Assembly: GCF_024267655.1 (NCBI RefSeq)
Contig: NZ_CP100595.1
Location: forward strand, 1,860,001-1,924,000
Length of the DNA: 64,000 bases
Source of the DNA: Arcobacter roscoffensis
GTDB taxonomy: Bacteria; Campylobacterota; Campylobacteria; Campylobacterales; Arcobacteraceae
Direction: 5' to 3'
Made by a program: the position numbers and the translations under genes. The notes beneath the pieces were generated by a model that saw only the letters and a program-made list of their open reading frames with translations, made no database searches and had not been told where the DNA came from. Positions 1 to 64,000 of this stretch are shown in pieces. Position 1 is the stretch's first letter, and each line of letters begins with the position of its first letter.

Positions 1-421
1 TAACCTCATGTCTAAACTCAAACATTTTAAGTAAATCACTGTATACAAAAGGTTCTAAAAACTCACCAATTATTCCAAATGGCATTTCATAATTTACTAC
101 ATCTTTTAACTCTGTAAATTTTTCATGCTGAATAAAAATATGTTGATGTTCCCAATACTTAAATGGTGATTTTAAAGCTGTATCAACAATTTTTAATGGT
201 CTTTGGCTTTTTGATATTTTTACGGTCCAGTTAATTGGAATATAATTTTTAATACTTTTAAGTTTTAAGATTTCACCTTCTTGGGCTTTAAAATCAGGAG
301 TTAAAAGTTTTACTTTTATATCAGGAGGTGTAATTTTAGTTAGGTTGTTGGTATTTGTATGAAAATCAAAAAGTTCTTCGGCAGTACACTTAATAAGAGT
401 ACTCTTTTCAAATCTTTTCAT
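1..421 (-). CDS. SRPBCC-family protein, C-terminus beyond window edge
   Basis: The first 140 residues are visible; the gene runs off the left edge. The pattern MKRFEKSTLIKCTAEELFDF, then I.NWT, then FKYWEHQHIF and a late EFLEPF, fits the SRPBCC (START-like) ligand-binding fold of the cyclase/dehydrase type. The ATG at 419-421 is preceded by a strong AAGGAGGG site. It is the last visible gene of the photolyase operon, 67 bases after the LytTR regulator. Proteins of this fold occur near photolyase and FAD oxidoreductase genes in other bacteria; the ligand is unknown. The fold call is good, the role is not known. Confidence 0.75.
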   Translation of the reverse strand, partial: MKRFEKSTLIKCTAEELFDFHTNTNNLTKITPPDIKVKLLTPDFKAQEGEILKLKSIKNYIPINWTVKISKSQRPLKIVDTALKSPFKYWEHQHIFIQHEKFTELKDVVNYEMPFGIIGEFLEPFVYSDLLKMFEFRHEV

Positions 422-488
422 AATACCCTCCTTTTTTATTTAAATTTTAACAATAAAAGCAGAGTATTAATATATAAAAAATGTTAGC

Positions 489-1205
489 TTATAATAATCT
501 TCGCTCTAAATACTCTCTAAACTCTTTTGCACCATCTTTTGAAGATGTTACAACTTCATCAATTCCATCAAAAGAGATTTGAAGTTTTGATTGCTCTACA
601 CTTTGCATTGATTTGATTTTATCTACATTTACTATATAAGATCTGTGAATTCTAAAAAAGTTTTTATTTGATAAAAGCTTTTCTAAGTCTCCAATTTTTT
701 TTCTTACATAAGCATCTGTTTCTTTTATTTTGATTATAACTTCATCTAAATCTGCTCTAATATAATATATATCATCTAAATCAATTAAATATATTTTATC
801 CCCTCTTTTAGCAATAATCTTTTTTTCTTCAAGCTTTTCAGTTGTTGTTTGAATATAAGTTTCTATTTTTTTTAATACTTCTTTTAAAGAGTCTGTATCA
901 ATTGGTTTTAACAAATATCCCATTCCACCATTTTTATATGCTTCTAGTGCATATTCATCATAGGCTGTTTGAAATACTACAAATGTTTTTGGTTCTAACT
1001 CTAGTATTCTATTTGCAAGTTCTAATCCTGTAATTTCAGGCATTGAAATATCTAAAAAAACTGCATCATATTTAGTTTTTGTACACTGTTTTAGAGCTTC
1101 ATGAGGATCTGTAAAAGTAGTAATATCTTCTAAGCCCTCATCATTTAATAATCTTTTTAATCTACTTATTGCTAAGTTTTCGTCATCAACTATCAGTATT
1201 TTCAT
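489..1205 (-). CDS. LytTR-family response regulator
   Basis: An N-terminal receiver domain (about residues 1-120) has the acidic pair D7-D8, the phospho-acceptor D52 in VFLDISMP and a lysine in LLKPID. A C-terminal LytTR DNA-binding domain (about 127-235) has the typical FFRIHRSYIVNVDKI stretch. The architecture is that of LytR/YehT/AlgR regulators. Its start overlaps the end of the LytS-like kinase gene by 20 bases, so the two should be made together and form a cognate pair. Target promoters cannot be read from this window. The pair sits inside a photolyase operon, which is not its usual setting. Confidence 0.93.
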   Translation of the reverse strand: MKILIVDDENLAISRLKRLLNDEGLEDITTFTDPHEALKQCTKTKYDAVFLDISMPEITGLELANRILELEPKTFVVFQTAYDEYALEAYKNGGMGYLLKPIDTDSLKEVLKKIETYIQTTTEKLEEKKIIAKRGDKIYLIDLDDIYYIRADLDEVIIKIKETDAYVRKKIGDLEKLLSNKNFFRIHRSYIVNVDKIKSMQSVEQSKLQISFDGIDEVVTSSKDGAKEFREYLERRLL

Positions 1206-2187
1206 TCTTCAACCTTATTATAAACTTCATTTTATCTTCTATCTCATAGTCTAAACTACCTATTTCTAGTAGTTGTAATCTTTTATCAAGATTCTTAAGA
1301 CCTGTACCATAATTTACACTTTCACTTACTTTACCATCATTACTTACTTCAATTCTATCTTGTTTTATTTCAATAAATAGATTTAAATCAATACCTCTAT
1401 AACCATGTTTGATTGCATTTTCAACAAGCAACTGAATTGAAAACTTTGGAACATATTTTTTTAAACAAGCATTATTTGAACTAATAAAAAGTTTTATCTT
1501 ATCTTCAAACCTAGTATTTTCAATATTAACATAAGTTTTTACCATTTCCAATTCATTTTCACAACTAATTAAACTCTCCGTATAAATTGCATTTCTTAAA
1601 AACTTAGATACATTTATCACTGATTGTTCAGCTTTTTTCTTGTCTATGTAAATCAGTTCACTAATAGAGTTTAAAGCATTAAATAAAAAATGAGGATTAA
1701 GTTCACTCTCTAAAGCTTTTAATTTTGTCTCTAAAATCTCACTTTTAATTGACTCATTTTTATATTTCATAGAGATAAACTGATGCAAAATCAATCCAAT
1801 AAGAAAAGTTAAAAACCCAATAGTGATACCAATATATGTTGCATATGGTTGTATAAAATCAATTATTTTTATATCAAAGTTAGAAAAAAATGAGTAAGAA
1901 AAAAGAAAACCTATAGCTCCTGATAAAAAAGAAAAAGCAAAACTAATTATGTACCAAAATTGTTTATTTACCTTTGGTAAAATAAAGTTATTTGATATTG
2001 TGATTAAAATAGAAGCAAAAACAGATATTATTATTGCACTTGCTGTACTAAAAGTAATAGTAGAAAATCTTTGTAAATCTTCATTTAAAAAGTAAAAAAC
2101 CAAAGAGATTAAAAAACCGAAAAATGCAGCAATGATTATTATATAAATCCAATCTTGAAAAGAAACTTTAAGTTCAAAACTCTTCAT
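1186..2187 (-). CDS. LytS-type sensor histidine kinase
   Basis: The 333-residue protein starts with about four hydrophobic segments (roughly residues 12-34, 45-70, 78-102 and 115-137) and no large extracytoplasmic domain, so it probably senses within or at the membrane. The cytoplasmic part has the His_kinase signature ESELNPHFLFNALNS with the phospho-acceptor H166, followed by the N-box LLVENAIKHG and a GTGLKNLDKRL ATP-lid motif. It overlaps the FAD oxidoreductase gene before it and the response regulator gene after it. The stimulus is unknown; position in a photolyase operon suggests light, flavin state or membrane redox state, which is inference. Confidence 0.92.
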   Translation of the reverse strand: MKSFELKVSFQDWIYIIIIAAFFGFLISLVFYFLNEDLQRFSTITFSTASAIIISVFASILITISNNFILPKVNKQFWYIISFAFSFLSGAIGFLFSYSFFSNFDIKIIDFIQPYATYIGITIGFLTFLIGLILHQFISMKYKNESIKSEILETKLKALESELNPHFLFNALNSISELIYIDKKKAEQSVINVSKFLRNAIYTESLISCENELEMVKTYVNIENTRFEDKIKLFISSNNACLKKYVPKFSIQLLVENAIKHGYRGIDLNLFIEIKQDRIEVSNDGKVSESVNYGTGLKNLDKRLQLLEIGSLDYEIEDKMKFIIRLKNENTDS

Positions 2188-3595
2188 TTAACTCCTTATT
2201 TAATACCTTAACACCTAAAGCAACACCTGGCCATCCCTGACCTGCAAAAACTGTATCACCTACATTATATAGTCCTTTAAAAGGAGTTTTACATGATGGT
2301 AAACTTAAAGCATTTTTTATACTAATAGCACTGCCGCCACAATTAAATCTATTTATATAACTGTTAAATGTAGTAGATGTTGCACTAAAAGCTGTTTTAA
2401 TATTATCTTTACCTATATTATCAAAATTATTTAAAAATTCTTCTATAATATAGTTCATTGTTTCTATTTTTTTATTTTCATACTCACTTGTAGTTAAAGC
2501 TTTCCAAAAATTTGCTTTTGTATGAGTTGAGATAGTTATGCTTAAACCTTTAGAGCTTAATACTTCGTCATTTACATCAGAAAATGATACAAAAAATGAG
2601 TTTGAAATACAATTGGGTATATTTTTATTTAAAACAATTTGATAGTGATGAATAAGCTCTGGCTTTATATCAAGTTTTAGATAAACAACAAATGCACTTT
2701 GGTCATTGAATTTAAATGAACTATAATATTTTTTTATTTTCTCATCTTCAAATAAAGAACTGCTATCAAAAACTGTAGAGTTTAAAATGACATTTTTACT
2801 TAAATATTCATCTTTATTTGTTTTGATTAAATACTCATTTTCTTTTTTGATTATTTTTAAAACTTCTTCTTTGTTGTGAGTATCTACATTTTTTAATATT
2901 CCATCAAAAATATGTCCCATTCCATTATTTACATAATAAACATCATGAAAAGGATACGAAAGACCCAGTGCCATTGATAATAAAGGAATGTTTTTAGAAG
3001 TTGTTTGAACGGTAATAAAAAGTTGAGCATCTATAAAGTTTTGGTATTCATGACTTATATCTCCTAAAGTTGAAGCTATAAACCCTTTTGCACTTTTAAA
3101 TATATCAAATTTAAACTCTTTTAAAAGCTCAGCTACAAAAACAGCACTTTTAATATAAGCTTTTAGACTATATTTTGCAAAGTATAGTTTTTTTAAGTTC
3201 CAAAACTTCTCATCTATTTGTTTTAGTGTTTTCCAAAAAATCTCATTATTTTTATTTGGATACACTTCATTTATATCTTCTAAAAACTTATCGAAGTCTT
3301 TTGTTCTATCTAAAACTTTTTTATTTTGAATAGTTCTAATTGCAACTTGGCTTTTTAGTAAATCAGGCTTAAAATCTATCTCATCAAAAATCTCTTTTAT
3401 AGGATGGTTTTGTTCATATCCAACAAAAGTTGTAGCACCTGCATTGAAATAACTTCCAAACCTTTTAAAAGTACTTGCACAACCTCCAAGATTTTTATCT
3501 CTTTCAAAAAGTACTAGATTTTTCTTACTATTAAGAGAAGCTATTAAACTCCCCCCTATTCCTGAACCAACAACAGCTATATCAAGCTTTTTCAT
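2174..3595 (-). CDS. CrtI-like NAD(P)/FAD-dependent oxidoreductase
   Basis: The protein (473 residues) begins with a Rossmann dinucleotide-binding motif, VVGSGIGGS, followed by the glutamate of FERDKNLGG. It ends with GLYNVGDTVFAGQGWPGVALG, the C-terminal FAD-binding signature of the phytoene desaturase/CrtI and amine-oxidase superfamily. Length agrees with CrtI/CrtD-type enzymes. No other carotenoid gene is visible, so a carotenoid substrate is not shown; a relative acting on another lipid is equally possible. It overlaps the photolyase gene by 14 bases and the kinase by 14 bases, so it is an integral operon member. Confidence 0.85.
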   Translation of the reverse strand: MKKLDIAVVGSGIGGSLIASLNSKKNLVLFERDKNLGGCASTFKRFGSYFNAGATTFVGYEQNHPIKEIFDEIDFKPDLLKSQVAIRTIQNKKVLDRTKDFDKFLEDINEVYPNKNNEIFWKTLKQIDEKFWNLKKLYFAKYSLKAYIKSAVFVAELLKEFKFDIFKSAKGFIASTLGDISHEYQNFIDAQLFITVQTTSKNIPLLSMALGLSYPFHDVYYVNNGMGHIFDGILKNVDTHNKEEVLKIIKKENEYLIKTNKDEYLSKNVILNSTVFDSSSLFEDEKIKKYYSSFKFNDQSAFVVYLKLDIKPELIHHYQIVLNKNIPNCISNSFFVSFSDVNDEVLSSKGLSITISTHTKANFWKALTTSEYENKKIETMNYIIEEFLNNFDNIGKDNIKTAFSATSTTFNSYINRFNCGGSAISIKNALSLPSCKTPFKGLYNVGDTVFAGQGWPGVALGVKVLNKELNEEF

Positions 3596-4928
3596 TTTTA
3601 GCTCCTTTAAAAGCCTCTAATGCTCTTTTTCTTGAAAGCTCAATTGATACTATAGGCTTTATATAATCTACAAACAAACTATTTGCGAGTGCACCTTCTT
3701 TATGAAATAGTTTTGGGTCTACATCTTTAAGTTCTGGAATTACACTTTTGATAAATAAACCTTCTTTATCAAACTTAGCACTTTGTGTATATGGATTGAA
3801 AATCCTAAAATAAGGGACACTATCAGCACCAGTACTAGCTGCCCATTGCCATGAACCTATGTTTGAACTTGCATCATAATCTAAAAGTTTAGAAGCAAAA
3901 TATCTCTCACCCTTTTTCCAATCAATTAGTAGATTTTTTGTTAAAAATGAAGATACTATCATTCTTAATCTATTATGCATTGTTCCTGTTTTATTAAAGT
4001 GAATCATTGCTGCGTCTATTAAGGGAACTCCTGTTTTACCTTCACACCATCTCTCAAAATCCTCTTCATTTTGGTTCCATGAAACTTCTAGACCATTGAA
4101 ATTCTCAAATTCACTTTTTGGAAAATGAAAAAGTATATAGTTATAAAACTCTCTCCAAAAAAGCTCTCTTATAAAAAACTCAATATTTGCACCTTTTAAT
4201 TTTTTAATTTTATTAAAAACCTCTACAGAAGAGATAAGTCCAAACCTTAAATGAACAGCTAAAGATGAAGTAGCACTTTTATAAAAAATATCCCTTTGCT
4301 CTTCATAATCTTCAATTTTAGAAGAGAACTCCTCTATTAATTCATGGGCAGTTTTATTTAAAAAAGAAGGAAGTTCCACCTCATCAAAGCCCATACTCTC
4401 TAAACTTGCTACTTGTTCATAATCATAAGTTATTAATTTTAAATCTTTATTTACTTCAAACTCTTCTAGGGCATCACTTTCCCAAATAAATGAAAGGTTT
4501 TTATAAAAAGGTGTAAATACCTTATAGGGTGTTCCATCTTTTTTTAAAGCATTCCAAGGTTTAATAATATATGAATCACTATATCTTCTAAGTGTAATGA
4601 TTTTATCAACTTGTTCATCTCTTTTTTTTGCATAATCATCAAAATCACATGAACATAAAATCTCATCAAAACCTAAGGGTTTAAGCTTTGAGAAAATCTC
4701 TATTGGTTTTCCATAAAAAATAGCTAAATCCAATCCCAAAGCTTTTAACTGTTTTTTTAAGCTAAGCACTGATTTATAAATAAAACTCACTCTTTTATCT
4801 TCTTTATCAAGTGAGTTTAAAATATCAGTATCAAAGATAAAAATAGGCATTACTTCATCTTTTGCTTTACTAAGCAATGCACTATTTGTAACTCTAAGGT
4901 CTCTTCTAAACCATAAAATCTGTTTCAT
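3582..4928 (-). CDS. phr: Deoxyribodipyrimidine photolyase (cryptochrome/photolyase family)
   Basis: This is a 448-residue class I photolyase. The N-terminal antenna-binding domain opens with ILWFRRDLRVTDN-like residues (QILWFRRDLRVTNS). The C-terminal FAD-binding helical domain carries ELFWREFYNYILFHFP, GVPLIDAAMIHFNKTGTMHNRLRM and the pair NIGSWQWAASTGAD plus PYFRIFNP, which are hallmarks of CPD photolyases. It uses blue light and reduced FAD to split pyrimidine dimers in DNA. It overlaps its neighbours on both sides (stop and start share a base with the YbgA-like gene). Length and motifs look intact. Confidence 0.95.
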   Translation of the reverse strand: MKQILWFRRDLRVTNSALLSKAKDEVMPIFIFDTDILNSLDKEDKRVSFIYKSVLSLKKQLKALGLDLAIFYGKPIEIFSKLKPLGFDEILCSCDFDDYAKKRDEQVDKIITLRRYSDSYIIKPWNALKKDGTPYKVFTPFYKNLSFIWESDALEEFEVNKDLKLITYDYEQVASLESMGFDEVELPSFLNKTAHELIEEFSSKIEDYEEQRDIFYKSATSSLAVHLRFGLISSVEVFNKIKKLKGANIEFFIRELFWREFYNYILFHFPKSEFENFNGLEVSWNQNEEDFERWCEGKTGVPLIDAAMIHFNKTGTMHNRLRMIVSSFLTKNLLIDWKKGERYFASKLLDYDASSNIGSWQWAASTGADSVPYFRIFNPYTQSAKFDKEGLFIKSVIPELKDVDPKLFHKEGALANSLFVDYIKPIVSIELSRKRALEAFKGAKNEKA

Positions 4929-5878
4929 TATTTATAAGCCTTAACATCAGATCTTAAAGCTAACTCTTTTGGATATGGGTTTAAGAATTTTTGTGTTTTT
5001 AAGTACTGCACATCAAATCTTCTTGTATATACATTTATGATTTTAATTACAGCAATTAAAGGAATAAGTTTAGATTTATAATCTTCAATAGATTCTAAAA
5101 TCTCTTCTTTTTCTTCTTTAGAAATAAGTTTTTTGAAATATCCAAAAATATGTAAAAGTACATTATATGTTTTTTTAATATTCCCTTTTTCATTTATAGC
5201 TTTTAAAAAAGCTAATTTATAATCTTCTAAAATATCCTCAACATCTTTTTTATCATGATTTGCAACTATATTTCCAAGTTCTTTATAGGCTTCTGTTGAT
5301 TTTGAATAAATAAGATATTTATAATCAGTGTGAAACTGTACTAAATCTTTAAAAGTAGGTTTACTATCTATAAACTCATGCAAGTTTCTATATGCAAATA
5401 TTTGCATTAAAAAGTTTTCTCTAAGCCAAGCATCTTTAAGTCTTCCCTCTTCTTCTACTGGAAGGTATGGGTACTTTTCTTTTATTAAAGCAGCAAATCT
5501 TCCAACACCTTTTTTCTCACTTGGGGCATTTATTTCTTTATAAACCTTTACTCTTTCCATTCCACATGTAGGTGAACTTGCTTTTAAAATAAATCCACAT
5601 AAATAATCATTTTCAATTCTGTTTGCATTTTTTTCACATGATTCATCCAAGGTATCTGTTAAATCAACTTTATCATAAGTCGTTACAACTCTTATATCAT
5701 TGTCTCTTTCAACTAACCTTATTGTTGGTCTTGGTGTTCCAAATACTTCTGCTTCAGGACAGTATGGCTCAAAATCAAAATAATTACCTAAGGTATTTAC
5801 TATAAAACCATCTTTAGAATTTGTCCCATCATATCTACACATGCTCCCCATTAAACAAGCTGACACTCCTAGTTTCAT
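4928..5878 (-). CDS. YbgA-like DUF523-DUF1722 protein
   Basis: The N-terminal DUF523 part (about residues 1-150) begins MKLGVSACLMGSMCRYDGTN, with further cysteines in PYCPE and SPTCGMERV; these are candidate metal or cluster ligands. The C-terminal DUF1722/YbgA part runs from about residue 175 to 300. Such proteins are commonly encoded next to photolyases, as here, but have no settled biochemical function; a role in flavin or tRNA-thiolation chemistry has been suggested only by domain resemblance. It is the first gene of the six-gene operon, so the promoter should lie just above 5880. Confidence 0.9.
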   Translation of the reverse strand: MKLGVSACLMGSMCRYDGTNSKDGFIVNTLGNYFDFEPYCPEAEVFGTPRPTIRLVERDNDIRVVTTYDKVDLTDTLDESCEKNANRIENDYLCGFILKASSPTCGMERVKVYKEINAPSEKKGVGRFAALIKEKYPYLPVEEEGRLKDAWLRENFLMQIFAYRNLHEFIDSKPTFKDLVQFHTDYKYLIYSKSTEAYKELGNIVANHDKKDVEDILEDYKLAFLKAINEKGNIKKTYNVLLHIFGYFKKLISKEEKEEILESIEDYKSKLIPLIAVIKIINVYTRRFDVQYLKTQKFLNPYPKELALRSDVKAYK

Positions 5879-5949
5879 AATAAATCCTTTTTTTTCTTTA
5901 TTTTATAATAAAAAAGAATCAATTAATAGTCTTTATATATCAGTTTATG
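5879..5949 (-). promoter_or_regulatory. Probable promoter of the photolyase operon
   Basis: The 71 bases between HrpB and the YbgA-like gene are very AT-rich. On the minus strand a TTGATT box is followed at near-standard spacing by TATAAA/TAAAAT, then an AAAGGAT ribosome site before the ATG at 5878. No MerR/LitR-like palindrome stands out. Assigned by eye. Confidence 0.4.
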
Positions 5950-8448
5950 CTACATATTCTTCTTTACTCTATTTGTAGGCACAGCATCATAGGGATTTTC
6001 GGGCCAATAATGTTTTTTGTATTTTCCTCTTAGCTCTTTTCTTACCTCTTCATAAGAGTTATCCCAAAAACTTCTTAAGTCTTGTGTTATTTGTATTGGT
6101 CTTTGTGCTGGAGTTAAAAGATGTATTGTTAAAGGTATTTGATTATTTAAAACCTTAGGCGTTTGATGTAGTGAAAAAACTTCTTGTATTTTTACTGCTA
6201 AAACAGCACATGAAGAATCTGAATAATCTATTTTTATTTTTGATCCACTTGGTACATTTATGTGTGTAGGCACTTCTTTATCAAAACTTTGAAAAACTTC
6301 ATAATTTATATTTGATAAAAGTATTGTATAAATATCAAGTTTTTGCAAGTCTTCAAACTTCTTAATATTGTTTAAAAATGGTTTCAGCCATATTTCAACA
6401 CTACTACTTAAATACTCATCAGAAAAATCCATTAAGTCTAAATCACATTTATAGTTTTGTTTTTTTGCTTTGTTATAAAAGTTTATTCTGTTTTGAAGAC
6501 TTAATGCTTTTTTATCAAAATTCAAAGTTTGTTTTACACCTTTTGTTTTAATAAAATCTAAAATGGCATTTATATACTCTTCTTTTGAAATAGAACTTGC
6601 CTTTTTGTAAGAAATAACAAGCTGTTCAAACTTCAAAACTTCATACAACTCAAAATTATCTTTATTTATAGATTCAATAGAAGTGGTAAAATGATTTTTT
6701 AAATACTTATCTAAGAGCTTAAAATCAATAGCTAAAGCTTGATTAATATAAGAGTTCGTTTGTTTTGCACTTATATTTACAGCTACTAAATACTCATTTC
6801 TTTGAAGGTTTTCATCACTTATAATTGCAGCTTTTTTGTTACTTAAAGCATAAGTATTATCTGAACTTACTCTTTTTTTAGCCAACCTATCAGGATATGC
6901 AAAAAGTAATATTACACCTAAAAGGTTTTTGTCAAAGCTCTTTTCTCTTTTTATTTCTTTTATTTTATTAAGCCTTGTAAAAAACATATCTGCTTGTTTT
7001 TTTACAATATTTAGTCTATTTAGATTTATATTATTTAAGTTTGTTTGTTCATATACAGCTTCAAATCTTCTCATAAAATCTTTAGAATCAGTTTTTAGAA
7101 TATCATTTTCTATTAATAAGGAAGCTGTTATACAAGATTGCTTTGCAAAACCAACTTCATTTGCTTTTAATATCATAAAACCTAGCCTTGGATGAATACC
7201 TAAATTTAAAACATCTTCACCTAAAGAAGTGATATTTCCTTTTTCATCAAGAAGTTCCAAACTTTTAAGTAGTTCTTTTGAACTATTTTCAAACTCTTTT
7301 TTAGGTCTGTCAAGTAAGGTTAACTCTTCTAAGTCTTGTACACCCCAAAGTGATGTATCTAATAAAAATGAACTTAAATCAACTCTTAAAATTTCAGGTG
7401 TTGAACTTGGATTTAATATTCTTTTTTGATGCCAAAGTTTATAACAAAGCCCTTTACTTAATCTACCAGCTCTTCCAGCTCTTTGAATTGCACTATCTTC
7501 ACAAATAAAAGAGTATTCTAAATGATCCATTCCAGTTGTAAAGTCATATCTTGAAATCTTCTCTAAACCTGAGTCAATTACAACTTTAACACCCTCAATT
7601 GTTAGAGAAGTTTGAGCAATATTTGTAGATAATATAACTTTTCTTTTTTCATTTTTATTTATTGCTATGTTTTGTTCTTCTTTTGATAGGTTTGAGTGAA
7701 GGGGTGATATTAAAATATCTTCTTTTAAACTAAGTTCTAATAGTTTTTTTAGATTATTTATTTCTTTAAAACCTGCAAGAAAAACTAAAACATCTCCTTC
7801 ATTTTCCTTCAATGCTTTTAATACAATGCTTTCTAAAAGTTTGTCTAAATCTTTTATTGAGGGATGTTTTATATCTAAAGGTAAATATATATCTTTAACC
7901 TCAAACATTCGTCCATCACTTTTTATAAGTTCAAAATTACATAAAGTTTCTTGAAGTTCTTTTGCTTGTAGTGTTGCTGACATTAAAACTATTTTTAAAT
8001 CTTCCCTTAATAGCTCTTGAGCTTGTAAGCATAAAGCAAGGCCTAAATCAGTATTAATACTTCTTTCATGAAACTCATCAAAAATCACACAAGCACACTT
8101 TTCTAAAGCTTGATCAGACTGTATCATTCTTGTTAGAATTCCCTCAGTTACAACTAAAACTTTTGTCTTACTACTTTTTTTACTATCTAGTTTTATTTGA
8201 TAACCTACTGTTTGCCCTACTTGTTCACCTAAAAGTCTTGCCATTTGAGATGCAACAGCAATAGCTGCTACTCTTCTTGGTTCTAAAACAATAATTATTT
8301 TATCTTCAAGCCATGATTCTTTTAGTAAGCTAATAGGAACTATAGTACTTTTACCAGCTCCAGCAGGAGCTTCAATTATTAGATTTGATTTATTTTGTAA
8401 TACCTCTTTTATTTGAGGTATTACTTCGTTTATTGAAAAGTTTGTCAT
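5950..8448 (-). CDS. hrpB: ATP-dependent helicase HrpB
   Basis: This 832-residue DEAH/RHA-type helicase carries Walker A APAGAGKST near residue 27, motif II DEFHERS, motif III SATL and motif VI QRAGRAGR. The C-terminal region ends with the HrpB-specific tail PAQRPIQITQDLRSFWDNSYEEVRKELRGKYKKHYWPENP. Length is normal for HrpB. It is a superfamily 2 enzyme thought to act on RNA or RNA-protein complexes; its bacterial role is poorly defined. It lies 26 bases after a small coiled-coil gene in the same direction and may share the NptA transcript. Confidence 0.95.
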   Translation of the reverse strand: MTNFSINEVIPQIKEVLQNKSNLIIEAPAGAGKSTIVPISLLKESWLEDKIIIVLEPRRVAAIAVASQMARLLGEQVGQTVGYQIKLDSKKSSKTKVLVVTEGILTRMIQSDQALEKCACVIFDEFHERSINTDLGLALCLQAQELLREDLKIVLMSATLQAKELQETLCNFELIKSDGRMFEVKDIYLPLDIKHPSIKDLDKLLESIVLKALKENEGDVLVFLAGFKEINNLKKLLELSLKEDILISPLHSNLSKEEQNIAINKNEKRKVILSTNIAQTSLTIEGVKVVIDSGLEKISRYDFTTGMDHLEYSFICEDSAIQRAGRAGRLSKGLCYKLWHQKRILNPSSTPEILRVDLSSFLLDTSLWGVQDLEELTLLDRPKKEFENSSKELLKSLELLDEKGNITSLGEDVLNLGIHPRLGFMILKANEVGFAKQSCITASLLIENDILKTDSKDFMRRFEAVYEQTNLNNINLNRLNIVKKQADMFFTRLNKIKEIKREKSFDKNLLGVILLFAYPDRLAKKRVSSDNTYALSNKKAAIISDENLQRNEYLVAVNISAKQTNSYINQALAIDFKLLDKYLKNHFTTSIESINKDNFELYEVLKFEQLVISYKKASSISKEEYINAILDFIKTKGVKQTLNFDKKALSLQNRINFYNKAKKQNYKCDLDLMDFSDEYLSSSVEIWLKPFLNNIKKFEDLQKLDIYTILLSNINYEVFQSFDKEVPTHINVPSGSKIKIDYSDSSCAVLAVKIQEVFSLHQTPKVLNNQIPLTIHLLTPAQRPIQITQDLRSFWDNSYEEVRKELRGKYKKHYWPENPYDAVPTNRVKKNM

Positions 8449-8474
8449 AAAGCAATTATATTGAAAAGTTTATA

Positions 8475-8693
8475 CTACTTTACTTTCTTTTTTAGCTTTT
8501 TTAATATTTCTAACTTTTTTTGTAGTTTTTCTTTTTGTTTTTTTGACTCTTCATTTTTTATAGATTTTTTAGTCTTTTTTATTTTAAGCTCTATTTCACT
8601 TTTTAAATCTCTTTTTTTTTGCTTTAAAATACTTTTACTAAGTGATAAATTATATAACTCTTTTATTTCATCAAAGATTTTTTCTATTTTCAT
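8475..8693 (-). CDS. Small lysine-rich coiled-coil protein
   Basis: The 72-residue product is almost all charged and predicted helical, with long runs of K, E and L in heptad-like order (residues 20-72). No family is recognised. The ATG overlaps the stop of the NptA-like gene in an ATGA arrangement, which argues for translational coupling and for a real gene. No cysteine, signal peptide or membrane segment is seen. A structural or nucleic-acid-binding role could be guessed from the charge but is not shown. Confidence 0.6.
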   Translation of the reverse strand: MKIEKIFDEIKELYNLSLSKSILKQKKRDLKSEIELKIKKTKKSIKNEESKKQKEKLQKKLEILKKLKKKVK

Positions 8694-10450
8694 AGTTCTT
8701 CTCCTAACTCTTGAATATCTTTATTCTCAATTAATAAAATTGACATTGCATTAATTATATTTTTTGAAATATCATGGGCAAATGTTGTGTCATTGATTAA
8801 AGATGTTGCCATTTTTTTATCTATTTTATCTTCTCTAATTAACTCATCAATTCTTTCATTTCTCAAAATATCTAACTGTTTTAGATTATCTTTTAAAACT
8901 TCTAAAGAAGATAAAACTTCAATATCATCTTTTTCATTTCTAATATCATCAATAGTTTTTAAAATTGTAACTAAATTTAATCTTATTTTATTGTACTCTT
9001 CTTTTATAAAACTATTTTTCGACTTTAAATAAATAGTCAAATTCTTATGTAAGTCTCTAATGTCTTTAGTAGATTCTACTATATTTCTTGCTGCAAGTTT
9101 TAAATCATAGATTCTTTGTTTGTCATTATCATCCATGCTTTCTTGAGCATAAGCTGAAAACTTAACTATCTCACCATATAAACTTTTAATTTTATTTGTA
9201 TAAAAAAGATTTACATCTGTATTTATATCTAGATTTGATTTTTCTACAACTTCACTCAGTGTTTTTATATCTACACTTCTATAGTTATGTCTGTGTAAAT
9301 ATATTCCATGAGACAATACTTCTTGTGCATTATCATAAAGATGGAAAATCTCTTTTTTAACCCCAATTAAAGCAGCATCAGGAATTTTCAATAATCCATT
9401 ATCAAGATATCTTGGTTTTGATTTTGAACTTTTTTCATTTCTAAATAAACCTTTTAAATACTTTTCTAATTTATAAGTAAAAGGAGAGACGACTATCACT
9501 CCAATTATATTAAACACAGTATGAAATAGTGCTAATTTCATAGTGTAATCATCAGCTGCAATTGAAATCTTACTTGCCAAGAAATCAACGAAATCAGCTA
9601 ATTGATATAAGAAAAGTATTGCAATTATTCCGGTGGTTATATTAAAAATAAAGTGAGCAACTGCTAGTCTTTTTCCATTTGAATTTGAAGCAAGTGCTGC
9701 AATAACAGCTGTAACAGTTGTACCAATATTCGCACCAATTGCTAATTCTAAGGCATTTAAATATACAATTTGTCCAGTTGCAAGTGCTGTTATAATAAGT
9801 GCCATTGTTGCACTACTTGATTGTATTACAATAGTTGCAATTGCTCCTAATGCAATATAAACTATAACTCCTAAATAACCCTCCATTGCAAACTGAGATA
9901 AATCAAGTCCAGCTTTTAGTGTTTCAAAACCATCTTTCATATATGAGATTCCTAAGAAAACAAAACCTAAACCTAAAAGTACATTCCCAAAACCTTTTAA
10001 ACTATTAGAAGCAGAAAATCTAAATAAAACACCAAAAATAATCATAGGCATCGCATAAGCTGAAATCTTTATCTTTACACCAAAACTTGATACTATCCAA
10101 GCTGTTGTAGTTGTACCTATGTTTGAACCAAATACAATTCCTATAGCACCACTTAAACTAATAAGTCCTGCACTTAAAAAAGAAATTACAATAATAGAAA
10201 CTAAAGAAGAACTTTGAACTATGGAAGTTGATAAAAAACCTGTTCCTATTGCTTTAGGAATACTATTTGTACTTTTTTGTATCACTTTTTCTAGGATACC
10301 TCCACTAAATAGCTTAAAGCCATCTTCCATAAAAACCATACCAATTAAAAATATTGCAATACCTGCAATAATCACTTTTGCATCATCATTTGAAAAAAGC
10401 ACATAAGCTAAAAGTGCCAAAATCAAAGGATATAAAATTCGCTTTGCCAT
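8690..10450 (-). CDS. Na/Pi cotransporter family protein (NptA-like)
   Basis: The 586-residue membrane protein has two inverted Na_Pi_cotrans repeats, each with the QSSS signature (SIVQSSSLVSI near residue 78; IVIQSSSATMALI near residue 210). The C-terminal third (about 370-575) is helical, soluble and PhoU-like. The family moves phosphate into the cell with sodium. The ATG at 10450 is preceded by AGGAGT. A 15-bp perfect palindrome lies just upstream, a possible operator. It heads the run that includes the coiled-coil protein and HrpB. Confidence 0.92.
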   Translation of the reverse strand: MAKRILYPLILALLAYVLFSNDDAKVIIAGIAIFLIGMVFMEDGFKLFSGGILEKVIQKSTNSIPKAIGTGFLSTSIVQSSSLVSIIVISFLSAGLISLSGAIGIVFGSNIGTTTTAWIVSSFGVKIKISAYAMPMIIFGVLFRFSASNSLKGFGNVLLGLGFVFLGISYMKDGFETLKAGLDLSQFAMEGYLGVIVYIALGAIATIVIQSSSATMALIITALATGQIVYLNALELAIGANIGTTVTAVIAALASNSNGKRLAVAHFIFNITTGIIAILFLYQLADFVDFLASKISIAADDYTMKLALFHTVFNIIGVIVVSPFTYKLEKYLKGLFRNEKSSKSKPRYLDNGLLKIPDAALIGVKKEIFHLYDNAQEVLSHGIYLHRHNYRSVDIKTLSEVVEKSNLDINTDVNLFYTNKIKSLYGEIVKFSAYAQESMDDNDKQRIYDLKLAARNIVESTKDIRDLHKNLTIYLKSKNSFIKEEYNKIRLNLVTILKTIDDIRNEKDDIEVLSSLEVLKDNLKQLDILRNERIDELIREDKIDKKMATSLINDTTFAHDISKNIINAMSILLIENKDIQELGEEL

Positions 10451-10465
10451 AAAAACTCCTAAATT

Positions 10466-10480
10466 ATAGGTAATACCTAT
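10466..10480. promoter_or_regulatory. Palindrome between divergent NptA and binding-protein genes
   Basis: ATAGGT-AAT-ACCTAT is a perfect inverted repeat located 15 bases before the NptA-like ATG. Its position in the 116-base divergent spacer makes it a candidate operator; the regulator is unknown. Confidence 0.35.
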
Positions 10481-10526
10481 ATTTATACCAAAATAATATT
10501 AATATGTTATTTAAGTTTTTCTACTA

Positions 10527-10532
10527 TATAAT
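10527..10532 (+). promoter_or_regulatory. -10 box for binding-protein/EAL pair
   Basis: TATAAT lies 34 bases before the GTG start at 10567. A clear -35 box is not seen; the sequence above is T-rich (TTTAAGTTTTTC). Confidence 0.45.
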
Positions 10533-10566
10533 GTTTGTATATAAGAATATATTATAAAGGTATAAA

Positions 10567-11475
10567 GTGATTCTAAAAAAATTAATGATATTTATTATTC
10601 TGTGTTTACTTCCCTTAAGTATTTCTGCAAAAGAGTATACAATAGGATTTGCACAAGACACCCTAAAAAATGACTGGAGACTAGCTCAAATTGAAGAGCT
10701 AAAAGATGAAGCAAAAAAACATCCAAATCTAAAGCTTATTATAAAAAGTGCAAATGCAAAAGTTTCTAAACAAATAAGAGATATTGAAATTTTTATAGAA
10801 CAAGAAGTAGATTTTATTATTACAAGTCCTATTGAAGCAAATATCACAAGTTTAGCTTTAAAAAAAGCAATTGATAAAGGTATAAAGGTTATTTTACTAA
10901 GCAGAACTGTAAATAGTGATAATTACACTACTTTCATATCTCCTGATAATGAAAAAATAGGAGAAGAAGCAGCAAAACATCTAGTAGATACTTTAGATAA
11001 AAAAGGGGTAATTCTAGAACTTCAAGGAATAAAAACAGCCACATCAACTATCAAAAGAAGTGCTGGATTTAATAAAATAATAAAACAATACCCTAATATA
11101 AAAGTAATTAGAAAAAATGCAAACTTTTTAAGAGCAAATGCTATAACTGTTATGCAAGAGCTATATAAAAAAGACATAAAATTTGATGCCATTTTTTCCC
11201 ATAGTGATAGTATGTTAGAGGGTGTTAGAAAAGTAATGAGAAAATATAAAAAAGATTTGACTATTCCAATGATAGGAATTGACTATATAAAAGCTTCACA
11301 AAGTGCCATATTAAGTGGTGAGCAAAGTGCAACTTTTGTTTATCAAACATCAGCTAAAGAAGGTGTTCAAGCAATTGTAGATATAATAAATAACAAAGCT
11401 GTCAAAAAAAACATTACACTAGATACTTTAAAAGTTACGAAAGATAATGTAAGTAAAATTCAACCCATTTTTTAA
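10567..11475 (+). CDS. Periplasmic sugar-type binding protein (Peripla_BP_4)
   Basis: The 302-residue protein has an N-terminal signal peptide (hydrophobic residues 5-20, cut after SISAKE). The mature part reads as a type I periplasmic binding fold: YTIGFAQDTLKNDWRLAQIEELKDEA, then VDFIITSPIE, then DAIFSHSDSMLEGVRK and IPMIGIDYI. The start is GTG with AAAGG seven bases upstream; a downstream in-frame ATG would cut into the signal peptide. No ABC permease or ATPase follows. Instead the next gene, 9 bases on, is a membrane GGDEF/EAL protein, so this is probably a sensory ligand receptor in the manner of LuxP or NspS. The ligand is unknown. Confidence 0.88.
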   Translation: MILKKLMIFIILCLLPLSISAKEYTIGFAQDTLKNDWRLAQIEELKDEAKKHPNLKLIIKSANAKVSKQIRDIEIFIEQEVDFIITSPIEANITSLALKKAIDKGIKVILLSRTVNSDNYTTFISPDNEKIGEEAAKHLVDTLDKKGVILELQGIKTATSTIKRSAGFNKIIKQYPNIKVIRKNANFLRANAITVMQELYKKDIKFDAIFSHSDSMLEGVRKVMRKYKKDLTIPMIGIDYIKASQSAILSGEQSATFVYQTSAKEGVQAIVDIINNKAVKKNITLDTLKVTKDNVSKIQPIF

Positions 11476-11484
11476 AGGACCTAA

Positions 11485-14169
11485 TTGTTAAGAAATAAAC
11501 TATTTATTCTAATTATTTCAATTTCATCTCTTAGTTTAATACTAAGTGGTATTGTTTACTATAAAAATATGAACTCTATATTTGAAGATCAAGCAATACT
11601 TAGCATAAAACATGATAAAAAAATATTTAATTCCTACCTAAAAGAAAAAAAAGAACAAATAAAAAACTTGTCATTTGGTGTAGCAAATAATGAAAACACA
11701 AAACTATCTCTAAATTTAATATCAAATTATCAAGACCCAAAAAACTACTCTAAAGAAACTTTTGATTATGAAAAACAAAGACTACTTGAACTCTCATCTC
11801 AATGGGTAAGTTTAAAAGAAGGTATATCACTAAGTCTTTATGATAAAAATAGAAGTTTAGTTATTACAAATTCAGAACTTGAAGGAAAAAGAAATAAAGG
11901 TTATTTGTCTTATGAAAATCAAAAAGCAATATTTGTTGACTTGATAGATAAAAAAAACCAAAGCTTTCCCAAGTTAAAAGATATAAATAACTTTAAGAAA
12001 AACTCTTTTACTTTTGTGCAAAAAGAAAATAGCATTGTAAGTGTATATTTAAAAGAGGTTTACTTAGGAGAAAAACTTGTTGGATACCTAAAGGTATGTT
12101 TTAATATTGACTCGTCATTTTTAAATACTTTAAAAGAAAACTTTATGAATAATGTGATTTTTCAACTTGACAATCAAAAATATATTTTTGTTGACAACTT
12201 AAATAAAAAGGCTTTTAATTCAATAAAAGACTCAAAAGACTATTTAATAAAAAAATCTAAAATAACTGATGGAAAAACCTCTATTTACTTAGTAAATATT
12301 TTAAATAAAGAGACTATAAATAAAAAAATTCGAAAGACTATTGAAACAATTATTTTAATTTGGTTTATGATTTTAAGTATAACTATTTTTCTATCTTATA
12401 TTTTTACAAAAAAATATATACTAAATCCAATAGAGAACCTACAAAAAATTATTGAAAACATAAAAAAGAATACTAAACTTTCCAGTTTAAAAACAAATAA
12501 AAAAACTAAAGATGAAATAAAAAATATTAGTAATGACTTCAAACAATTATCAACAGCCTTAGATAAAAATATTGCTTTTTTAAATAGTTATCAATCAATT
12601 ATGGATGAAGCAGCAATAGTAAGTAAATCTGACTTAAAAGGTAAAATAACATATGTAAATGATAACTTTGTCACAATATCAGGATATACAAGAGAAGAAT
12701 CAATAGGCTCTCCTCATAGCCTAATAAGACATCCAGATACTCCAAAAGAAGTATTTGAAGATTTATGGAATACTATACAAAATAAAAAAATTTGGAAAGG
12801 TACACTAAAAAATAAAAGAAAAGATGGCTCATACTATTGGGTAAATCTTATTATTCGTCCTCTTTTAGATGAAAATGACAATATCACTAAATATATTGCT
12901 TTTAGATATGATATTACTGAACTAATTGAGCAAAGAGAAACAATTAAAAAAGCAGCGAATACTGATAAATTAACAGGTCTTTGTAATAGATCAAAACTAA
13001 TAAATGATATAAAAAAGTTTGACATGCCTGCTTTATCTTTTTTTAATGTTGATAGTTTTAGACAAGTAAATGATTTTTACGGACATCTATTTGGTGATAG
13101 ACTAATTATAGAACTTGCTTCATTTTTACAAGAAGAGTTTATAAACAATAAAAATATTAGAATTTATAGAACTCAAGCAGATGAATTTGCTCTACTTTCA
13201 AATTTAAGTAGTAGTTTTGAAAAAGAATCATTTTTTGGAGAAGTATACAAACTAAATAGAAAAATCAATAATAACCTATTTAAAATTGAAAATGAAGACT
13301 TAAATTTAAATATAACATCATCAATTTCATATGAAAATAAAGACAAACTTTTACCAACAGCTAATATGGCTTTAAAACATGCAAAGAAAAATGCTGTTGA
13401 TTTACTTGTATATAAAGATGATTATAGCTTAGATAAAATGTATGAAAACAATATCAAATGGACAAAAAAACTAAAAATAGCTATAAGTGAAGATAAAATA
13501 GTTCCATTTTTTCAGCCAATAATAAATAACAAAACAAAAAAGATTGAGAAATATGAATCTTTAGTTAGATTAATTGATGAAGATGACAAGGTAATATCTC
13601 CATTTTTCTTTTTAGAAATATCAAAGAAGACTAAGCATTATGGGACTATTACAAAAACTGTAATCAAAAAAAGTTTTGAAAAGTTTAAAGATAGTGATTA
13701 TGAATTTTCTATAAATCTAACAATTGAAGATATTTTAAATGAAGATATTCAATCATATATTTTCTTCATGCTTGAAAAGTATCAAATTGGGCAAAAAGTA
13801 GTGTTTGAGATTGTTGAATCTGAATCAATTGAAAATTTTGCAGAGGTATCTAAGTTTATTTCAGAAGTTAAGAAGTATGGAGTAAAGATAGCTATTGATG
13901 ATTTTGGAACAGGTTATTCTAACTTTGAATACCTACTAAAATTAAAAGCAGACTTCGTCAAAATCGATGGATCTATGATAAAAGATATTCATAAAAACGA
14001 AGACTCTCGGGCAGTTGTTTCTGTAATTGTTGATTTTGCAAAAAAGATGAATATGAAAACAATTGCAGAGTTTGTTGAGAATAAAGAGATACTAGATGTA
14101 CTATATGAATTAGATATTGACTATTCTCAAGGCTATCATTTTAGTGCACCTAAAAAAGATATTGACTAA
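11485..14169 (+). CDS. Membrane sensor with HAMP-like linker, PAS, degenerate GGDEF and EAL domains
   Basis: This 894-residue protein starts at TTG with AAAGGA six bases upstream. Order: membrane segment (about 8-27), periplasmic domain (28-285), second membrane segment (about 287-308), linker with HAMP character, PAS (about 370-470, YVNDNFVTISGYTREE), GGDEF (about 490-640) and EAL (about 655-890). The GGDEF signature reads TQADEFAL, so the cyclase site is probably inactive. The EAL domain keeps YESLVR, INLT, IVESES, IDDFGTGYSN, the lysine of FVKIDG, AEFVE and SQGYHFS, so c-di-GMP phosphodiesterase activity is expected. The partner is the binding protein encoded just before it. Confidence 0.92.
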   Translation: MLRNKLFILIISISSLSLILSGIVYYKNMNSIFEDQAILSIKHDKKIFNSYLKEKKEQIKNLSFGVANNENTKLSLNLISNYQDPKNYSKETFDYEKQRLLELSSQWVSLKEGISLSLYDKNRSLVITNSELEGKRNKGYLSYENQKAIFVDLIDKKNQSFPKLKDINNFKKNSFTFVQKENSIVSVYLKEVYLGEKLVGYLKVCFNIDSSFLNTLKENFMNNVIFQLDNQKYIFVDNLNKKAFNSIKDSKDYLIKKSKITDGKTSIYLVNILNKETINKKIRKTIETIILIWFMILSITIFLSYIFTKKYILNPIENLQKIIENIKKNTKLSSLKTNKKTKDEIKNISNDFKQLSTALDKNIAFLNSYQSIMDEAAIVSKSDLKGKITYVNDNFVTISGYTREESIGSPHSLIRHPDTPKEVFEDLWNTIQNKKIWKGTLKNKRKDGSYYWVNLIIRPLLDENDNITKYIAFRYDITELIEQRETIKKAANTDKLTGLCNRSKLINDIKKFDMPALSFFNVDSFRQVNDFYGHLFGDRLIIELASFLQEEFINNKNIRIYRTQADEFALLSNLSSSFEKESFFGEVYKLNRKINNNLFKIENEDLNLNITSSISYENKDKLLPTANMALKHAKKNAVDLLVYKDDYSLDKMYENNIKWTKKLKIAISEDKIVPFFQPIINNKTKKIEKYESLVRLIDEDDKVISPFFFLEISKKTKHYGTITKTVIKKSFEKFKDSDYEFSINLTIEDILNEDIQSYIFFMLEKYQIGQKVVFEIVESESIENFAEVSKFISEVKKYGVKIAIDDFGTGYSNFEYLLKLKADFVKIDGSMIKDIHKNEDSRAVVSVIVDFAKKMNMKTIAEFVENKEILDVLYELDIDYSQGYHFSAPKKDID

Positions 14170-14224
14170 TATTATCTATTTTTAGATATAATCGCGAATA
14201 TAAAAAGATTTAAAAGGAATTATC

Positions 14225-15505
14225 ATCAAAGCATTTAATTCATTAAATTTAGAGCCAAGTATTATTAAAGCCTTGGAAGATTTAAATTATGAAACACCAA
14301 CACCAATTCAAAAGAAAAGTATACCTGTTGCTTTAAAGAAAAAAGACATTATAGCAACTGCACAAAGTGGTTCAGGTAAAACTGCTGCTTTTGTATTACC
14401 AATTATTGACGAAATATATAATACAAATAATCAAGCCCATCCTTTAAGAGCCTTAATTATAGCTCCAACAAGAGAACTTGTAAATCAAATCAATAAAGCT
14501 ATTGAAGATTTTAGTAAATATATAGATATTAGAAAAACTGTAGTTTTTGGTGGAGTATCATCAAAAGACCAAGAAAGAAAAATAGCAAAAGGTGTTGATA
14601 TTATTGTAGCAACACCAGGAAGACTTTTAGAGCATATTAAAAATAAAACTGTAAACCTTTCAACTGTAACAACTTTAGTTGTTGATGAAGTTGATACTAT
14701 GCTTGACATGGGATTTTTAGAAGATATTGAAAAGATTTTTGCAAATGCTAGTATGAACAGACAAATTATGATGTTCTCTGCAACACTAAACCAAAATGTA
14801 AAAAAACTTGCAAAAGAGTTTTTAGAAACTCCATCAGTAATAGAGGTTTCAAACCAAAGATCAAGTGTTGATGAAATTGATCAACAAGTTGTAACAGTTG
14901 ATGCTGCTAAGAAAAATGAACTTTTATCATATCTTATTGGTTCAAGAAACTACTCTCAGGTTTTAGTATTTGTAAATACTAAAAAAGAAGCTGATGGGCT
15001 TGTTGAGCACTTAGAATTAGATGGATTAAAAGCTTCATGTATTCATGGAGACATTAGACAAACTGCAAGAGCAAAAGCTTTAAGAAAATTCAAAAGTGGA
15101 GATATTAGAGTTCTTGTTGCAACTGACATTGCTGCAAGAGGTATAGATATTCAGCTTTTACCAGTGGTTGTAAACTACTCTTTACCTGAAACAGTTGCTG
15201 ATTATACACATAGAATTGGAAGAACAGGAAGAGCTGGAAATACAGGTATTGCTATTACTCTTTTAAGTATTAAAGATTATAAAATGATGATGAAAATCGA
15301 AAAAGACTTAATCTTAGATCTTAAAAAAGATATTATTGAGGACTTTGAACCAACAGAGAAAAAACCAAGAGGTATGAAACCAAGACCTAAACAAAAACTT
15401 AGTCAGAAAAAAGCAGTAAACAAACAAGCACCAGCTAAACAGCCTACTAAAAAGAAAAAAAGAAAAACTACAAAAAGAGATTCAAATAGAAATTTTAGAA
15501 AGTAA
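14225..15505 (+). CDS. DEAD-box RNA helicase (RhlE-like), start codon probably ATC or ATT
   Basis: The helicase core is complete: Q motif PTPIQ, Walker A AQSGSGKT, motif II DEVD (a DEAD variant), SAT, then ATDIAARG and HRIGRTGRAG, with a basic tail rich in K, R and P. The usual RhlE start, an aromatic residue and SL.L.P.I.KAL ahead of the Q motif, is present in frame (AFNSLNLEPSIIKALEDL, from 14231). Yet no ATG, GTG or TTG lies between the in-frame stop at 14201 and that segment. The best-placed codon is ATC at 14225, six bases after AAAAGGA. A TTG at 14273 exists but would remove the conserved phenylalanine of the Q motif. Confidence 0.85.
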   Translation: MKAFNSLNLEPSIIKALEDLNYETPTPIQKKSIPVALKKKDIIATAQSGSGKTAAFVLPIIDEIYNTNNQAHPLRALIIAPTRELVNQINKAIEDFSKYIDIRKTVVFGGVSSKDQERKIAKGVDIIVATPGRLLEHIKNKTVNLSTVTTLVVDEVDTMLDMGFLEDIEKIFANASMNRQIMMFSATLNQNVKKLAKEFLETPSVIEVSNQRSSVDEIDQQVVTVDAAKKNELLSYLIGSRNYSQVLVFVNTKKEADGLVEHLELDGLKASCIHGDIRQTARAKALRKFKSGDIRVLVATDIAARGIDIQLLPVVVNYSLPETVADYTHRIGRTGRAGNTGIAITLLSIKDYKMMMKIEKDLILDLKKDIIEDFEPTEKKPRGMKPRPKQKLSQKKAVNKQAPAKQPTKKKKRKTTKRDSNRNFRK

Positions 15506-15522
15506 TTAATTACTTTCTAAAA
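15493..15522. terminator. Perfect 30-bp palindrome between convergent genes
   Basis: Left arm TTTTAGAAAGTAATT is followed directly by its exact reverse complement. It covers the stop codons of the helicase (plus) and the exonuclease (minus) and offers A-rich then T-rich flanks in both directions, so it should end both transcripts. Confidence 0.7.
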
Positions 15523-16036
15523 CACCCATCTTTTTTAAAACTTCAAAAGTTTTACTTACATCATAGGTTGCACTATGGTGTGAATTTTCATCAAAATCTA
15601 TTTTATAAAACTCACAAACCTCATCTAAACTTGGATTTTTAATACTACCTCTACTATTTAAAGATTTTACTAAGTGTTTATTCTCTTTCATAGTACAAAT
15701 ATGATTTTGAAACTTTGCAAGCTTATCTATATGTCTAAGCTCAAAACTAATATTATGTGCAACTAAAGTTTGAGCACTATAACAAAACTCTTTAAAATCT
15801 TCATCTTCATTAAAATATGAAGGATAGTTTTTATCTTTTCTGTAATCCATTATTAACTCAGGAGTTAATCTATGAACACTATAAGAGTAAAAATTCACTG
15901 GATATCTAGACAAATAGTATCTATGAAACTTATCTACTATCTCAAAACTGTTATTTGATATATCAAGTTTCACAGCAGCAACTTCTATTACATCACCTAT
16001 ATTATGTGTGTTTGTTTCAAAATCTAATATTATCAC
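15506..16036 (-). CDS. DEDDh-type 3'-5' exonuclease
   Basis: The 176-residue protein shows the exonuclease motifs of the RNase T/DnaQ superfamily: Exo I in LDFETNT, Exo II in LVAHNISFELRHIDKL and Exo III in HHSATYDVSKTFEV, giving the D, E, D, H and D set. It lacks other domains, so it resembles a small stand-alone exonuclease rather than the full epsilon subunit. Its start overlaps the stop of the DUF309 gene by 4 bases. The substrate (DNA or RNA) cannot be decided from the sequence. Confidence 0.85.
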   Translation of the reverse strand: MIILDFETNTHNIGDVIEVAAVKLDISNNSFEIVDKFHRYYLSRYPVNFYSYSVHRLTPELIMDYRKDKNYPSYFNEDEDFKEFCYSAQTLVAHNISFELRHIDKLAKFQNHICTMKENKHLVKSLNSRGSIKNPSLDEVCEFYKIDFDENSHHSATYDVSKTFEVLKKMGVLESN

Positions 16037-16359
16037 TTTATAAACTCTTCTCTTTTTTTATATATTAATTTTTGTATTTGCTTATATTTTGAACTATTTA
16101 TAGTTTCTATTTCATCTATTAAATGCTCATATTTTTTAAAAGTATTCCATACATTTGTACTATGTTCTACCCTATTCATTTTATGTAACTCTACACAAAC
16201 ACTTGCATTTACAAAAGCCTTTAAGATAAAGGACTCTTCTCTTGTATCTTTGTCGTTCTTATACTCTCTCCACAACTCTTCAAATAAATCATGGGCTTTT
16301 ACAAATTTATTTTTTTCTATAATCTTTATTATTTCATCTAGCTTTTTTATCAAATTCAT
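16033..16359 (-). CDS. DUF309-like small helical protein
   Basis: The 108-residue product has the DUF309 pattern: an N-terminal helix with HDLFEELWREY, then a second helix ESFILKAFVNASVCVELHKMNRVEHSTNVWNTF. The family is widespread, all-helical and without a known biochemical function. It is the first gene of a two-gene unit with the exonuclease. No signal peptide or membrane segment is present. The family call rests on pattern memory and is moderately sure. Confidence 0.65.
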   Translation of the reverse strand: MNLIKKLDEIIKIIEKNKFVKAHDLFEELWREYKNDKDTREESFILKAFVNASVCVELHKMNRVEHSTNVWNTFKKYEHLIDEIETINSSKYKQIQKLIYKKREEFIK

Positions 16360-16481
16360 TTTCTACCTTATTAAAAAAAGATTATATCAAATTGATGCCT
16401 TTTTCTAACTAATAGAATCACTTAATCTTAAATTAATATTAATAGCTATAAAATTATTGTATATGAGAAAAGGAGTTTATC

Positions 16482-17309
16482 ATGGAAATAAATAATAACT
16501 CTCAAATAAACAACAATATCTATAATAATGCCAATCAAGCCTTAAATAGAATAGCATCTGGTGTTGAAATAAATAAAGCAAGTGATGATCCATCTGGATT
16601 ATCAATACTAAATAACTTAAATGTACAAGCAAGTGGATATACACAAGCAGTTGAAAACAGTAACTCAGCCATTGCTTTAACACAAATAGCTGATGGGGCA
16701 TTAACAGGTCAATCAACTATACTTGATAATGTAAAAGAAAAACTATTAGAAGCTTCAAATGGTACAACAAGCCAAGAAGGTAGAGAAGCTATTCTAAATG
16801 ATATTCAAGGTCTTCTAACACAGTTTGATGATATAGCAAGTCAAACAAACTACAATGGAGATACTCTACTGCAAAATAGTGCTAATAATCAAAGTGCTAG
16901 CCAAACGCTGCAGTTTCAAACTTCAAATGAAGATGGAACACCAATAGAGACAAGTGCTGTACAATCAAACACTCAAGGTTTAGGTTTAGACAATCTTTTA
17001 AATGAAGATCCAAATACATTTAGTGCTGATGATGCAAGATCATATCTTGATACTTTAGATACAGCAATAACTGATTTAAACAGTATCAGAGGTGAGTTTG
17101 GTTCTGTCCAAAACCAACTTGAAAGTAATACAAGAAATTTATTAAGTCAAACAAACTCAACTCTAGGTGCAGCTGATGTTTTTAATACGGATTTTGCAGC
17201 AGAAGTTGCAAATTTTTCTAAACAAAATATATTAGCACAAATTGGTGCATTTGGAGCAGCTCAATCAAATAATATAAACCAACAAACAGTTACAAGACTA
17301 TTAAGTTAA
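16482..17309 (+). CDS. Short flagellin
   Basis: The 275-residue protein has the conserved flagellin ends. The N-terminus has QINNNIYNNANQALNRIASG, INKASDDPSGLSI and NSNSAIALTQIADGAL. The C-terminus has RGEFGSVQNQLESNTRNLLSQTNST and NFSKQNILAQIGAFGAAQSN ending in RLLS. The variable outer part is very short (about residues 130-190), so the subunit is near the minimal D0-D1 size. ATG is preceded by AAGGAG. No sigma-28 or sigma-54 promoter could be assigned with confidence. No other flagellar gene is adjacent, so it may be an accessory flagellin. Confidence 0.92.
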   Translation: MEINNNSQINNNIYNNANQALNRIASGVEINKASDDPSGLSILNNLNVQASGYTQAVENSNSAIALTQIADGALTGQSTILDNVKEKLLEASNGTTSQEGREAILNDIQGLLTQFDDIASQTNYNGDTLLQNSANNQSASQTLQFQTSNEDGTPIETSAVQSNTQGLGLDNLLNEDPNTFSADDARSYLDTLDTAITDLNSIRGEFGSVQNQLESNTRNLLSQTNSTLGAADVFNTDFAAEVANFSKQNILAQIGAFGAAQSNNINQQTVTRLLS

Positions 17310-17330
17310 AAACTAATAGTCTTAGTAACT
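17290..17330. terminator. Bidirectional hairpin between flagellin and glycine-zipper genes
   Basis: Arms GTTACAAGACTATTA and TAATAGTCTTAGTAAC (one bulged A) flank a 10-base A/T-rich loop and cover both converging stop codons. A role as shared terminator is likely. Confidence 0.6.
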
Positions 17331-17830
17331 CTAATTTTATTTTTTGGTCTTTTTGTAACTTTCGTATACTCTCTATTTTCAAAAGTAAAGTAGTTTCTAT
17401 AACCAGATAAAACTCTTCTTTCTCTTTGAGTATAGTAGTTCTCGTTACAAGAATTGTATTGTTTTTTATATCTATGATTTTTATGAACCTGTCTTTGATC
17501 TCTACTGTTGTTTGCAATAGCAGCACCCATAAGTCCGCCAACTACTCTTGCCACATCTCGTCCATTTCCTTTACCAATTTGATTACCTATTGCTACACCA
17601 AGAGTTGCACCTACTAAAGTATCTACTCCTATTGAGTTATTATCATAAGACCTATAATTTTCTTCATAATCACTTCTATAATAAGGCTCTTCACACTGTT
17701 CATAAACCCTTTCATATCTATTTTCATAAATAGGTTCACTTTTATAAACATGAGCATACGAGTAAACTCTATCTTGATTTGCTTGAATAAAGCCGACTAA
17801 AATTAAAATTGGAATTAGTAGTTTTTTCAT
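17306..17830 (-). CDS. Exported glycine-zipper (2TM) protein
   Basis: An N-terminal signal peptide (MKKLLIPILILVGFIQANQ) is followed by a tyrosine- and arginine-rich region. A glycine-zipper segment near residues 73-107 (DTLVGATLGVAIGNQIGKG, then VVGGLMGAAIANN) is of the Rick_17kDa_Anti / Gly-zipper_2TM type. Such proteins are envelope-associated; function is not defined. It is convergent with flagellin and its stop overlaps the flagellin stop. There is no lipobox cysteine, so it is probably periplasmic or outer-membrane associated rather than a lipoprotein. Confidence 0.75.
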   Translation of the reverse strand: MKKLLIPILILVGFIQANQDRVYSYAHVYKSEPIYENRYERVYEQCEEPYYRSDYEENYRSYDNNSIGVDTLVGATLGVAIGNQIGKGNGRDVARVVGGLMGAAIANNSRDQRQVHKNHRYKKQYNSCNENYYTQRERRVLSGYRNYFTFENREYTKVTKRPKNKIRVTKTISF

Positions 17831-17894
17831 AACATACTCCTTTTATATTTTCTAAAAGAAGTATATTTCTAAATTGTAGACATATTGTGGAAAG

Positions 17895-18233
17895 TTATTT
17901 TAGCTTTCCAAATACCTTGTATTTTTCCCAGTAAATATCAAGAGCCTCTTCTAACTCTTTAATTGTAAGTTTTGTAGGCTTTTTTATACCAAATCTTTTG
18001 ATAAAAGCTTCTGGCATGATAGTATCATTTAAATTTGGTTTTTTAAGAAATGAAGTCATTGCGCTTTTTACTGACTTTTCAGAACTATACTTTAAAAGAT
18101 ATCTATAAAAATATTTATCAATTGATACAGGTAGTTTCTTGTGACACTTTACACAGTTTTGTTCATATATGTTTATATCTTTTGCATTTAATGATAATCC
18201 TAAAAAAATAAAGATTAAAAAAACTCTTACCAT
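17895..18233 (-). CDS. Small exported c-type cytochrome-like protein
   Basis: The 112-residue protein has a signal peptide (residues 1-17) and a single heme-attachment motif CVKCH near residue 26. The only later methionine candidate ligand is in DTIMPEAF. The size and single CXXCH fit a monoheme cytochrome c, but the body is lysine-rich and lacks a clear class I fold signature. It overlaps the end of the histidine kinase gene by 7 bases, so it is the last gene of the DUF1104-regulator-kinase operon. A link between periplasmic redox state and the kinase is possible but unproven. Confidence 0.7.
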   Translation of the reverse strand: MVRVFLIFIFLGLSLNAKDINIYEQNCVKCHKKLPVSIDKYFYRYLLKYSSEKSVKSAMTSFLKKPNLNDTIMPEAFIKRFGIKKPTKLTIKELEEALDIYWEKYKVFGKLK

Positions 18234-19414
18234 GATACCTCTATTCTTGTTCCAACTTTTAGTTTTGAAGTTACATTTATTTTTAAATCATACTCTTTTG
18301 CTATTAAATAAACAATATTTAAACCTATTCCAAAACCACCTACACTTTTATCAAATCTGCTATATCTCTCAAAAAGATTCTCTAAATTTTCTTGACTCAT
18401 ACCTTTACCTGTATCTTCAACTATAAGTTTTTGCTCAATTAAAATAAGTTTTATTGTTCCATTTACTTTATTGTATTTTATAGCATTTGATAAAAGATTA
18501 TCTAAAAGTTTTGAAAACTTTTTTACATCACAAAGTAGAAAAACATCTTCATCTATATGCAAATCAAAATCTATTTTTTTAATTCTTGCTAAACTTCTAA
18601 AATATTCAACTCTCTGTCTTGCTATTTTTGATAAATCTAGCTTTTCATTTTGAGATATGATTTTATTATTTAGTGTTAAAAATGTTAAATCTTCATAAAT
18701 ATTTGAAATAGTTTTAGCACCAATATCTATACGATTTATCTTTTTTAAGGTTTTCTCATCAAGACAATTTTTATCAATCATCTCTATGTTTGTAACAATA
18801 GCAGAAATTGGAGTATTTAACTCATGGGTAGTATCTTTAATAAACCTGTCAAGTAAATGAAGAGAGTCTCTCATTGGTCTTAAAAATAGTTTTGCTATAA
18901 AATACCCTACAATTGACATAAAAATAAAAGCAAGTAATCCAAAAGAAATCATCTCATTTTTTACTTTTTTAAACCATGCTCTATCATCATCTATTTCAAC
19001 AATAATATACTTAGCACCCAAGTAATAAGACTCAGGTTTATCAATATAGTGGATTTTTTTATTGCTTATATAAGCAACTTCTTCAAAGTTTATACTATTT
19101 GATTGTAAAGTTGAAAAAATTTCAGTTTTATCACTATCAAAAATTGCAGAGTTAAACTTCTCATCCCTTGGATAAAATTTATATTTATCAAAGTTTACAT
19201 GCAAGTCTTTTAATCTAAAAACTAAATCATTAGAGTACTCTTGAAGGATTTGCCTTTTTTCTTGAATCATTAGATCTTTTTGAAAATTATAATAAAGAAA
19301 AGAAACTACTGAAATTATTATTAGAATTAAAAAAGAGTATAAAAAACCAAAACCTAAAAGGGTTCTAGTTTCACTCTTGGTTAAATCTATATCCGAGCTT
19401 TTTAAGACTGACAA
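18227..19414 (-). CDS. Sensor histidine kinase (HisKA type)
   Basis: The 395-residue kinase has two membrane segments (about residues 22-43 and 156-177) around a periplasmic domain of about 110 residues. The H box is KDTTHELNTPISAIV with H197. It is followed by the N box LLDNLLSNAIKYN, G1 LIVEDTGKGMS, F box LFERYSR and G2 GGFGIGLNIV. Its gene overlaps that of the OmpR-type regulator by 44 bases, so they are a cognate pair. The periplasmic part matches no family known to me. Confidence 0.92.
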   Translation of the reverse strand: MSVLKSSDIDLTKSETRTLLGFGFLYSFLILIIISVVSFLYYNFQKDLMIQEKRQILQEYSNDLVFRLKDLHVNFDKYKFYPRDEKFNSAIFDSDKTEIFSTLQSNSINFEEVAYISNKKIHYIDKPESYYLGAKYIIVEIDDDRAWFKKVKNEMISFGLLAFIFMSIVGYFIAKLFLRPMRDSLHLLDRFIKDTTHELNTPISAIVTNIEMIDKNCLDEKTLKKINRIDIGAKTISNIYEDLTFLTLNNKIISQNEKLDLSKIARQRVEYFRSLARIKKIDFDLHIDEDVFLLCDVKKFSKLLDNLLSNAIKYNKVNGTIKLILIEQKLIVEDTGKGMSQENLENLFERYSRFDKSVGGFGIGLNIVYLIAKEYDLKINVTSKLKVGTRIEVSW

Positions 19415-20039
19415 TTTTATCTTTTCCTAATATTTTTCGTAAATTTTTTATATATGTTCTTAATGAGTTATCACTATACTCTTCATCATATTCCCATACA
19501 TTATCATAAATTCTATCATGAACTAAAAGTTCATTTGGATGTTGTAAAAATAGTTTTAAAAGTTTTAACTCTTTTAGATTTAACTTTACATTCTCACCAT
19601 CTTTTTTTAACTCATTTGAAATTAAATCAAATTCTATGTTTTCACATATTTTTTTAATATCACTTTTATTTGAGTACTCTCTTTTAATGATTGTTTGAAC
19701 TCTTAATAACAACTCTTTTAACTCAAAAGGTTTTCTAATATAATCATCACAACCACTACGAAAGCCCTCTTCAAGAGATTCCATTGAGTTTAAAGAAGTT
19801 ATAAATATTGCAGGAGTGTTATTTTCTTCTTGTCTAATTTTTTGCAAAACCTCAAAACCATTAAGTTCAGGTACATTTACATCAAGAAGTAATAAGTCAA
19901 AAGAATTTTCATAAACCAACTCAATTGCTTCTTGTCCATCATAAGCAGCTACAACATCAAAACCTTGTTCTTCAAAATAATCAATTACTGTTTCACTTAA
20001 AGTTAAGTCATCTTCTAATAATAATAATTTTATTTTCAT
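19371..20039 (-). CDS. OmpR-family response regulator
   Basis: The receiver domain has E9-D10-D11, the acceptor D53 in LLLLDVNVPELNG and the lysine in YIRKPFELKELL. The C-terminal winged-helix domain ends with DNSLRTYIKNLRKILGKDKIVSLKKLGYRF. Length (222 residues) is standard. The gene starts 4 bases inside the end of the DUF1104 gene and overlaps the kinase gene, giving an unbroken four-gene unit. Confidence 0.95.
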   Translation of the reverse strand: MKIKLLLLEDDLTLSETVIDYFEEQGFDVVAAYDGQEAIELVYENSFDLLLLDVNVPELNGFEVLQKIRQEENNTPAIFITSLNSMESLEEGFRSGCDDYIRKPFELKELLLRVQTIIKREYSNKSDIKKICENIEFDLISNELKKDGENVKLNLKELKLLKLFLQHPNELLVHDRIYDNVWEYDEEYSDNSLRTYIKNLRKILGKDKIVSLKKLGYRFNQE

Positions 20040-20251
20040 TTTAATTTACTTTTGTTTTTTTCATACTGTTTTCTTTCTTTTTCGTTCATTGTAGGTATTC
20101 TTTGCCTTAGCTCTTTTTTAAACTCATTTATATTTTTCTTTTCAACATAACCTATAATTGCAATTAATTCTTGAGTACTCATCTCTGAATAATCTACTTT
20201 TGCAAAAGAAATTGTCATAATAAATGAAATTAATAATAAAACTTTTTTCAT
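20036..20251 (-). CDS. DUF1104-like small periplasmic protein
   Basis: The 71-residue product has a signal peptide (MKKVLLLISFIMTISFA) and a mature part DYSEMSTQELIAIIGYV followed by a charged helix with KKELRQRIPTM. This matches the DUF1104 pattern found mainly in Campylobacterota. It is first in an operon with a response regulator, a kinase and a cytochrome-like protein. Small exported proteins encoded with a kinase can modulate it, but no activity is known for this family. Confidence 0.75.
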   Translation of the reverse strand: MKKVLLLISFIMTISFAKVDYSEMSTQELIAIIGYVEKKNINEFKKELRQRIPTMNEKERKQYEKNKSKLK

Positions 20252-20348
20252 ATATATCTCTTTGATTTTTTATTTATTGTATCATAACAAATGTATAATA
20301 ATTGTAAAATATTTATCGTAGCAAAAGTAGCATAAGTTTTTATATTTT

Positions 20349-20364
20349 ATAGCATTTTCATAGC
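20349..20364 (+). repeat. 16-bp intergenic repeat, copy 1 (ATAGCATTTTCATAGC)
   Basis: An exact copy lies at 22502-22517. This copy is 135 bases before the start of the HTH gene at 20499. It is built of two TAGC half-units around CATTTTCA and could be a regulator site. Confidence 0.5.
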
Positions 20365-20498
20365 AATCAATGATATTTTACAAAAAATATTGACTTTTTC
20401 AAGAAATCATACCCAATAATCACCTTATTAATGTATTAATTTTCAAATTGCTATGTATAATAAAATAAAAATTATAAGATTATATTACAGGAACTGAA

Positions 20499-21269
20499 AT
20501 GAAAAAAGTAGGTAAGCTATTTAAAAAGACACCTTATTTTGTAAGGGATGAAAATAGAATTCATAAAGATATTCGATATGTTGAAGAGTTATTAAAAACT
20601 TTAGTAAATGAAAAAAAAATAAATGAAGATAATATAGTGTATGTTTTTTCTAATAATAGAGATAATACTCTTCATTTTCATTTAGTATTAAAAGATGATA
20701 TACATATCAAACATACACAATTAAAGTTTAAAACTGACAATATTGAATTTACTTTTGAACATTTTAATGATAATAAAAATAAAACTAATAGTGTTAATAC
20801 ATTTTTATTTATGGAAACTTTTAGGCAATTAAAAGAGTATGAATTAGTTGATGCTTTTGATTATATGATTTCATGTGATGGAAATAAATTGAGTTTATGT
20901 ATAGAAAAAGAGAATCTAAAACTATTTAAACCTAATGATATTCAATTTATTCACCGAAATACAATACTTAAAAAAGAAGATTTTATAAAAGATATATGTA
21001 TATCTTTTAATATTTCTTATGAGAGTTTATTTGATGAATTAAATCCTAACTTGATTAAGCAAGTTTGTAAAGACTTAAACTTAACATATAAAAAACTATC
21101 TTATGAACTAGGTTATAAACCTGACACAATAAACAAAGCAGCATCAACAGGAAAGGTAAGTGAGCAATTAAAAAAAGCAATAAGCCTTTATTTAGAAAAT
21201 TTGAGATTAAAAAATGACCTTAAAAACTTAGAAACTCTAAAACAAAAAATAAATAGTGTTTTAGTTTAA
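20499..21269 (+). CDS. HTH-domain protein of unknown function
   Basis: The 256-residue protein has an unrecognised N-terminal part (about 1-185; mixed alpha/beta, no signal or membrane segment). The C-terminal part (about 186-250) has a helix-turn-helix pattern, LIKQVCKDLNLTYKKLSYEL then YKPDTINKAAST, followed by a long amphipathic helix. The C-terminal part resembles small phage-type regulators of Campylobacterota; such a regulator fused to a larger N-terminal domain is unusual. TATAAT at 20456-20461 and AGGA before the ATG support the start. The spacer above it carries the 16-bp repeat. Confidence 0.65.
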   Translation: MKKVGKLFKKTPYFVRDENRIHKDIRYVEELLKTLVNEKKINEDNIVYVFSNNRDNTLHFHLVLKDDIHIKHTQLKFKTDNIEFTFEHFNDNKNKTNSVNTFLFMETFRQLKEYELVDAFDYMISCDGNKLSLCIEKENLKLFKPNDIQFIHRNTILKKEDFIKDICISFNISYESLFDELNPNLIKQVCKDLNLTYKKLSYELGYKPDTINKAASTGKVSEQLKKAISLYLENLRLKNDLKNLETLKQKINSVLV

Positions 21270-21319
21270 CTCTTTATAACTATTTTTTGACTAAAATCAA
21301 ATCAAAAAAAAGAGAGTTC

Positions 21320-21625
21320 ATGGTTAAAAGTATATTACTTGCGTTAAGTTTAGGTTTAGTTTTTAATGGGTGTTTAGGAAGTTCAGATAAGGAAGAAGAG
21401 AAATGGCACTCTTTTATTTATCCTGATAAACAAAATACAAAAAGAAATCTAAAAAGCCCAATGACTTTTTCATCACTTAATGAGTGTAAAGAAGAATCAA
21501 TAAAACAATTAGAAACAATGGGCATTTCTAAAACAGGTACTTTCAAATGTGGATTAAACTGTGGTTTTCATGATGGAATGAAACTAGAAATCTGTGAAAA
21601 GATGTTAGCACCAACAGAAAAGTAG
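21320..21625 (+). CDS. Small lipoprotein
   Basis: Starting at the ATG at 21320 (preceded by AGAGAG), the 101-residue product has a lipoprotein signal with a lipobox around LVFNGC. An upstream in-frame TTG at 21287 would add a charged leader and is less likely. The mature part has four further cysteines (ECKEE, FKCGLNCGFHDG, LEICEKM), suggesting disulfides or metal binding. No family is recognised. Confidence 0.7.
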   Translation: MVKSILLALSLGLVFNGCLGSSDKEEEKWHSFIYPDKQNTKRNLKSPMTFSSLNECKEESIKQLETMGISKTGTFKCGLNCGFHDGMKLEICEKMLAPTEK

Positions 21626-21645
21626 CATTTATTGCTACTTTTATA
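21621..21645 (+). terminator. Terminator after the small lipoprotein
   Basis: AGTAGCA-TTTAT-TGCTACT is followed by TTTTATAA, beginning at the stop codon. Confidence 0.7.
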
Positions 21646-21734
21646 AAATTTAAGGCAATTTAAATAACTTTTTAAAAGACTTTTTAAAATTTTTATGTTA
21701 TAAATAGCATTACAAATAATTTTAAAGGTAATTT

Positions 21735-22388
21735 ATGAAAGTATTAAAACATTTAAACATACTTTATATCCTAAAATCAGAAATCTCTGAAACTCTTCAA
21801 ACATTCCAAGAAAAATCAAATAGTCTTATTATAAAAGAGAATCACAATGAGATTCTAGATGTATTAAAAGATAAAAAAATTGATATTATTTATAGTGAAG
21901 AAAAAATCCCTATGAATATACTAAATTCAATCAGACAAGAACACAGAAATACTCATATTATTATTTGTACAAGTTTTATTTCAACTCAAGAATATTTTGA
22001 TGCGATTACTTTAGAAAATATTCTATATCTAAGAGAAGCTATCTCTAAAGATGAACTTAAAGATATTTTATTAAATATAGTAAAAAACATTGATTCAAGC
22101 AGCACTAATATAGTTCAGTTAAAAGATAACTTTATTTATGATAACTACAATAACACTTTATTAAAAAATAAACAGATTATCTCTTTATCAAAAAAAGAGA
22201 ATAGCTTTTTAAACTATGTTATAGATAACAAAGATAGAGCTGTATCATATGATGAAATCAATAACAATCTTTGGAATGGTGATATGACTCATAATGCCCT
22301 TAGATCTGTTGTAAAAGAAGTTAGAAGAAAAACATATAAAGAGTTAATAAGAAACATTTCTGGTGTAGGATATAGAGTTTCAATCTAA
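21735..22388 (+). CDS. OmpR-like regulator with a degenerate receiver
   Basis: The C-terminal winged helix is clear: SLSKKENSFLNYVIDN, YDEINNNLWNG and ALRSVVKEVRRKTYKELIRNISGVGYRV. The N-terminal half has receiver-like spacing, but the acidic pocket is missing and the acceptor position reads IIYSEEKIP, so ordinary phosphorylation is unlikely. It may act as a stand-alone regulator controlled by level or by another ligand. No kinase is adjacent. It is bracketed by strong terminators and is probably monocistronic. Confidence 0.8.
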   Translation: MKVLKHLNILYILKSEISETLQTFQEKSNSLIIKENHNEILDVLKDKKIDIIYSEEKIPMNILNSIRQEHRNTHIIICTSFISTQEYFDAITLENILYLREAISKDELKDILLNIVKNIDSSSTNIVQLKDNFIYDNYNNTLLKNKQIISLSKKENSFLNYVIDNKDRAVSYDEINNNLWNGDMTHNALRSVVKEVRRKTYKELIRNISGVGYRVSI

Positions 22389-22390
22389 AC

Positions 22391-22429
22391 ATACATTTAA
22401 GGTTAAACCTTAAATGTATACTTTTTTTA
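22391..22429 (+). terminator. Terminator after the pseudo-receiver regulator
   Basis: Twelve-base arms ATACATTTAAGG and CCTTAAATGTAT around TTAAA are followed by AC and a run of seven T. Confidence 0.85.
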
Positions 22430-22501
22430 ATATCAATACTAACTATTATAATAATTAATCAATTGTATAAAAAGTACCTTTTGTAAAAGAAAGCCTTTAA
22501 A

Positions 22502-22517
22502 ATAGCATTTTCATAGC
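22502..22517 (+). repeat. 16-bp intergenic repeat, copy 2 (ATAGCATTTTCATAGC)
   Basis: Identical to 20349-20364, here 148 bases before the chemoreceptor start. A related TAGCTTTTATTGCTA inverted repeat lies at about 22633-22648. Confidence 0.5.
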
Positions 22518-22664
22518 TTTATTATGTTATCAAGAATTATTTATAACACTTCCAAAATACTAATTTTTTCTAAACAAACCATTTTATAGTATTTATTCAC
22601 TTTTAATTGTATAATTATTTATATATAACTAAATAGCTTTTATTGCTATAAACAAGGAATAGAT

Positions 22665-24593
22665 GTGTTTAAAGAACTATCAATTAAAGTGAAATTGCTT
22701 ATTCTTGTAATAAGTTCAATTTTTATTGTTTCAACTGTAATTATTGTAGAGTCAATATATAATGTAAATAAATTAACTCAAAACAATATAGCAGACTTTA
22801 GAGAAAAAGCCTACAATGCAAAAGAACTAGAGCTTAAAAACTATGTAGAACTTGCATATAAGGTAATAGAGTCTTTTCATAAACAAGTAGATGGTTCAAA
22901 CGAAGAACAAATGAAAAAAGCTGCATTAAATGCTGTAATGAATATGACTTATGGTAATGATGGCTATTATTGGGTAAATGACTCAAATCATGTTGTTATT
23001 GGTCATGCTGTAAAACCTTCACTAAATGGGAAGAGTTTATATAATCTTAAAGATAAAAATGGTGTATTTATTTATCAAGAGATTGTAAAAGCTGCAAATA
23101 AAAGTACCCAAGGTGGTCTTGTTGAATATGTTTGGTCAAAACCAGGTAAAGAAGAACCTCAGCCAAAGTTTTCTTATGTTAAAAACTTTAAACAATGGGA
23201 CTTTATAGTAGGAACAGGAGCTTATGTTGATAATGTAGAAAGTGAAGTTTTAAAAATGCAAGAAAAAGCAAATGATGAGATTTCTACAATTATAATTGAA
23301 AGTGTTATTATTAGTATAATTGTTTCTATTTTAGTTGCACTTGCTTTTATTTTTATTTCAAATAGAGTTATTATTCAGCCCTTAAATAAATTTCAAGAGG
23401 GGCTACTTGATTTCTTTAGCTTTTTAAACAAAGAAAAGACAGATACAAATGAGCTAGAAATTCAAGCCAATGATGAAATAGGAAGAATGTCAAAAATAGT
23501 AAATGAAAATATACTAAAATCAAAAAAACTAATTGATGATGATCATCTTTTAATTGATGATGTAAAACAAATTGTAAAAGCAGTAAGTGAGGGTTATCTT
23601 GATAAAAGTGTACAAGCTTCAACATCAAATGAAGCTTTAAATGAACTAAAAGATCTTTTAAATGATATGTTAGCAAATTTACAGCAATTAGTAGGTGTTA
23701 ATATAAACAACCTAAGTTCTGTACTTGATTCATATGCAAATAGAGATTTTACTAAGACTTTAGATGAAAGAACATCTGGGAAAATAGGAAAAGAGATAAT
23801 AAATCTAAATAGTATGATTACACAGATATTAAATGATAATTACCAAGATGGAACTATTTTAAATTCAAATGCACAAGAACTATCATCAAGTGTATCAACT
23901 CTTTCTTCAAATGCTACAAGTCAAGCAGCATCATTGGAAGAAACAGCAGCATCAATTGAAGAAATAACTGGAAATATTAAACAAACAAGTCAAAAAGCAC
24001 AAACAATGCTTGATATTTCATCACAAACAAAAGAGGCTTCATCAAAAGGTAAAGACTTAGCATCTAATACAGCAAATGCAATGGATGATATAAATGAAAA
24101 TGTTACAGCAATTACAGATGCCATTACTATGATTGACCAAATTGCTTTCCAAACAAATATCTTATCATTAAATGCAGCAGTAGAAGCAGCAACAGCTGGT
24201 GAGGCTGGAAAAGGTTTTGCAGTAGTAGCACAAGAAGTTAGAAACCTAGCAAGTAGAAGTGCAGAAGCAGCAAAAGAGATAAAAGACTTAGTAGAAAGTG
24301 CTTTAGAAAATGCCACAAAAGGTAAAAATATAAGTACTAATATGATTGATGGCTTTGTTGATTTAGAGCAAAAAGTACTTGAAACAAATCAATTAATTGA
24401 TGATGTAACAAATGCAGCAAGAGAGCAAACAATAGGTATGTCTCAAATATCAGATGCAATTAATCAACTAGATCAATTTACTCAACAAAATGCACAAATA
24501 GCAGAAAAAGCAAATCAAGTTGCTTTAAAAACAGATGAAATTGCTCAACATGTAGTAGAAAATGTAGAGAAAAACAACTTTAATAAGAGCTAA
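22665..24593 (+). CDS. Methyl-accepting chemotaxis protein with sCache_2-type sensor
   Basis: The 642-residue receptor starts at GTG with AAGGAA six bases upstream; an ATG two bases earlier is out of frame. Order: membrane helix (about 10-31), periplasmic single-Cache domain (about 35-195, with GNDGYYWVNDSNHVVIGH and WDFIVGTGAYVDNV), second membrane helix (about 208-231), HAMP and linker, then a long signalling coiled coil. The hairpin tip carries FQTNILSLNAAVEAA and GFAVVAQEVRNLASRSAEAA. sCache_2 sensors often bind small organic acids, but the ligand here is unknown. Confidence 0.95.
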   Translation: MFKELSIKVKLLILVISSIFIVSTVIIVESIYNVNKLTQNNIADFREKAYNAKELELKNYVELAYKVIESFHKQVDGSNEEQMKKAALNAVMNMTYGNDGYYWVNDSNHVVIGHAVKPSLNGKSLYNLKDKNGVFIYQEIVKAANKSTQGGLVEYVWSKPGKEEPQPKFSYVKNFKQWDFIVGTGAYVDNVESEVLKMQEKANDEISTIIIESVIISIIVSILVALAFIFISNRVIIQPLNKFQEGLLDFFSFLNKEKTDTNELEIQANDEIGRMSKIVNENILKSKKLIDDDHLLIDDVKQIVKAVSEGYLDKSVQASTSNEALNELKDLLNDMLANLQQLVGVNINNLSSVLDSYANRDFTKTLDERTSGKIGKEIINLNSMITQILNDNYQDGTILNSNAQELSSSVSTLSSNATSQAASLEETAASIEEITGNIKQTSQKAQTMLDISSQTKEASSKGKDLASNTANAMDDINENVTAITDAITMIDQIAFQTNILSLNAAVEAATAGEAGKGFAVVAQEVRNLASRSAEAAKEIKDLVESALENATKGKNISTNMIDGFVDLEQKVLETNQLIDDVTNAAREQTIGMSQISDAINQLDQFTQQNAQIAEKANQVALKTDEIAQHVVENVEKNNFNKS

Positions 24594-24617
24594 ATAACAC
24601 CCAACTTTGGGTGTTAT
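24594..24617 (+). terminator. Hairpin after the chemoreceptor gene
   Basis: ATAACACCCA-ACTT-TGGGTGTTAT is a perfect 10-bp stem immediately after the stop codon; the T-run is weak. Confidence 0.65.
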
Positions 24618-24698
24618 ATCAAATTAAACACCCATTTAAACCTTAATTTATCCTATTTATTGTAAAACAATCTTCTAATAAAAATTTGAAAGAGAGTT

Positions 24699-26471
24699 AT
24701 GAGAGAAGAAATATCAATAAAATATATATTTAAACTTCTACTTGAAAATAAAAAACATTTAATACTTGGACAAATTATCACAATAATTGCTATTGCAATT
24801 AGTGTACCTATTCCTTTGATGCTTCCTGTACTTGTAGATGAAGTACTTTTAGATAAACCTGATGTATTTATAGATAGCATCAACTGGCTTTTAGGGGAAG
24901 GAACTGCGTTTTATTATATTGCAGTTGTGACATTTGCAGTAATCTTTTTAAGATTGATTCATTTTATTTTTATAGTAGTTATTACAAAAATCTTTACAAA
25001 AATATCAAAATATGTAACTTTTAAAATAAGAGAAAAACTTTTAAATCATCTAAAAAATGTAAATATGAATGAGTATGAAAGTTTAGGTTCTGGTGCAATT
25101 ACTTCAAATCTTATCACGGATATAAATACCTTAGATAATTTTATTATTTCAATTGCTAGTAAATTTGTAGCTTCTATTCTTACTTTAATAGCAGTTGCTA
25201 TAGTAATAATAGCAATTGACCCTATTTTGGGACTAATGATACTTTTTATTCAACCTATAGTTATGATTTTATCAAAAAAAATATCTAAAAAAACAGGTAT
25301 TCTAAAAAAAGAAGAAAACCAATCAATTGAGTCTTTTCAAGATAGTGTTGGCGAAACTTTGGAGTTATTTGGTCAAATCAAAGCCAGTAATAAAGAAGCC
25401 TACTTTTTTGAAAATGCTATAAATAAAGCAAAAGATATACAAAAAACATCAAATGAATTCAACTACAAAAGTGTAGCCTTTGAGAGATTTTCTTTTACTA
25501 TCTTTTTAGTAGCCTTTGAGATTTTTAGAGCAACTGGGCTAATTTTGGTTGAGTATGACTCATTATCGATTGGTATGATGTTTGCTATGTTTGGTTATAT
25601 TTGGTTTATTATGTCACCTGTTCAGGATATTTTAACTATTCAGTATTCTTACGCAAGTGCAAGTACAGCGCTTACAAGATTAAATAAAATTTTGGATTTA
25701 CAAAAAGAAGATACAGGTGAAGAAAAACTTTGTGTCAAAGATAAAAAAGTTGATATATCTTTACATGATTTATGTTTTTCTTACAATGAAGATAAAAATG
25801 TACTTGAAGATATAAACCTAGAGATAAAATCAGGGGAGAAAGTAGCCTTGATTGGTGCTAGTGGAAGTGGAAAAACTACTTTAGCTCAAATAATATCAGG
25901 TTTTTATTCTAAAAAAAGTGGAGATTTAAAGTATAATAACAATAGCATTGATACTTTAAATAGGCAAAGTATTAGAGATAATATTTTTTTAGTTTTACAA
26001 ATGCCCATTTTATTTAACAATACCCTTAGATTTAATATAACTATGGGAAATGAAAATATAAGTGACAAAGAGATTTTTGAGGCTTTAAAAACTGCTCAAC
26101 TATATGAAGCAGTAGAAAAAATGCCACAAGGCTTAGATACAATTGTAGGAAGACATGGAGTTAGACTAAGTGGTGGGCAAAGACAAAGACTATCAATTGC
26201 AAGGATGATTATAGCAAATCCTGCTGTTGTTATCTTTGATGAGTCAACATCAGCACTTGATGTATCAACAGAAGCAAAACTGTTTAGTGCCCTAGTTCCT
26301 ATTTTAAAAGATAAAACAGTTATCACAATAGCACATAGACTAAGTACAGTTAAAAATGCAAATATAATATATGTTTTAGACGATGGAAAGATAGTTCAAA
26401 GAGGAAATCATGACCAACTTGAAGAGGTTGAGGGTCATTATTTAGAATTTGTTAAAAATCAATTGATATAA
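24699..26471 (+). CDS. ABC exporter, fused permease and ATPase
   Basis: The 590-residue half-transporter has six membrane segments in residues 1-320 and an ATPase domain from about 345. Walker A is GASGSGKTT, the signature LSGGQRQRLSIARM, Walker B VVIFDESTSALD and the switch histidine is in ITIAHRLS. It belongs to the MsbA/MDR-like exporter class and should work as a homodimer. The substrate cannot be inferred. The AI-2E permease follows 22 bases later and may share the transcript. Confidence 0.94.
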   Translation: MREEISIKYIFKLLLENKKHLILGQIITIIAIAISVPIPLMLPVLVDEVLLDKPDVFIDSINWLLGEGTAFYYIAVVTFAVIFLRLIHFIFIVVITKIFTKISKYVTFKIREKLLNHLKNVNMNEYESLGSGAITSNLITDINTLDNFIISIASKFVASILTLIAVAIVIIAIDPILGLMILFIQPIVMILSKKISKKTGILKKEENQSIESFQDSVGETLELFGQIKASNKEAYFFENAINKAKDIQKTSNEFNYKSVAFERFSFTIFLVAFEIFRATGLILVEYDSLSIGMMFAMFGYIWFIMSPVQDILTIQYSYASASTALTRLNKILDLQKEDTGEEKLCVKDKKVDISLHDLCFSYNEDKNVLEDINLEIKSGEKVALIGASGSGKTTLAQIISGFYSKKSGDLKYNNNSIDTLNRQSIRDNIFLVLQMPILFNNTLRFNITMGNENISDKEIFEALKTAQLYEAVEKMPQGLDTIVGRHGVRLSGGQRQRLSIARMIIANPAVVIFDESTSALDVSTEAKLFSALVPILKDKTVITIAHRLSTVKNANIIYVLDDGKIVQRGNHDQLEEVEGHYLEFVKNQLI

Positions 26472-26493
26472 TTACAATAAAAAAGGAGAGAAT

Positions 26494-27540
26494 TTGGACG
26501 CAGTGAATTTAAGGAATTACTTTTTTTATCTTGCAACATCAGTAGTAATAATAGCAGGATTGAAAGTTGCTAGTGAAATAGTGGTGTTACTATTCCTGTC
26601 CATATTTATCTCATCAATCATCTCATCGCTTTTAAAGTTTTTACAAAAGGGAAAAGTTCCTAAGATTATTTCATACTTGATTGTATTGTCGATTATTACC
26701 ATATTTTCACTACTTGTTTACTATATCATAAACATATCCCTAAAAGACTTTTTAGGCAATCTAAACTCTTATGAAAAAGGCTTTAATGACCTAATCGTAA
26801 ACACAATAGGACTAGTTGAGCAGTACGGATATACTGTAGATAAAGACCAGATTTTACAAACTTTAAATCTTAGTTCATTTTTTGGTTTTACTACAAATAT
26901 CATAGGAAATATAGGAAGTTTCTTATCTAAGTTTTTACTTATTATCATAGGTATTGCATTTATTTTAGCAGAAAGTAAATCTTTTGAGACAAAACTTAAA
27001 ATGATTTTTAAGTCAAATGCTCAAAAGTTAAAACATTTTAATCTATTTTCTCAAAATATCCAAAAATACTTTTTAGTAAAATCAACTACAAGTTTTTTAA
27101 CAGGATTTATAATAGCTGTTGTACTTATGTATTTTGATGTTGACTACCCTATTTTATGGGGTGTAATTGCTATGCTATTTAACTTTGTGCCAGTTGTAGG
27201 TTCAATCATAGCAGCAATCCCAGCAGTTCTTTTATCACTTTTAAATGCAGATATAAATACGACTATAATCTTGATAATACTTTATATGACTATTAATATC
27301 TCTATTAGTAATATAATAGAGCCAAAACTTATGGGTAAAGAGCTTGGTCTTTCACCTTTAGTAATCTTCTTTTCACTTATCTTATGGGGATGGGTTTTAG
27401 GAATAGTTGGGATGTTCTTAGCAGTACCAATTACGATGACTTTAAAAATAGCATTTAACTCAAACAGTAGCACTCACTGGATTGCTATACTTATGTCAGA
27501 CTTGTCAAAAAATAGAAAAGATAAAGAGAATAACTTTTAG
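26494..27540 (+). CDS. AI-2E family transporter (permease)
   Basis: The 348-residue polytopic protein matches the AI-2E_transport family (PF01594): VVLLFLSIFISSIISSLL near the start, a central soluble stretch, then WGVIAMLFNFVPVVGSIIAAIPA, EPKLMGKELGLSPLVIFFSLILWGWVLG and GMFLAVPITM. The start is TTG with an excellent AAGGAGAG site. Members include TqsA-like and sodium-coupled transporters; the family name does not prove autoinducer-2 transport. It converges on a small membrane protein gene. Confidence 0.9.
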   Translation: MDAVNLRNYFFYLATSVVIIAGLKVASEIVVLLFLSIFISSIISSLLKFLQKGKVPKIISYLIVLSIITIFSLLVYYIINISLKDFLGNLNSYEKGFNDLIVNTIGLVEQYGYTVDKDQILQTLNLSSFFGFTTNIIGNIGSFLSKFLLIIIGIAFILAESKSFETKLKMIFKSNAQKLKHFNLFSQNIQKYFLVKSTTSFLTGFIIAVVLMYFDVDYPILWGVIAMLFNFVPVVGSIIAAIPAVLLSLLNADINTTIILIILYMTINISISNIIEPKLMGKELGLSPLVIFFSLILWGWVLGIVGMFLAVPITMTLKIAFNSNSSTHWIAILMSDLSKNRKDKENNF

Positions 27541-27554
27541 TTCTCTTTATCTTT
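27517..27554. terminator. Bidirectional 14-bp perfect hairpin
   Basis: AAAGATAAAGAGAA, a 10-base loop and the exact reverse complement span the ends of the AI-2E gene (plus) and a small membrane-protein gene (minus). The shared palindrome makes both proteins end in a KDKEN sequence. Confidence 0.75.
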
Positions 27555-27686
27555 ATCCTTTTTATCTAAACTATTTTCATACTTCTTTTCAGCAATAACT
27601 TTTATCAAAATAAGTGCTACAAGTACAGGTATTGCATACCACTCATTTAGATAGCCATTTTTTGTAATCTCTTCAAAATCAAACAA
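27537..27686 (-). CDS. Small single-pass membrane protein, TTG start
   Basis: The 49-residue reading frame gives a short N-terminus, one hydrophobic segment (YAIPVLVALILIKVIA) and a charged tail ending KDKDKEN. An in-frame stop just upstream means TTG at 27684-27686 is the only usable start. It lies 9 bases after the stop of the 80-residue gene, which suggests coupling. No family is known. It is supported by hydrophobicity, positive-inside charge and its terminator. Confidence 0.45.
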   Translation of the reverse strand: MFDFEEITKNGYLNEWYAIPVLVALILIKVIAEKKYENSLDKKDKDKEN

Positions 27687-27695
27687 TGCTAAAGC

Positions 27696-27938
27696 CTATA
27701 CTTTACGTTTCATAGTTAAATCTAAATTACTACTATAAGATAATACATCAGAGTTAAAAATAGCAACTTCTTCATCTTTGAACTGGCTCATAATATCTTG
27801 TGCCCAATTGCTAATACTAACACTATAAGCACTTCCCATTTTACTAGAAGTAGAACTATTTACCTGCTCTGTTCTTTGAACCTGTCTATTAAAATCAGGT
27901 TGGCTTGGTGTTGATATAGTATTGTTGTTTATTCTCAT
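27696..27938 (-). CDS. Hypothetical protein, 80 residues
   Basis: The N-terminus MRINNNTISTPSQ and a Ser/Thr/Gln-rich stretch are followed by a more ordered part, AYSVSISNWAQDIMSQFKDEEVAIFNSDVL. There is no signal peptide or membrane segment. The low-complexity start recalls flagellum-related small proteins of this group, but no family can be named. It is first in a two-gene unit with the small membrane protein. Confidence 0.6.
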   Translation of the reverse strand: MRINNNTISTPSQPDFNRQVQRTEQVNSSTSSKMGSAYSVSISNWAQDIMSQFKDEEVAIFNSDVLSYSSNLDLTMKRKV

Positions 27939-28108
27939 GTATTATCTCTTTTTTAGACTTTTGATAGTTTTGATTATATAAGATTTTTTATTAGAGCTTA
28001 CTTTTGGGGGTGGGGAGTTAAGAAGGTAATAAATTTTAGTATTATAACCTTCGTACATTTAATAACATATTTTACAAATATCTAATTTAATTTAAATTTT
28101 ATATTTGT

Positions 28109-28114
28109 TATAAT
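28109..28114 (+). promoter_or_regulatory. -10 box of the DUF262/HEPN pair
   Basis: TATAAT in TTTGTTATAATATATT lies 38 bases before the DUF262 start codon. The spacer 27939-28151 otherwise holds a G-rich tract (GGGGGTGGGGAG, 28006-28017), unusual in this AT-rich DNA, and no further gene. Confidence 0.4.
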
Positions 28115-28151
28115 ATATTAATAACAAATAAATTCACAGGGTAATTAAAAT

Positions 28152-29237
28152 ATGGAAAATTTAGTAGAAATAGTCGATAATAAAATAAATCAAGTAAGAA
28201 CAACTAGCTTAGACATATCATTTAATGAGCTTTTAGATATGTACTTAAATGAAGAATTAGTTATAGCACCTGACTATCAAAGGTTATTTAGATGGAGTCA
28301 AGAAAAAAGTTCAAGATTTATAGAAACTTTGATTTTAGAGCTTCCATTACCTCCGATATTTGTTATTGAAGTTGAAGAAGGAAAATATGAATTAATTGAT
28401 GGCTTACAAAGAATATCATCTTATATTCAGTTTAGAGGTGAATTATCAGACAAAGATAACTTAATATTAAAAGATTGTGATATTGTTCCAGACTTAAATG
28501 GATTAAGCTATGATGATTTTCCTAAAACACTTCAAATAAAATTAAAAAGAAACTTTATCAGAGTTGAAGTTTTAAGAAAAGAAAGTGATACAAGTTTAAG
28601 ATATCATATGTTTAAAAGACTTAATAGTGGAGGTGAAATCTTATCTGAACAAGAAATAAGAAATTGTACAATTAGAATATTAAACCCTAAAATCAACGAA
28701 TTTATAATAGAAATGAGTGGATATCAACCATTTAAAAATGTTACATCGAAAATTAAATCTGAAGATATTGAAAAAAAGAAGAATGAAGAATTAGTCTTAA
28801 GATTTTTTACATTAAAAAACTATTTAGAACATTATGATAAATATGATTCAATTGATGATTACTTAACTCACTATATGGAATTAATTGCATCTGAAGATGT
28901 TATATTTGATTATAATGATGAAAGAATCCATTTCAAAAAAACATTTGATATTTTAGACAATATTCTTGGTGAAAATATATTCTCAACAAAATTAAATGGT
29001 AATAGATTTGGTAGAAACTTTGTCTTATATTATTTTGATGGATTAGTTTTAGGCATTCAAAAATATTTAGAAAAAATTATTCAACACAATAAATATGCCG
29101 ACTTAGTAAGTATAATCCAAGATATTAAAGATAATGATGAATTTTACAGGGCAAGAACTGGTAGTAAAAGTAATACTAAAAAAAGAATACAAATAGTTGA
29201 ATCCAAATTAGAAGAGTTTTTTAATGGACTTCACTAA
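28152..29237 (+). CDS. DUF262 domain protein
   Basis: The 361-residue protein has the DUF262 (ParB/sulfiredoxin-like) core in its first half: IAPDYQRLFRWSQEKSSRFIETLILELPLPPIF followed by the signature YELIDGLQRISS. The C-terminal half is helical and lacks a recognisable DUF1524 nuclease, unlike GmrSD. DUF262 proteins are common in phage-defence loci and may bind or hydrolyse nucleotides. It overlaps the HEPN gene by 14 bases, so the two should work together. Confidence 0.85.
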   Translation: MENLVEIVDNKINQVRTTSLDISFNELLDMYLNEELVIAPDYQRLFRWSQEKSSRFIETLILELPLPPIFVIEVEEGKYELIDGLQRISSYIQFRGELSDKDNLILKDCDIVPDLNGLSYDDFPKTLQIKLKRNFIRVEVLRKESDTSLRYHMFKRLNSGGEILSEQEIRNCTIRILNPKINEFIIEMSGYQPFKNVTSKIKSEDIEKKKNEELVLRFFTLKNYLEHYDKYDSIDDYLTHYMELIASEDVIFDYNDERIHFKKTFDILDNILGENIFSTKLNGNRFGRNFVLYYFDGLVLGIQKYLEKIIQHNKYADLVSIIQDIKDNDEFYRARTGSKSNTKKRIQIVESKLEEFFNGLH

Positions 29238-29955
29238 TTATCGAAATGACATAGAGTATGATCTTGATTGGAGACTTCAAGAATTAAGGCTTCTTAAAAA
29301 TCAAATAGCTTTACTAAAAGATGAAGAAAAAAAAATTCAGCTTAGAAAAGCTCTTTTAGTTATGCTATATTCTCATTTTGAAGGTTTTTTTAAAATATCC
29401 TTATTAACATATATTAAATATATTAATGATTTAAAATTACATTGTAATGAAATTCAACACAAACCTGAACTAATTACATCAACAATGGATGAAATTTTTA
29501 TTAAGTATGAAGATTTAAATATAAGAAATAAAATGATTAATAAAAAATCAAGAGAAGAAAGTGTCGAATCTGAAGAAGGTGATGTTAAAAGTGTAGATAC
29601 TTTATTTAGAAGAACAGATTTCATTACAAACTTTGATAAATATATGCAATTAGTAATCAATCTAAAAGATAATGTGATAAATACTGAGTCTAACTTAAAA
29701 TCACATGTTTTAGAAAAAAATTTCTATAAACTATCTATACCTCATAATATTCTTAAAGATTCTAATAAAGTTATAAATAAATTAGTTAACCTTAGAAATT
29801 CAATAGCTCATGGTAGTCGTAAAACAGGTTTTAAAGAAGATGATTATCAAAAAATAGAAACTGAAATTATAGAAAAAGTAATGAAGCCTCTAATAAATAT
29901 TTTAAATACTGAAGCAAGAATACTAGTATCTCATAGTCATATCTATACAATTTAA
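29224..29955 (+). CDS. HEPN-domain protein (MAE_28990/MAE_18760-like)
   Basis: The 243-residue protein is helical and begins with LQELRLLKNQIALL and KALLVMLYSHFEGFFK. Near residue 195 it carries LVNLRNSIAHG, which holds the R-X4-H motif of HEPN ribonucleases (R-N-S-I-A-H). The arrangement matches HEPN proteins of the MAE_28990 type. It probably acts as an RNA-cutting effector whose activity is held or triggered by the DUF262 partner. Which gene acts as antidote or sensor is not shown by the sequence. Confidence 0.78.
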   Translation: MDFTNYRNDIEYDLDWRLQELRLLKNQIALLKDEEKKIQLRKALLVMLYSHFEGFFKISLLTYIKYINDLKLHCNEIQHKPELITSTMDEIFIKYEDLNIRNKMINKKSREESVESEEGDVKSVDTLFRRTDFITNFDKYMQLVINLKDNVINTESNLKSHVLEKNFYKLSIPHNILKDSNKVINKLVNLRNSIAHGSRKTGFKEDDYQKIETEIIEKVMKPLINILNTEARILVSHSHIYTI

Positions 29956-30110
29956 TAAAATTATTTCCTAACAATAATAACGTTGTTAGAAATATTCATT
30001 AATATTCTATCTTGTAAGTCATTGTAAACTCATAAGGTAAACCAATAAGATATGTTCTATTTTTTTTACAAACCCTATACTATAGTGCTTTGAGAGATTT
30101 TTAAAATAAT

Positions 30111-30133
30111 TTAACACGGTTTTTAACACGGTT
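30111..30133. repeat. Two copies of TTAACACGGTT at the left prophage end
   Basis: Copies at 30111-30121 and 30123-30133 are spaced 12 bases apart in the gap between the chromosomal HEPN gene and the phage. They could be integrase arm sites beside attL. The att core itself cannot be defined because the right end is not in the window. Confidence 0.4.
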
Positions 30134-30144
30134 ATTTGTTTTTC

Positions 30145-30168
30145 AATAAAAAGAGGCCGAAGCCTCTC
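30145..30168 (-). terminator. Terminator of the prophage rightmost-transcribed late/cargo genes
   Basis: On the minus strand, AGAGGC-TTCG-GCCTCT (a UUCG tetraloop stem) is followed by TTTTTATT. It lies 77 bases after the last minus-strand gene and marks the end of the phage late or cargo transcript. Confidence 0.85.
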
Positions 30169-30244
30169 AACACCTTGGATGTTTATTTTAACTATTTATA
30201 ACTATTATCTTTCTTTAACGATGAATAAGTTTTATTTTATTATA

Positions 30245-31012
30245 CTAAAGTCCTTTAGTATCATTTCTATACTCAGATATTCTTAGAATTTTTATAAAAT
30301 CTTTTCCTTTTTCAGTAATTTTTATTTCTTCATCTTCTATAATAATTAAACCACAATTTAATAAATATGCTATATAAGATTCCGTGTTCCAATCTTTAAA
30401 TGCATCTATATTTTCTTCTTTTACATTATTGAAATAATTATGAATAGAATTTAAATCATACTTTAATTGAACTTCTAATTTTTCTAAAAGTTTTATTTGG
30501 GAACCAAAAATACTTACATATACACGATAAAACCAATTATGAATTTGTTCTGTAGCTAAATGATGTATAAGTACATTTACTTTCTCATGATCATTGTTAA
30601 TACCTTTTCTTTGTAAGTCATCTATAATCATTTTCTCTTGTTCTTTTACACTATTAAGATCTTTCCCATAATTTAATAAATCATCTATATTTTCTTTAAT
30701 ACTTTCTTGTTTAGAAGTTTGACTTATAGTACTAAGAAATGATTCATCATTTTTATAATCTGATGGTGCATATAATTTATTATGATGCTTTGATACCAAC
30801 CATACAAATGCTCCTAATACTAAAATAGGAAATCCAATTGTAAAATATATAATAGGCATTCGCTCATTACATTTAAGTTCCTCTACTGTAACACCAAATA
30901 GAAGACAAGCAAAACCGTAAACAAGTAGTATGAAAAGGGCAATTATTCCTAATGGATTTTTAGCTAGTTCTTTTGTTGAATTACTAAAATTATTAAATAT
31001 TTCCATTTTCAT
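30245..31012 (-). CDS. Two-pass membrane protein with cytoplasmic domain
   Basis: The 255-residue product has two membrane helices near the start (about residues 20-41 and 52-73), then LVSKHHNKLYAPSDYKND and a cytoplasmic helical region (about 85-255). I have no named family for it. Similar N-termini recur in proteins of mobile elements as I recall them, but this is weak. It is the last gene before the phage terminator and overlaps the preceding exported protein gene by 4 bases. A role in superinfection exclusion or other lysogenic conversion would suit the position; it is not shown. Confidence 0.65.
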   Translation of the reverse strand: MKMEIFNNFSNSTKELAKNPLGIIALFILLVYGFACLLFGVTVEELKCNERMPIIYFTIGFPILVLGAFVWLVSKHHNKLYAPSDYKNDESFLSTISQTSKQESIKENIDDLLNYGKDLNSVKEQEKMIIDDLQRKGINNDHEKVNVLIHHLATEQIHNWFYRVYVSIFGSQIKLLEKLEVQLKYDLNSIHNYFNNVKEENIDAFKDWNTESYIAYLLNCGLIIIEDEEIKITEKGKDFIKILRISEYRNDTKGL

Positions 31013-31524
31013 ATCTCATCTTCTAAAATTTCTTTTATTACTTTAGAAGATCCTTTTAAAGTAAAAGAAGTATCTTTATATCCACCTGTTGAAATAAAGT
31101 ATCTAACTTTTAATACACTACCATTCATTAAGTTTTTCAAGTTTATTGTTTTTAACATTTGCTCATCTTTAGACTTTCCTAATATAAAATTTATCCATTT
31201 TGGTTTCCATACATAGAATTCTCTATTATAAACCATTTCACCAAGACCTTTTAGTTGCTTAATTCTTGTAGCTTTATTTTTATCAATTCTCATAATTAAA
31301 GATTTTTCATAATCTAAAGTATCAAAAATATTATCTGAAAGTGCAAAATTTGCCCATACTTCTTCACCTATTTTATATATCATAAAAGAGTGACCTTTAT
31401 TATTTTTAACAATTGCCATCTTTTCTACTTTATCCGTCATTGCATCAACATCCTTTTGAACATACCATCCTGCACTAAAAGAAAATGTAGTCATTAAAAC
31501 TAATATACAAATTACTTTTTTCAT
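31009..31524 (-). CDS. Exported protein (intact copy of a duplicated gene)
   Basis: The 171-residue protein has a signal peptide (MKKVICILVLMTTFSFSAG) and a mature part starting WYVQKDVDAMTDK. The conserved-looking C-terminal pattern, LMNGSVLKVRYFISTGGYKDTSFTLKG, loosely recalls the VasI or invasion-locus-B type periplasmic fold. That resemblance is weak. The C-terminal half is duplicated as a broken fragment at 31916-32140. An AGGAG site precedes the ATG. It is probably a lysogenic-conversion gene coupled to the membrane protein after it. Confidence 0.65.
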   Translation of the reverse strand: MKKVICILVLMTTFSFSAGWYVQKDVDAMTDKVEKMAIVKNNKGHSFMIYKIGEEVWANFALSDNIFDTLDYEKSLIMRIDKNKATRIKQLKGLGEMVYNREFYVWKPKWINFILGKSKDEQMLKTINLKNLMNGSVLKVRYFISTGGYKDTSFTLKGSSKVIKEILEDEI

Positions 31525-31590
31525 TCTTACTCCTAAACTTAAATTTTGAACATTTTATATAAAATAAACTTAAAATTATTCTTTTATAAT

Positions 31591-31869
31591 TTACTTTAGC
31601 TTTTCTCTAACTTTTCCCAACTTATTCTTACAATCCATAGCCACTTCAAAAACCTCTGTTTGGAAAGTAGCTATATCTGATTGCATTGTTCCTGGTGCAG
31701 TTGTTGAAAAGTCTTTACAAGTTAGTAACTCTTTTGGAACTTTCACTTTTACAATCTTCACTTTCTCTACAATCTTTGGAACTTCTACTGTTTTGAATGA
31801 GCTGCCACAAGCTGTTAGTATTATTGATAAGAACATCAGCTGCAGGAGCATCACTATTTTTTTTATCAT
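31591..31869 (-). CDS. Second Rz1-like lipoprotein (duplicate)
   Basis: The 92-residue protein is nearly identical to the Rz1-like gene at 33000-33278. It has a signal with lipobox SIILTAC, then SSFKTVEVPKIVEKVKIVKVKVPKELLTCKD. AAGGAT precedes its ATG. Its normal partner, the full inner-membrane spanin, is not duplicated: only the last part of that gene is present here, in a chimeric frame. The lipoprotein itself is intact and could still be made. Confidence 0.75.
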   Translation of the reverse strand: MIKKIVMLLQLMFLSIILTACGSSFKTVEVPKIVEKVKIVKVKVPKELLTCKDFSTTAPGTMQSDIATFQTEVFEVAMDCKNKLGKVREKLK

Positions 31870-31908
31870 TTTCTATATCCTTTTTTATTATCAATAGTTC
31901 TTTAGGTA
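31591..31908 (-). repeat. Duplicated segment, copy B (matches 33000-33317)
   Basis: About 310 bases holding the Rz1-like gene and the Rz tail are repeated at 33000-33317 with only scattered differences. Similarity stops at the junction near 31908. Confidence 0.85.
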
Positions 31909-32140
31909 CTTTTGTAGAACCTTTTAAAGTAAAAGAAGTATCTTTATATCCACATGTTGAAATAAAGTATCTAACTTTTAATACACTACCATTCATTAAG
32001 TTTTTCAAGTTTATTGTTTTTAACATTTCCTAATAAAAATTTATCCACTCAAATTTCCATACATAGAGTTCTCTATTATAAACCATCTCAGCAAGACCTT
32101 TTAGTTGCTTAATTCTTGTAGCTTTATTTTTCCAACTTAA
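31715..32140 (-). pseudogene. Chimeric remnant: exported-protein fragment joined to spanin tail
   Basis: From about 32140 down to 31916 the DNA matches the C-terminal half of the exported-protein gene (31050-31290), with a small deletion and frame damage. At about 31908-31916 it passes directly into the last third of the Rz gene. An open frame of 103 codons (31715-32026) runs across the junction, but it joins two unrelated halves and has no good ribosome site. I treat it as a rearrangement scar. Confidence 0.7.
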
Positions 32141-32230
32141 GATAGACTTGATAAATCAATTAATAATTAATTTTTTACTATAATACTATACAAATTAGAG
32201 TGATATGCTTTTGAAGGGAATATAATAAAT

Positions 32231-32839
32231 ATGGAAATGAGACCTGCTCAAAAAAATAGTGACAAAAAAAAAGGAGTTAAACCTACTCAATTAAAAACTA
32301 CTAAACAGATATTTGAAGAAGAAAAAAAAGCTATAAATAATAGACTTGATTGTTGGCATAAAGAGAAGAAAACAGTTATTCACAAAAAAGAAACAGTTAA
32401 TAAAACTTCTGTTGGTAAAGTTAAATTTGATATTATGCCGTGGACTATATGGTGGTTTATTGCAGGTGAAAACATAGGTAGAGAATTAGGTTCTCATGTA
32501 AATCAAGATGAATCATTTAATTTTTATAGACCTTGTATAGTGATATCTAAATTAAAATCTTTACATGATACAGACCACAATTTAATTACTATATTACCTT
32601 TAAGTACGAAATCAGATGGATTAGGAATTCACAAGAAATTTATACATAAACTTGAATCATCAAAATACCCAAAAACCAGTAAATTTAATAAAGGTTTAAA
32701 ATGTGATTCTTATGTAGTATGTCATCAAATGAAGACAATTGATACTAAGAGATTGACAGCACAAGTGACTACTAGAATTTTAGATGAAGATGTTACTGAA
32801 ATAAAAGAAAAAATGAAAAAATATATTGATTTAATATAA
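32231..32839 (+). CDS. MazF/PemK-like protein
   Basis: The 202-residue protein has a lysine-rich N-terminal extension (about 1-65). A PemK/MazF-like domain follows: IMPWTIWWFIAGENIGRE, then FYRPCIVISKLK, LITILPLSTK and CDSYVVCHQMKTIDTKRL. In this family the fold is an endoribonuclease toxin, normally with a small antitoxin gene alongside; none is seen. It is the only plus-strand gene in this part of the late region, has its own promoter-like AT-rich upstream and a terminator, and sits inside a rearranged duplication, so it probably arrived as a separate cassette. Confidence 0.75.
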   Translation: MEMRPAQKNSDKKKGVKPTQLKTTKQIFEEEKKAINNRLDCWHKEKKTVIHKKETVNKTSVGKVKFDIMPWTIWWFIAGENIGRELGSHVNQDESFNFYRPCIVISKLKSLHDTDHNLITILPLSTKSDGLGIHKKFIHKLESSKYPKTSKFNKGLKCDSYVVCHQMKTIDTKRLTAQVTTRILDEDVTEIKEKMKKYIDLI

Positions 32840-32962
32840 ATTTATTTTAATTTAATAAAAATTAAGATTTTTTAGATATTATAGTTCCAATGAAAAGTTA
32901 AATGTTCTAATCATTTAAAACTCCTTTCAGATACCGAACCCGTTAATTCGGGATAATATTAC

Positions 32963-32990
32963 AGCCAAGGTTTTTAACTTGGCTTTTTTT
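32963..32990 (+). terminator. Terminator after the MazF/PemK-like gene
   Basis: AGCCAAG-loop-CTTGGCT is followed by seven T on the plus strand. The 123 bases between gene and terminator also hold, on the minus strand, an AAAGGAG site and an 11-codon frame (32879-32914), possibly the stub of an interrupted gene. Confidence 0.8.
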
Positions 32991-32999
32991 ATGTTTTAT

Positions 33000-33278
33000 T
33001 TACTCTAATTTTTTTCTAATCTTTCCCAACTTACTCTTACAATCCATAGCCACTTCAAAAACCTCTGTTTGAAATATTGCTATATCTGATTGCATTGTTC
33101 CTGGTGCACTTGATGGAAAGTCTTTACAAGTTAGTAACTCTTTTGGAACTTTCACTTTTACAATCTTCACTTTCTCTACAATCTTTGGAACTTCTACTGT
33201 TTTGGATGAGCTGCCACAAGCTGTTAGTATTATTGATAAGAACATCAGCTGCAGGAGCATCACTATTTTTTTTATCAT
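33000..33278 (-). CDS. Rz1-like outer-membrane spanin lipoprotein
   Basis: The 92-residue lipoprotein (lipobox SIILTAC, valine- and proline-bearing VEVPKIVEKVKIVKVKVPKELL) is encoded partly inside the spanin Rz gene in another frame, overlapping it from 33124 to 33278. Nested Rz/Rz1 pairs are a hallmark of phage lysis cassettes. Together they bridge the periplasm and fuse inner and outer membranes at the end of lysis. A close duplicate lies at 31591-31869. Confidence 0.85.
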   Translation of the reverse strand: MIKKIVMLLQLMFLSIILTACGSSSKTVEVPKIVEKVKIVKVKVPKELLTCKDFPSSAPGTMQSDIAIFQTEVFEVAMDCKSKLGKIRKKLE

Positions 33279-33618
33279 TTTCTATATCCTTTTTGATTAT
33301 CAATAGTTCTTTTTGTTGTTTTAACTTCTCTTTGTAATATGTGGTTAACAGTTCTATATTTTTTCTATTCTCTTTTTCTAGTTTCTTTATCTCATTTTCA
33401 TTTGATCTATTTATCAAAAGAGTTTTATTTAGTGCATCAGCTGTTTTATCTAATGCACTTTGTATCTGTACATTTAAAAGCTCCTTTTGACTTACCACTT
33501 TTTCAAGTTTTAGAACATTGTAATACTGATAACCCATAAAAGAAAATACACTTATAACTAAAGCTAAATATATGTAAACATTAAAAGGTATTATCTTCTT
33601 AACAATCGCTGATACCAT
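33124..33618 (-). CDS. Rz-like inner-membrane spanin
   Basis: From the ATG at 33618 (AGAGGAT upstream) the 164-residue product has one N-terminal membrane helix (NVYIYLALVISVFSFMGYQYY) and a long periplasmic coiled coil (KLEKENRKNIELLTTYYKEKLKQ). An earlier in-frame ATG at 33684 would add 22 residues with no ribosome site. The start overlaps the transglycosylase end. The pair with the embedded Rz1-like lipoprotein makes the assignment firm. Confidence 0.82.
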   Translation of the reverse strand: MVSAIVKKIIPFNVYIYLALVISVFSFMGYQYYNVLKLEKVVSQKELLNVQIQSALDKTADALNKTLLINRSNENEIKKLEKENRKNIELLTTYYKEKLKQQKELLIIKKDIENDKKNSDAPAADVLINNTNSLWQLIQNSRSSKDCRESEDCKSESSKRVTNL

Positions 33619-34160
33619 CTTTCTATCCTCTTTACATATGTTATTGTTTCTTTTGAGTGATGCCCAGTAATCTTTGGTAAACACCTAATAATATCTTCAT
33701 ACAATCTTGCGTTATTACAAGCTTTTTGAGCTTTGAGGATATTCCCCAAACCTGCGTTATAACTAGCAGCACCTAGATAGTGCCTATCAAGTATTGGCCT
33801 TTTCCATTTCCATTGATTTCTAAGCTTTCGCATATAATATGCGCCTGCAAAGATAGAGTGATAAGTACTAAAAGCACTTATACTCTTTTCATATCCTAGC
33901 TCACGCCATATTTGCTTTTTTGTAGCTGGCATGAACTGAGCTAGACCCATAGCACCTACAGGAGATATAGCATTTTTCTTAAGTCTGCTCTCCTGATATA
34001 ACTGAGCTTTCCAATATCTGTACTTTGGAAAGTCAGACCAATATCTTTTGACAGATTTTTTTATATCTCTATCATACCTTGTATCATATAATGCTGCTGA
34101 TAAGGATTGACACCCCAATGAACCTAAGACCAATATACAAAGCAAAAGCTTTTGGATCAT
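33591..34160 (-). CDS. SLT-type lytic transglycosylase (endolysin)
   Basis: The start chosen is ATG at 34160, preceded by GAAGGAG; a longer frame from 34211 lacks one. The 189-residue product has a lipoprotein-like or signal-anchor N-terminus (LLLCILVLGSLGC). The transglycosylase domain follows: AQLYQESRLKKNAISPVGAMGLAQFMPAT with the catalytic glutamate in YQESR, then LGAASYNAGLGNI and ITYVKRIERWYQ. It cleaves peptidoglycan. A secreted endolysin fits a pinholin or signal-arrest style of lysis. Neighbours are the holin candidates and spanins. Confidence 0.88.
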   Translation of the reverse strand: MIQKLLLCILVLGSLGCQSLSAALYDTRYDRDIKKSVKRYWSDFPKYRYWKAQLYQESRLKKNAISPVGAMGLAQFMPATKKQIWRELGYEKSISAFSTYHSIFAGAYYMRKLRNQWKWKRPILDRHYLGAASYNAGLGNILKAQKACNNARLYEDIIRCLPKITGHHSKETITYVKRIERWYQRLLRR

Positions 34161-34308
34161 TTCTAACTCCTTCAAAACTGTTTTTAAAATCAACCTTAGT
34201 ATATTTATCAAATGCTCTAAGAGCTACGATTAAAACACCAAGTGCAACAAGTACGGCTAATAACTTCAACATGAAGTCAATTAAAATAAAATCATTTAAA
34301 ATTTCCAT
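34084..34308 (-). CDS. Small membrane protein, holin candidate
   Basis: The 74-residue protein has two hydrophobic segments (LLAVLVALGVLIVALRAF and FALYIGLRFIGVSILISSII) with a charged loop. It overlaps the start of the transglycosylase gene by about 77 bases. Size, topology and position next to the endolysin fit a holin or antiholin. No family match is certain. Confidence 0.6.
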   Translation of the reverse strand: MEILNDFILIDFMLKLLAVLVALGVLIVALRAFDKYTKVDFKNSFEGVRNDPKAFALYIGLRFIGVSILISSII

Positions 34309-34310
34309 TT

Positions 34311-34730
34311 TTACTCCTTTGAAACTTTAATTCTTGAAATCAATTCTCTTAATGTATCTTGTGTAAAAGAATTAACTTTCAACTTCTTTCTTCTTTCTTC
34401 TAACTTATAAATGTATGCGATTGAATGCTCTTTATCAATCACTTTTACACCTGCTAACTCTTTTGCAAGTTGCTTAACATTTGCACGTAGATTATCCCTT
34501 GCAGCTTCAAGTATTGAATCATTTAAACAATCTTTCAATTCATCTATCTTCTTTTTGTTTCTTTTTTCTGATACATAAACAATAATCAATAAACCAACTA
34601 GTATATGAACACTATAATCTTGTGCTAGGGCAACAACACTTTGGATATTATTAACAGCAATAGTTCCTGAAACCCCAAGCAAGACAAGTAATCCTTGAAA
34701 GTCTTTTAATACTGCAGCAACTGTTTTCAT
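34311..34730 (-). CDS. Two-pass membrane protein with coiled coil, holin candidate
   Basis: Start at 34730, where ATG overlaps the previous stop as ATGA; the frame upstream to 34754 has no good site of its own. The 139-residue protein has two membrane segments in residues 10-52 (LLVLLGVSGTIAVNN and VHILVGLLIIVYV). A charged helical tail follows (EKRNKKKIDELKDCL onwards). It may be the main holin, with the 74-residue protein as partner. The order is what matters; the name is inference. Confidence 0.55.
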   Translation of the reverse strand: MKTVAAVLKDFQGLLVLLGVSGTIAVNNIQSVVALAQDYSVHILVGLLIIVYVSEKRNKKKIDELKDCLNDSILEAARDNLRANVKQLAKELAGVKVIDKEHSIAYIYKLEERRKKLKVNSFTQDTLRELISRIKVSKE

Positions 34731-35134
34731 TTTTTTACACTCTCCTTTTTCCAAATCTCATAAACTCTATCTTTTAAATACTCTTTACTCATATCAAGAT
34801 TGTACTTTTCATGAAGTGCTTTTATGATCCATTTGCATTTATCAAACTTCTTATATTTATACTCTTTGATTTGCTCTTTATATGCTTCAAGTTCACACTC
34901 TAATCTGTACTTTTTAGAAAACCTATATCTGAAAATATGAAACCAGTTTTGCTTAAACTGTTTTTCATGACAAAGCTCATGATTTAAAATGCCTTTATCT
35001 TTAATATATTTTTTTCTAATCTTAATAGTTCCATTACCTATACCAAATAAATTTAGTACAGGTGGAAATAATGGAGGAGTAAAACTTCCCCCTATTCCCT
35101 CTTTTAGATTGTCTGTATAGATAATCTTTGCCAT
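34727..35134 (-). CDS. Putative phage zinc metallopeptidase
   Basis: The 135-residue product contains ILNHELCHEKQF, an HEXXH zinc motif, followed about 28 residues on by LECELEAYKEQ, whose glutamate could be the third ligand. Short HEXXH proteins of this kind occur in phages near lysis and tail genes without a known role. It is followed directly by the holin candidate with an ATGA overlap. It could process a tail or envelope protein; this is a guess. Confidence 0.6.
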   Translation of the reverse strand: MAKIIYTDNLKEGIGGSFTPPLFPPVLNLFGIGNGTIKIRKKYIKDKGILNHELCHEKQFKQNWFHIFRYRFSKKYRLECELEAYKEQIKEYKYKKFDKCKWIIKALHEKYNLDMSKEYLKDRVYEIWKKESVKK

Positions 35135-35515
35135 TTACACCACCTTTGGATATTTAGATTTAATACTTGTAATTAAGTCAGCCCATTTTGTTGTTCCATT
35201 TATTGAGTCTTTAAACTGCATATCAAGTTGTTCTTCAATAGGTGGGTATTCTGATTTTCTAAGCTCTACATATTTTGAAGCTAAGTACTCATTTGTTTTT
35301 AATTCTACTTCTTTATCTGCAGGATAAATAGTCTTATTACCCTCAACATATCCTGTACCATTACACTCAGGGCATGTTTCATCATCAATTATTGTGTCAC
35401 ATGTATTACAAGGAATTTTATTTGTAGTTAGTTCCTTGTAGAAGTACTCTTTTAAAAGTACTTTTGCACCTTCTATTTTTCCTTTAGATAAAGCTAGTTC
35501 TATATCATCTAACAT
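35135..35515 (-). CDS. Tail-fibre-associated zinc-ribbon protein
   Basis: The 126-residue protein has a four-cysteine DnaJ-like zinc ribbon (CNTCDTIIDDETCPECNGTG, residues 36-55). A C-terminal pattern is common in small phage proteins encoded after tail fibres: SEYPPIEEQLDMQFKD, then WADLITSIKSKYP. It overlaps the fibre gene by 7 bases. It may assist fibre assembly. The zinc insertion is unusual for that group. Confidence 0.6.
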   Translation of the reverse strand: MLDDIELALSKGKIEGAKVLLKEYFYKELTTNKIPCNTCDTIIDDETCPECNGTGYVEGNKTIYPADKEVELKTNEYLASKYVELRKSEYPPIEEQLDMQFKDSINGTTKWADLITSIKSKYPKVV

Positions 35516-38500
35516 AATTTAACTCCTACAATTCTTGTTTTAATTTTCTTTCCATTTAGATCTGTTTGTGTTCCATTTGTAAGCTGATCAAACTTATTAT
35601 TATCTCCATCAAAACTAGATGTAGTTGTGTTATAAGCTAATTCTTTTATAAAGATTTGATAATAGTCTTTTGAAATAGCTGAGAACCATTTAGCAGCTTT
35701 TGAATTAGTTGTATTAGCTGTTATTGGTTCATGCATTGGAGTAGTCCCAATAAAAGGCTTCTTGCCAAGTTTTATAAAATTACTTGAATCATAATAAAAA
35801 GCACTAAGATTATATGTTCCCTCAAAACCTATATTCATATAATATATTCCATCTTCTCCACTATTATATAAACCATCTAGTGCTAATATTACATCACCAT
35901 ATTTTATATTTTTACTTCCATCCTTTGATGTATATTTTGCACCGATAGAAATAGTTTTAAAAGGTTTTATTTCTAAACTATTTAATTCATTTGCTGTAGA
36001 TATAAAACCTAAGCTATTTACAATATTTGAGCCTTTATATAGAAAATTACAATTTTGAAATAGCACTTCATTAGATAAGTAGTCAATACTTTTAGGTTGA
36101 ACTTGAGAAAGGGTATTTTTCCCTTTATATTCCATTACAGCTATTCTTCCTGCTGTGTTGTTTAGTCCTCCCCACAATATATTTAATTCTTTATTTCCAT
36201 TAAAAGGAGCAGTTAACCATGTATTACCATCATCTGTATAAATTCTTTGAGGTTCATTCTCTAATTTTAATGTTCCTATTGGGTTATAGGTACCATTAAT
36301 ATAAATTGTTTCATCTTGTCCAATTAATAAACTATTAGCAGAAACAATTGAATTACCACACTGAAGCCATTGTTTCCATTCCGTAAGGTAATCATCTTTA
36401 GAACCTAAAATATCTGCATGGTTTACACTTCCATATGTTGATATATGTGAAGCTTTTTCGATTGATTCTATTTCAATATATCCACTTGGGTCTGTCCCAA
36501 GAATAAGTTCTATATCATTTACATTATCAGTTGATATTAAATCATTTGGTGCGTCTGGACTTTCAATTATTCTCTTTATTGTGAATTCTGCAACAAACAA
36601 AGGATTTGTTCCAATAATTCTAACTCTTTCACCAACTTTAAAATTTTTAGATGCTGTTTTATAAGGTAAATAAACATCAACTTTAAGATTAGCTGCAAAA
36701 TAACAAGTGTTACCAAATCTATTTCCTACTGTATATGTTTCATTTGCTAACTTACAAACTTGACCATTATTAATATAGTATTTTTTTAAGTGTTCTAATT
36801 CTAATAAATTACTATGTCTATTAGCTAAAGGTAAGAAATTAAATCCTACACCATTTTCACTATAAATATAAACTTTATCATATGCAAGTTTTAAAGGATG
36901 AGATATTGCAACATTTCCAAAGCCTTCACCTGAATGGAATCCATCATTAACACTAACAATACCTTTTACAAATGCAGTATATGAAGTAAGTTCATTTGTT
37001 TCATGCCAATACCTAGCACTCATTCCATCATTTACTAAATATCTTGATGTCCCAAATTTATTATAAATAAAATGATAAGCTCCTGCATTTAAACAATTTC
37101 CCATTACACCAATAAAAACAAACTCATCTATTCCATCTGTAATAACATTTTGTTTTACTAAAGAATACTCATCATAAACCTCTACAAAGTCATTTACATC
37201 AGGAGCTGCTACATTGAATTCTTTATATCCTTTAAAAGTTTGGAAAGTTTTAGTTGTTTTATTAAACAGGATAAAATCTCTTCTTGTTACTTTTGTTCTT
37301 TTTTCAAAGTATGGATTTTTTAGAGACATGTTTTCTGTTGTTCCTAAATATAGCCATGCCCCAACTGTATAATTCTCTGTATTTGGGTTCCAATTACTTC
37401 CATAATCAAATTCTGACAAATAAAAACCTTCCATTCCTTTTTCATCAGAAGTTAGTTTTTTTACAACTAAACCACTAAATATATTTGAATAACTTGTCAA
37501 TGAACTTTCAATATCAAACATTTCATTAGTATTTTTAATAGCTTGATAAATTGTATCTTTCTGTCTGATTGAAATATCACAAATCCAAAGATTGTTATTT
37601 GCTCCATCCATTCTAATTTTAAAAACGAAATTAGTATCGCTAGAAACAGTATATATATGAGTATGAACACCAATAGAAGTATCTAAATCAAATAGTTTTC
37701 CACCTGTTAGTGAGTTAAAAATAGCTCCTCCATTTGAAACATCAGTTATTCTATATGTAAAAACATATGTAATGCCCCCCTTAATCAAAATGCTTTCAGT
37801 ACTTTGAAAAGCTTCATTAGATGTAGATGTTGTACTAATATGTAAAATACTATCAACTATTTCAAAAGTACCTCCATTTGTGTTATCTTGCCAATTAAGA
37901 CTACCACTTTTAAAATTTCCATTACTTATTAATTCATTCCCAGTCACAATAAAATCACCTTTGTTGTGAGCTTGTTGACAAATTAATCTATGAACCTTAT
38001 CATCTAACAGTTCATCTGTACTTGTTGGTGCAAAAGGTTTTTCAGGAAATACAATATCAATATAATCTACTCCAAAATCTATAATCTTATCACCATCAAA
38101 AAAACCATTAATCATGTGTGTTTTTAGTCTTAATGTATTTGGAATATTTGTTTTTTCAAATACATCTTCAGGATGAATAAGAGGTTTATGATGATATATA
38201 AATCCTGCCTTTTCAAATGTTGCAGCTAACATCTTATTAAACTCTTCATAAGTATATGTAGCCTGTGTTGGTAACTGTAAGTTTTTTACTTCATCTGCTT
38301 TCGCAACTGCTGTGTCTCTTGCACTTATTACTTCACTATGTTTACTTGTTACATCTGTATGCTTATTGTTTACATTTGTGTTTTTTGCATTAATATCTGT
38401 TGTGACATCATTAATAGCCTCAGCAGTATTATTCATTTCATCAATTCTTAAATTATCTTCTTCAAGTCTTATATCTCTATCTGAACTAAAAGTCTCAGGT

Positions 38501-38553
38501 CTTTTTCTACTTGGAGTAGTTGTATATTTATTTATTATTGGTATTTGTGTCAT
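35509..38553 (-). CDS. Tail fibre or host-specificity protein
   Basis: The 1014-residue protein begins with a Thr/Asn-rich segment and a coiled coil (residues 40-90, repeated NNKHTDVTSKHSEV pattern). A carbohydrate-binding-like beta domain follows (about 205-335, NELISNGNFKSGSLNWQDN through GITYVFTYRI), then long beta-rich regions without known repeats. This layout fits the distal, receptor-binding part of the tail. It is downstream of the tail proteins and overlaps both neighbours. Such genes diverge fast, so no closer family is claimed. Confidence 0.78.
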   Translation of the reverse strand: MTQIPIINKYTTTPSRKRPETFSSDRDIRLEEDNLRIDEMNNTAEAINDVTTDINAKNTNVNNKHTDVTSKHSEVISARDTAVAKADEVKNLQLPTQATYTYEEFNKMLAATFEKAGFIYHHKPLIHPEDVFEKTNIPNTLRLKTHMINGFFDGDKIIDFGVDYIDIVFPEKPFAPTSTDELLDDKVHRLICQQAHNKGDFIVTGNELISNGNFKSGSLNWQDNTNGGTFEIVDSILHISTTSTSNEAFQSTESILIKGGITYVFTYRITDVSNGGAIFNSLTGGKLFDLDTSIGVHTHIYTVSSDTNFVFKIRMDGANNNLWICDISIRQKDTIYQAIKNTNEMFDIESSLTSYSNIFSGLVVKKLTSDEKGMEGFYLSEFDYGSNWNPNTENYTVGAWLYLGTTENMSLKNPYFEKRTKVTRRDFILFNKTTKTFQTFKGYKEFNVAAPDVNDFVEVYDEYSLVKQNVITDGIDEFVFIGVMGNCLNAGAYHFIYNKFGTSRYLVNDGMSARYWHETNELTSYTAFVKGIVSVNDGFHSGEGFGNVAISHPLKLAYDKVYIYSENGVGFNFLPLANRHSNLLELEHLKKYYINNGQVCKLANETYTVGNRFGNTCYFAANLKVDVYLPYKTASKNFKVGERVRIIGTNPLFVAEFTIKRIIESPDAPNDLISTDNVNDIELILGTDPSGYIEIESIEKASHISTYGSVNHADILGSKDDYLTEWKQWLQCGNSIVSANSLLIGQDETIYINGTYNPIGTLKLENEPQRIYTDDGNTWLTAPFNGNKELNILWGGLNNTAGRIAVMEYKGKNTLSQVQPKSIDYLSNEVLFQNCNFLYKGSNIVNSLGFISTANELNSLEIKPFKTISIGAKYTSKDGSKNIKYGDVILALDGLYNSGEDGIYYMNIGFEGTYNLSAFYYDSSNFIKLGKKPFIGTTPMHEPITANTTNSKAAKWFSAISKDYYQIFIKELAYNTTTSSFDGDNNKFDQLTNGTQTDLNGKKIKTRIVGVKLC

Positions 38554-39464
38554 TATAAAATTCCTTTCAATGAAAAACTTATTATTGATTCATTATCTTT
38601 TTTTGATTCAACTAGAACTGAGAAGTTTTCCCAATATCCAAAATTCAAAAGGTGTTCTAAATTAGAATCCTTACTTTCATCCATCACATACAATATTGGA
38701 ATAGCATCTAGCTCTTTTGCTTTTCTTCTTAACATTGGTATTTTTGCAGTTTTTGTAATAATCTCATAGCTATCTACATTTATTGCACCTCTATGTTTTA
38801 ACTTTGCGTAACCAAACTCATTTACATCTTTTTTGCTATAACTTTCTAATCCTAGGTTTACTCCTTTTCCAGTTGCTCCCATATAAAAACTTCGCCCCGA
38901 CACTAATCTTCCACATGCAGCTTTTGATCCAGGATTATTCAAAGTTACTTTTATCTTTGCATTTGAATAGATTGGAAGTCTTCTATAAATTGCATTGCTT
39001 GCAACAAAGTCATTAAACATATATGTGTAATCATCTATTATTTCACTATCATCTATTAAATCAATTGTCTCAGCATAAACAATTTCGTCACTGCTTAAAT
39101 CAATCATTTCTATTACAGCTTCAATTGCATCAATTGTTAGAAGAGCCAATGAATCATAATTTTTAATTGATATTTCAAAAATTAATGTTTCATCATTTTT
39201 TGTTTGAGTACTTGTCTCACCATCAATTGCTGCAAAATAATTAGTTGGTCCTATATTTACCCATACAGGTTTTTGCTTTAGCGAATTTTCACTTGGACTT
39301 TCTTCTGTATTTGAATTATCTTCTCCTGCATATTTATATATAAAATGGCCATCTCTTCTCTCATCTCCATATTTATATGAATCGCTAGAACTCCATAATT
39401 GTTCATCCTCTGATACATTTATAGAAAGATAATCCGATATTTCATTTTTTATTAAAGTTGCCAT
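38553..39464 (-). CDS. Tail tip or baseplate protein
   Basis: The 303-residue protein follows the tape measure gene directly and shares a base with it and with the fibre gene. It is beta-rich, with LWSSSDSYKYGDERRDGHFIYKYAG and PVWVNIGPTNYFAAIDG near the N-terminus, and CGRLVSGRSFYMGATGKGVNLGLESYSKKD in the middle. The GPTNYFAAID stretch recalls tail proteins of transposable-type siphoviruses. Position indicates a distal-tail or tip component; the exact role is not clear. Confidence 0.65.
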   Translation of the reverse strand: MATLIKNEISDYLSINVSEDEQLWSSSDSYKYGDERRDGHFIYKYAGEDNSNTEESPSENSLKQKPVWVNIGPTNYFAAIDGETSTQTKNDETLIFEISIKNYDSLALLTIDAIEAVIEMIDLSSDEIVYAETIDLIDDSEIIDDYTYMFNDFVASNAIYRRLPIYSNAKIKVTLNNPGSKAACGRLVSGRSFYMGATGKGVNLGLESYSKKDVNEFGYAKLKHRGAINVDSYEIITKTAKIPMLRRKAKELDAIPILYVMDESKDSNLEHLLNFGYWENFSVLVESKKDNESIISFSLKGIL

Positions 39465-42448
39465 TAAACTGCCTCCGTAAGCATTGCTTCACCATTATTT
39501 GTAACATTTGATAATATTCGATTCATTTTTTTTAATTCATCAGCTACTACAAAAAGATATTTATCTGACAATCCATTATCTGAATTATTTGATTCAATTG
39601 ATATTGACTTAACTTCATTGCTTGCTTTTTTTAAATTACCAGATATTAATCCTCTATTTTTTCTTGATTTTTCTAAAAATGAAAACAATGAAGGATAAGC
39701 TGTGACCATCCATTTTGGAGCTATCCATTCATTATCATGTGTAATAATTTTTGCTTGTTTATGCCCTGTATGGTCAGGAAGTCCGTGCCCAACTCCTGTA
39801 TAACCACCTTTAGCATAATATTGGTAAGCAATGTTTGTTGAAGTTGTACCATCTCCATAGCTCTGTGTCCATTCTGTTACTCTTTTAACCTGTAAGTTAC
39901 GTAAGCTTTTTCCGCCTGCCATTGAAGTAACCGCATTCTTTGTATTATTCGCATTTACTGCTGTAGTTGCAGTATTTGCAGAAATATTAGAAAGACTACT
40001 AACATCAAGACCTGTATCAACTGATAGTTCAGGAAATGAAGATGAAATAGAACTTAATGAAATTCCAGTTGAGTTTCCACCCATAAGTTTTTGAATAAAA
40101 TCAGTAACACTATTTGAATTAGTACCGTTTAAAGCAAGTGTTATTGGTTCTGTATCAAGTTCTACATCAGGTATGTTTATATTACCAACACTTGAATTTA
40201 CTGTAGAAAGTGCAGCTGTAACACTATTTGTATTTTGTGTTAGATCAACACTCTTAGCTAAATTTGAATTATTGTAATACTCCTGGTCATTAACTGCAGA
40301 TGTAATATAATTTGTACTTTTAATTAATGAGCTATTAGAGCCAAGTAACTTTTCATTATTAACATTTACACTATCAGCAACATTACTAATGGTAGTCTTT
40401 TCATCATCAGTTAATATTCCATCTTCAAACGATTTATTAATACTTGTAAGTAAATCATTCATGCTAGTAAATACATTGTATGCATCTAATGCATTATTTT
40501 GAAAAGATGATATTTGATTTCCGACTGTTGCTTGTGCAAATATATAGTCTTGATTAGTTGAATAATTTTCACTATTAAGTACTTGCTCAGTGCTTTCAAC
40601 GAAAGCTTGAAAACTCTCTTGATACTGTTGTCCAATCTGTACATCTAATGGATTGTTCAATAAGTTTTGTTGTGCTTCTTGCATTTGTTCTAAAGCATCA
40701 ATATAAGAAAGTGTTTTATTTAGATTTGTATCTTGTGAAAAAACATTTTGCATATAGTCTGCATTTGTTTTAAGACTATTTATAAAAGTATCTTCAAATT
40801 GGAAGATAAACTCTTTTATTTCTTCTGTTGCTTCATTGAAAACTGAAACTACTGCTTTTGATTCGTTAACTAGTTTTTCTGTAGTATATGTTTGTTCTTT
40901 TATTGTGTAGTTTAGTCCATCTTCTTCGGACATTACATCAATATATTTTTTTGTTGCATCTGTTGCATTTTCTAAGTTGAAAGATAGTAAATCACTAGTA
41001 TCTTTAATTTTATCAATAATTGAAGAATCAACTTGATAGTCAGTTAATTGGTCATTTATATTATCTATTACATCTGATGCATTACTTGCACTGTCTCCAA
41101 AGTCTGGTTTCTCAGAACTAATATCTTGGTTATTATTTCTTATTTCTTTAAATCTTGAATTTACATCTGTAATAAATTTTTGTGCTAAATCAAAACCATC
41201 ATTTGAAGTAGTAAATAAGTCTTCATAAGCTAATTTTAGATTTTCTGAAGCTAATTCGAAATTCTCTTTTACATAAGCTTCTCTTTCAAGAAGCCCTTCT
41301 ATTCCAAAATCTACTTTCTCATAATCAACACTAGAAACATAAGAAAAATTAACAAGGCCTGTTGAATTAGCCTGCCCAATAATTGTGTTAATTCCATTAA
41401 CAACATTGTTGATCATATCTTCAAAACCTTCAACAACATAATTAATAGAAGATTCCATAGATTCTTGAATAAATCTTGATAATGAAGCAGTTACTACTTG
41501 AATTCCCCAAAATGATGTTTCTGCTGAATATCTAACTACATTATAACTATCTCCAACTGTTTCCAATACATCATATAATTTACCAAAACCTAAAATAGTT
41601 GAATTAATACTTTCAATTATAATATTAGAGTATTCAATACCAATATTTGCATTATTTTCAAATGCTTTTGACATTTCATCATTTACTACAAATACTACAG
41701 CTTTAAAGTAGTCATATAATCCTCCATCCATCACTTTCTTTTGATAGATTGTCCAGTTGTCTGACATATTAGAAAGCATACCATTTAGAGTTTTACTTTG
41801 TTCTTCCATTGCTCCTGCATACTTACTATTAAAAATAGATTCAAGTGTGCTTTCTATTATGTCGCTATTATTACTAATAATTGTTTGTCTTGCTTCTCCA
41901 CTTGAGTTGATCCATGAGTATTTAATTTCTTCACCCATTTTTTCAGCTCTAATACCAAACTCTTTAAGTCTTTCATTTTCACCAACTATTGCATCAGCTA
42001 TTGCTTCTACTGATTGTTGAAGAGGTTTATTCATGGCACTAGATGTATCACCTAATGTTTTAAGTAAACCATTTGTTGGCTCTAATCCATAAGTTCTTAA
42101 ACTTACAAAACTTTCTGTTACTTGTTTTATTTTATATGGTGTATATTTTGAGAAGTTTTCTATCCACTGCATTGATTGCTCTGTTTTGATAGTACTACCT
42201 TCAACAGTTTTTAAAACTGTTTCAAGCTTTTCAAATTCAGAAGATAAATTAATACTTCTTTGAACTTGTTCAAGCCCTTTCATTGCAGTTTGTACAGATA
42301 TATATGCAGTAGCTAATGATAATACTGTAGTTTTAATATTACCTACTTGCTTTTTCATATAAGAATGAGCCTTATCCGTAGACTTTACAAGATGGCTAGT
42401 ATCTGCTTTTATGTCAAATATAACTTCTGCTACTGAATATTTACTCAT
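39464..42448 (-). CDS. Tape measure protein
   Basis: The 994-residue protein, the longest tail protein apart from the fibre, has a helical N-terminus (VAEVIFDIKADTSHLVKSTDKAHSYMKKQVGNI). The tape-measure domain runs through FEKLETVLKTVEGSTIKTEQSMQW and LLKTLGDTSSAMNKPLQQSVEAI. Long predicted coils follow, then the typical tail KGGYTGVGHGLPDHTGHKQAKIITHDNEWIAPKWMV. It sets tail length and helps DNA entry. It lies immediately after the frameshifted chaperone genes, the canonical place. Confidence 0.93.
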   Translation of the reverse strand: MSKYSVAEVIFDIKADTSHLVKSTDKAHSYMKKQVGNIKTTVLSLATAYISVQTAMKGLEQVQRSINLSSEFEKLETVLKTVEGSTIKTEQSMQWIENFSKYTPYKIKQVTESFVSLRTYGLEPTNGLLKTLGDTSSAMNKPLQQSVEAIADAIVGENERLKEFGIRAEKMGEEIKYSWINSSGEARQTIISNNSDIIESTLESIFNSKYAGAMEEQSKTLNGMLSNMSDNWTIYQKKVMDGGLYDYFKAVVFVVNDEMSKAFENNANIGIEYSNIIIESINSTILGFGKLYDVLETVGDSYNVVRYSAETSFWGIQVVTASLSRFIQESMESSINYVVEGFEDMINNVVNGINTIIGQANSTGLVNFSYVSSVDYEKVDFGIEGLLEREAYVKENFELASENLKLAYEDLFTTSNDGFDLAQKFITDVNSRFKEIRNNNQDISSEKPDFGDSASNASDVIDNINDQLTDYQVDSSIIDKIKDTSDLLSFNLENATDATKKYIDVMSEEDGLNYTIKEQTYTTEKLVNESKAVVSVFNEATEEIKEFIFQFEDTFINSLKTNADYMQNVFSQDTNLNKTLSYIDALEQMQEAQQNLLNNPLDVQIGQQYQESFQAFVESTEQVLNSENYSTNQDYIFAQATVGNQISSFQNNALDAYNVFTSMNDLLTSINKSFEDGILTDDEKTTISNVADSVNVNNEKLLGSNSSLIKSTNYITSAVNDQEYYNNSNLAKSVDLTQNTNSVTAALSTVNSSVGNINIPDVELDTEPITLALNGTNSNSVTDFIQKLMGGNSTGISLSSISSSFPELSVDTGLDVSSLSNISANTATTAVNANNTKNAVTSMAGGKSLRNLQVKRVTEWTQSYGDGTTSTNIAYQYYAKGGYTGVGHGLPDHTGHKQAKIITHDNEWIAPKWMVTAYPSLFSFLEKSRKNRGLISGNLKKASNEVKSISIESNNSDNGLSDKYLFVVADELKKMNRILSNVTNNGEAMLTEAV

Positions 42449-42451
42449 TTC

Positions 42452-43080
42452 TTATCCTAATCTTTCAAATATAAAATTTTCTAGCTCTTGCCCTTCAAGC
42501 ATTTTTATGTCTTTTTGTCCTGTAATCATAAAATCTTGAAGTTCTAAGCTCTTTTTTGAATATGGTGCTATAGTTGCTTGTGTCAACATTGCAAGTTGCA
42601 TTTCAACTCTATCTACTAAGGGTGGATACTTTTCAAAATATTCCATCCATTCATACAGTTCACTTTCACTTATAGTGTTTTCAAGTTCTGAAACTGTTTT
42701 TCCTAATTCATGCGCAAGTTTAAAAATAAACTCACGCTGTTCTAGTTTTTTGGCTTATCTAGCTCTTGTATTTGTTCAAAAACTTCAATTGCAAATGGAA
42801 GAGCATTATTATCTAGACTTTCAATCTCTTCTAATGTCATCTTTGGTTCAACCATGCCATAAGCAGTAGCTATATATGCAGCTTTGTTATAATCTGATGG
42901 AGGAATTTTTGTAACTTTTGAACCTTCAAATTTTGCATTTTTAAGCATCACACCATCAACAACTACTCTTTCAGAAATTGACAACTTTTTAACTTTTATT
43001 TGTTCTCCCTCAAAAACTTTTGATTCATAAGTTTTTGTTGAACTTGTAAATTTACTTAAAATATCTTCTTTTTTTAACAT
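42452..43080 (-). CDS. Tail assembly chaperone, -1 frameshift fusion (gpGT-like)
   Basis: Reading shifts by -1 at A-AAA-AAC (42751-42745) and then continues without a stop for 97 more codons from 42745 to 42452, giving about 209 residues. The new part begins LEQREFIFKLAHELGKTVSE and continues SELYEWMEYFEKYPPLVDRV, which has the character of the T domain of lambda-type GT chaperones. The only ATG-started frame in the second part (42646, 64 residues) lacks the conserved first half and so is probably not a separate gene. Both forms are expected, in a fixed ratio. Confidence 0.82.
42712..42751 (-). promoter_or_regulatory. Programmed -1 frameshift signal
   Basis: On the minus strand the slippery A-AAA-AAC (42751-42745) is followed by a 7-base spacer and then a stem at 42737-42712. 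The arms GCG-TG-AGTTT and AAACT-TG-CGC enclose a six-base loop. Spacing is right for a stimulatory hairpin. Confidence 0.78.
42742..43080 (-). CDS. Tail assembly chaperone, short form (gpG-like)
   Basis: The 112-residue product lies between the tail tube gene and the tape measure gene. It is acidic and helical, with KVFEGEQIKVKKLSISERVVVDGVML and AAYIATAYGMVEPKMTLEEIESL, a pattern common in phage tail chaperones. Its last codons CCA-AAA-AAC-TAG contain a slippery heptamer directly before the stop. The longer -1 frameshift product is given separately. Confidence 0.8.
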   Translation of the reverse strand: MLKKEDILSKFTSSTKTYESKVFEGEQIKVKKLSISERVVVDGVMLKNAKFEGSKVTKIPPSDYNKAAYIATAYGMVEPKMTLEEIESLDNNALPFAIEVFEQIQELDKPKN

Positions 43081-43089
43081 CTAAAATCC

Positions 43090-43512
43090 TTAATTTGCTT
43101 TTGTTAATGTTGGTTGTCCTTCCCATTCAGCTGAGAAGTTTGAAATAAGTGCTTTATCATCATTTGTCGGTTTATAAGATGTAAGTTTTACATCTCCACT
43201 AATAGTTGTTCCAGCTCCTGCGTCTGTCTTTTTGTTGTTAAACTCAATTTCAAAAGCAACTAGCTCATTTGCATCATAAGCAGCTTCTGCTTCTGCATGA
43301 AAACTACCTGCCGTTTCACCATAAGGTAATTGAAAATTAATAGACTCATACTCTTTAAATCCAACATTTAAAAATACTGTATCATCATAGGCAACTTTTT
43401 TACTTGTACTTCTTTGACTACCTAATCCGTTAACATCAAATAATGTACTAGTTACAACTTCTGTTCCTCCTGGTCTTGTTAGCTTTACCTTAACTTTTAA
43501 AAAACTTTCCAT
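43090..43512 (-). CDS. Major tail tube protein
   Basis: The 140-residue protein is beta-rich and of standard size for a siphovirus tail tube subunit. Features include KVKLTRPGGTEVVTS, a central KEYESINFQLPYGETAGSF and a C-terminal SAEWEGQPTLTKAN. It sits between the tail terminator candidate and the tail chaperone pair, the usual position. Assignment is mainly by order and size. Confidence 0.7.
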   Translation of the reverse strand: MESFLKVKVKLTRPGGTEVVTSTLFDVNGLGSQRSTSKKVAYDDTVFLNVGFKEYESINFQLPYGETAGSFHAEAEAAYDANELVAFEIEFNNKKTDAGAGTTISGDVKLTSYKPTNDDKALISNFSAEWEGQPTLTKAN

Positions 43513-43513
43513 T

Positions 43514-43861
43514 TTAATACTCCTTAAATTTTATTTGGAATGTGATAATCTCTCTATGCCACTGAGTTTCTTCATCAAAATTATCTTCATAAGTTAATCT
43601 TTCTGGCAAATAATCAAATGAATAAAGAGCTTTTTTGACTTTGTATAAAATCGCTTTTAGTTCTGTATAAGATTTTGAAAAAATATCTAGTTGTACTTCT
43701 TCTATTTGTCCTACATAACCACCTAAAGAGCCTATATCCCCTCCCTTTGTAAAATATCTACAACATGGTGGATTAGTTTCTTTTGAAACTATATTTGCTT
43801 CAATTTTTCCTTGTAGCTCAGGAACATTGTCTTCAATATGTTGCATTAGTTTCTTTATCAT
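43514..43861 (-). CDS. Tail terminator/completion protein
   Basis: The 115-residue product has the pattern of small tail-completion proteins (DUF3168-like): an N-terminal helix MIKKLMQHIEDNVPEL, a beta section VQLDIFSKSYTELKAILYKVKKAL and a late HREIITFQIKFKEY strand. It overlaps the gp10-like gene by 4 bases and comes directly before the tail tube gene. It probably caps the tail tube at its proximal end. Confidence 0.65.
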   Translation of the reverse strand: MIKKLMQHIEDNVPELQGKIEANIVSKETNPPCCRYFTKGGDIGSLGGYVGQIEEVQLDIFSKSYTELKAILYKVKKALYSFDYLPERLTYEDNFDEETQWHREIITFQIKFKEY

Positions 43862-44322
43862 CTTTTTGCATCTCCAATGATTTTATTTGCTCTTTTTACA
43901 AGATATTTTTTACCTGCTTCATATGCCTCATCATTCTTAGAGGTTGCCGTACTTAAAAAAGGTTTTGGCTGCATATATGCTGTACCTTTCTCTAAAAAAA
44001 AGGCTGCATAACCACTTGCTACCTCTCCTTTAATGCTCCATTTTTTACCATCAGATAAAGTAAACCTTTTTCTTTTAACTTTACTAGCTAATGGAACTAC
44101 TCCATAATGAACTATATTTTTATCTTTACTTCTTTGTTTTTGAATAGTAAGGCTTTCTTTTGTTGAACCTGTATCAACAGGAACATTTTTCTTTGCTTCT
44201 TCTAATATGACTTTTGCACCTGCTCTTACCATTCCTGACAATGCCTTTTTTTGAACACTTTGAGGTAACTTTCTTAAAATACTTTCTGCAGTATCAAGTC
44301 CTTTTACTTTTACACCAATCAT
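43858..44322 (-). CDS. HK97 gp10-like head-tail component
   Basis: The 154-residue protein matches the HK97-gp10_like pattern: VKVKGLDTAESILRKLPQSVQKKALSGMVRAGAKVI, LEEAKKNVPVDTGSTKESL and a C-terminal YAAFFLEKGTAYMQPKPFLSTA. The VDTG motif and the late F-LE-GT segment are characteristic. It belongs to the neck or tail-completion group and overlaps both neighbours. Confidence 0.85.
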   Translation of the reverse strand: MIGVKVKGLDTAESILRKLPQSVQKKALSGMVRAGAKVILEEAKKNVPVDTGSTKESLTIQKQRSKDKNIVHYGVVPLASKVKRKRFTLSDGKKWSIKGEVASGYAAFFLEKGTAYMQPKPFLSTATSKNDEAYEAGKKYLVKRANKIIGDAKR

Positions 44323-44636
44323 TTCACTAGTTCTCCAACAATAAGTAACTCTCTTTTTCTTCTTGATGGATCAACAACTTCTTTAATGTCATAATTCTCT
44401 TTTTCAAAAACTATTCTCATATCAGTTGTAACACCATCTATATATCTAAGACGAAACTTTTTGACTATTTTGTCAGTATATTTACCATTAAAATATTTTT
44501 CATTCGAACTTACATGAGATACTTGTGTTCTTGTTTCTACAAATGGTTCAAAAGTTTTTACTTTTTCTTTATATTCATTTGATGTGGTAATTGATTTTTC
44601 AATTACTATTACATCTCTCAATGAACCTGCTCTCAT
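44319..44636 (-). CDS. Head closure / head-tail joining protein
   Basis: The 105-residue product begins MRAGSLRDVIVIEKSITTSN and continues FVETRTQVSHVSSNEKYFNGK and RLRYIDGVTTDMRIVFEKENYDIKEV. This is the compact beta-barrel pattern of the Phage_H_T_join family (SPP1 gp16-like). It seals the head after packaging. It is tightly packed between the connector and gp10-like genes. Confidence 0.82.
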   Translation of the reverse strand: MRAGSLRDVIVIEKSITTSNEYKEKVKTFEPFVETRTQVSHVSSNEKYFNGKYTDKIVKKFRLRYIDGVTTDMRIVFEKENYDIKEVVDPSRRKRELLIVGELVK

Positions 44637-45202
44637 TACATTGACCTTATTCTATATCTATCTAAAACACTATCAACATGACCAAGTTTTGTACTTATAG
44701 TTCCAAGAACAAGTTCTTCTCTATGTTCATAAAGAGTATTAACTCTTACTTTCAGCCATTGTCTTAACATTGCAGGGAATTTATCTGCAGTTTCATATCC
44801 ACTTGTAAAAGTGATTTTTACAGCTTGTGGATGAACTTTTAGACCTGGAAGATTTTCAAAGACTAAAGTTCCTACTTCTAACTCTTCATAAAAAAAGTAA
44901 TTCGCAGTTTCTAATGTTTGATAATTTCCATCTTGGTCCATATACTCAATCTTTGAAACTCCTTGAATAGGATTCTTAGGAAGTCTCATATTTTGAGTAA
45001 ATTTTGGAAGTGTTAACTCGTAAGTAGCACTTGCAAACTGTCTATTTGTAATATCTTCTGCATCATTTATTGCTGCTTTTATTAAATCGCTCATAACTTT
45101 GTCATCATGAGCTCCTACAATATTTGCAAATTCTTTTGCATCTTCTAAAGATAAAATAGCTTCAATAGATTCAGTTGTTGGTGCTACTGTTTGCTTTAAC
45201 AT
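44636..45202 (-). CDS. Head-tail connector (gp6-like adaptor)
   Basis: The 188-residue protein has the helical adaptor pattern LSLEDAKEFANIVGAHDDKVMSDLIKAAINDAEDITNRQF. A beta section follows (LPKNPIQGVSKIEYMDQDGNYQTL) and then a helix FPAMLRQWLKVRVNTLYEHREEL. These are standard for HK97 gp6-like / DUF3199 adaptors that bind the portal. It shares one base with the head closure gene. Confidence 0.83.
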   Translation of the reverse strand: MLKQTVAPTTESIEAILSLEDAKEFANIVGAHDDKVMSDLIKAAINDAEDITNRQFASATYELTLPKFTQNMRLPKNPIQGVSKIEYMDQDGNYQTLETANYFFYEELEVGTLVFENLPGLKVHPQAVKITFTSGYETADKFPAMLRQWLKVRVNTLYEHREELVLGTISTKLGHVDSVLDRYRIRSM

Positions 45203-45616
45203 CTACTTTCCTTTACTCTCTTGTGATAAATCATCTTTTTTACTGTCATTAGAGTTTTCATTTTTTGTACTCTCTTTCTTTGCTAAATCTTCTGCAAGTG
45301 CTACATAAGATTTATAGTATGTTGCACCATCACCAAGAGCATGAGTAATCTCATCAATTTGAGCTTGATGATGTTCTCTTTTTTCTTTTAACTCTTTTGC
45401 ATGAAGAAGTGCAGTTGCTTTTTGTTCATTTTCTTCTTGAAGAAGTTTCTCTTCACTTAATTTTTTAAGATAGTCAGTATAAATTTTTTTATTTGTAGGT
45501 TCAGCTAATTCTCTTACTATCATTCTATGTGCGGCATCATCAGTAAATTCTTCTTCTTCGCCTACGGTGAAATCTTTATTTTCACCGCTTATATATGTTA
45601 AAAATCTAATTTTCAT
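45203..45616 (-). CDS. Hypothetical head-region protein
   Basis: The 137-residue protein lies between the capsid and connector genes. The N-terminal part (IRFLTYISGENKDFTVGEEEEFTDDAAHRMI) looks like a short beta barrel. A long charged coiled coil follows (about residues 48-90), then a Ser/Asn/Lys-rich disordered tail. It may be a capsid decoration or head-associated protein. No family is recognised. Confidence 0.6.
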   Translation of the reverse strand: MKIRFLTYISGENKDFTVGEEEEFTDDAAHRMIVRELAEPTNKKIYTDYLKKLSEEKLLQEENEQKATALLHAKELKEKREHHQAQIDEITHALGDGATYYKSYVALAEDLAKKESTKNENSNDSKKDDLSQESKGK

Positions 45617-45625
45617 AATTTAGAC

Positions 45626-46801
45626 CTATGAAGCTGGCATTTTTAATTTTTTTACTGCTTCAGGAAGTACTAATTTACCATCCACTCTTTTATCAATTCT
45701 AAATCCAACATGCCCTGTATCTGCATATTTTTCATTTAATCTTTTTAATGTCATAACTTTTCTATCTTTGATGTGATAATAAGAAAAATCACCATAAGCA
45801 ATAGGAGTTGTATTAGCAGCAATATCAGGCATATACTTATTAATTCTAATTGGCTTATTATCAAAAGTATCTGGGTTTCCATTAAATCCTTGTACCCATA
45901 AATATTGGCCGTCTGAACCTTTTAATTTTCTAAGTTTTGCTCTTGTGTTTTTATTCATCATAAGCCATGCATTTCCTTCATAATCTTCATCCAATGAAGC
46001 CATAAAGTCAATCATTTCATCTCCAGATATTCCAATAGTAGCTGTTGTTAAACCTGTTTCTGCAGTTACTAAAACCCCTTTTGGTTTTTTTGTTCCATCA
46101 CCACTAATAAATGCAGCTTCTTCTGCTTTTGTAGTTGACTTTGAAAATTTCATAGCAACATACCCTTCAATAGCTGGAACAGAATCTTCAAGTGCTTCAT
46201 CTGTAACTTTTACAATTCTTCCTGTTTTCCATGCAGATAATTGAACATTCCCAATTGTTGGATCAGATTCAGGATAAGTTCCTTCTTCATCAATCCACCC
46301 ATTTTCACCATCATCACCTTCAACTGGAATATTCTCAGTATGAGATGAAAGTGTAACTGTTGCCAAATCTCTAATATAAGATTTTTCAGTAGTTTTTTGG
46401 ATAATAGTATCTGCGAAAGTCTCTGGAACTAAATACCCACCTTTTGAATCATTTGTTGTTACAAGTGCTCTTGATTCCTCAGGAGTCAATGCTTCATTTC
46501 TTGCCATTTTCCAAAAAGCTCTTTTCCCAATATCACTTGAATCTTCATCATCATTATTATCATTAGAAGTTCCATTTTCATATGCAGGATTTGTAGTTTC
46601 CTGATTCATGTAACTATTTCTTTTTGATGCTCTTTCTAATCTTTTAATTTGTTTTTCATCTCTCTCGTACTCTTCTTCAATTGAATCGTATCTTTGAGAT
46701 TCTTCATGTGTTAAACCTTTTTCAGAATCAGCACCATCTAAAATTGCTTGTAATTGTTTAAATCTTTTAGCTTGTAAAGCTCTTAATTGTTCTAATGTCA
46801 T
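45626..46801 (-). CDS. Major capsid protein, HK97 fold
   Basis: The 391-residue protein has an N-terminal delta-domain coiled coil (residues 1-65, RALQAKRFKQLQAILDGADSEKG then YDSIEEEYERDEKQIKRLERA) expected to be removed by the protease. The capsid domain shows GGYLVPETFADTII, GRIVKVTDEALEDS, LMMNKNTRAKLRKLK, IAYGDFSYYHIKDRK and FRIDKRVDGKLVLPEAVKKLK, all typical of HK97-type capsids. Position after the protease gene agrees. Confidence 0.95.
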   Translation of the reverse strand: MTLEQLRALQAKRFKQLQAILDGADSEKGLTHEESQRYDSIEEEYERDEKQIKRLERASKRNSYMNQETTNPAYENGTSNDNNDDEDSSDIGKRAFWKMARNEALTPEESRALVTTNDSKGGYLVPETFADTIIQKTTEKSYIRDLATVTLSSHTENIPVEGDDGENGWIDEEGTYPESDPTIGNVQLSAWKTGRIVKVTDEALEDSVPAIEGYVAMKFSKSTTKAEEAAFISGDGTKKPKGVLVTAETGLTTATIGISGDEMIDFMASLDEDYEGNAWLMMNKNTRAKLRKLKGSDGQYLWVQGFNGNPDTFDNKPIRINKYMPDIAANTTPIAYGDFSYYHIKDRKVMTLKRLNEKYADTGHVGFRIDKRVDGKLVLPEAVKKLKMPAS

Positions 46802-46806
46802 TTTTG

Positions 46807-47433
46807 TTAACCTCTTTTTAATAAATTTAATTTTCTTTTATAGAACTCATGTGAGAATCTTTTCTCATCTTCAATATTTTCAGGTTTATTTTTTTCAATT
46901 TTAAAGGCTCCTGAATCTGCCCCTTTCCATACAGCTGACAATTCAACAATGTCAAAATCTGTCACTAAAATATGATTTGGTTGATCTTTATATTTTGTTT
47001 CTACTATTTCATTAATTCTATATCCAATAGAAACATCTGTTAAGATTCCCTCATCATATTTAAGCTTCACATTTTGAGAATATTCATCGCTGCAATATCT
47101 AACATCTGCAAAAAGTTCTTTACCTACTTTTTGTTTATTCTCAATAGCACCAATTGCAGTGTCTACTCTAGGATTATGATCTGTAAAAAAAGTTTTTAAG
47201 GCTTCATACTTAGCACCATCTAAAGACAATTCTTCAATAAATATTTCACCTTCCCACCAGTCATATCTTTCACAAGCATTGTTTTCTGAAATTAATACAA
47301 ATCTGTGATTATTTTCATTTAATTCAGCTTGGTTATCTGCTCTTGATTCTTCATTTGATTTTGGAATTTGCATAACAGATGCATTTCTGTAAAAGACTTG
47401 TCCGCAAAGCAACTCTCTAATATTAATCTTCAT
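46807..47433 (-). CDS. Prohead protease, HK97 family
   Basis: The 208-residue protein matches the U35/HK97 protease group. A candidate catalytic histidine is in TDHNPRVDTAIG and a serine in GILTDVSIGYRINEIVE. It cleaves the scaffolding part of the capsid protein during maturation. It overlaps the portal gene by 11 bases and is followed by the capsid gene after 5 bases. Confidence 0.88.
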   Translation of the reverse strand: MKINIRELLCGQVFYRNASVMQIPKSNEESRADNQAELNENNHRFVLISENNACERYDWWEGEIFIEELSLDGAKYEALKTFFTDHNPRVDTAIGAIENKQKVGKELFADVRYCSDEYSQNVKLKYDEGILTDVSIGYRINEIVETKYKDQPNHILVTDFDIVELSAVWKGADSGAFKIEKNKPENIEDEKRFSHEFYKRKLNLLKRG

Positions 47434-48625
47434 TACTATTCCCTTCAGTAGTAGTCATATTTAATGGTTGTAAGTATTTTTCACCCCCTGGTATTGGATT
47501 CATTTCTTCTTTTGCTCTAATTTCATTAGCATTCATCCATCCTCCATTTCTTGCAACATTGTATGCTTCATATCTTGTTTTAACATCACCTCTTAATAGC
47601 CCCTCAACATTAAATTTTGCATAATATTTTTGTTTTTCTGATTTAGTTAATAATTGCTTATTTATTGATTGTTCAATTCTTATAATGTAAGGTTGATATG
47701 TATATTTAACTAGCTCTTGAGATTGTTCTTGAATATTATTAAAAGATGATTTTGATAAATCAGCAATCAAGTGAGGAGGAACTCTAAAAATTCCACAAAT
47801 TTCACTCTTTTGAAATTGTCTTGTTTCTAAATATTGACTATCTCTATTTGAAACTGACATTGTTGCAATTTTCATTCCACCTTCTAAAATTGCAGGAACA
47901 TGTTTATTTTTGCCACCTTGTGAAATTATCCAGTCTTTTTTGAGTCGTTCATATGCATCGTTTTTAAGTGTTGCTGGGTGTTCTAAAGCAAAATTTGGTG
48001 TTGCATCATTTTTAAAAAATCTTGCACCATGTTTTTCACTAGATTTTGCAAGTCCTAAAGTTTCAACTTGATAAGAAATTGGAGAAAGTCCTGTAAATCC
48101 ATCTAAAGACATACCCATAACTTCAAATATTTCATTTTGTTCAAAGTGTATTGTTTTACCATTGATTTGGTACGTATAGAAAATCGTACCATCTTCAACT
48201 CTCCATTTTGTTACATTATTTGGAATAAATGGAATTAATCTAGTTACGTGTCCTAATCTATTTCTTATGATTTGAGCATAGAAATTTCCATATAAGCACA
48301 AATGCATAATTGACATTTCCCAAAAAGTGATAGCTGTATTTTCAGTATTTGGTTCAGATTGTAAAATATTGTATAGAGGATGTATTCTTGCTTTTTCTAT
48401 ATTTTCACCCTCTTGTTTATAAAGATGAAGAGGAAGAGAACTTATTCCCTCAGATAGAACTCTAATACATGAAAAAACTGTAGATATTTGCATTGCATTT
48501 TGTTTAGTAATTGACTCACCCGATTCTGTTTTATTACTACTAAAAATTTCACTCATTCCTTCTTTGTCAGAGGTTAGAACAGTATTGTTTCTAGTTTCCA
48601 TAAAAGAATTAAAAAAATTTCTCAT
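47423..48625 (-). CDS. Portal protein, HK97 family
   Basis: The 400-residue protein shows the phage portal pattern: QNAMQISTVFSCIRVLSEGISSLPLHLYK, LYNILQSEPNTENTAITFWEMSIMHLCLYGNFYAQIIRN, FFKNDATPNFALEHPATL, ICGIFRVPPHLIADLSKSSFNNIQEQS and LRGDVKTRYEAYNVARNGGWMNANEIRA. It forms the ring through which DNA enters and leaves the head. Confidence 0.95.
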   Translation of the reverse strand: MRNFFNSFMETRNNTVLTSDKEGMSEIFSSNKTESGESITKQNAMQISTVFSCIRVLSEGISSLPLHLYKQEGENIEKARIHPLYNILQSEPNTENTAITFWEMSIMHLCLYGNFYAQIIRNRLGHVTRLIPFIPNNVTKWRVEDGTIFYTYQINGKTIHFEQNEIFEVMGMSLDGFTGLSPISYQVETLGLAKSSEKHGARFFKNDATPNFALEHPATLKNDAYERLKKDWIISQGGKNKHVPAILEGGMKIATMSVSNRDSQYLETRQFQKSEICGIFRVPPHLIADLSKSSFNNIQEQSQELVKYTYQPYIIRIEQSINKQLLTKSEKQKYYAKFNVEGLLRGDVKTRYEAYNVARNGGWMNANEIRAKEEMNPIPGGEKYLQPLNMTTTEGNSNED

Positions 48626-48807
48626 TTTTCAACTCCTTCATTAGCAAATATCAAAAATAAAACTACCATCACACAAGACATTATAAGCCCTAAGCCAAGC
48701 ACATATACAAAAGTTTTAGCATAGAACAAGGCCGTTCCTATACTAAAAACAATCGAAATTAAAACGAATAAGAATAGTAATGCGATTGATAGTTTTATTT
48801 TTTTCAT
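48622..48807 (-). CDS. Small two-pass membrane protein in the head module
   Basis: The 61-residue product is almost wholly two membrane helices (LSIALLFLFVLISIVFSIGTALFY and VYVLGLGLIMSCVMVVLFLIFA). It starts with an acceptable ribosome site and overlaps the portal start by 4 bases. Its place between terminase and portal is odd for a membrane protein; function unknown. The 72-base gap before it contains a GACCAC-TTTT-GTGGTC hairpin (48831-48846). Confidence 0.6.
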   Translation of the reverse strand: MKKIKLSIALLFLFVLISIVFSIGTALFYAKTFVYVLGLGLIMSCVMVVLFLIFANEGVEK

Positions 48808-48879
48808 GAAGAAAGTTTAATAAATTGCCGACCACTTTTGTGGTCGTTAGCTTTTTTTTTAAAGAAATTTTCAAATTTA

Positions 48880-50520
48880 TCAGTTTAAAGTTAATAAACC
48901 TCTACTTTCATAAATACTTGTTTCATCTGTTGCATCAAAGTAAGATAGTGCATTTATTATGGCAGCAGCTCCATCTATTTTATTGTCAGGGTCTTCTTTA
49001 TCAGGCTTTATATTTCCCCCTGGTCCATTTAGAACTATTAGATTAAATACCATCCAGGTGGTAACTGGGTTTCCATCATGTCTAAATAAATTTAGCTTCA
49101 CCAGGTCTTTAAAAAACTTTGTTGGAGAGGTAAGAGATAGATAACCTTGAGGTAAATTAGTCAATAACTCTTCATAACCATCTTCTGTAAATCTTTTTAC
49201 TAGATGTTTAGCTTGAAAGGCATCATAAATAACACCATCACAATAATCAATACTTGGCTTCATATCCTCATAAATAAAATCATAGTCTATAACATCACCA
49301 GGTGTTGCATTTATATAACCTTGGTCTACCCAACTTCTAAGAGGTACATTTAGCTGTCTTGCTCTTTCATCGATATTATCATCAGGAATGTAGTAATTCA
49401 TCTTTGCATAGAAGATTCTACCTATCTTATAAATTCTAGCATTAGCACTAAAGTCATCTGTAATTGAAAGGTCAAAACCTTGTACAAAGTTTTCTTCAAT
49501 ATCTTCTGCTAGTTCCCCAGTTATTAAGTTTTGCCATTTTTCATAAGGTATAAATGCATCAGCTGAGTTAGTCCATATATTCAAGTTCTTTATTTTAAAG
49601 TTAGGCAACTTCTCAGGTCTATCTTTTGCTTGTTTAGCTTGTCTTTCCATATAATCTTTTGTTACAGATATTCCATAGTTAGGATTTGCTTTAAACCATG
49701 TAAGCTCATCAAAAGGATCATCATCTTTATCAGGTTGTGCAACAAATGCAAAGAAGTTATCATCTTCAATTACACCTTCTAAAACTTTCTGTGCATGGTC
49801 ATGCATCAGCTTTGCAGGACTTGTAATCTTTTTACCACTTGTAGTGATACTCATCATCAATGGCTGTTCTCTTGCACCTTGACTTGATTCTACAACTTCA
49901 TATAGTGAATCATCAGGGTGTGCATGATATTCATCTGCAACACCAACTGATACATTTAGTCCATCTTCCGTATCACTATCTCTTCCAAGAGTATCAAAAG
50001 TAGTATCTATTTTTTTTAATGTAACTACTCCATATGATGAGTGATAATCTTTTTTTAAATCAGGATGTGCAGCAATCATCTTTTCTATACCATGCCATGC
50101 TAATTTAGCTTGTTTCTTTTTTGTAGCAAAGATTACAACTTCGCCACCTATTTCAAATCTAACTAAACTATCTACTATCGTGATAGCCGAGGCTAAAAGT
50201 GTTTTACCATTTTTTCTAGGAATAAAAATAAAGATAGTATTAAATCTTCTAACCCATTTCCCATCACTGTTTTTTTGTTCCCATCCAAAAGCAATAGCAA
50301 TAACTTTCTTTTGCCAATCTTCAAGAATCAATGGTTGTTTAGCCCATTTACCTTTATAGTGTCTTAGGGTTTGAATAAGTTCTACATAAAGCTTACCTAG
50401 CTTTTTGTTATATCTAAGATTTGGCTTTTCGGCATTTCTTACTGCTTCTAAATCTCTGTAGTGTCTTTCAAATGTCTTTTCATAGTAACAGTATACTTCT
50501 TGACCTTTAAAGAATGCCAT
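48880..50520 (-). CDS. Terminase large subunit
   Basis: From the ATG at 50520, preceded by AGAGGA, the 546-residue packaging motor has the ATPase motif IFIPRKNGKTLLASA, then a Walker B-like LNVSVGVADEYHAH. The nuclease part has FVQGFDLSITDDFSANARI and GVIYDAFQAKHLVKRF. It belongs to the HK97/P27-associated TerL group. A longer frame to 50556 has no ribosome site. It overlaps the small subunit gene by 14 bases. Confidence 0.94.
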   Translation of the reverse strand: MAFFKGQEVYCYYEKTFERHYRDLEAVRNAEKPNLRYNKKLGKLYVELIQTLRHYKGKWAKQPLILEDWQKKVIAIAFGWEQKNSDGKWVRRFNTIFIFIPRKNGKTLLASAITIVDSLVRFEIGGEVVIFATKKKQAKLAWHGIEKMIAAHPDLKKDYHSSYGVVTLKKIDTTFDTLGRDSDTEDGLNVSVGVADEYHAHPDDSLYEVVESSQGAREQPLMMSITTSGKKITSPAKLMHDHAQKVLEGVIEDDNFFAFVAQPDKDDDPFDELTWFKANPNYGISVTKDYMERQAKQAKDRPEKLPNFKIKNLNIWTNSADAFIPYEKWQNLITGELAEDIEENFVQGFDLSITDDFSANARIYKIGRIFYAKMNYYIPDDNIDERARQLNVPLRSWVDQGYINATPGDVIDYDFIYEDMKPSIDYCDGVIYDAFQAKHLVKRFTEDGYEELLTNLPQGYLSLTSPTKFFKDLVKLNLFRHDGNPVTTWMVFNLIVLNGPGGNIKPDKEDPDNKIDGAAAIINALSYFDATDETSIYESRGLLTLN

Positions 50521-51106
50521 CTTGGTCCTCTTCATTTTCACTTGACTTATTAACACTTTCTATTATGTCGTAAATTGTTGTTTGGCCTTCATCCTCTTTT
50601 CCTAGATCTAATCCTATTTTCTTTCTTGCTGCTATTGACAATCCAAGCTGTTGAGCAATAGACACTAGACTCTTTTGAAGTGCAAGCATTGCAGTAAAGT
50701 TTGGTGACATATACTCTGTGCCTGTTTTCACACTTTTAGAGAGTATACCTCTTGTATTTAGTTCTTGTTCTAGTTCCAAATACCTTTCATAATTCTTAGC
50801 ATACATCACAATTAGTGGTTCATCAACATTGCTGTACTTGTTCCCAAGTTCATCTTTAAGTTCAATCATCTTTCTAATTGCTATTTTGCCTAGAACTTTC
50901 TCATGTGCAGGCTTTTCAGTTCTTTTTTTAGTGGAATTATTGGAAGATTTGGAAACCTTTTTGGAAACCCTATGCGATATGTTCCAACCATCTTGTTTTG
51001 CAATTTGAATCAATTTTGTGTGGCTTACATCATGTTCTTTAGCTATTGCACGATATGACTGCTTTGTATTTTCGACTTTATCTTTTGCTAATTCATAGTT
51101 TTCCAT
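50507..51106 (-). CDS. Terminase small subunit (P27-like)
   Basis: The 199-residue protein has an N-terminal helix-turn-helix (SYRAIAKEHDVSHTKLIQIAKQDGWN). The C-terminal helical region, YLELEQELNTRGILSKSVKTG then MLALQKSLVSIAQQLGLSIAARKKIG, is typical of P27-type small terminases. It recognises the packaging start site, which should lie nearby. The order HNH, small subunit, large subunit is typical of cos phages. Confidence 0.87.
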   Translation of the reverse strand: MENYELAKDKVENTKQSYRAIAKEHDVSHTKLIQIAKQDGWNISHRVSKKVSKSSNNSTKKRTEKPAHEKVLGKIAIRKMIELKDELGNKYSNVDEPLIVMYAKNYERYLELEQELNTRGILSKSVKTGTEYMSPNFTAMLALQKSLVSIAQQLGLSIAARKKIGLDLGKEDEGQTTIYDIIESVNKSSENEEDQDGIL

Positions 51107-51209
51107 TATACCCCACCCCTCGAAAATAGAGTTTGTAAAAATTCAAGAGGGGGTTCGGTGTTTAGGCTTTTACTCTGTAGGATTTGAACTACCCCTCCCC
51201 TTATGATTT
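51107..51209. other. Candidate cos/packaging region
   Basis: This is the only gap between HNH and terminase genes and is rich in C and G tracts although the prophage is AT-rich. CCCCTCGAA (51116-51124) is partly inverted by TTCAAGAGGGG (51142-51152), and ACCCCTCCCC follows at 51191-51200. Cos sites of HNH-containing phages often lie here. No cut site can be defined by eye. Confidence 0.35.
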
Positions 51210-51545
51210 TTACCATCTGTTACCTTCTTCAATTTCTTTTTTATTATGGCAGCTGTTACACATTGGCTGTAAATTATTTAAATCTAATTTTGCACCACCA
51301 TCTTTGATTGCTTTTTTATGGTCAACCATTTGTGCAGGATGACCACACTCTACACAAAATGGATTTTCACTAAGAACTAAAGCTCTTGTGTTTTTCCATT
51401 CTTTGCTATGATAAAACTTATCAAGCTCTTTATTTCTTCTAGTTCTATCATAAGTTTTGTTTCTATCCTTTGTACATTTAGGACATCTTTGCTTTGCATG
51501 AGTTTGATTCCAAAACCCATGAATTGGACATATTTTCTTTTTCAT
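51210..51545 (-). CDS. HNH endonuclease
   Basis: The 111-residue protein has N-terminal CPIHGF and CPKCTKD cysteine pairs. The HNH core is NPFCVECGHPAQMVDHKKAIKDGGAKLDLNNLQPMCNSCHNKKE. Small HNH proteins next to terminase in siphoviruses assist cos cleavage and packaging. It overlaps the preceding gene by 4 bases. Motif residues appear intact. Confidence 0.9.
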   Translation of the reverse strand: MKKKICPIHGFWNQTHAKQRCPKCTKDRNKTYDRTRRNKELDKFYHSKEWKNTRALVLSENPFCVECGHPAQMVDHKKAIKDGGAKLDLNNLQPMCNSCHNKKEIEEGNRW

Positions 51546-51919
51546 TTATAAAATCCTAAAATAGTATTTTTAGTAAGCTTGATTACATGATCATACTCAT
51601 CTACTTCACCAGGCTTAATCTTTGCACCAACAAATCCATCTTTAAGCAGCTTAATAATCTCATCATCTAATTTCACATAGATATGGCCATGCATATTTTG
51701 AATACTTGCTTTTATCTCATAACCTTTTCTAAGTGCAATTGAGAAATAACCTTTGTTTAGTTCGAGCTTCTTCTCAACATAGAATGCAAGCTGATAATCA
51801 TCCCAGTTCTTAGGAATTGGAAAGTTAGTAAATATATCATTCAAAACTTCTTTTGAGATCTTATGTTTCTTTTCTACTTGCTGCATATAGTCAAGTAAGT
51901 TATCAGGAACTTTAGACAT
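51542..51919 (-). CDS. Hypothetical phage protein, 125 residues
   Basis: The product has a helical N-terminus (NLLDYMQQVEKKHKISKEVLNDIF) and a mixed C-terminal half with IYVKLDDEIIKLLKDGF and HVIKLTKNTILGFYK. No signal or membrane segment is seen. It shares a base with the replication protein gene and overlaps HNH by 4 bases, so it belongs to the late-early junction of the operon. No family is recognised. Confidence 0.6.
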   Translation of the reverse strand: MSKVPDNLLDYMQQVEKKHKISKEVLNDIFTNFPIPKNWDDYQLAFYVEKKLELNKGYFSIALRKGYEIKASIQNMHGHIYVKLDDEIIKLLKDGFVGAKIKPGEVDEYDHVIKLTKNTILGFYK

Positions 51920-52794
51920 TAATCCTCCTTGATTCCAAAGTAATCATTTTTCATAAGCTTAGATACAAGCTCTGCATTTAGTGGAACTTCTTGACCTTTA
52001 TCGCTTACAAACTTGTTTTCACTTTCGTGATATAAACCTTGATGGGTAATACCTTTAGCATCTTTGAACCATGCTCTTTGAGGTAAGTAACTATCTATCA
52101 CACCATTTAAAAAACCATCAAAGTGTTTTTCATATCCTGGTGTCATTTCTTCTTTTGCTTTTTTAATAGCAATTTCTAAAAGTTCTAAGTCTGTATGTTT
52201 CCATCTTTTTTGAAAAATAGTTAAAGCTCTTTTTTTATTTGATTGTTTAACATCATACAAATTCCAAAGAATACTAAAATTTTTAGGATAGATTGTTTTT
52301 GATTTAGAAGAAGCATTTGTCGAATCATTTTCGACATTTATATTAATAAGATTCTTATTAGAATCTTTGTTCAGTTTTTGTTCAGTTGTGTTTTTAGTAG
52401 TGTTCAGTTGTGTTTTTGAAAGTTCCGATACTGTCGGTGTTTTATTGGTATTTAACTGTTCAGTTGTGTTTTTAGTAGTGTTCAGTTTTTGTTCAGTTGT
52501 ATTTGCAACAGAGGTATGGTGTGAATCGTTTTGAATCATCCAATAACTAAAATATCTATCTATTTCATGCTTAAAATCTTTAATCCAGCTATTTACTGTT
52601 CCTACAGATTTTCCCCAACTCTTACCATAGAATCGAACAGAGTTAACAGTCTCATTGTGCATATCAAAGTAATACTCCATAAATGCACGAGCTTTATCTC
52701 TTTTGCCTGTCTGTTGTAAGTCCTCTATATAATTAGATGGAATAGTAACATAATGTTTTCTAGTTTTAACTTGGGCTTCTTCTTGTCTTGCCAT
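51919..52794 (-). CDS. Phage replication initiator candidate with repeat-rich linker
   Basis: The 291-residue protein has an N-terminal winged-helix-like region (KARAFMEYYFDMHNETVNSV then SWGKSVGTVNSWIKDFKHEI). An Asn/Thr/Gln-rich linker (about 98-160, repeated NTTKNTTEQ) follows, then a C-terminal helical domain (IYPKNFSILWNLYDVKQSNKKRAL) seen in DnaT/O-like phage replication proteins. It is encoded directly after DnaB. The linker is specified by DNA iterons, so the gene probably carries the phage origin inside it, as lambda O does. Confidence 0.7.
   Translation of the reverse strand: MARQEEAQVKTRKHYVTIPSNYIEDLQQTGKRDKARAFMEYYFDMHNETVNSVRFYGKSWGKSVGTVNSWIKDFKHEIDRYFSYWMIQNDSHHTSVANTTEQKLNTTKNTTEQLNTNKTPTVSELSKTQLNTTKNTTEQKLNKDSNKNLININVENDSTNASSKSKTIYPKNFSILWNLYDVKQSNKKRALTIFQKRWKHTDLELLEIAIKKAKEEMTPGYEKHFDGFLNGVIDSYLPQRAWFKDAKGITHQGLYHESENKFVSDKGQEVPLNAELVSKLMKNDYFGIKED
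52369..52498. repeat. Iteron array, candidate prophage replication origin
   Basis: Six exact copies of GTTCAGTT start at 52369, 52380, 52402, 52458, 52480 and 52491. The spacings are 11, 22, 56, 22 and 11 bases, mirror-symmetric and close to whole helical turns for the outer copies. All point the same way. They lie inside the replication-protein gene. Confidence 0.6.
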
Positions 52795-52825
52795 GATTTA
52801 TCCTCTTAAACTGGTATATTCTTAT

Positions 52826-54232
52826 TTAAAAAATGTTAGGAACTTCTATTTGTTCCTCATCTTGATATGTCTTTGCTTGGCTATTTTCTGCACTATTTTC
52901 AAAAACTACTTCTACAGGTATATCCTTATTCCCAAAAAGATTATAAGGACCATTGAAGTAAGTATTTACTGTTCCACTTTGTCCGTCTCTGTTCTTAGGT
53001 ATAATAAGCTCTGCAGGGTTTACATCTTCTTCCTTTTGATTTCTATCACTTCTTTTATAGTAAGACTCTCTATGAGGAAAGATAACAATATCTGCATCTT
53101 CTTCTAATGTTCCAGTCTCTTTGATGTCCGATAACTGAGGTCTGTTTTGTTTTCTATTTGTGATTTCTCTATTTAACTGAGTTAATATAAATAGATGTAC
53201 TCCAAACTCATCACATATATTTTGTAAAAGCTGCGTACCTTCTGCTATCTCATTTCTTTTTTGAAATGGATTTGGTGTAAGTATCTTTACTTTTCCAACA
53301 TGATCTATAAGCCATGCTTTGATAGGTCTGTCCTCTTTTTGTGCAGTTCTAAACACTTTCCTAGCTTTTGCAGCTAACTGCTTAAATGTAAGACCTTTTA
53401 TATCATGTAGTATAAAGTTTTTATTTGCTGCATAGAATCTTAAAGAGTTTTGATATTTAACTAAGTTTTTTACAACACCTCTTTTTAAATCTGATAAACT
53501 CTCATGATTTTTACAAGCTATAAGTCTTTTAAGTATATCCTCTGCTTGCATTTCTAAACTATCTACTAGAACTGCACCATCTTTGTTTATTGATATATCT
53601 AAGAAATCATTTACAAAGTTACACATTAAACTCGTTTTACCCATCGACGGCCTAGCACCAATTACAGTTGTTTTACCTGGTTCAAATGCTCCTATTAGAT
53701 TGTTTAGGTAACTAATAGATGTTTTTAAACCTATTGGTCCATTTTGTTCTTGTGCAAGTTTCATTTTTATTTCAAAATCTTTTACAATATCAGCTGTAGT
53801 TCTTACTCTATCAAGCTCATTGTCTATTGCATTTAGTTCTTTTTGAACTGTATCAAGCCCATCTGCTGCAGTAACTTCTGTATCGCTTGATAGCTTTTGA
53901 ACTAATGGAGCAATTTTTAAAAGTTTTCTTTTTTTACTATTTTCTTTTATCTCATCTTGATAAGCTATGATATTTGAAATAGGTGTAGAGGATAATATCT
54001 CAACAAGTATTGTTTCATCAAGCTTATTTGCTTTATACTTTTTCTCTAAGAAAGACTCATCTATTGGTAGTTGTTCATAGTGCAGCTCTTGCATAAATGA
54101 AAAACATTTTTGATGTCCAAGATGATAAAAATCATCAGCTTTTATTTGTAGTTCTTCAAAAATAGAATTGTCAAATAGAATAGAGCTCAAAAGAGTTCTT
54201 TCCATGTTTACCAATAGTTGTGTATCTATCAT
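52826..54232 (-). CDS. Replicative DNA helicase, DnaB family
   Basis: The 468-residue protein has the DnaB N-terminal domain (LVNMERTLLSSILFDNSIFEELQIKADDFYHLGHQKCF) and a RecA-like ATPase with Walker A GARPSMGKTS. Walker B-like WLIDHVGKVKI, ILTQLNREITNR and LSDIKETGTLEEDADIVIFPHRES follow. It unwinds DNA at the phage fork and makes phage replication independent of host helicase loading choice. It lies 31 bases before the replication initiator gene. Confidence 0.94.
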   Translation of the reverse strand: MIDTQLLVNMERTLLSSILFDNSIFEELQIKADDFYHLGHQKCFSFMQELHYEQLPIDESFLEKKYKANKLDETILVEILSSTPISNIIAYQDEIKENSKKRKLLKIAPLVQKLSSDTEVTAADGLDTVQKELNAIDNELDRVRTTADIVKDFEIKMKLAQEQNGPIGLKTSISYLNNLIGAFEPGKTTVIGARPSMGKTSLMCNFVNDFLDISINKDGAVLVDSLEMQAEDILKRLIACKNHESLSDLKRGVVKNLVKYQNSLRFYAANKNFILHDIKGLTFKQLAAKARKVFRTAQKEDRPIKAWLIDHVGKVKILTPNPFQKRNEIAEGTQLLQNICDEFGVHLFILTQLNREITNRKQNRPQLSDIKETGTLEEDADIVIFPHRESYYKRSDRNQKEEDVNPAELIIPKNRDGQSGTVNTYFNGPYNLFGNKDIPVEVVFENSAENSQAKTYQDEEQIEVPNIF

Positions 54233-54469
54233 CTATATATCCATGTAGTATTGTGAAATAGTTGTTTGCTTACTTACATGAAGTTGTTTTGATTTTATTT
54301 CATGTCCTGCTTCTTTTAAGTCTGCAACTCTTTGAGCTAATGTCATGCAACCAAAAAGCTCATAGGCATCTTTTGCAGTGATTTTATTTCCATTTTTCAT
54401 ATACTCTAAAATCTTTGCAGATTGACTTGTATTTTTAATTTGTCTTTGTTTTTTAGGGTTTTTACTCAT
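54233..54469 (-). CDS. Helix-turn-helix (HTH_39-like) protein
   Basis: Starting at ATG 54469 with GGGAG upstream, the 78-residue product has SQSAKILEYMKNGNKITAKDAYELFGCMTLAQRVADLKEAGHEIKS. This is the winged-helix pattern of small phage proteins of the HTH_39 type. A TTG at 54484 would add five residues and is less likely. It precedes DnaB by one base and may help in replication or regulation. Confidence 0.75.
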   Translation of the reverse strand: MSKNPKKQRQIKNTSQSAKILEYMKNGNKITAKDAYELFGCMTLAQRVADLKEAGHEIKSKQLHVSKQTTISQYYMDI

Positions 54470-54474
54470 GATGA

Positions 54475-54945
54475 TTACTCCCAATCTTTTGCTTTTTCTG
54501 TTTTAAGATGTAGTTTCAAAGTTTGTACAAGTAACTTTTGAGTACATCTTGCTAGTTTTTTTGCTTCATATGTATCTAAGCTTGTATCTTCATCATCAAG
54601 TATCTTTGTAGCTTTTTCTGTAAGACTGCCAAGCTCACCCATTGTTTCTAAAACTGCATTTTTAAATTCAGATTCAGAATCATACTTCTCTACTTTTTGA
54701 GTAGTGATGATAGGATATGCATACTCACCTATCTCTTGAAGGATAAGTGCTACTTGCCATGATGTAAGATTTGTAGTGTTGAAAGCTTTGTTTACTTGTT
54801 CTGCTCCTGTAGGACTATTTGGAAAAAGTAAATCTCCAAAGTAGCAGCTCCAAGTAACACCTTTGTCATTTGCATATGCAATAACACTTGATTTTAGTTT
54901 TGCATGAAAATCTTTGTTTTCTTTGATTTGGTTATTATGTTTCAC
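54475..54945 (-). CDS. CII-like phage regulatory protein
   Basis: The 156-residue protein resembles the phage CII-like/CP76 group: an N-terminal helical region with DFHAKLKSSVIAYANDKG and a helix-turn-helix-like QVNKAFNTTNLTSWQVALILQEIGEY, then a helical C-terminus. It is the second gene of the Cro operon, where CII or CP76-type regulators occur. The function (activation of lysogeny or replication) is inferred from position. Confidence 0.6.
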   Translation of the reverse strand: MKHNNQIKENKDFHAKLKSSVIAYANDKGVTWSCYFGDLLFPNSPTGAEQVNKAFNTTNLTSWQVALILQEIGEYAYPIITTQKVEKYDSESEFKNAVLETMGELGSLTEKATKILDDEDTSLDTYEAKKLARCTQKLLVQTLKLHLKTEKAKDWE

Positions 54946-54965
54946 TTTATTTACTCCTAATAAAC

Positions 54966-55169
54966 CTAAATTTGTTTTTGTTCATCTGTTAAACTGTTTT
55001 TAATAAAAGACTTTATATCTCTCCATGCATGGATAGGGATTCCATATTCATCCTCCAAAATAAATAGTTTTTTGGCAGGAGGACAAAACTTTCCTTGAAA
55101 AATTTTGTCAACAGAGTCTTTTTTATAACCGAGTTTAAGTAATTTTTTTTCCAATTCTGCTCTTTTCAT
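54966..55169 (-). CDS. Cro-like DNA-binding protein
   Basis: The 67-residue protein is divergent from the S24 repressor. It has an HTH-like core ELEKKLLKLGYKKDSVDKIFQGKFCPPAKKLFILEDEYGIP. It is the first gene of the minus-strand lytic operon. Its start lies 7 bases from the first operator half-site. By position it is the Cro equivalent that turns off the repressor; no closer family was recognised. Confidence 0.65.
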   Translation of the reverse strand: MKRAELEKKLLKLGYKKDSVDKIFQGKFCPPAKKLFILEDEYGIPIHAWRDIKSFIKNSLTDEQKQI

Positions 55170-55175
55170 GCATAA

Positions 55176-55252
55176 TGGTATAAAAAGTCCTCTTAATTAA
55201 GTCTTAAGCGAGGTATTTAAAATCCTCCTATTAATGGTATTATTTATACCAT
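55176..55252. promoter_or_regulatory. Immunity operator region (three candidate sites)
   Basis: The best site is ATGGTAT-TATTT-ATACCAT (55234-55252). Weaker matches to TGGTAT-N5-ATACCA are AGGTAT-TTAAA-ATCCTC (55211-55227) and TGGTAT-AAAAA-GTCCTC (55176-55192). Three sites between repressor and Cro-like genes recall the lambda right operator. Confidence 0.65.
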
Positions 55253-55269
55253 AAGTTAAAAGGTATATT

Positions 55270-56004
55270 ATGATTGAATTTGATAAGAAAAAATATAAAA
55301 ATTTAGTACTAAGTAAATATGACAGTTATGAAAACTATGCATATATTCTGACAAATAGATTTGGTTTAGAGAAAAAGAAAGACGCAGTTACAAAATGGGG
55401 TCAATTAACAAACACAAATGTTCCCACAGCTAGAGACTTACCAATTGTTGCAAAATCATTAGATTTACAAGTTACAGACTTATATACAAATGCAGAAGAA
55501 GTTAGAGAAGAAATCACTAAAGAACAAATAAAAAAGAATCCAAATAAATATGAAGTTTCAAATAGTGAAAATGTTATTAACTTAACTTACTACAAAGATA
55601 ATTATGTTTGTGCAGGTTCGAACGAGATTGTTAATGAAACTGTAAATACAAAACCTATTTCTTTTGATAGATCATTCCTAGAGGAGCAGCTAGGCAAAAT
55701 AAACTTTGATAACCTTCATATAGTTAATACTATTGGTAATAGCATGGAACCTACAATTAAAGAGGGCTCTCAACTTGTTGTGAATCCTATTGAAAAAGAA
55801 TCTGCAATTGTTAATGGTGCAGTTTATACAGTAATTTACTATGGAGCACCTCAGGTTAAAAGGATTCAGCACAACCCTAAAACAAATGAGATCACTTTAA
55901 TTAGTGATAATAAAGACTATGAAAAAATTAATATTATTTTAGAAGAAGATGCAAATGATTTTAAAATAATTGGAAGAGTAGTAGCACATTTTAATTTTAT
56001 TTAA
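55270..56004 (+). CDS. S24-type phage repressor (CI/LexA-like)
   Basis: The 244-residue protein has an N-terminal HTH-containing region (LEKKKDAVTKWGQLTNTNVPTARDLPIVAKSLDLQVTDLY) and a C-terminal peptidase S24 domain. That domain has VNTIGNSMEPTIKEGSQLVVNP (catalytic Ser) and GAVYTVIYYGAPQVKRIQHNPKTNEITLISDN (catalytic Lys in VKRI). It should keep the prophage silent and cleave itself when RecA is activated by DNA damage. It is transcribed opposite to the Cro-like gene across the operator region. Confidence 0.92.
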   Translation: MIEFDKKKYKNLVLSKYDSYENYAYILTNRFGLEKKKDAVTKWGQLTNTNVPTARDLPIVAKSLDLQVTDLYTNAEEVREEITKEQIKKNPNKYEVSNSENVINLTYYKDNYVCAGSNEIVNETVNTKPISFDRSFLEEQLGKINFDNLHIVNTIGNSMEPTIKEGSQLVVNPIEKESAIVNGAVYTVIYYGAPQVKRIQHNPKTNEITLISDNKDYEKINIILEEDANDFKIIGRVVAHFNFI

Positions 56005-56041
56005 TTATTCTTTTGTTTTTAAATAACAATTAATCATCCTT

Positions 56042-56058
56042 TGGTATAATAAATACCA
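56042..56058. promoter_or_regulatory. Perfect repressor-type operator beyond the repressor gene
   Basis: TGGTAT-AATAA-ATACCA has the same half-sites and 5-base spacer as 55235-55251. It lies 20 bases before a small ORF and 132 bases before the HsdR_N-like gene, so that unit may also be under repressor control. Confidence 0.6.
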
Positions 56059-56077
56059 TTATATCAAAGGTGGTTAA

Positions 56078-56233
56078 ATGAATACTTCAAACACTTCAAT
56101 AACCTATAATGGGACTAATTTAAATATCAAATTTAAAACTTTAGACAAACGCACTCGTATAAAAAAATGTATTAATAAAAAGGATGTTTATGGAACTAAA
56201 AGAACAATTAAAAAACTTATCGGAAAGAATTAA
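56078..56233 (+). CDS. Small basic protein overlapping the HsdR_N-like gene
   Basis: The 51-codon frame starts at ATG 56078 after AAAGGTGG and ends at 56233, 44 bases inside the next gene. The product is Asn/Thr-rich then strongly basic (KFKTLDKRTRIKKCINKK). No family is known. The good ribosome site and the overlap with the start at 56190 suggest translational coupling. Confidence 0.5.
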   Translation: MNTSNTSITYNGTNLNIKFKTLDKRTRIKKCINKKDVYGTKRTIKKLIGKN

Positions 56234-57248
56234 ATCTTTAAAAGACAGTGTAAATACAGAAGAGGCTACAAAACACTCTTTTATTATGCCTTTTATAAGT
56301 ACTTTAGGATATGACATATTTAATCCGAATGTAGTTATTCCTGAATTTACAGCAGATATAAGTAAAAAAAAGAATGAAAAAGTTGACTATGCTATTATGC
56401 ATGATGATGATCCTTTGATTTTAATTGAAGCAAAATGTCATACAGAAAACCTTAATCATCATGCAACACAACTAGAAAGATATTTTACAGTTACAGAAAG
56501 TAAATTTGCAATCTTAACAAATGGTATTGAATATAAAATTTTTACAGATTTAGAGAAACCAAATAGAATGGATGAAGTACCTTTCTTTAGTTTCAATCTT
56601 CTAGAACTTAAAGATAGAGATATTAAAGAAATTTCTAAATTTAAAAGTGAAAACTTTAATATTGAAAACATTGTTAAAAGTGCAGGGAATAAAAAATATA
56701 TATCTGGTATCAAAAGTATTTTTAAAGAAGAAGTTAAAAACCCTTCTGATGATTTTGCAAGATTTTTTGCTTCGAAATTATCTGATAAGGTTTTAAGACA
56801 AAATGTTATTGATGAATTCAAAGGATATTCTAAAATTGCATTTTCTGAAATAGTTTCAGATATGGCTCAAGAAAAGATTAATTCTTTAAAATCAAAACTT
56901 AGTGTTGAAATCTCAAGCGATGATGAAAAAGAAGTTGAGGATACTCCTGATGATGGAATTGTTACAACAGAAGAAGAGCTACAAGGCTTCTTTATTGTGA
57001 AATCAATATTAGCAGAAAATATAAACTTAGATAGAATACATGCAAGAGATACAAAAAGTTACTTTGGAGTACTTTTGGATAATAATAATAGAAAATGGAT
57101 TTGTAGACTTCTTTTTAATACAAAACAAAAATATTTATCTATACATATTGAAGATAAAAAAGAAGAGAAAATAGCATTAGACAAAATTGAAGACATTTAT
57201 AACTATAAAGAACAGCTTCAAAAAGTAATTCAAAGACTAGACTCATAA
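56190..57248 (+). CDS. Type I restriction HsdR N-terminal-like nuclease protein
   Basis: From ATG 56190 (AAAAAGGAT upstream) the 352-residue product has an HSDR_N-type nuclease domain in residues 10-150. The catalytic-type motif is KVDYAIMHDDDPLILIEAKCH, with D and the E-x-K of PD-(D/E)XK enzymes, after TLGYDIFNPNVVIPEF. No methylase or specificity gene is present, so it is not a full restriction system. Stand-alone proteins of this kind are common in prophages beside the immunity region and may protect the lysogen. A strong terminator follows. Confidence 0.82.
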   Translation: MELKEQLKNLSERIKSLKDSVNTEEATKHSFIMPFISTLGYDIFNPNVVIPEFTADISKKKNEKVDYAIMHDDDPLILIEAKCHTENLNHHATQLERYFTVTESKFAILTNGIEYKIFTDLEKPNRMDEVPFFSFNLLELKDRDIKEISKFKSENFNIENIVKSAGNKKYISGIKSIFKEEVKNPSDDFARFFASKLSDKVLRQNVIDEFKGYSKIAFSEIVSDMAQEKINSLKSKLSVEISSDDEKEVEDTPDDGIVTTEEELQGFFIVKSILAENINLDRIHARDTKSYFGVLLDNNNRKWICRLLFNTKQKYLSIHIEDKKEEKIALDKIEDIYNYKEQLQKVIQRLDS

Positions 57249-57270
57249 TAACAATACCTCCTGCAGAAAA

Positions 57271-57304
57271 AAGGCTAAGTGTTTTCACTTAGCCTTTTTT
57301 TTAT
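57271..57304 (+). terminator. Terminator of the repressor-side operon
   Basis: AAGGCTAAGTG-TTTT-CACTTAGCCTT is followed by a run of T; an 11-bp perfect stem. Confidence 0.92.
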
Positions 57305-57666
57305 TTTCAAAAATTAAAACAGATTAAAAATACTTTCATTTTTTTCAATAAAAGGATTATTTATACCTTTATTAAGTTTATTTTAAGAGGATTAATAATA
57401 CCATTTCAACATAGCTTATCAAAAACAGCTATTAAGTTCTTTTAAAACATATTGTTAAACCCTTGAAATATAAGGATGAAAATCAAAGCATTCTTATATG
57501 TATATATACAAGAAGTAGAATATATAAAGGTATCAATCGCCCTGGTGGTTAAAGATTGATTTGAGTTTATTGAGGTATGTGCACGGTACCAAGAAAAGAA
57601 AAACTGTGTAACTATATATAAGACTATAATTTGATACAATATTATATTAAAAAAAAGGTCTTATTC
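57305..57666. other. Intergenic stretch with half-operators and a small inverted repeat
   Basis: No convincing gene is seen in these 362 bases. Half-sites of the repressor motif occur near 57370 (ATACC) and 57400 (ATACCA). ATCAATC and GATTGAT pair around CGCCCTGG near 57532-57560, and GGTACC lies at about 57587. A short minus-strand frame of 65 codons (57442-57639) has no ribosome site and odd composition. Confidence 0.4.
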
Positions 57667-58095
57667 ATGAATAAAAAAAACTATAATTTTATTTTAATTT
57701 TTTCTTTACCGTTCATAATTGGAGCATGTACAACAGGCTATTATCAAAATAAAATTGATAAATATAATGCTTTTGAAATTGCAAGTAAAATTGAATCTAA
57801 TTACAATAAAGACTTAACAAGTAAAAATATAGAGAAATTCCATTCTGTCTTTATTAAATATGATTCAGTAAAAGCAGATAGACATATAGTTAAATCAAAG
57901 ATTTCTATATATAATGCTAATAAGCTTGATAATATAGCTACATTTAGAGAAGACTTTATAAAAAGCATTTGTAGAGAGTCTGAAACAAAGGCAATATTTA
58001 ATAAAGGTGTTGCTTATGATTTTAATATATCTTTTGATAATGGTATAAAAAATACAAATTTATTTATTGATAAAGATTTATGTGAGGTATTCTAA
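57667..58095 (+). CDS. Orphan lipoprotein
   Basis: From ATG 57667 (AAGG nine bases upstream) the 142-residue product has a signal peptide and lipobox PFIIGAC. The mature region is Lys/Asn/Asp-rich, with IEKFHSVFIKYDSVKADRHIVKSKISI and a late ESETKAIFNKGVAYDFNISFDNG. A frame from 57631 would add a basic leader before the signal and is unlikely. It is a single-gene unit between the immunity genes and the 5S region, probably a lysogenic conversion gene. No family is recognised. Confidence 0.65.
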   Translation: MNKKNYNFILIFSLPFIIGACTTGYYQNKIDKYNAFEIASKIESNYNKDLTSKNIEKFHSVFIKYDSVKADRHIVKSKISIYNANKLDNIATFREDFIKSICRESETKAIFNKGVAYDFNISFDNGIKNTNLFIDKDLCEVF

Positions 58096-58192
58096 GTTTA
58101 AATACTTATATTCAAGTCATTTAGTTTGAAATGATTAGATGATTTGATAGTGAGTATAAAATTTAAGATTGGATTATATTATCTGAAAGGGT

Positions 58193-58221
58193 GGCAAGAA
58201 CTTGTGGTGTTAGTTCTTGCC
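58193..58221 (-). terminator. Hairpin after the 36-residue membrane peptide gene
   Basis: GGCAAGAACT and AGTTCTTGCC form a 10-bp perfect stem with a 9-base loop, 10 bases past the minus-strand stop. The following T content is poor (ACCCTTTC). Confidence 0.5.
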
Positions 58222-58230
58222 TAGTCATCA

Positions 58231-58341
58231 CTAGTGACCACTAACCGCCTTGTAGAAATAAACAGCTCCAAGAGTTGTATATGCCGCAGCGATTATTAAA
58301 GTTGGGATATTAAAATTTATCCCTAAAAAAACGTTAATCAT
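58231..58341 (-). CDS. 36-residue membrane peptide encoded just after 5S rRNA
   Basis: The frame starts at ATG 58341 after AAGGAT with 6-base spacing. It encodes a peptide with one hydrophobic helix (NIPTLIIAAAYTTLGAVYFY) and a short polar tail. It begins 66 bases after the 3' end of the 5S gene on the same strand and is followed by a hairpin. No family is known; size and shape fit small phage membrane peptides or type I-like toxins, but no antisense RNA is evident. Confidence 0.5.
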   Translation of the reverse strand: MINVFLGINFNIPTLIIAAAYTTLGAVYFYKAVSGH

Positions 58342-58406
58342 TGTAAATCCTTCTAGATGATTAAATAGATTAAACCCTAAAGGGAACCAGTATAAAAAAG
58401 AGCATA

Positions 58407-58517
58407 TGGCACTGACCTACATTTCCACATCTGAAAGATGCAGTATTATCAGCGATGAAGTGCTTGACTTCTAGGTTCGGAATGGTTCTAGGTATTTCCA
58501 CTTCTCTATAAGCACCA
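58407..58517 (-). rRNA. Isolated 5S rRNA gene inside the prophage
   Basis: On the minus strand the RNA has helix I from TGGTGC at the 5' end and GTGCCA at the 3' end; the pairing extends outward as ATATGGTGC with GTGCCATAT. Conserved 5S segments are present in order: ACCATTCCGAACC, GAAGTCAAGC, CGCTGATAATACTGC and AATGTAGGTC. Length is about 111-115 bases, normal for the group. No 16S or 23S sequence is adjacent. Ends are approximate by a few bases. Confidence 0.85.
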
Positions 58518-58527
58518 TATTTTAAGC

Positions 58528-58561
58528 AAAAAAAAACTCAAGTATTTTAATACTTGAGTTT
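58528..58561 (-). terminator. Strong terminator immediately before the 5S gene
   Basis: On the minus strand, 13-base arms (AAACTCAAGTATT and its complement) with a 2-base loop are followed by a run of nine T. The T-run ends about 10 bases before the 5' end of 5S. Confidence 0.85.
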
Positions 58562-58735
58562 CTTTGCTCTTTTCTTATACTGACGATTAACAATTTTTTA
58601 GTTCAAAATAAAATATCCATAAAAAGGGTTCACCACAAACCCAAAGGATAATTATGAACTAACAGATAAACAGTTAATTCAACAAAACAACTTGTAAAGT
58701 TATCTCTATGAATAAACGATATATCTCTTTTTTGT
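58528..58735 (-). ncRNA. Candidate rod-shaped small RNA, about 208 bases
   Basis: It runs from a good promoter (-35 TTGACA, -10 TACAGT, 17-base spacer; start near 58735) to the terminator at 58528. Nested stems can be drawn: 58673-58678 with 58586-58591, 58655-58662 with 58598-58605 (TGAACTAA/TTAGTTCA), 58646-58650 with 58614-58618, and 58638-58642 with 58626-58630. This gives one long rod with internal loops. It contains no good reading frame. The fold is hand-made; expression is inferred. Confidence 0.45.
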
Positions 58736-58741
58736 ATCTGT

Positions 58742-58770
58742 ACTGTATCAAAGAAACTATCCTTTGTCAA
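58742..58770 (-). promoter_or_regulatory. Leftward sigma-70-like promoter
   Basis: On the minus strand, TTGACA (58770-58765), 17 bases, then TACAGT (58747-58742), with A/T-rich DNA upstream. It points at the candidate small RNA and the 5S gene. Its -35 overlaps that of the rightward promoter. Confidence 0.6.
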
Positions 58771-58793
58771 TAGTTTTATTATATTACTATAAT
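58764..58793 (+). promoter_or_regulatory. Rightward early promoter (pL-like)
   Basis: TTGTCA (58764-58769), 18 bases, then TATAAT (58788-58793). It reads towards the long leader and the early operon. The two divergent promoters use opposite strands of the same TTGTCAA core, so one bound protein could affect both. Confidence 0.6.
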
Positions 58794-58815
58794 AAAATTA
58801 TACTATTTCGCTGTT

Positions 58816-58855
58816 TTGTAACTGTTTGTAACTGTTTGTAACCGTATGTAATCGT
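58816..58855. repeat. Four tandem 10-bp repeats downstream of the early promoter
   Basis: TTGTAACTGT twice, then TTGTAACCGT and ATGTAATCGT, with no gap. They begin about 15 bases after the probable start point. Ten-base spacing puts each on the same DNA face, as for a cooperative regulator. They do not match the TGGTAT operator. Confidence 0.6.
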
Positions 58856-58896
58856 TCAATATAGTTCAAACAAGTACAAATTGCAAATACTTACAC

Positions 58897-59028
58897 CAAA
58901 GAGCAATAACTAATATATCAACCAACCTTTAGAGGAGGAAGTACTTATATTTATTATTTTGTATGTGAAAAAGTTTTGCAATAGACAAATGTCATGATCT
59001 ATTGGAACTTGGTGTTAATTGCTCTTTG
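58897..59028 (+). ncRNA. Leader segment closed by an 11-bp long-range stem
   Basis: CAAAGAGCAAT (58897-58907) pairs exactly with ATTGCTCTTTG (59018-59028). Inside, CAATAGA (58979-58985) pairs with TCTATTG (58998-59004). The right arm carries a boxA-like TGCTCTTT on the plus strand; the left arm carries one on the minus strand. It sits 26 bases before a small reading frame. Confidence 0.4.
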
Positions 59029-59053
59029 ATGTGAGTATCAAATAAGGAGATAA

Positions 59054-59164
59054 ATGAATAACTTAAATATTTTGATTTATGCAATCCCTGCAGTTATTGT
59101 TTGTGGATTGCTGCTTAAAAAAGAATGGAACATAAGAAACAAAAACAAAAAGAGGTTTAAATGA
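59054..59164 (+). CDS. 36-residue membrane microprotein
   Basis: ATG 59054 follows AAGGAG closely. The peptide has one hydrophobic helix (ILIYAIPAVIVCGLLL) and a strongly basic C-terminus (KKEWNIRNKNKKRFK), the usual positive-inside layout. Its stop overlaps the next start as ATGA. It is the first frame on the early transcript. No family is known. Confidence 0.5.
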   Translation: MNNLNILIYAIPAVIVCGLLLKKEWNIRNKNKKRFK

Positions 59165-59244
59165 ATAAAGTAAAACAAAGTGTAGATGAGTTTATAGAGT
59201 GGCTTGATAGCTTGACTTATAGATTTGGGGATTTTGTCTTTTAA
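59161..59244 (+). CDS. 27-residue microprotein coupled to the previous frame
   Basis: The frame starts with the ATGA overlap and has AGAGG upstream. The peptide (KQSVDEFIEWLDSLTYRFGD) is acidic and amphipathic. It ends at the edge of the first alternating hairpin unit, so its translation could influence that fold, in the manner of a leader peptide. Confidence 0.4.
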   Translation: MNKVKQSVDEFIEWLDSLTYRFGDFVF

Positions 59245-59328
59245 CATCTAATTGAGGGATTATCTTATATCCCCTCTTTTAGGTGTTAGGCTTGTTTCCT
59301 TTGCCTAGCACCGAATGGTATATATTCG
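59243..59328 (+). ncRNA. Alternating hairpin unit 1 in the early leader
   Basis: Stem A: AACATCTA (59243-59250) with TAGGTGTT (59280-59287), enclosing GAGGGAT with ATCCCCTC (one bulge). Stem B: GGTGTTAGGC (59282-59291) with GCCTAGCACC (59303-59312), 10 pairs. A and B share 59282-59287 and so exclude each other. A small CGAAT/ATTCG hairpin follows (59312-59328). No riboswitch class is recognised. Confidence 0.45.
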
Positions 59329-59415
59329 TTGTTTGCTTATTACCCCTTAATAAGACAAAGAACTTTTTTCTTGAAATGATTAGATTAAAATCAAGTTTGA
59401 TTTTGTGTGCCAATC

Positions 59416-59499
59416 AAACACTTTTTAGAGGACACTATATCAGCTAGTGTCCTTGTGAAGGTGTTTAGCTTTTAGCTTTGCACCGTAGCATAATATGCT
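59416..59499 (+). ncRNA. Alternating hairpin unit 2 in the early leader
   Basis: Stem A: AAACACTTTT (59416-59425) with GAAGGTGTTT (59457-59466), enclosing a perfect AGGACACTA/TAGTGTCCT stem. Stem B: GGTG (59460-59463) with CACC (59481-59484), with an inner AGCT/AGCT pair, sharing 59460-59463 with A. AGCATA-A-TATGCT (59487-59499) follows. The layout repeats unit 1, with different sequence in the stems. Confidence 0.45.
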
Positions 59500-59521
59500 C
59501 TTTATAAAGTAAAACGAAATA

Positions 59522-59582
59522 GTTGCCCTTTTGGGTTAAATCCTTAACAGTGTAAAGAAAAATGTTGCCCTTTTGGGGTTAA
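59522..59582 (+). repeat. Two copies of GTTGCCCTTTTGGG
   Basis: Copies at 59522-59539 and 59564-59582 share GTTGCCCTTTTGGG and a following GTTAA. Each can form a CCC-TTTT-GGG mini-hairpin. Spacing is 42 bases. Function unknown; protein-binding sites on the leader RNA are possible. Confidence 0.45.
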
Positions 59583-59650
59583 TCAAATTTTATTAATTTT
59601 TCACATTTAATTTATGTCGAGTCTGTTTTTCTCAATTCAGAGATTTAACC

Positions 59651-59669
59651 CATACTTAGCCAAAGTATG
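59651..59669 (+). other. Perfect 7-bp hairpin in the early leader
   Basis: CATACTT-AGCCA-AAGTATG. The sequence after it lacks a strict T-run, so it is not called a terminator. Confidence 0.5.
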
Positions 59670-59736
59670 ATTTGTTAGTTACTACTTATTTTTTGTCTAT
59701 AAAAGGGATTTTTTTGAATGCTCTTTTATAGATTGC

Positions 59737-59765
59737 GAGAGTAAGAGTCGCCAGCTCTTGCTCTT
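59737..59765 (+). other. 11-bp hairpin with a boxA-like octamer in its 3' arm
   Basis: GAGAGTAAGAG (59737-59747) pairs with CTCTTGCTCTT (59755-59765) over a 7-base loop. The 3' arm overlaps TGCTCTTT (59759-59766), followed by TTATTT, so it could act as a terminator or as a site controlled by antitermination. Confidence 0.45.
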
Positions 59766-59771
59766 TTATTT

Positions 59772-59838
59772 AAATTCAAGATTATGTGTAGGACATTTAT
59801 GTCCCCAACATCAATGTTGGAGACATAGTTTTGAATTT
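59772..59838 (+). ncRNA. Three-way-junction RNA element before the early operon
   Basis: P1: AAATTCAAGATTATGT (59772-59787) with ACATAGTTTTGAATTT (59823-59838), 16 pairs with two G-U. P2: GGACAT (59791-59796) with ATGTCC (59799-59804). P3: CCAACAT (59805-59811) with ATGTTGG (59814-59820). P2 and P3 touch directly; junction linkers are GTA and AG. It ends 31 bases before the first early gene and spares its ribosome site. No known riboswitch class was recognised. Confidence 0.6.
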
Positions 59839-59869
59839 GAGTAAATAAAAGTATTCAGAAAGGATTGCT

Positions 59870-60283
59870 ATGCAAGCTTCATTATTTGATACGGATACTA
59901 TTCCTATGATTGAAACCAAAGCTTCTTTTCAAAAAGAAAATAAGTGGTTCGAGCCTTGGGATAGTTTAGCTCAGTGGGCAAGTGTTCAATCTGTAGATTT
60001 TGTAGCTAGTAACTATTTTCATTCATTGCTAAAAGTTGGGGATAAAGTAAAAGTTGATATGTCTAGATTTAAAGACTCATATTACTGGGGAAAGTCATAT
60101 CACAACAAAACAGGAGTTATAAAGTATTTAGGAATTAGTTCTGCAGATGTACTCTTTGAAGAAGAAAAACCAGTATATATGAATACTGAAGATATTTGTG
60201 AAGTTAATGGTAAAAAGTTTAAATACCAAGATTGTATTCCAACTATAAATAAAATGATAAATGATGAAAAGGTAAAAACATGA
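59870..60283 (+). CDS. First early-operon protein, unknown function
   Basis: ATG follows AGAAAGGA at good spacing. The 137-residue protein has a helical N-terminal part (QASLFDTDTIPMIETKASF). The C-terminal half looks like a small barrel: LLKVGDKVKVDMSRFKDSYYWGKSYHNKTGVIKYLGISSADVLFEE. It resembles the KOW-like or YopX-like small barrels common in phage early proteins, but no family is sure. It overlaps the next gene by 4 bases. Confidence 0.65.
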   Translation: MQASLFDTDTIPMIETKASFQKENKWFEPWDSLAQWASVQSVDFVASNYFHSLLKVGDKVKVDMSRFKDSYYWGKSYHNKTGVIKYLGISSADVLFEEEKPVYMNTEDICEVNGKKFKYQDCIPTINKMINDEKVKT

Positions 60284-60618
60284 GTCAAAACCCAATAAAA
60301 CTAATCGACCCAACACATGGTTATCTAAAAATATTTAATACTTTCAATATAGATGAAATAAAAAAAGAGTCTATAACATTAAATGATATGCAACTTATAC
60401 CAGGACAAAAAACATCTTTAAATAACTTCTTTGATGAAGAGGTTGAATTTCTTGGTATTCATGATGGATATATGCAGTTCAAAGTTGGTGAATGCAATGA
60501 CCTTTTTAGTGAAGTTTGGTGCAATGAATTTAAAAAGATAGATGAAAAAAGAATTTGCACCTCATATTCAAGAGGAACTGTAAGAGATTATATATTTAAA
60601 AATGGAGTTTGGAAATGA
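60280..60618 (+). CDS. Early-operon protein, 112 residues, unknown
   Basis: The protein is soluble, mixed alpha/beta, with PTHGYLKIFNTFNIDEIKK and a later EEVEFLGIHDGYMQFKVGE. No motif is recognised. Its stop overlaps the next ATG in ATGA order, and its own start overlaps the previous stop in the same way, so translation is coupled along the operon. Confidence 0.6.
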   Translation: MSQNPIKLIDPTHGYLKIFNTFNIDEIKKESITLNDMQLIPGQKTSLNNFFDEEVEFLGIHDGYMQFKVGECNDLFSEVWCNEFKKIDEKRICTSYSRGTVRDYIFKNGVWK

Positions 60619-61193
60619 GTGCAAACCCAACCATAAGTAAGAACTGGATTAAAAAGAAGTATTGGGAAGAAGAAAAAACAGCTGAGGAAATGGCAGCTAT
60701 GAGAAAAGTAAAAACCTCTTATGTTCAAGCTTTGATTTCTAAATACAATCTAACTAAAAAGAAAAATGGCATAAAAAGAAAAGGCAAAAAAGGCTACAAA
60801 ATGCCTGAGTCTGAAAAAGATAAGCATAAAGCTCAACCTCATGCTAAACCAATAAATGTATTTAAAGTTGAAAGTAAAGCATTTGTAGGAACATACAGAA
60901 GTATTGCTCATGCTGCAAATGAACTAGGATTGTTAAGAACTCATATAAAAGATTGTTTGAATCCTTGTAAGCCTAGATGGTCTTCCAAAGGCTACACCTT
61001 TGAACATAGAAAGTATAAAGGTGAAATCATAATTGAGAGAAGAATGAATCTTGATTTTACTGTGGAATTTGAAAAAGTCTGTGTTGGATTAACTTCAAAA
61101 CTTCCTGACTATCCATACCAGGAAAGAATCCAACACTATAACAACAAGCTTGCAAAAGTTTGGGAAGAACTAATAAAGAAAGGTAAATTATGA
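60615..61193 (+). CDS. NUMOD1-like DNA-binding protein
   Basis: Start at ATG 60615 (ATGA overlap); a TTG two codons earlier is not needed. The 192-residue protein has an HTH-like N-terminus (WIKKKYWEEEKTAEEMAAMRKVKTSYVQALISKYN) and a basic linker. A NUMOD1-like segment (about 83-135) follows: INVFKVESKAFVGTYRSIAHAANELGLLRTHIKDCLNP with SSKGYTFEH. NUMOD1 usually accompanies homing nucleases; no GIY-YIG or HNH catalytic motif is seen here, so it is probably a DNA-binding regulator or a nuclease remnant. Confidence 0.65.
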   Translation: MSANPTISKNWIKKKYWEEEKTAEEMAAMRKVKTSYVQALISKYNLTKKKNGIKRKGKKGYKMPESEKDKHKAQPHAKPINVFKVESKAFVGTYRSIAHAANELGLLRTHIKDCLNPCKPRWSSKGYTFEHRKYKGEIIIERRMNLDFTVEFEKVCVGLTSKLPDYPYQERIQHYNNKLAKVWEELIKKGKL

Positions 61194-61417
61194 GTACTTT
61201 AGAGTTTGCAACAAATATGAGTCCAAGTAAGATATTGAAAGCTCATATAAAAAGAGAGCTTCTAGTAAACAATAAATACGCGCAAGGTTTCTATAAAGGT
61301 TTAATTAGTTGCTTGCTGGTGCAAGGTTTTATAACAAATTCAAGTTTTAATAGATTGGATAGATTAATAGATCATTATGAAGCAAAATTATTTGAAAAGG
61401 GAAATCATGTTAAATGA
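61190..61417 (+). CDS. Early-operon protein, 75 residues, unknown
   Basis: A small, mainly helical protein (EFATNMSPSKILKAHIKRELLVNN then FYKGLISCLLVQGFITNSSFNRLDRLIDHYEAKLFE). The start overlaps the previous stop by 4 bases and its end overlaps the next start by 11 bases. No motif is known. Confidence 0.6.
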   Translation: MSTLEFATNMSPSKILKAHIKRELLVNNKYAQGFYKGLISCLLVQGFITNSSFNRLDRLIDHYEAKLFEKGNHVK

Positions 61418-61571
61418 AGTACTTAGACTAACAAAAGGCAACTTTTCAAATGTATTCAAAAAAAAGAAACATTTGTGCAGCAGCTGCATAAATAAAAGAA
61501 TATGTGACTGGGCTAATTATGGTCAAATGAATACACCTGTTCATAAGTGTGATGAATGGAAAGAGGTATAG
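61407..61571 (+). CDS. Small cysteine-rich early protein
   Basis: From ATG 61407 (AAAAGGGAAA upstream) the 54-residue product has four cysteines in HLCSSCINKRICDW and HKCDEW, a likely zinc site of a kind frequent in small phage proteins. A longer frame from 61377 would start inside the previous gene without a ribosome site. Function unknown. Confidence 0.6.
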   Translation: MLNEVLRLTKGNFSNVFKKKKHLCSSCINKRICDWANYGQMNTPVHKCDEWKEV

Positions 61572-61576
61572 TAATC

Positions 61577-61945
61577 ATGGAAGTTCATAATAATTGTCAG
61601 CCAACTGGATTTTTTGATTCACTTGAAAAAGAGGTTTATGAAGGTGATTTTTTAGTAAAAAATGAGGGATATTCTTCGGAAGGTATATATTTAGTTGTAA
61701 GAAGCATGACATCATACTTATTTGAGGTAGCACCTTTTACAATGAAACTAGTTCGAAGTGGAAATAAAAAATACAATGGTTTTTTTATTAGTAGACTTGC
61801 TATTGATAATTCATTTAGAGTTATTGGAAATATTGCTCAAGACTATATTTTATATAACGCACTCATTAAGAATAGCAATAGAAAAGAACGATTGTTTTCT
61901 ATTCAAAAGAGAATAGAAAATTATAAAGTGGGGAGAGTAAGATGA
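61577..61945 (+). CDS. YopX-like early protein
   Basis: From ATG 61577 the 122-residue product contains FFDSLEKEVYEGDFLVKNEGYSSEGIYLVVRS, which has the YEGD motif of the YopX-like barrel, and a late NSFRVIGNIAQD. YopX-family proteins are common in phage early regions without a known activity. A start at 61556 in the same frame has no ribosome site. Confidence 0.6.
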   Translation: MEVHNNCQPTGFFDSLEKEVYEGDFLVKNEGYSSEGIYLVVRSMTSYLFEVAPFTMKLVRSGNKKYNGFFISRLAIDNSFRVIGNIAQDYILYNALIKNSNRKERLFSIQKRIENYKVGRVR

Positions 61946-62682
61946 GCGAAAAAATCAAAGATAAAATAGAAAAACTCTTAAATCTTTCAATGAGTGACAA
62001 TGAGCATGAAGCAAAACTTGCACTTGAAAGAGCTTTAAAACTTATGAATGAACATAATATAACAAAAGATGAAGTTTATCGTCAAAACTTTGTAAGTAAA
62101 GAATTTGATATGAATTATAAAAGACTACCCGATTGGGTGGTAACTCTTTATGATTTAATGACAACTGTTTCAGGTTGTAAATTCACTTGGAAAAGAAATT
62201 ATATGAACTCTGATTATGTTCAAAGAGGAAGAATTACAGGAAGAGAAAGGGATGTTGAAAATGCTCAATATTTAATTAGTTTTTTATTGAGAGAAATTGA
62301 TAAGAAATCAGCTGTTTATAAAAAAGAAATTCAGGAAGTTTACACAACTAAATATTTAAGAATTTTGATGAAGTCTTATAAAAAAGGAATTGTTGAAAGT
62401 GTCTTTGCTAGGCTTATGGAACAACACAAAGTCTTTTTTAACGAACAAGCAAAAGGAACTGATTTAGTTTGTGTTGATTTAGAAACTAAACTTAAAGATG
62501 CAAAAGCATTTCTTGAAGAACTACTTGATAATAAGCCTAAAACGCATACTTCAAAAGCTCAATACGAAAAAAGAGGCATTAAAGATGGAATGAATGATGG
62601 TGAAAAAATTGAACTTAATCAAGCAGTTTCAAAGCAAGATGAAGTTAGACAAATTGGGGTTAAAAATGAAAGACATATATAA
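61942..62682 (+). CDS. DUF2786-domain phage protein
   Basis: The 246-residue protein begins EKIKDKIEKLLNLSMSDNEHEAKLALERALKLMNEHNIT, the DUF2786 signature. A region with WVVTLYDLMTTVSGCKFTWKR and a helical core (YLISFLLREIDKKSAVYKKEI) follows. Such proteins occur in many phages and are of unknown function. It overlaps its neighbours at both ends. Confidence 0.8.
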   Translation: MSEKIKDKIEKLLNLSMSDNEHEAKLALERALKLMNEHNITKDEVYRQNFVSKEFDMNYKRLPDWVVTLYDLMTTVSGCKFTWKRNYMNSDYVQRGRITGRERDVENAQYLISFLLREIDKKSAVYKKEIQEVYTTKYLRILMKSYKKGIVESVFARLMEQHKVFFNEQAKGTDLVCVDLETKLKDAKAFLEELLDNKPKTHTSKAQYEKRGIKDGMNDGEKIELNQAVSKQDEVRQIGVKNERHI

Positions 62683-63004
62683 GGACACATTTATATTTAA
62701 AGTATGTAATGAACTTGGAATTGATATTAAAGAACTTGCTTTAATTTTAAATAAAACTAATAAATGTATAGAAAATTGGAGAAAAGATGAAAGCAACATT
62801 CCTGCAAGAGAAAAACAATATTTAAAACTATTACTTGAAAACAATTCTTTAAAAAATGAAATTAGAAGAATGGAGAAGCATAAAGTTCTATTAAGTGAGA
62901 ATATTGATTCAAATGAATTTGGGGCAAGCAAAATAGATATAGCAGTCAAAAATGGTGTTCTAAAAAGACTTTGTAAGTACAAGATAATACTAGAAGAGGT
63001 ATAA
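62666..63004 (+). CDS. HTH-like early regulator
   Basis: Start at ATG 62666, inside the end of the DUF2786 gene. The 112-residue product has a helix-turn-helix-like FKVCNELGIDIKELALILNKTNKCIENWRKDESNIPAREKQYLK, then a coiled coil and a final helix. It resembles XRE-type or Campylobacterota phage regulators. A longer frame from 62594 lies within the upstream gene and has no site. Confidence 0.6.
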   Translation: MKDIYKDTFIFKVCNELGIDIKELALILNKTNKCIENWRKDESNIPAREKQYLKLLLENNSLKNEIRRMEKHKVLLSENIDSNEFGASKIDIAVKNGVLKRLCKYKIILEEV

Positions 63005-63008
63005 CAAA

Positions 63009-63599
63009 ATGAAAACTCATAAAAAAGGTTTAGATTGTGGCACTTGTCACAGATTAGAAACTGAAAACAACAATGAAGTTACTTGTAAAAAATGTCTTAG
63101 ACTTATTGCAGATGATAAGCCAAGCAAGTTATATGAAGTTAGTTTTAATGTTATAGAGAATCTTTTTATTGAAGCTCCTACAGCTTCAAAAGCAATATAT
63201 AAAGCTTTTAAAATGTTTTACTATGATGGTGAAGCTTGTGAAAGCATTGGTGAACAGTTTAGAGTTTTTAGAGCATATGACAAACCAAAAGCTTCTTTAT
63301 GTAAAGACTCTAATCAGAAAAGAACTCTAACATATGAAGAAGAGCATGAGTTGATTAAAAAAGAAACTCTGAAAAAAGCAGATAAATTTAACGCTAAATA
63401 TCCAGTTGGTACAGATGTTTTGTTTCAAGGTGATGGCAAAGATAGCGTAGTAGTTACACAAACTAGAAGCAAAGCAACAGCTTATGATTCGTACATGACT
63501 ATATTCCTTGAGGGGGTAAGTGGTAGCTATAAATTAGATGATAGGTTTGTTAGAGTTTTAACAGATGAAAATATGAATTTAGAAAGATTGAGGGATTAA
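63009..63599 (+). CDS. Zinc-ribbon early protein
   Basis: The 196-residue protein begins with a treble-clef-like cysteine set, DCGTCHRLETENNNEVTCKKCLRLI. A region YEVSFNVIENLFIEAPTASKAIYKAFKMFYYDGEACE and a C-terminal barrel-like VGTDVLFQGDGKDSVVVTQTRS follow. Function unknown. It precedes the excisionase-like gene by 3 bases. Confidence 0.6.
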   Translation: MKTHKKGLDCGTCHRLETENNNEVTCKKCLRLIADDKPSKLYEVSFNVIENLFIEAPTASKAIYKAFKMFYYDGEACESIGEQFRVFRAYDKPKASLCKDSNQKRTLTYEEEHELIKKETLKKADKFNAKYPVGTDVLFQGDGKDSVVVTQTRSKATAYDSYMTIFLEGVSGSYKLDDRFVRVLTDENMNLERLRD

Positions 63600-63602
63600 A
63601 TC

Positions 63603-63872
63603 ATGAGTGCAGCAATCGCAACAAAAGAAGATTTTGATAAGTTCCAAAGAACTATAGTTAAAATGTTAAAAGAAGTAAATAATTCTACTCAAAAAGAATG
63701 GCTAACAAAAGAAGAGTGTTTATCTTTATATGGTATCAAAGATAGAACACTCACAGAATTAAGACAAACTAGGAAAGTTGTATTTAGTAAAGTTGGTAAT
63801 ACATGTATCTATAAACATGATAGTATTATTGAACTAATTGAAGAAAACAAAATTGAGGCTATGAGTCACTAG
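63603..63872 (+). CDS. Excisionase-like DNA-binding protein
   Basis: The 89-residue protein ends the early operon. Its C-terminal half, WLTKEECLSLYGIKDRTLTELRQTRKVVFSKVGNTCIYKHDSIIELIEEN, is a winged-helix pattern of the AlpA/excisionase kind. Its 3' end overlaps that of the convergent integrase gene by 14 bases, the expected place for Xis. It would direct excision when the early promoter is active. Confidence 0.75.
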   Translation: MSAAIATKEDFDKFQRTIVKMLKEVNNSTQKEWLTKEECLSLYGIKDRTLTELRQTRKVVFSKVGNTCIYKHDSIIELIEENKIEAMSH

Positions 63873-64000
63873 GCTTATATGCCTCAAATAAACTATCTAC
63901 AACATTTTTCACACTATCTCTATGAACTTTTGAATATCTTTGAGTCATATTTGCAGTCGTATGACCAAGAGTCTTTCCTACAACTTCTAAAGTAAATCCA
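63859..64000 (-). CDS. Tyrosine-type integrase, C-terminal end only
   Basis: The visible 46 residues read GFTLEVVGKTLGHTTANMTQRYSKVHRDS and on to a stop at 63859-63861. LGHTTANMTQRYSKV is the C-terminal active-site region of phage integrases, with the histidine of LGH and the nucleophile tyrosine of RYSK. The rest lies beyond the window. It is convergent with the early operon, so integrase and excisionase are expressed from opposite strands. Confidence 0.9.
   Translation of the reverse strand, partial: GFTLEVVGKTLGHTTANMTQRYSKVHRDSVKNVVDSLFEAYKPSDS

Follow-up and report, generated by a model that had tools for sequence, protein, structure and literature searches.

Tail genes and the overlapping G and T frames

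The window analysed here, a stretch of 64,000 nt of Arcobacter roscoffensis DNA taken as a whole, carries prophage tail genes in the order terminator, major tail protein, G/T and tape measure (Table 1), and genes for HK97-gp10 neck and head completion proteins are also present upstream. The G/T pair is situated between the major tail protein, for which the profile match is weak, and the tape measure protein, for which it is strong; the terminator is clearly assigned. The terminase of the prophage shares 55% identity with its counterpart at one locus of an Arcobacter MAG, and no T homologue was found within the stretch examined at that locus. This terminase, like the homologous G/T pair of the CJIE4 prophages of C. 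jejuni, points to a host that is probably an Arcobacter-like campylobacterium.

The ATG of the G-equivalent gene is preceded by the Shine-Dalgarno-like sequence AAGGA, and its 3′ end reads GAT AAG CCA AAA AAC TAG, which places the heptamer A_AAA_AAC, including a run of six A, in the phase required for tandem −1 slippage. The −1 frame begins with CTA GAA CAG at 42745 and ends with a stop codon at 42454–42452, giving a predicted fusion length of 112 + 97 = 209 residues. In-phase heptamers of the form X_XXY_YYZ occur at a frequency of 1.6% of codons in the ORFs of the window, and heptamers within the last few codons are expected by chance in approximately 4 of 64 window ORFs, the number observed also being 4. 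Given this chance frequency in an AT-rich window, the heptamer alone is weak and insufficient evidence of frameshifting.

Table 1. Tail genes and recoding features at the G/T locus (window positions)
Feature	Position	Strand	Size and description	Evidence
Tail terminator	43861-43514	-		PHROG 78, 1.7e-7
Probable major tail protein	43512-43090	-	Directly upstream of G	Weak PHROG 158 match (E 0.041) and position
G-equivalent gene	43080-42742	-	112 aa; 0-frame product ending TAG	ORF listing
Slippery heptamer A_AAA_AAC	42751-42745	-	In phase with G; abuts its TAG stop	Sequence
T frame	42745-42452	-	97 codons and stop; C-terminal part of predicted GT fusion	Translation; PF06223; PHROG 337
Likely stimulatory RNA hairpin	42737-42712	-	11 bp, 4-nt loop (26 nt)	Folding
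64-codon ORF	42646-42452	-	64 aa; 3′ part of T	ORF listing; no Shine-Dalgarno before ATG
Tape measure protein	42448-39464	-	994 aa; directly downstream of T	PF20155 TMP_3, 4.2e-17; PHROG 973, 1.1e-39

Other features were noted elsewhere in the window. A two-gene module on the plus strand (28152–29955) encodes a GmrSD_N (DUF262) protein of 361 aa, which matches PADLOC NsnA (4e-57) and PD-T4-2_A (9.6e-40); the second gene encodes a RiboL-PSP-HEPN protein of 243 aa, and the module is a candidate anti-phage defence pair adjoining the prophage. Direct repeats of 300, 142 and 96 nt (92% identity; spacings of 1409, 868 and 850) are located at 31025–32131 and 31567–33275 and partly duplicate the small genes at 31009–31524 and 33124–33684, resulting in a chimeric ORF at 31715–32026. 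Between the copies of the duplicated stretch lies a plus-strand gene (32231–32839) for a 202-aa protein with a PemK/MazF-like toxin domain (PF02452, 8.7e-10). A type I restriction HSDR_N domain (2.5e-14) is encoded on the plus strand at 56184–57248, adjoining the S24 repressor-like gene of the prophage (55270–56004).

Identity of the two frames and the downstream hairpin

The translated T frame matched Phage_tail_T (PF06223) at 34.0 bits, above the gathering cut-off of 25.9, and the PHROG 337 'tail protein' at 1.9e-17. Searched against solved structures, the T profile retrieved nothing other than designed proteins, matched through helical repeats, and no stretch passed alone. The first ATG of the −1 frame, at 42646, corresponds to residue 34, so that a caller that requires a start codon reports 64 codons only. 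The PF06223 match begins at T residue 26, and the alignments of most relatives start at T residues 1–6, upstream of any start codon in that frame. Since homology spans the 33 codons between the slip point and this ATG, the 64-codon ORF represents only the tail end of T. Codon position 3 of T was the most variable in all 16 of the compared pairs, indicating that the frame is under protein-level selection.

The existence of the 64-codon ORF, as reported by ORF callers, could suggest two separate genes, with T produced by re-initiation after the G stop from ATG 42646 or another start. However, no ATG, GTG or TTG was found among the 33 codons that follow the slip, and ATG 42646 itself is preceded by AGTGAACTGTATGAATGG, which lacks a Shine-Dalgarno sequence. 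Re-initiation also conflicts with homology that starts upstream of this ATG, and leaves the conserved heptamer and stem unexplained; we consider it very improbable.

The hairpin is separated from the heptamer by a spacer of 7 nt and has an MFE of −13.8 kcal/mol (z of −4.2 against dinucleotide shuffles). We also compared it with 500 synonymous recodings drawn with the codon usage of the window, in which the −1-frame peptide was kept. The recodings had a mean of −2.7 and an s.d. of 1.8 (z of −6.2), and none of the 500 was as stable as the observed stem, indicating that conservation of the peptide does not account for the stem.

These results bear out a sequence-only reading of this DNA, which had described a gene ending in CCA-AAA-AAC-TAG with A-AAA-AAC in phase, a −1 frame open for 97 codons and a stem starting 7 bases past the heptamer, all of which were recovered at the positions in Table 1. 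Its view of the 64-codon frame as the end of GT, with 33 codons lost to the ORF caller, agrees with the homology upstream of the ATG, and the codon conservation that it proposed as a check on the −1 frame is evident in the position-3 variability. As to the profile comparison with G/GT families that it proposed, the T part matched directly and the G part by profile–profile comparison. G of the window by itself had no significant Pfam match, and no direct Pfam tail-chaperone match (Phage_TAC_1 or Phage_TAC_13) was detected for it or its eight nearest relatives. When a G profile built with these eight relatives was aligned by hhalign with a profile of seven G proteins, including Phage_TAC_1 and Phage_TAC_13 members, a probability of 95.2% (E 2.9e-8) was obtained over 99 columns, and five of the nine G-family members matched the PHROG 344 tail assembly chaperone at E ≤ 0.1. 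On this profile–profile similarity, G appears to belong to the TAC superfamily in the wide sense.

Conservation of the probable frameshift site in relatives

Single-protein T scans of genome contigs and viral contigs yielded no relative; by genome search and tblastn in phages, 19 relatives (L002–L015 and L020–L024) were obtained from genomes of the same family or order and from Campylobacter, Moraxella, enterobacterial and Streptomyces phages. These are not all independent, several of the Moraxella and CJIE4 copies being close, but at least five independent heptamer types are represented among the distant phages. In all 19, T occupies the −1 frame relative to the G-like ORF before it, overlaps that ORF by 10–136 nt and is free of stops. 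The encoding of a single conserved architecture by two adjacent frames might also be expected of one gene split by a sequencing error or a frameshift mutation. This explanation is refuted by the recurrence of the split at the identical place and in the identical direction in 19 of 19 relatives with independent sequences, and its probability is practically nil.

A canonical in-phase slippery heptamer was identified at the overlap in 17 of the 19 relatives, namely, AAAAAAC (4), AAAAAAG (6), GGGAAAG (3), GGGAAAC (1) and CCCAAAG (3). No canonical heptamer was found in the overlap of L005, and the CJIE4-like L024 carries the non-canonical ACCAAAG in place of the CCCAAAG of its close relatives; this motif lies immediately 5′ of T on the minus strand, T being open from 1498 (reverse-complement numbering), and is possibly a decayed frameshift site. 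The sequence-only reading had named two observations that would speak against it, stops in the −1 frame of related prophages and the lack of a slippery site at the equivalent position. No such stop was present between the overlap and the position equivalent to the ATG, and on the second point the 17 canonical heptamers likewise side with the reading. The hairpin was more stable than synonymous recodings (p ≤ 0.004) in 13 of 17 relatives, and by the same test a clearly significant stem was absent in the other 4.

The six consecutive A at the window site raise the alternative that a fusion mRNA arises by transcriptional slippage rather than by ribosomal slippage. This run is, however, below the length usually linked to such slippage (n>7, quoted in PMC3711429), and the GGGAAAG, GGGAAAC and CCCAAAG of relatives permit tandem tRNA slippage without a long homopolymer. 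The letters of the heptamer thus vary while the slipping property is kept, which favours ribosomal slippage, and the fixed spacing of the stem also indicates the ribosome. In conjunction, these observations render transcriptional slippage as improbable as re-initiation. For ribosomal slippage, the heptamer, the stem, the T-domain homology and the conservation, considered jointly, are not due to chance, and the case rests on the comparative evidence rather than on the heptamer.

A stop codon lies immediately 3′ of the slippery site in the window, as it does in 7 of 17 relatives. One could imagine that in AT-rich prophages this TAG is itself part of the signal, slow termination and the stem together setting the GT:G ratio, but we regard this as unlikely.

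Relation to known G-GT systems

The heptamer of lambda is G_GGA_AAG, in place of the A_AAA_AAC of the window. The lambda G/GT pair, for which we followed the descriptions in PMC5009743 and PMC10885494, resembles the window pair in its position before the tape measure gene, in the overlap of G with a −1 T frame, in a heptamer near the G stop and in a small G accompanied by a larger fusion product (PMC5009743). In contrast, T of the window scored 12.6 bits against the lambda gpT equivalog phage_lam_T (TIGR01715), below its curated cut-off of 77.35, which places the window pair nearer to the HK97 type than to lambda. In the HK97-type phages mEp390 and Salmonella FSL SP-016 (Phage_TAC_1 and Phage_tail_T), a homologous T with approximately 34–36% identity to that of the window is found in the same order of HK97 gp10 family, terminator, major tail, G, T and tape measure. 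Their −1 overlap contains GGGAAAG and their G profiles are related to that of the window, whereas G of the window is too diverged for a direct Phage_TAC_1 match. The sequence-only reading of a lambda-type G/GT pair stands as to class and gene position, and is refined in that the T family and gene order are closer to HK97/mEp390 than to lambda gpT.

Two other systems were compared. In gp35/gp35.1 of Streptomyces phage phiSASD1, the frames are already joined in the deposited annotation and GGGAAAC abuts the G stop, as in the window; this is, however, a high-GC phage, and a clear stem was not found in the tested stretch. The CJIE4 prophages of Campylobacter jejuni have a homologous −1-frame T, a CCCAAAG heptamer and a strong hairpin, but with the heptamer 18 nt upstream of the G stop, and the two parts are deposited as hypothetical proteins. 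In four Moraxella and Campylobacter phage records, KR093644 (L006), KF751795 (L008), KR093656 (L009) and KR093653 (L011), G and T are annotated separately with T starting late, and each has a heptamer and a stem suited to a GT fusion.

On the basis of the arrangement of the genes, the slippery site, the stem, the identity of the T domain and the conservation documented here, the window locus very probably encodes the G/GT tail-chaperone pair of an HK97-type siphovirus-like prophage, with GT produced by −1 ribosomal slippage. The pair agrees with the lambda/HK97 system in every testable respect; for the frameshift event itself, its efficiency and the chaperone function, we infer from lambda and HK97. 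In lambda, G and T are joined by −1 frameshifting with a molar ratio of approximately 30:1, and G and T, both of them absent from the virion, coat the tape measure protein and bind the major tail protein, respectively; the frameshift is broadly conserved among long-tailed phages (PMC5009743). For two sites belonging to the HK97-like tail chaperone cluster, frameshifting of 6–7% was measured (PMC3711429). At the window locus, most ribosomes would terminate at TAG to yield G of 112 aa, and a few, delayed by the hairpin, would shift −1 on A_AAA_AAC and read T to yield GT of 209 aa. If assembly proceeds as in lambda, the tape measure protein would be coated by many G and few GT, the major tail protein would be recruited via the T domain, and both G and GT would depart before tail completion.

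These findings indicate that the window pair is a new, hitherto unannotated member of the textbook G-GT recoding family (lambda/HK97) and not a new variant, leaving the known picture of G-GT frameshifting unchanged. The annotation of the locus would be corrected by a predicted 209-residue GT chaperone that ORF callers overlooked, the halves of GT being likewise given as separate proteins in related Campylobacter and Moraxella phage records, and Arcobacter-like and Campylobacter prophages would join those in which a G-GT frameshift site is conserved.
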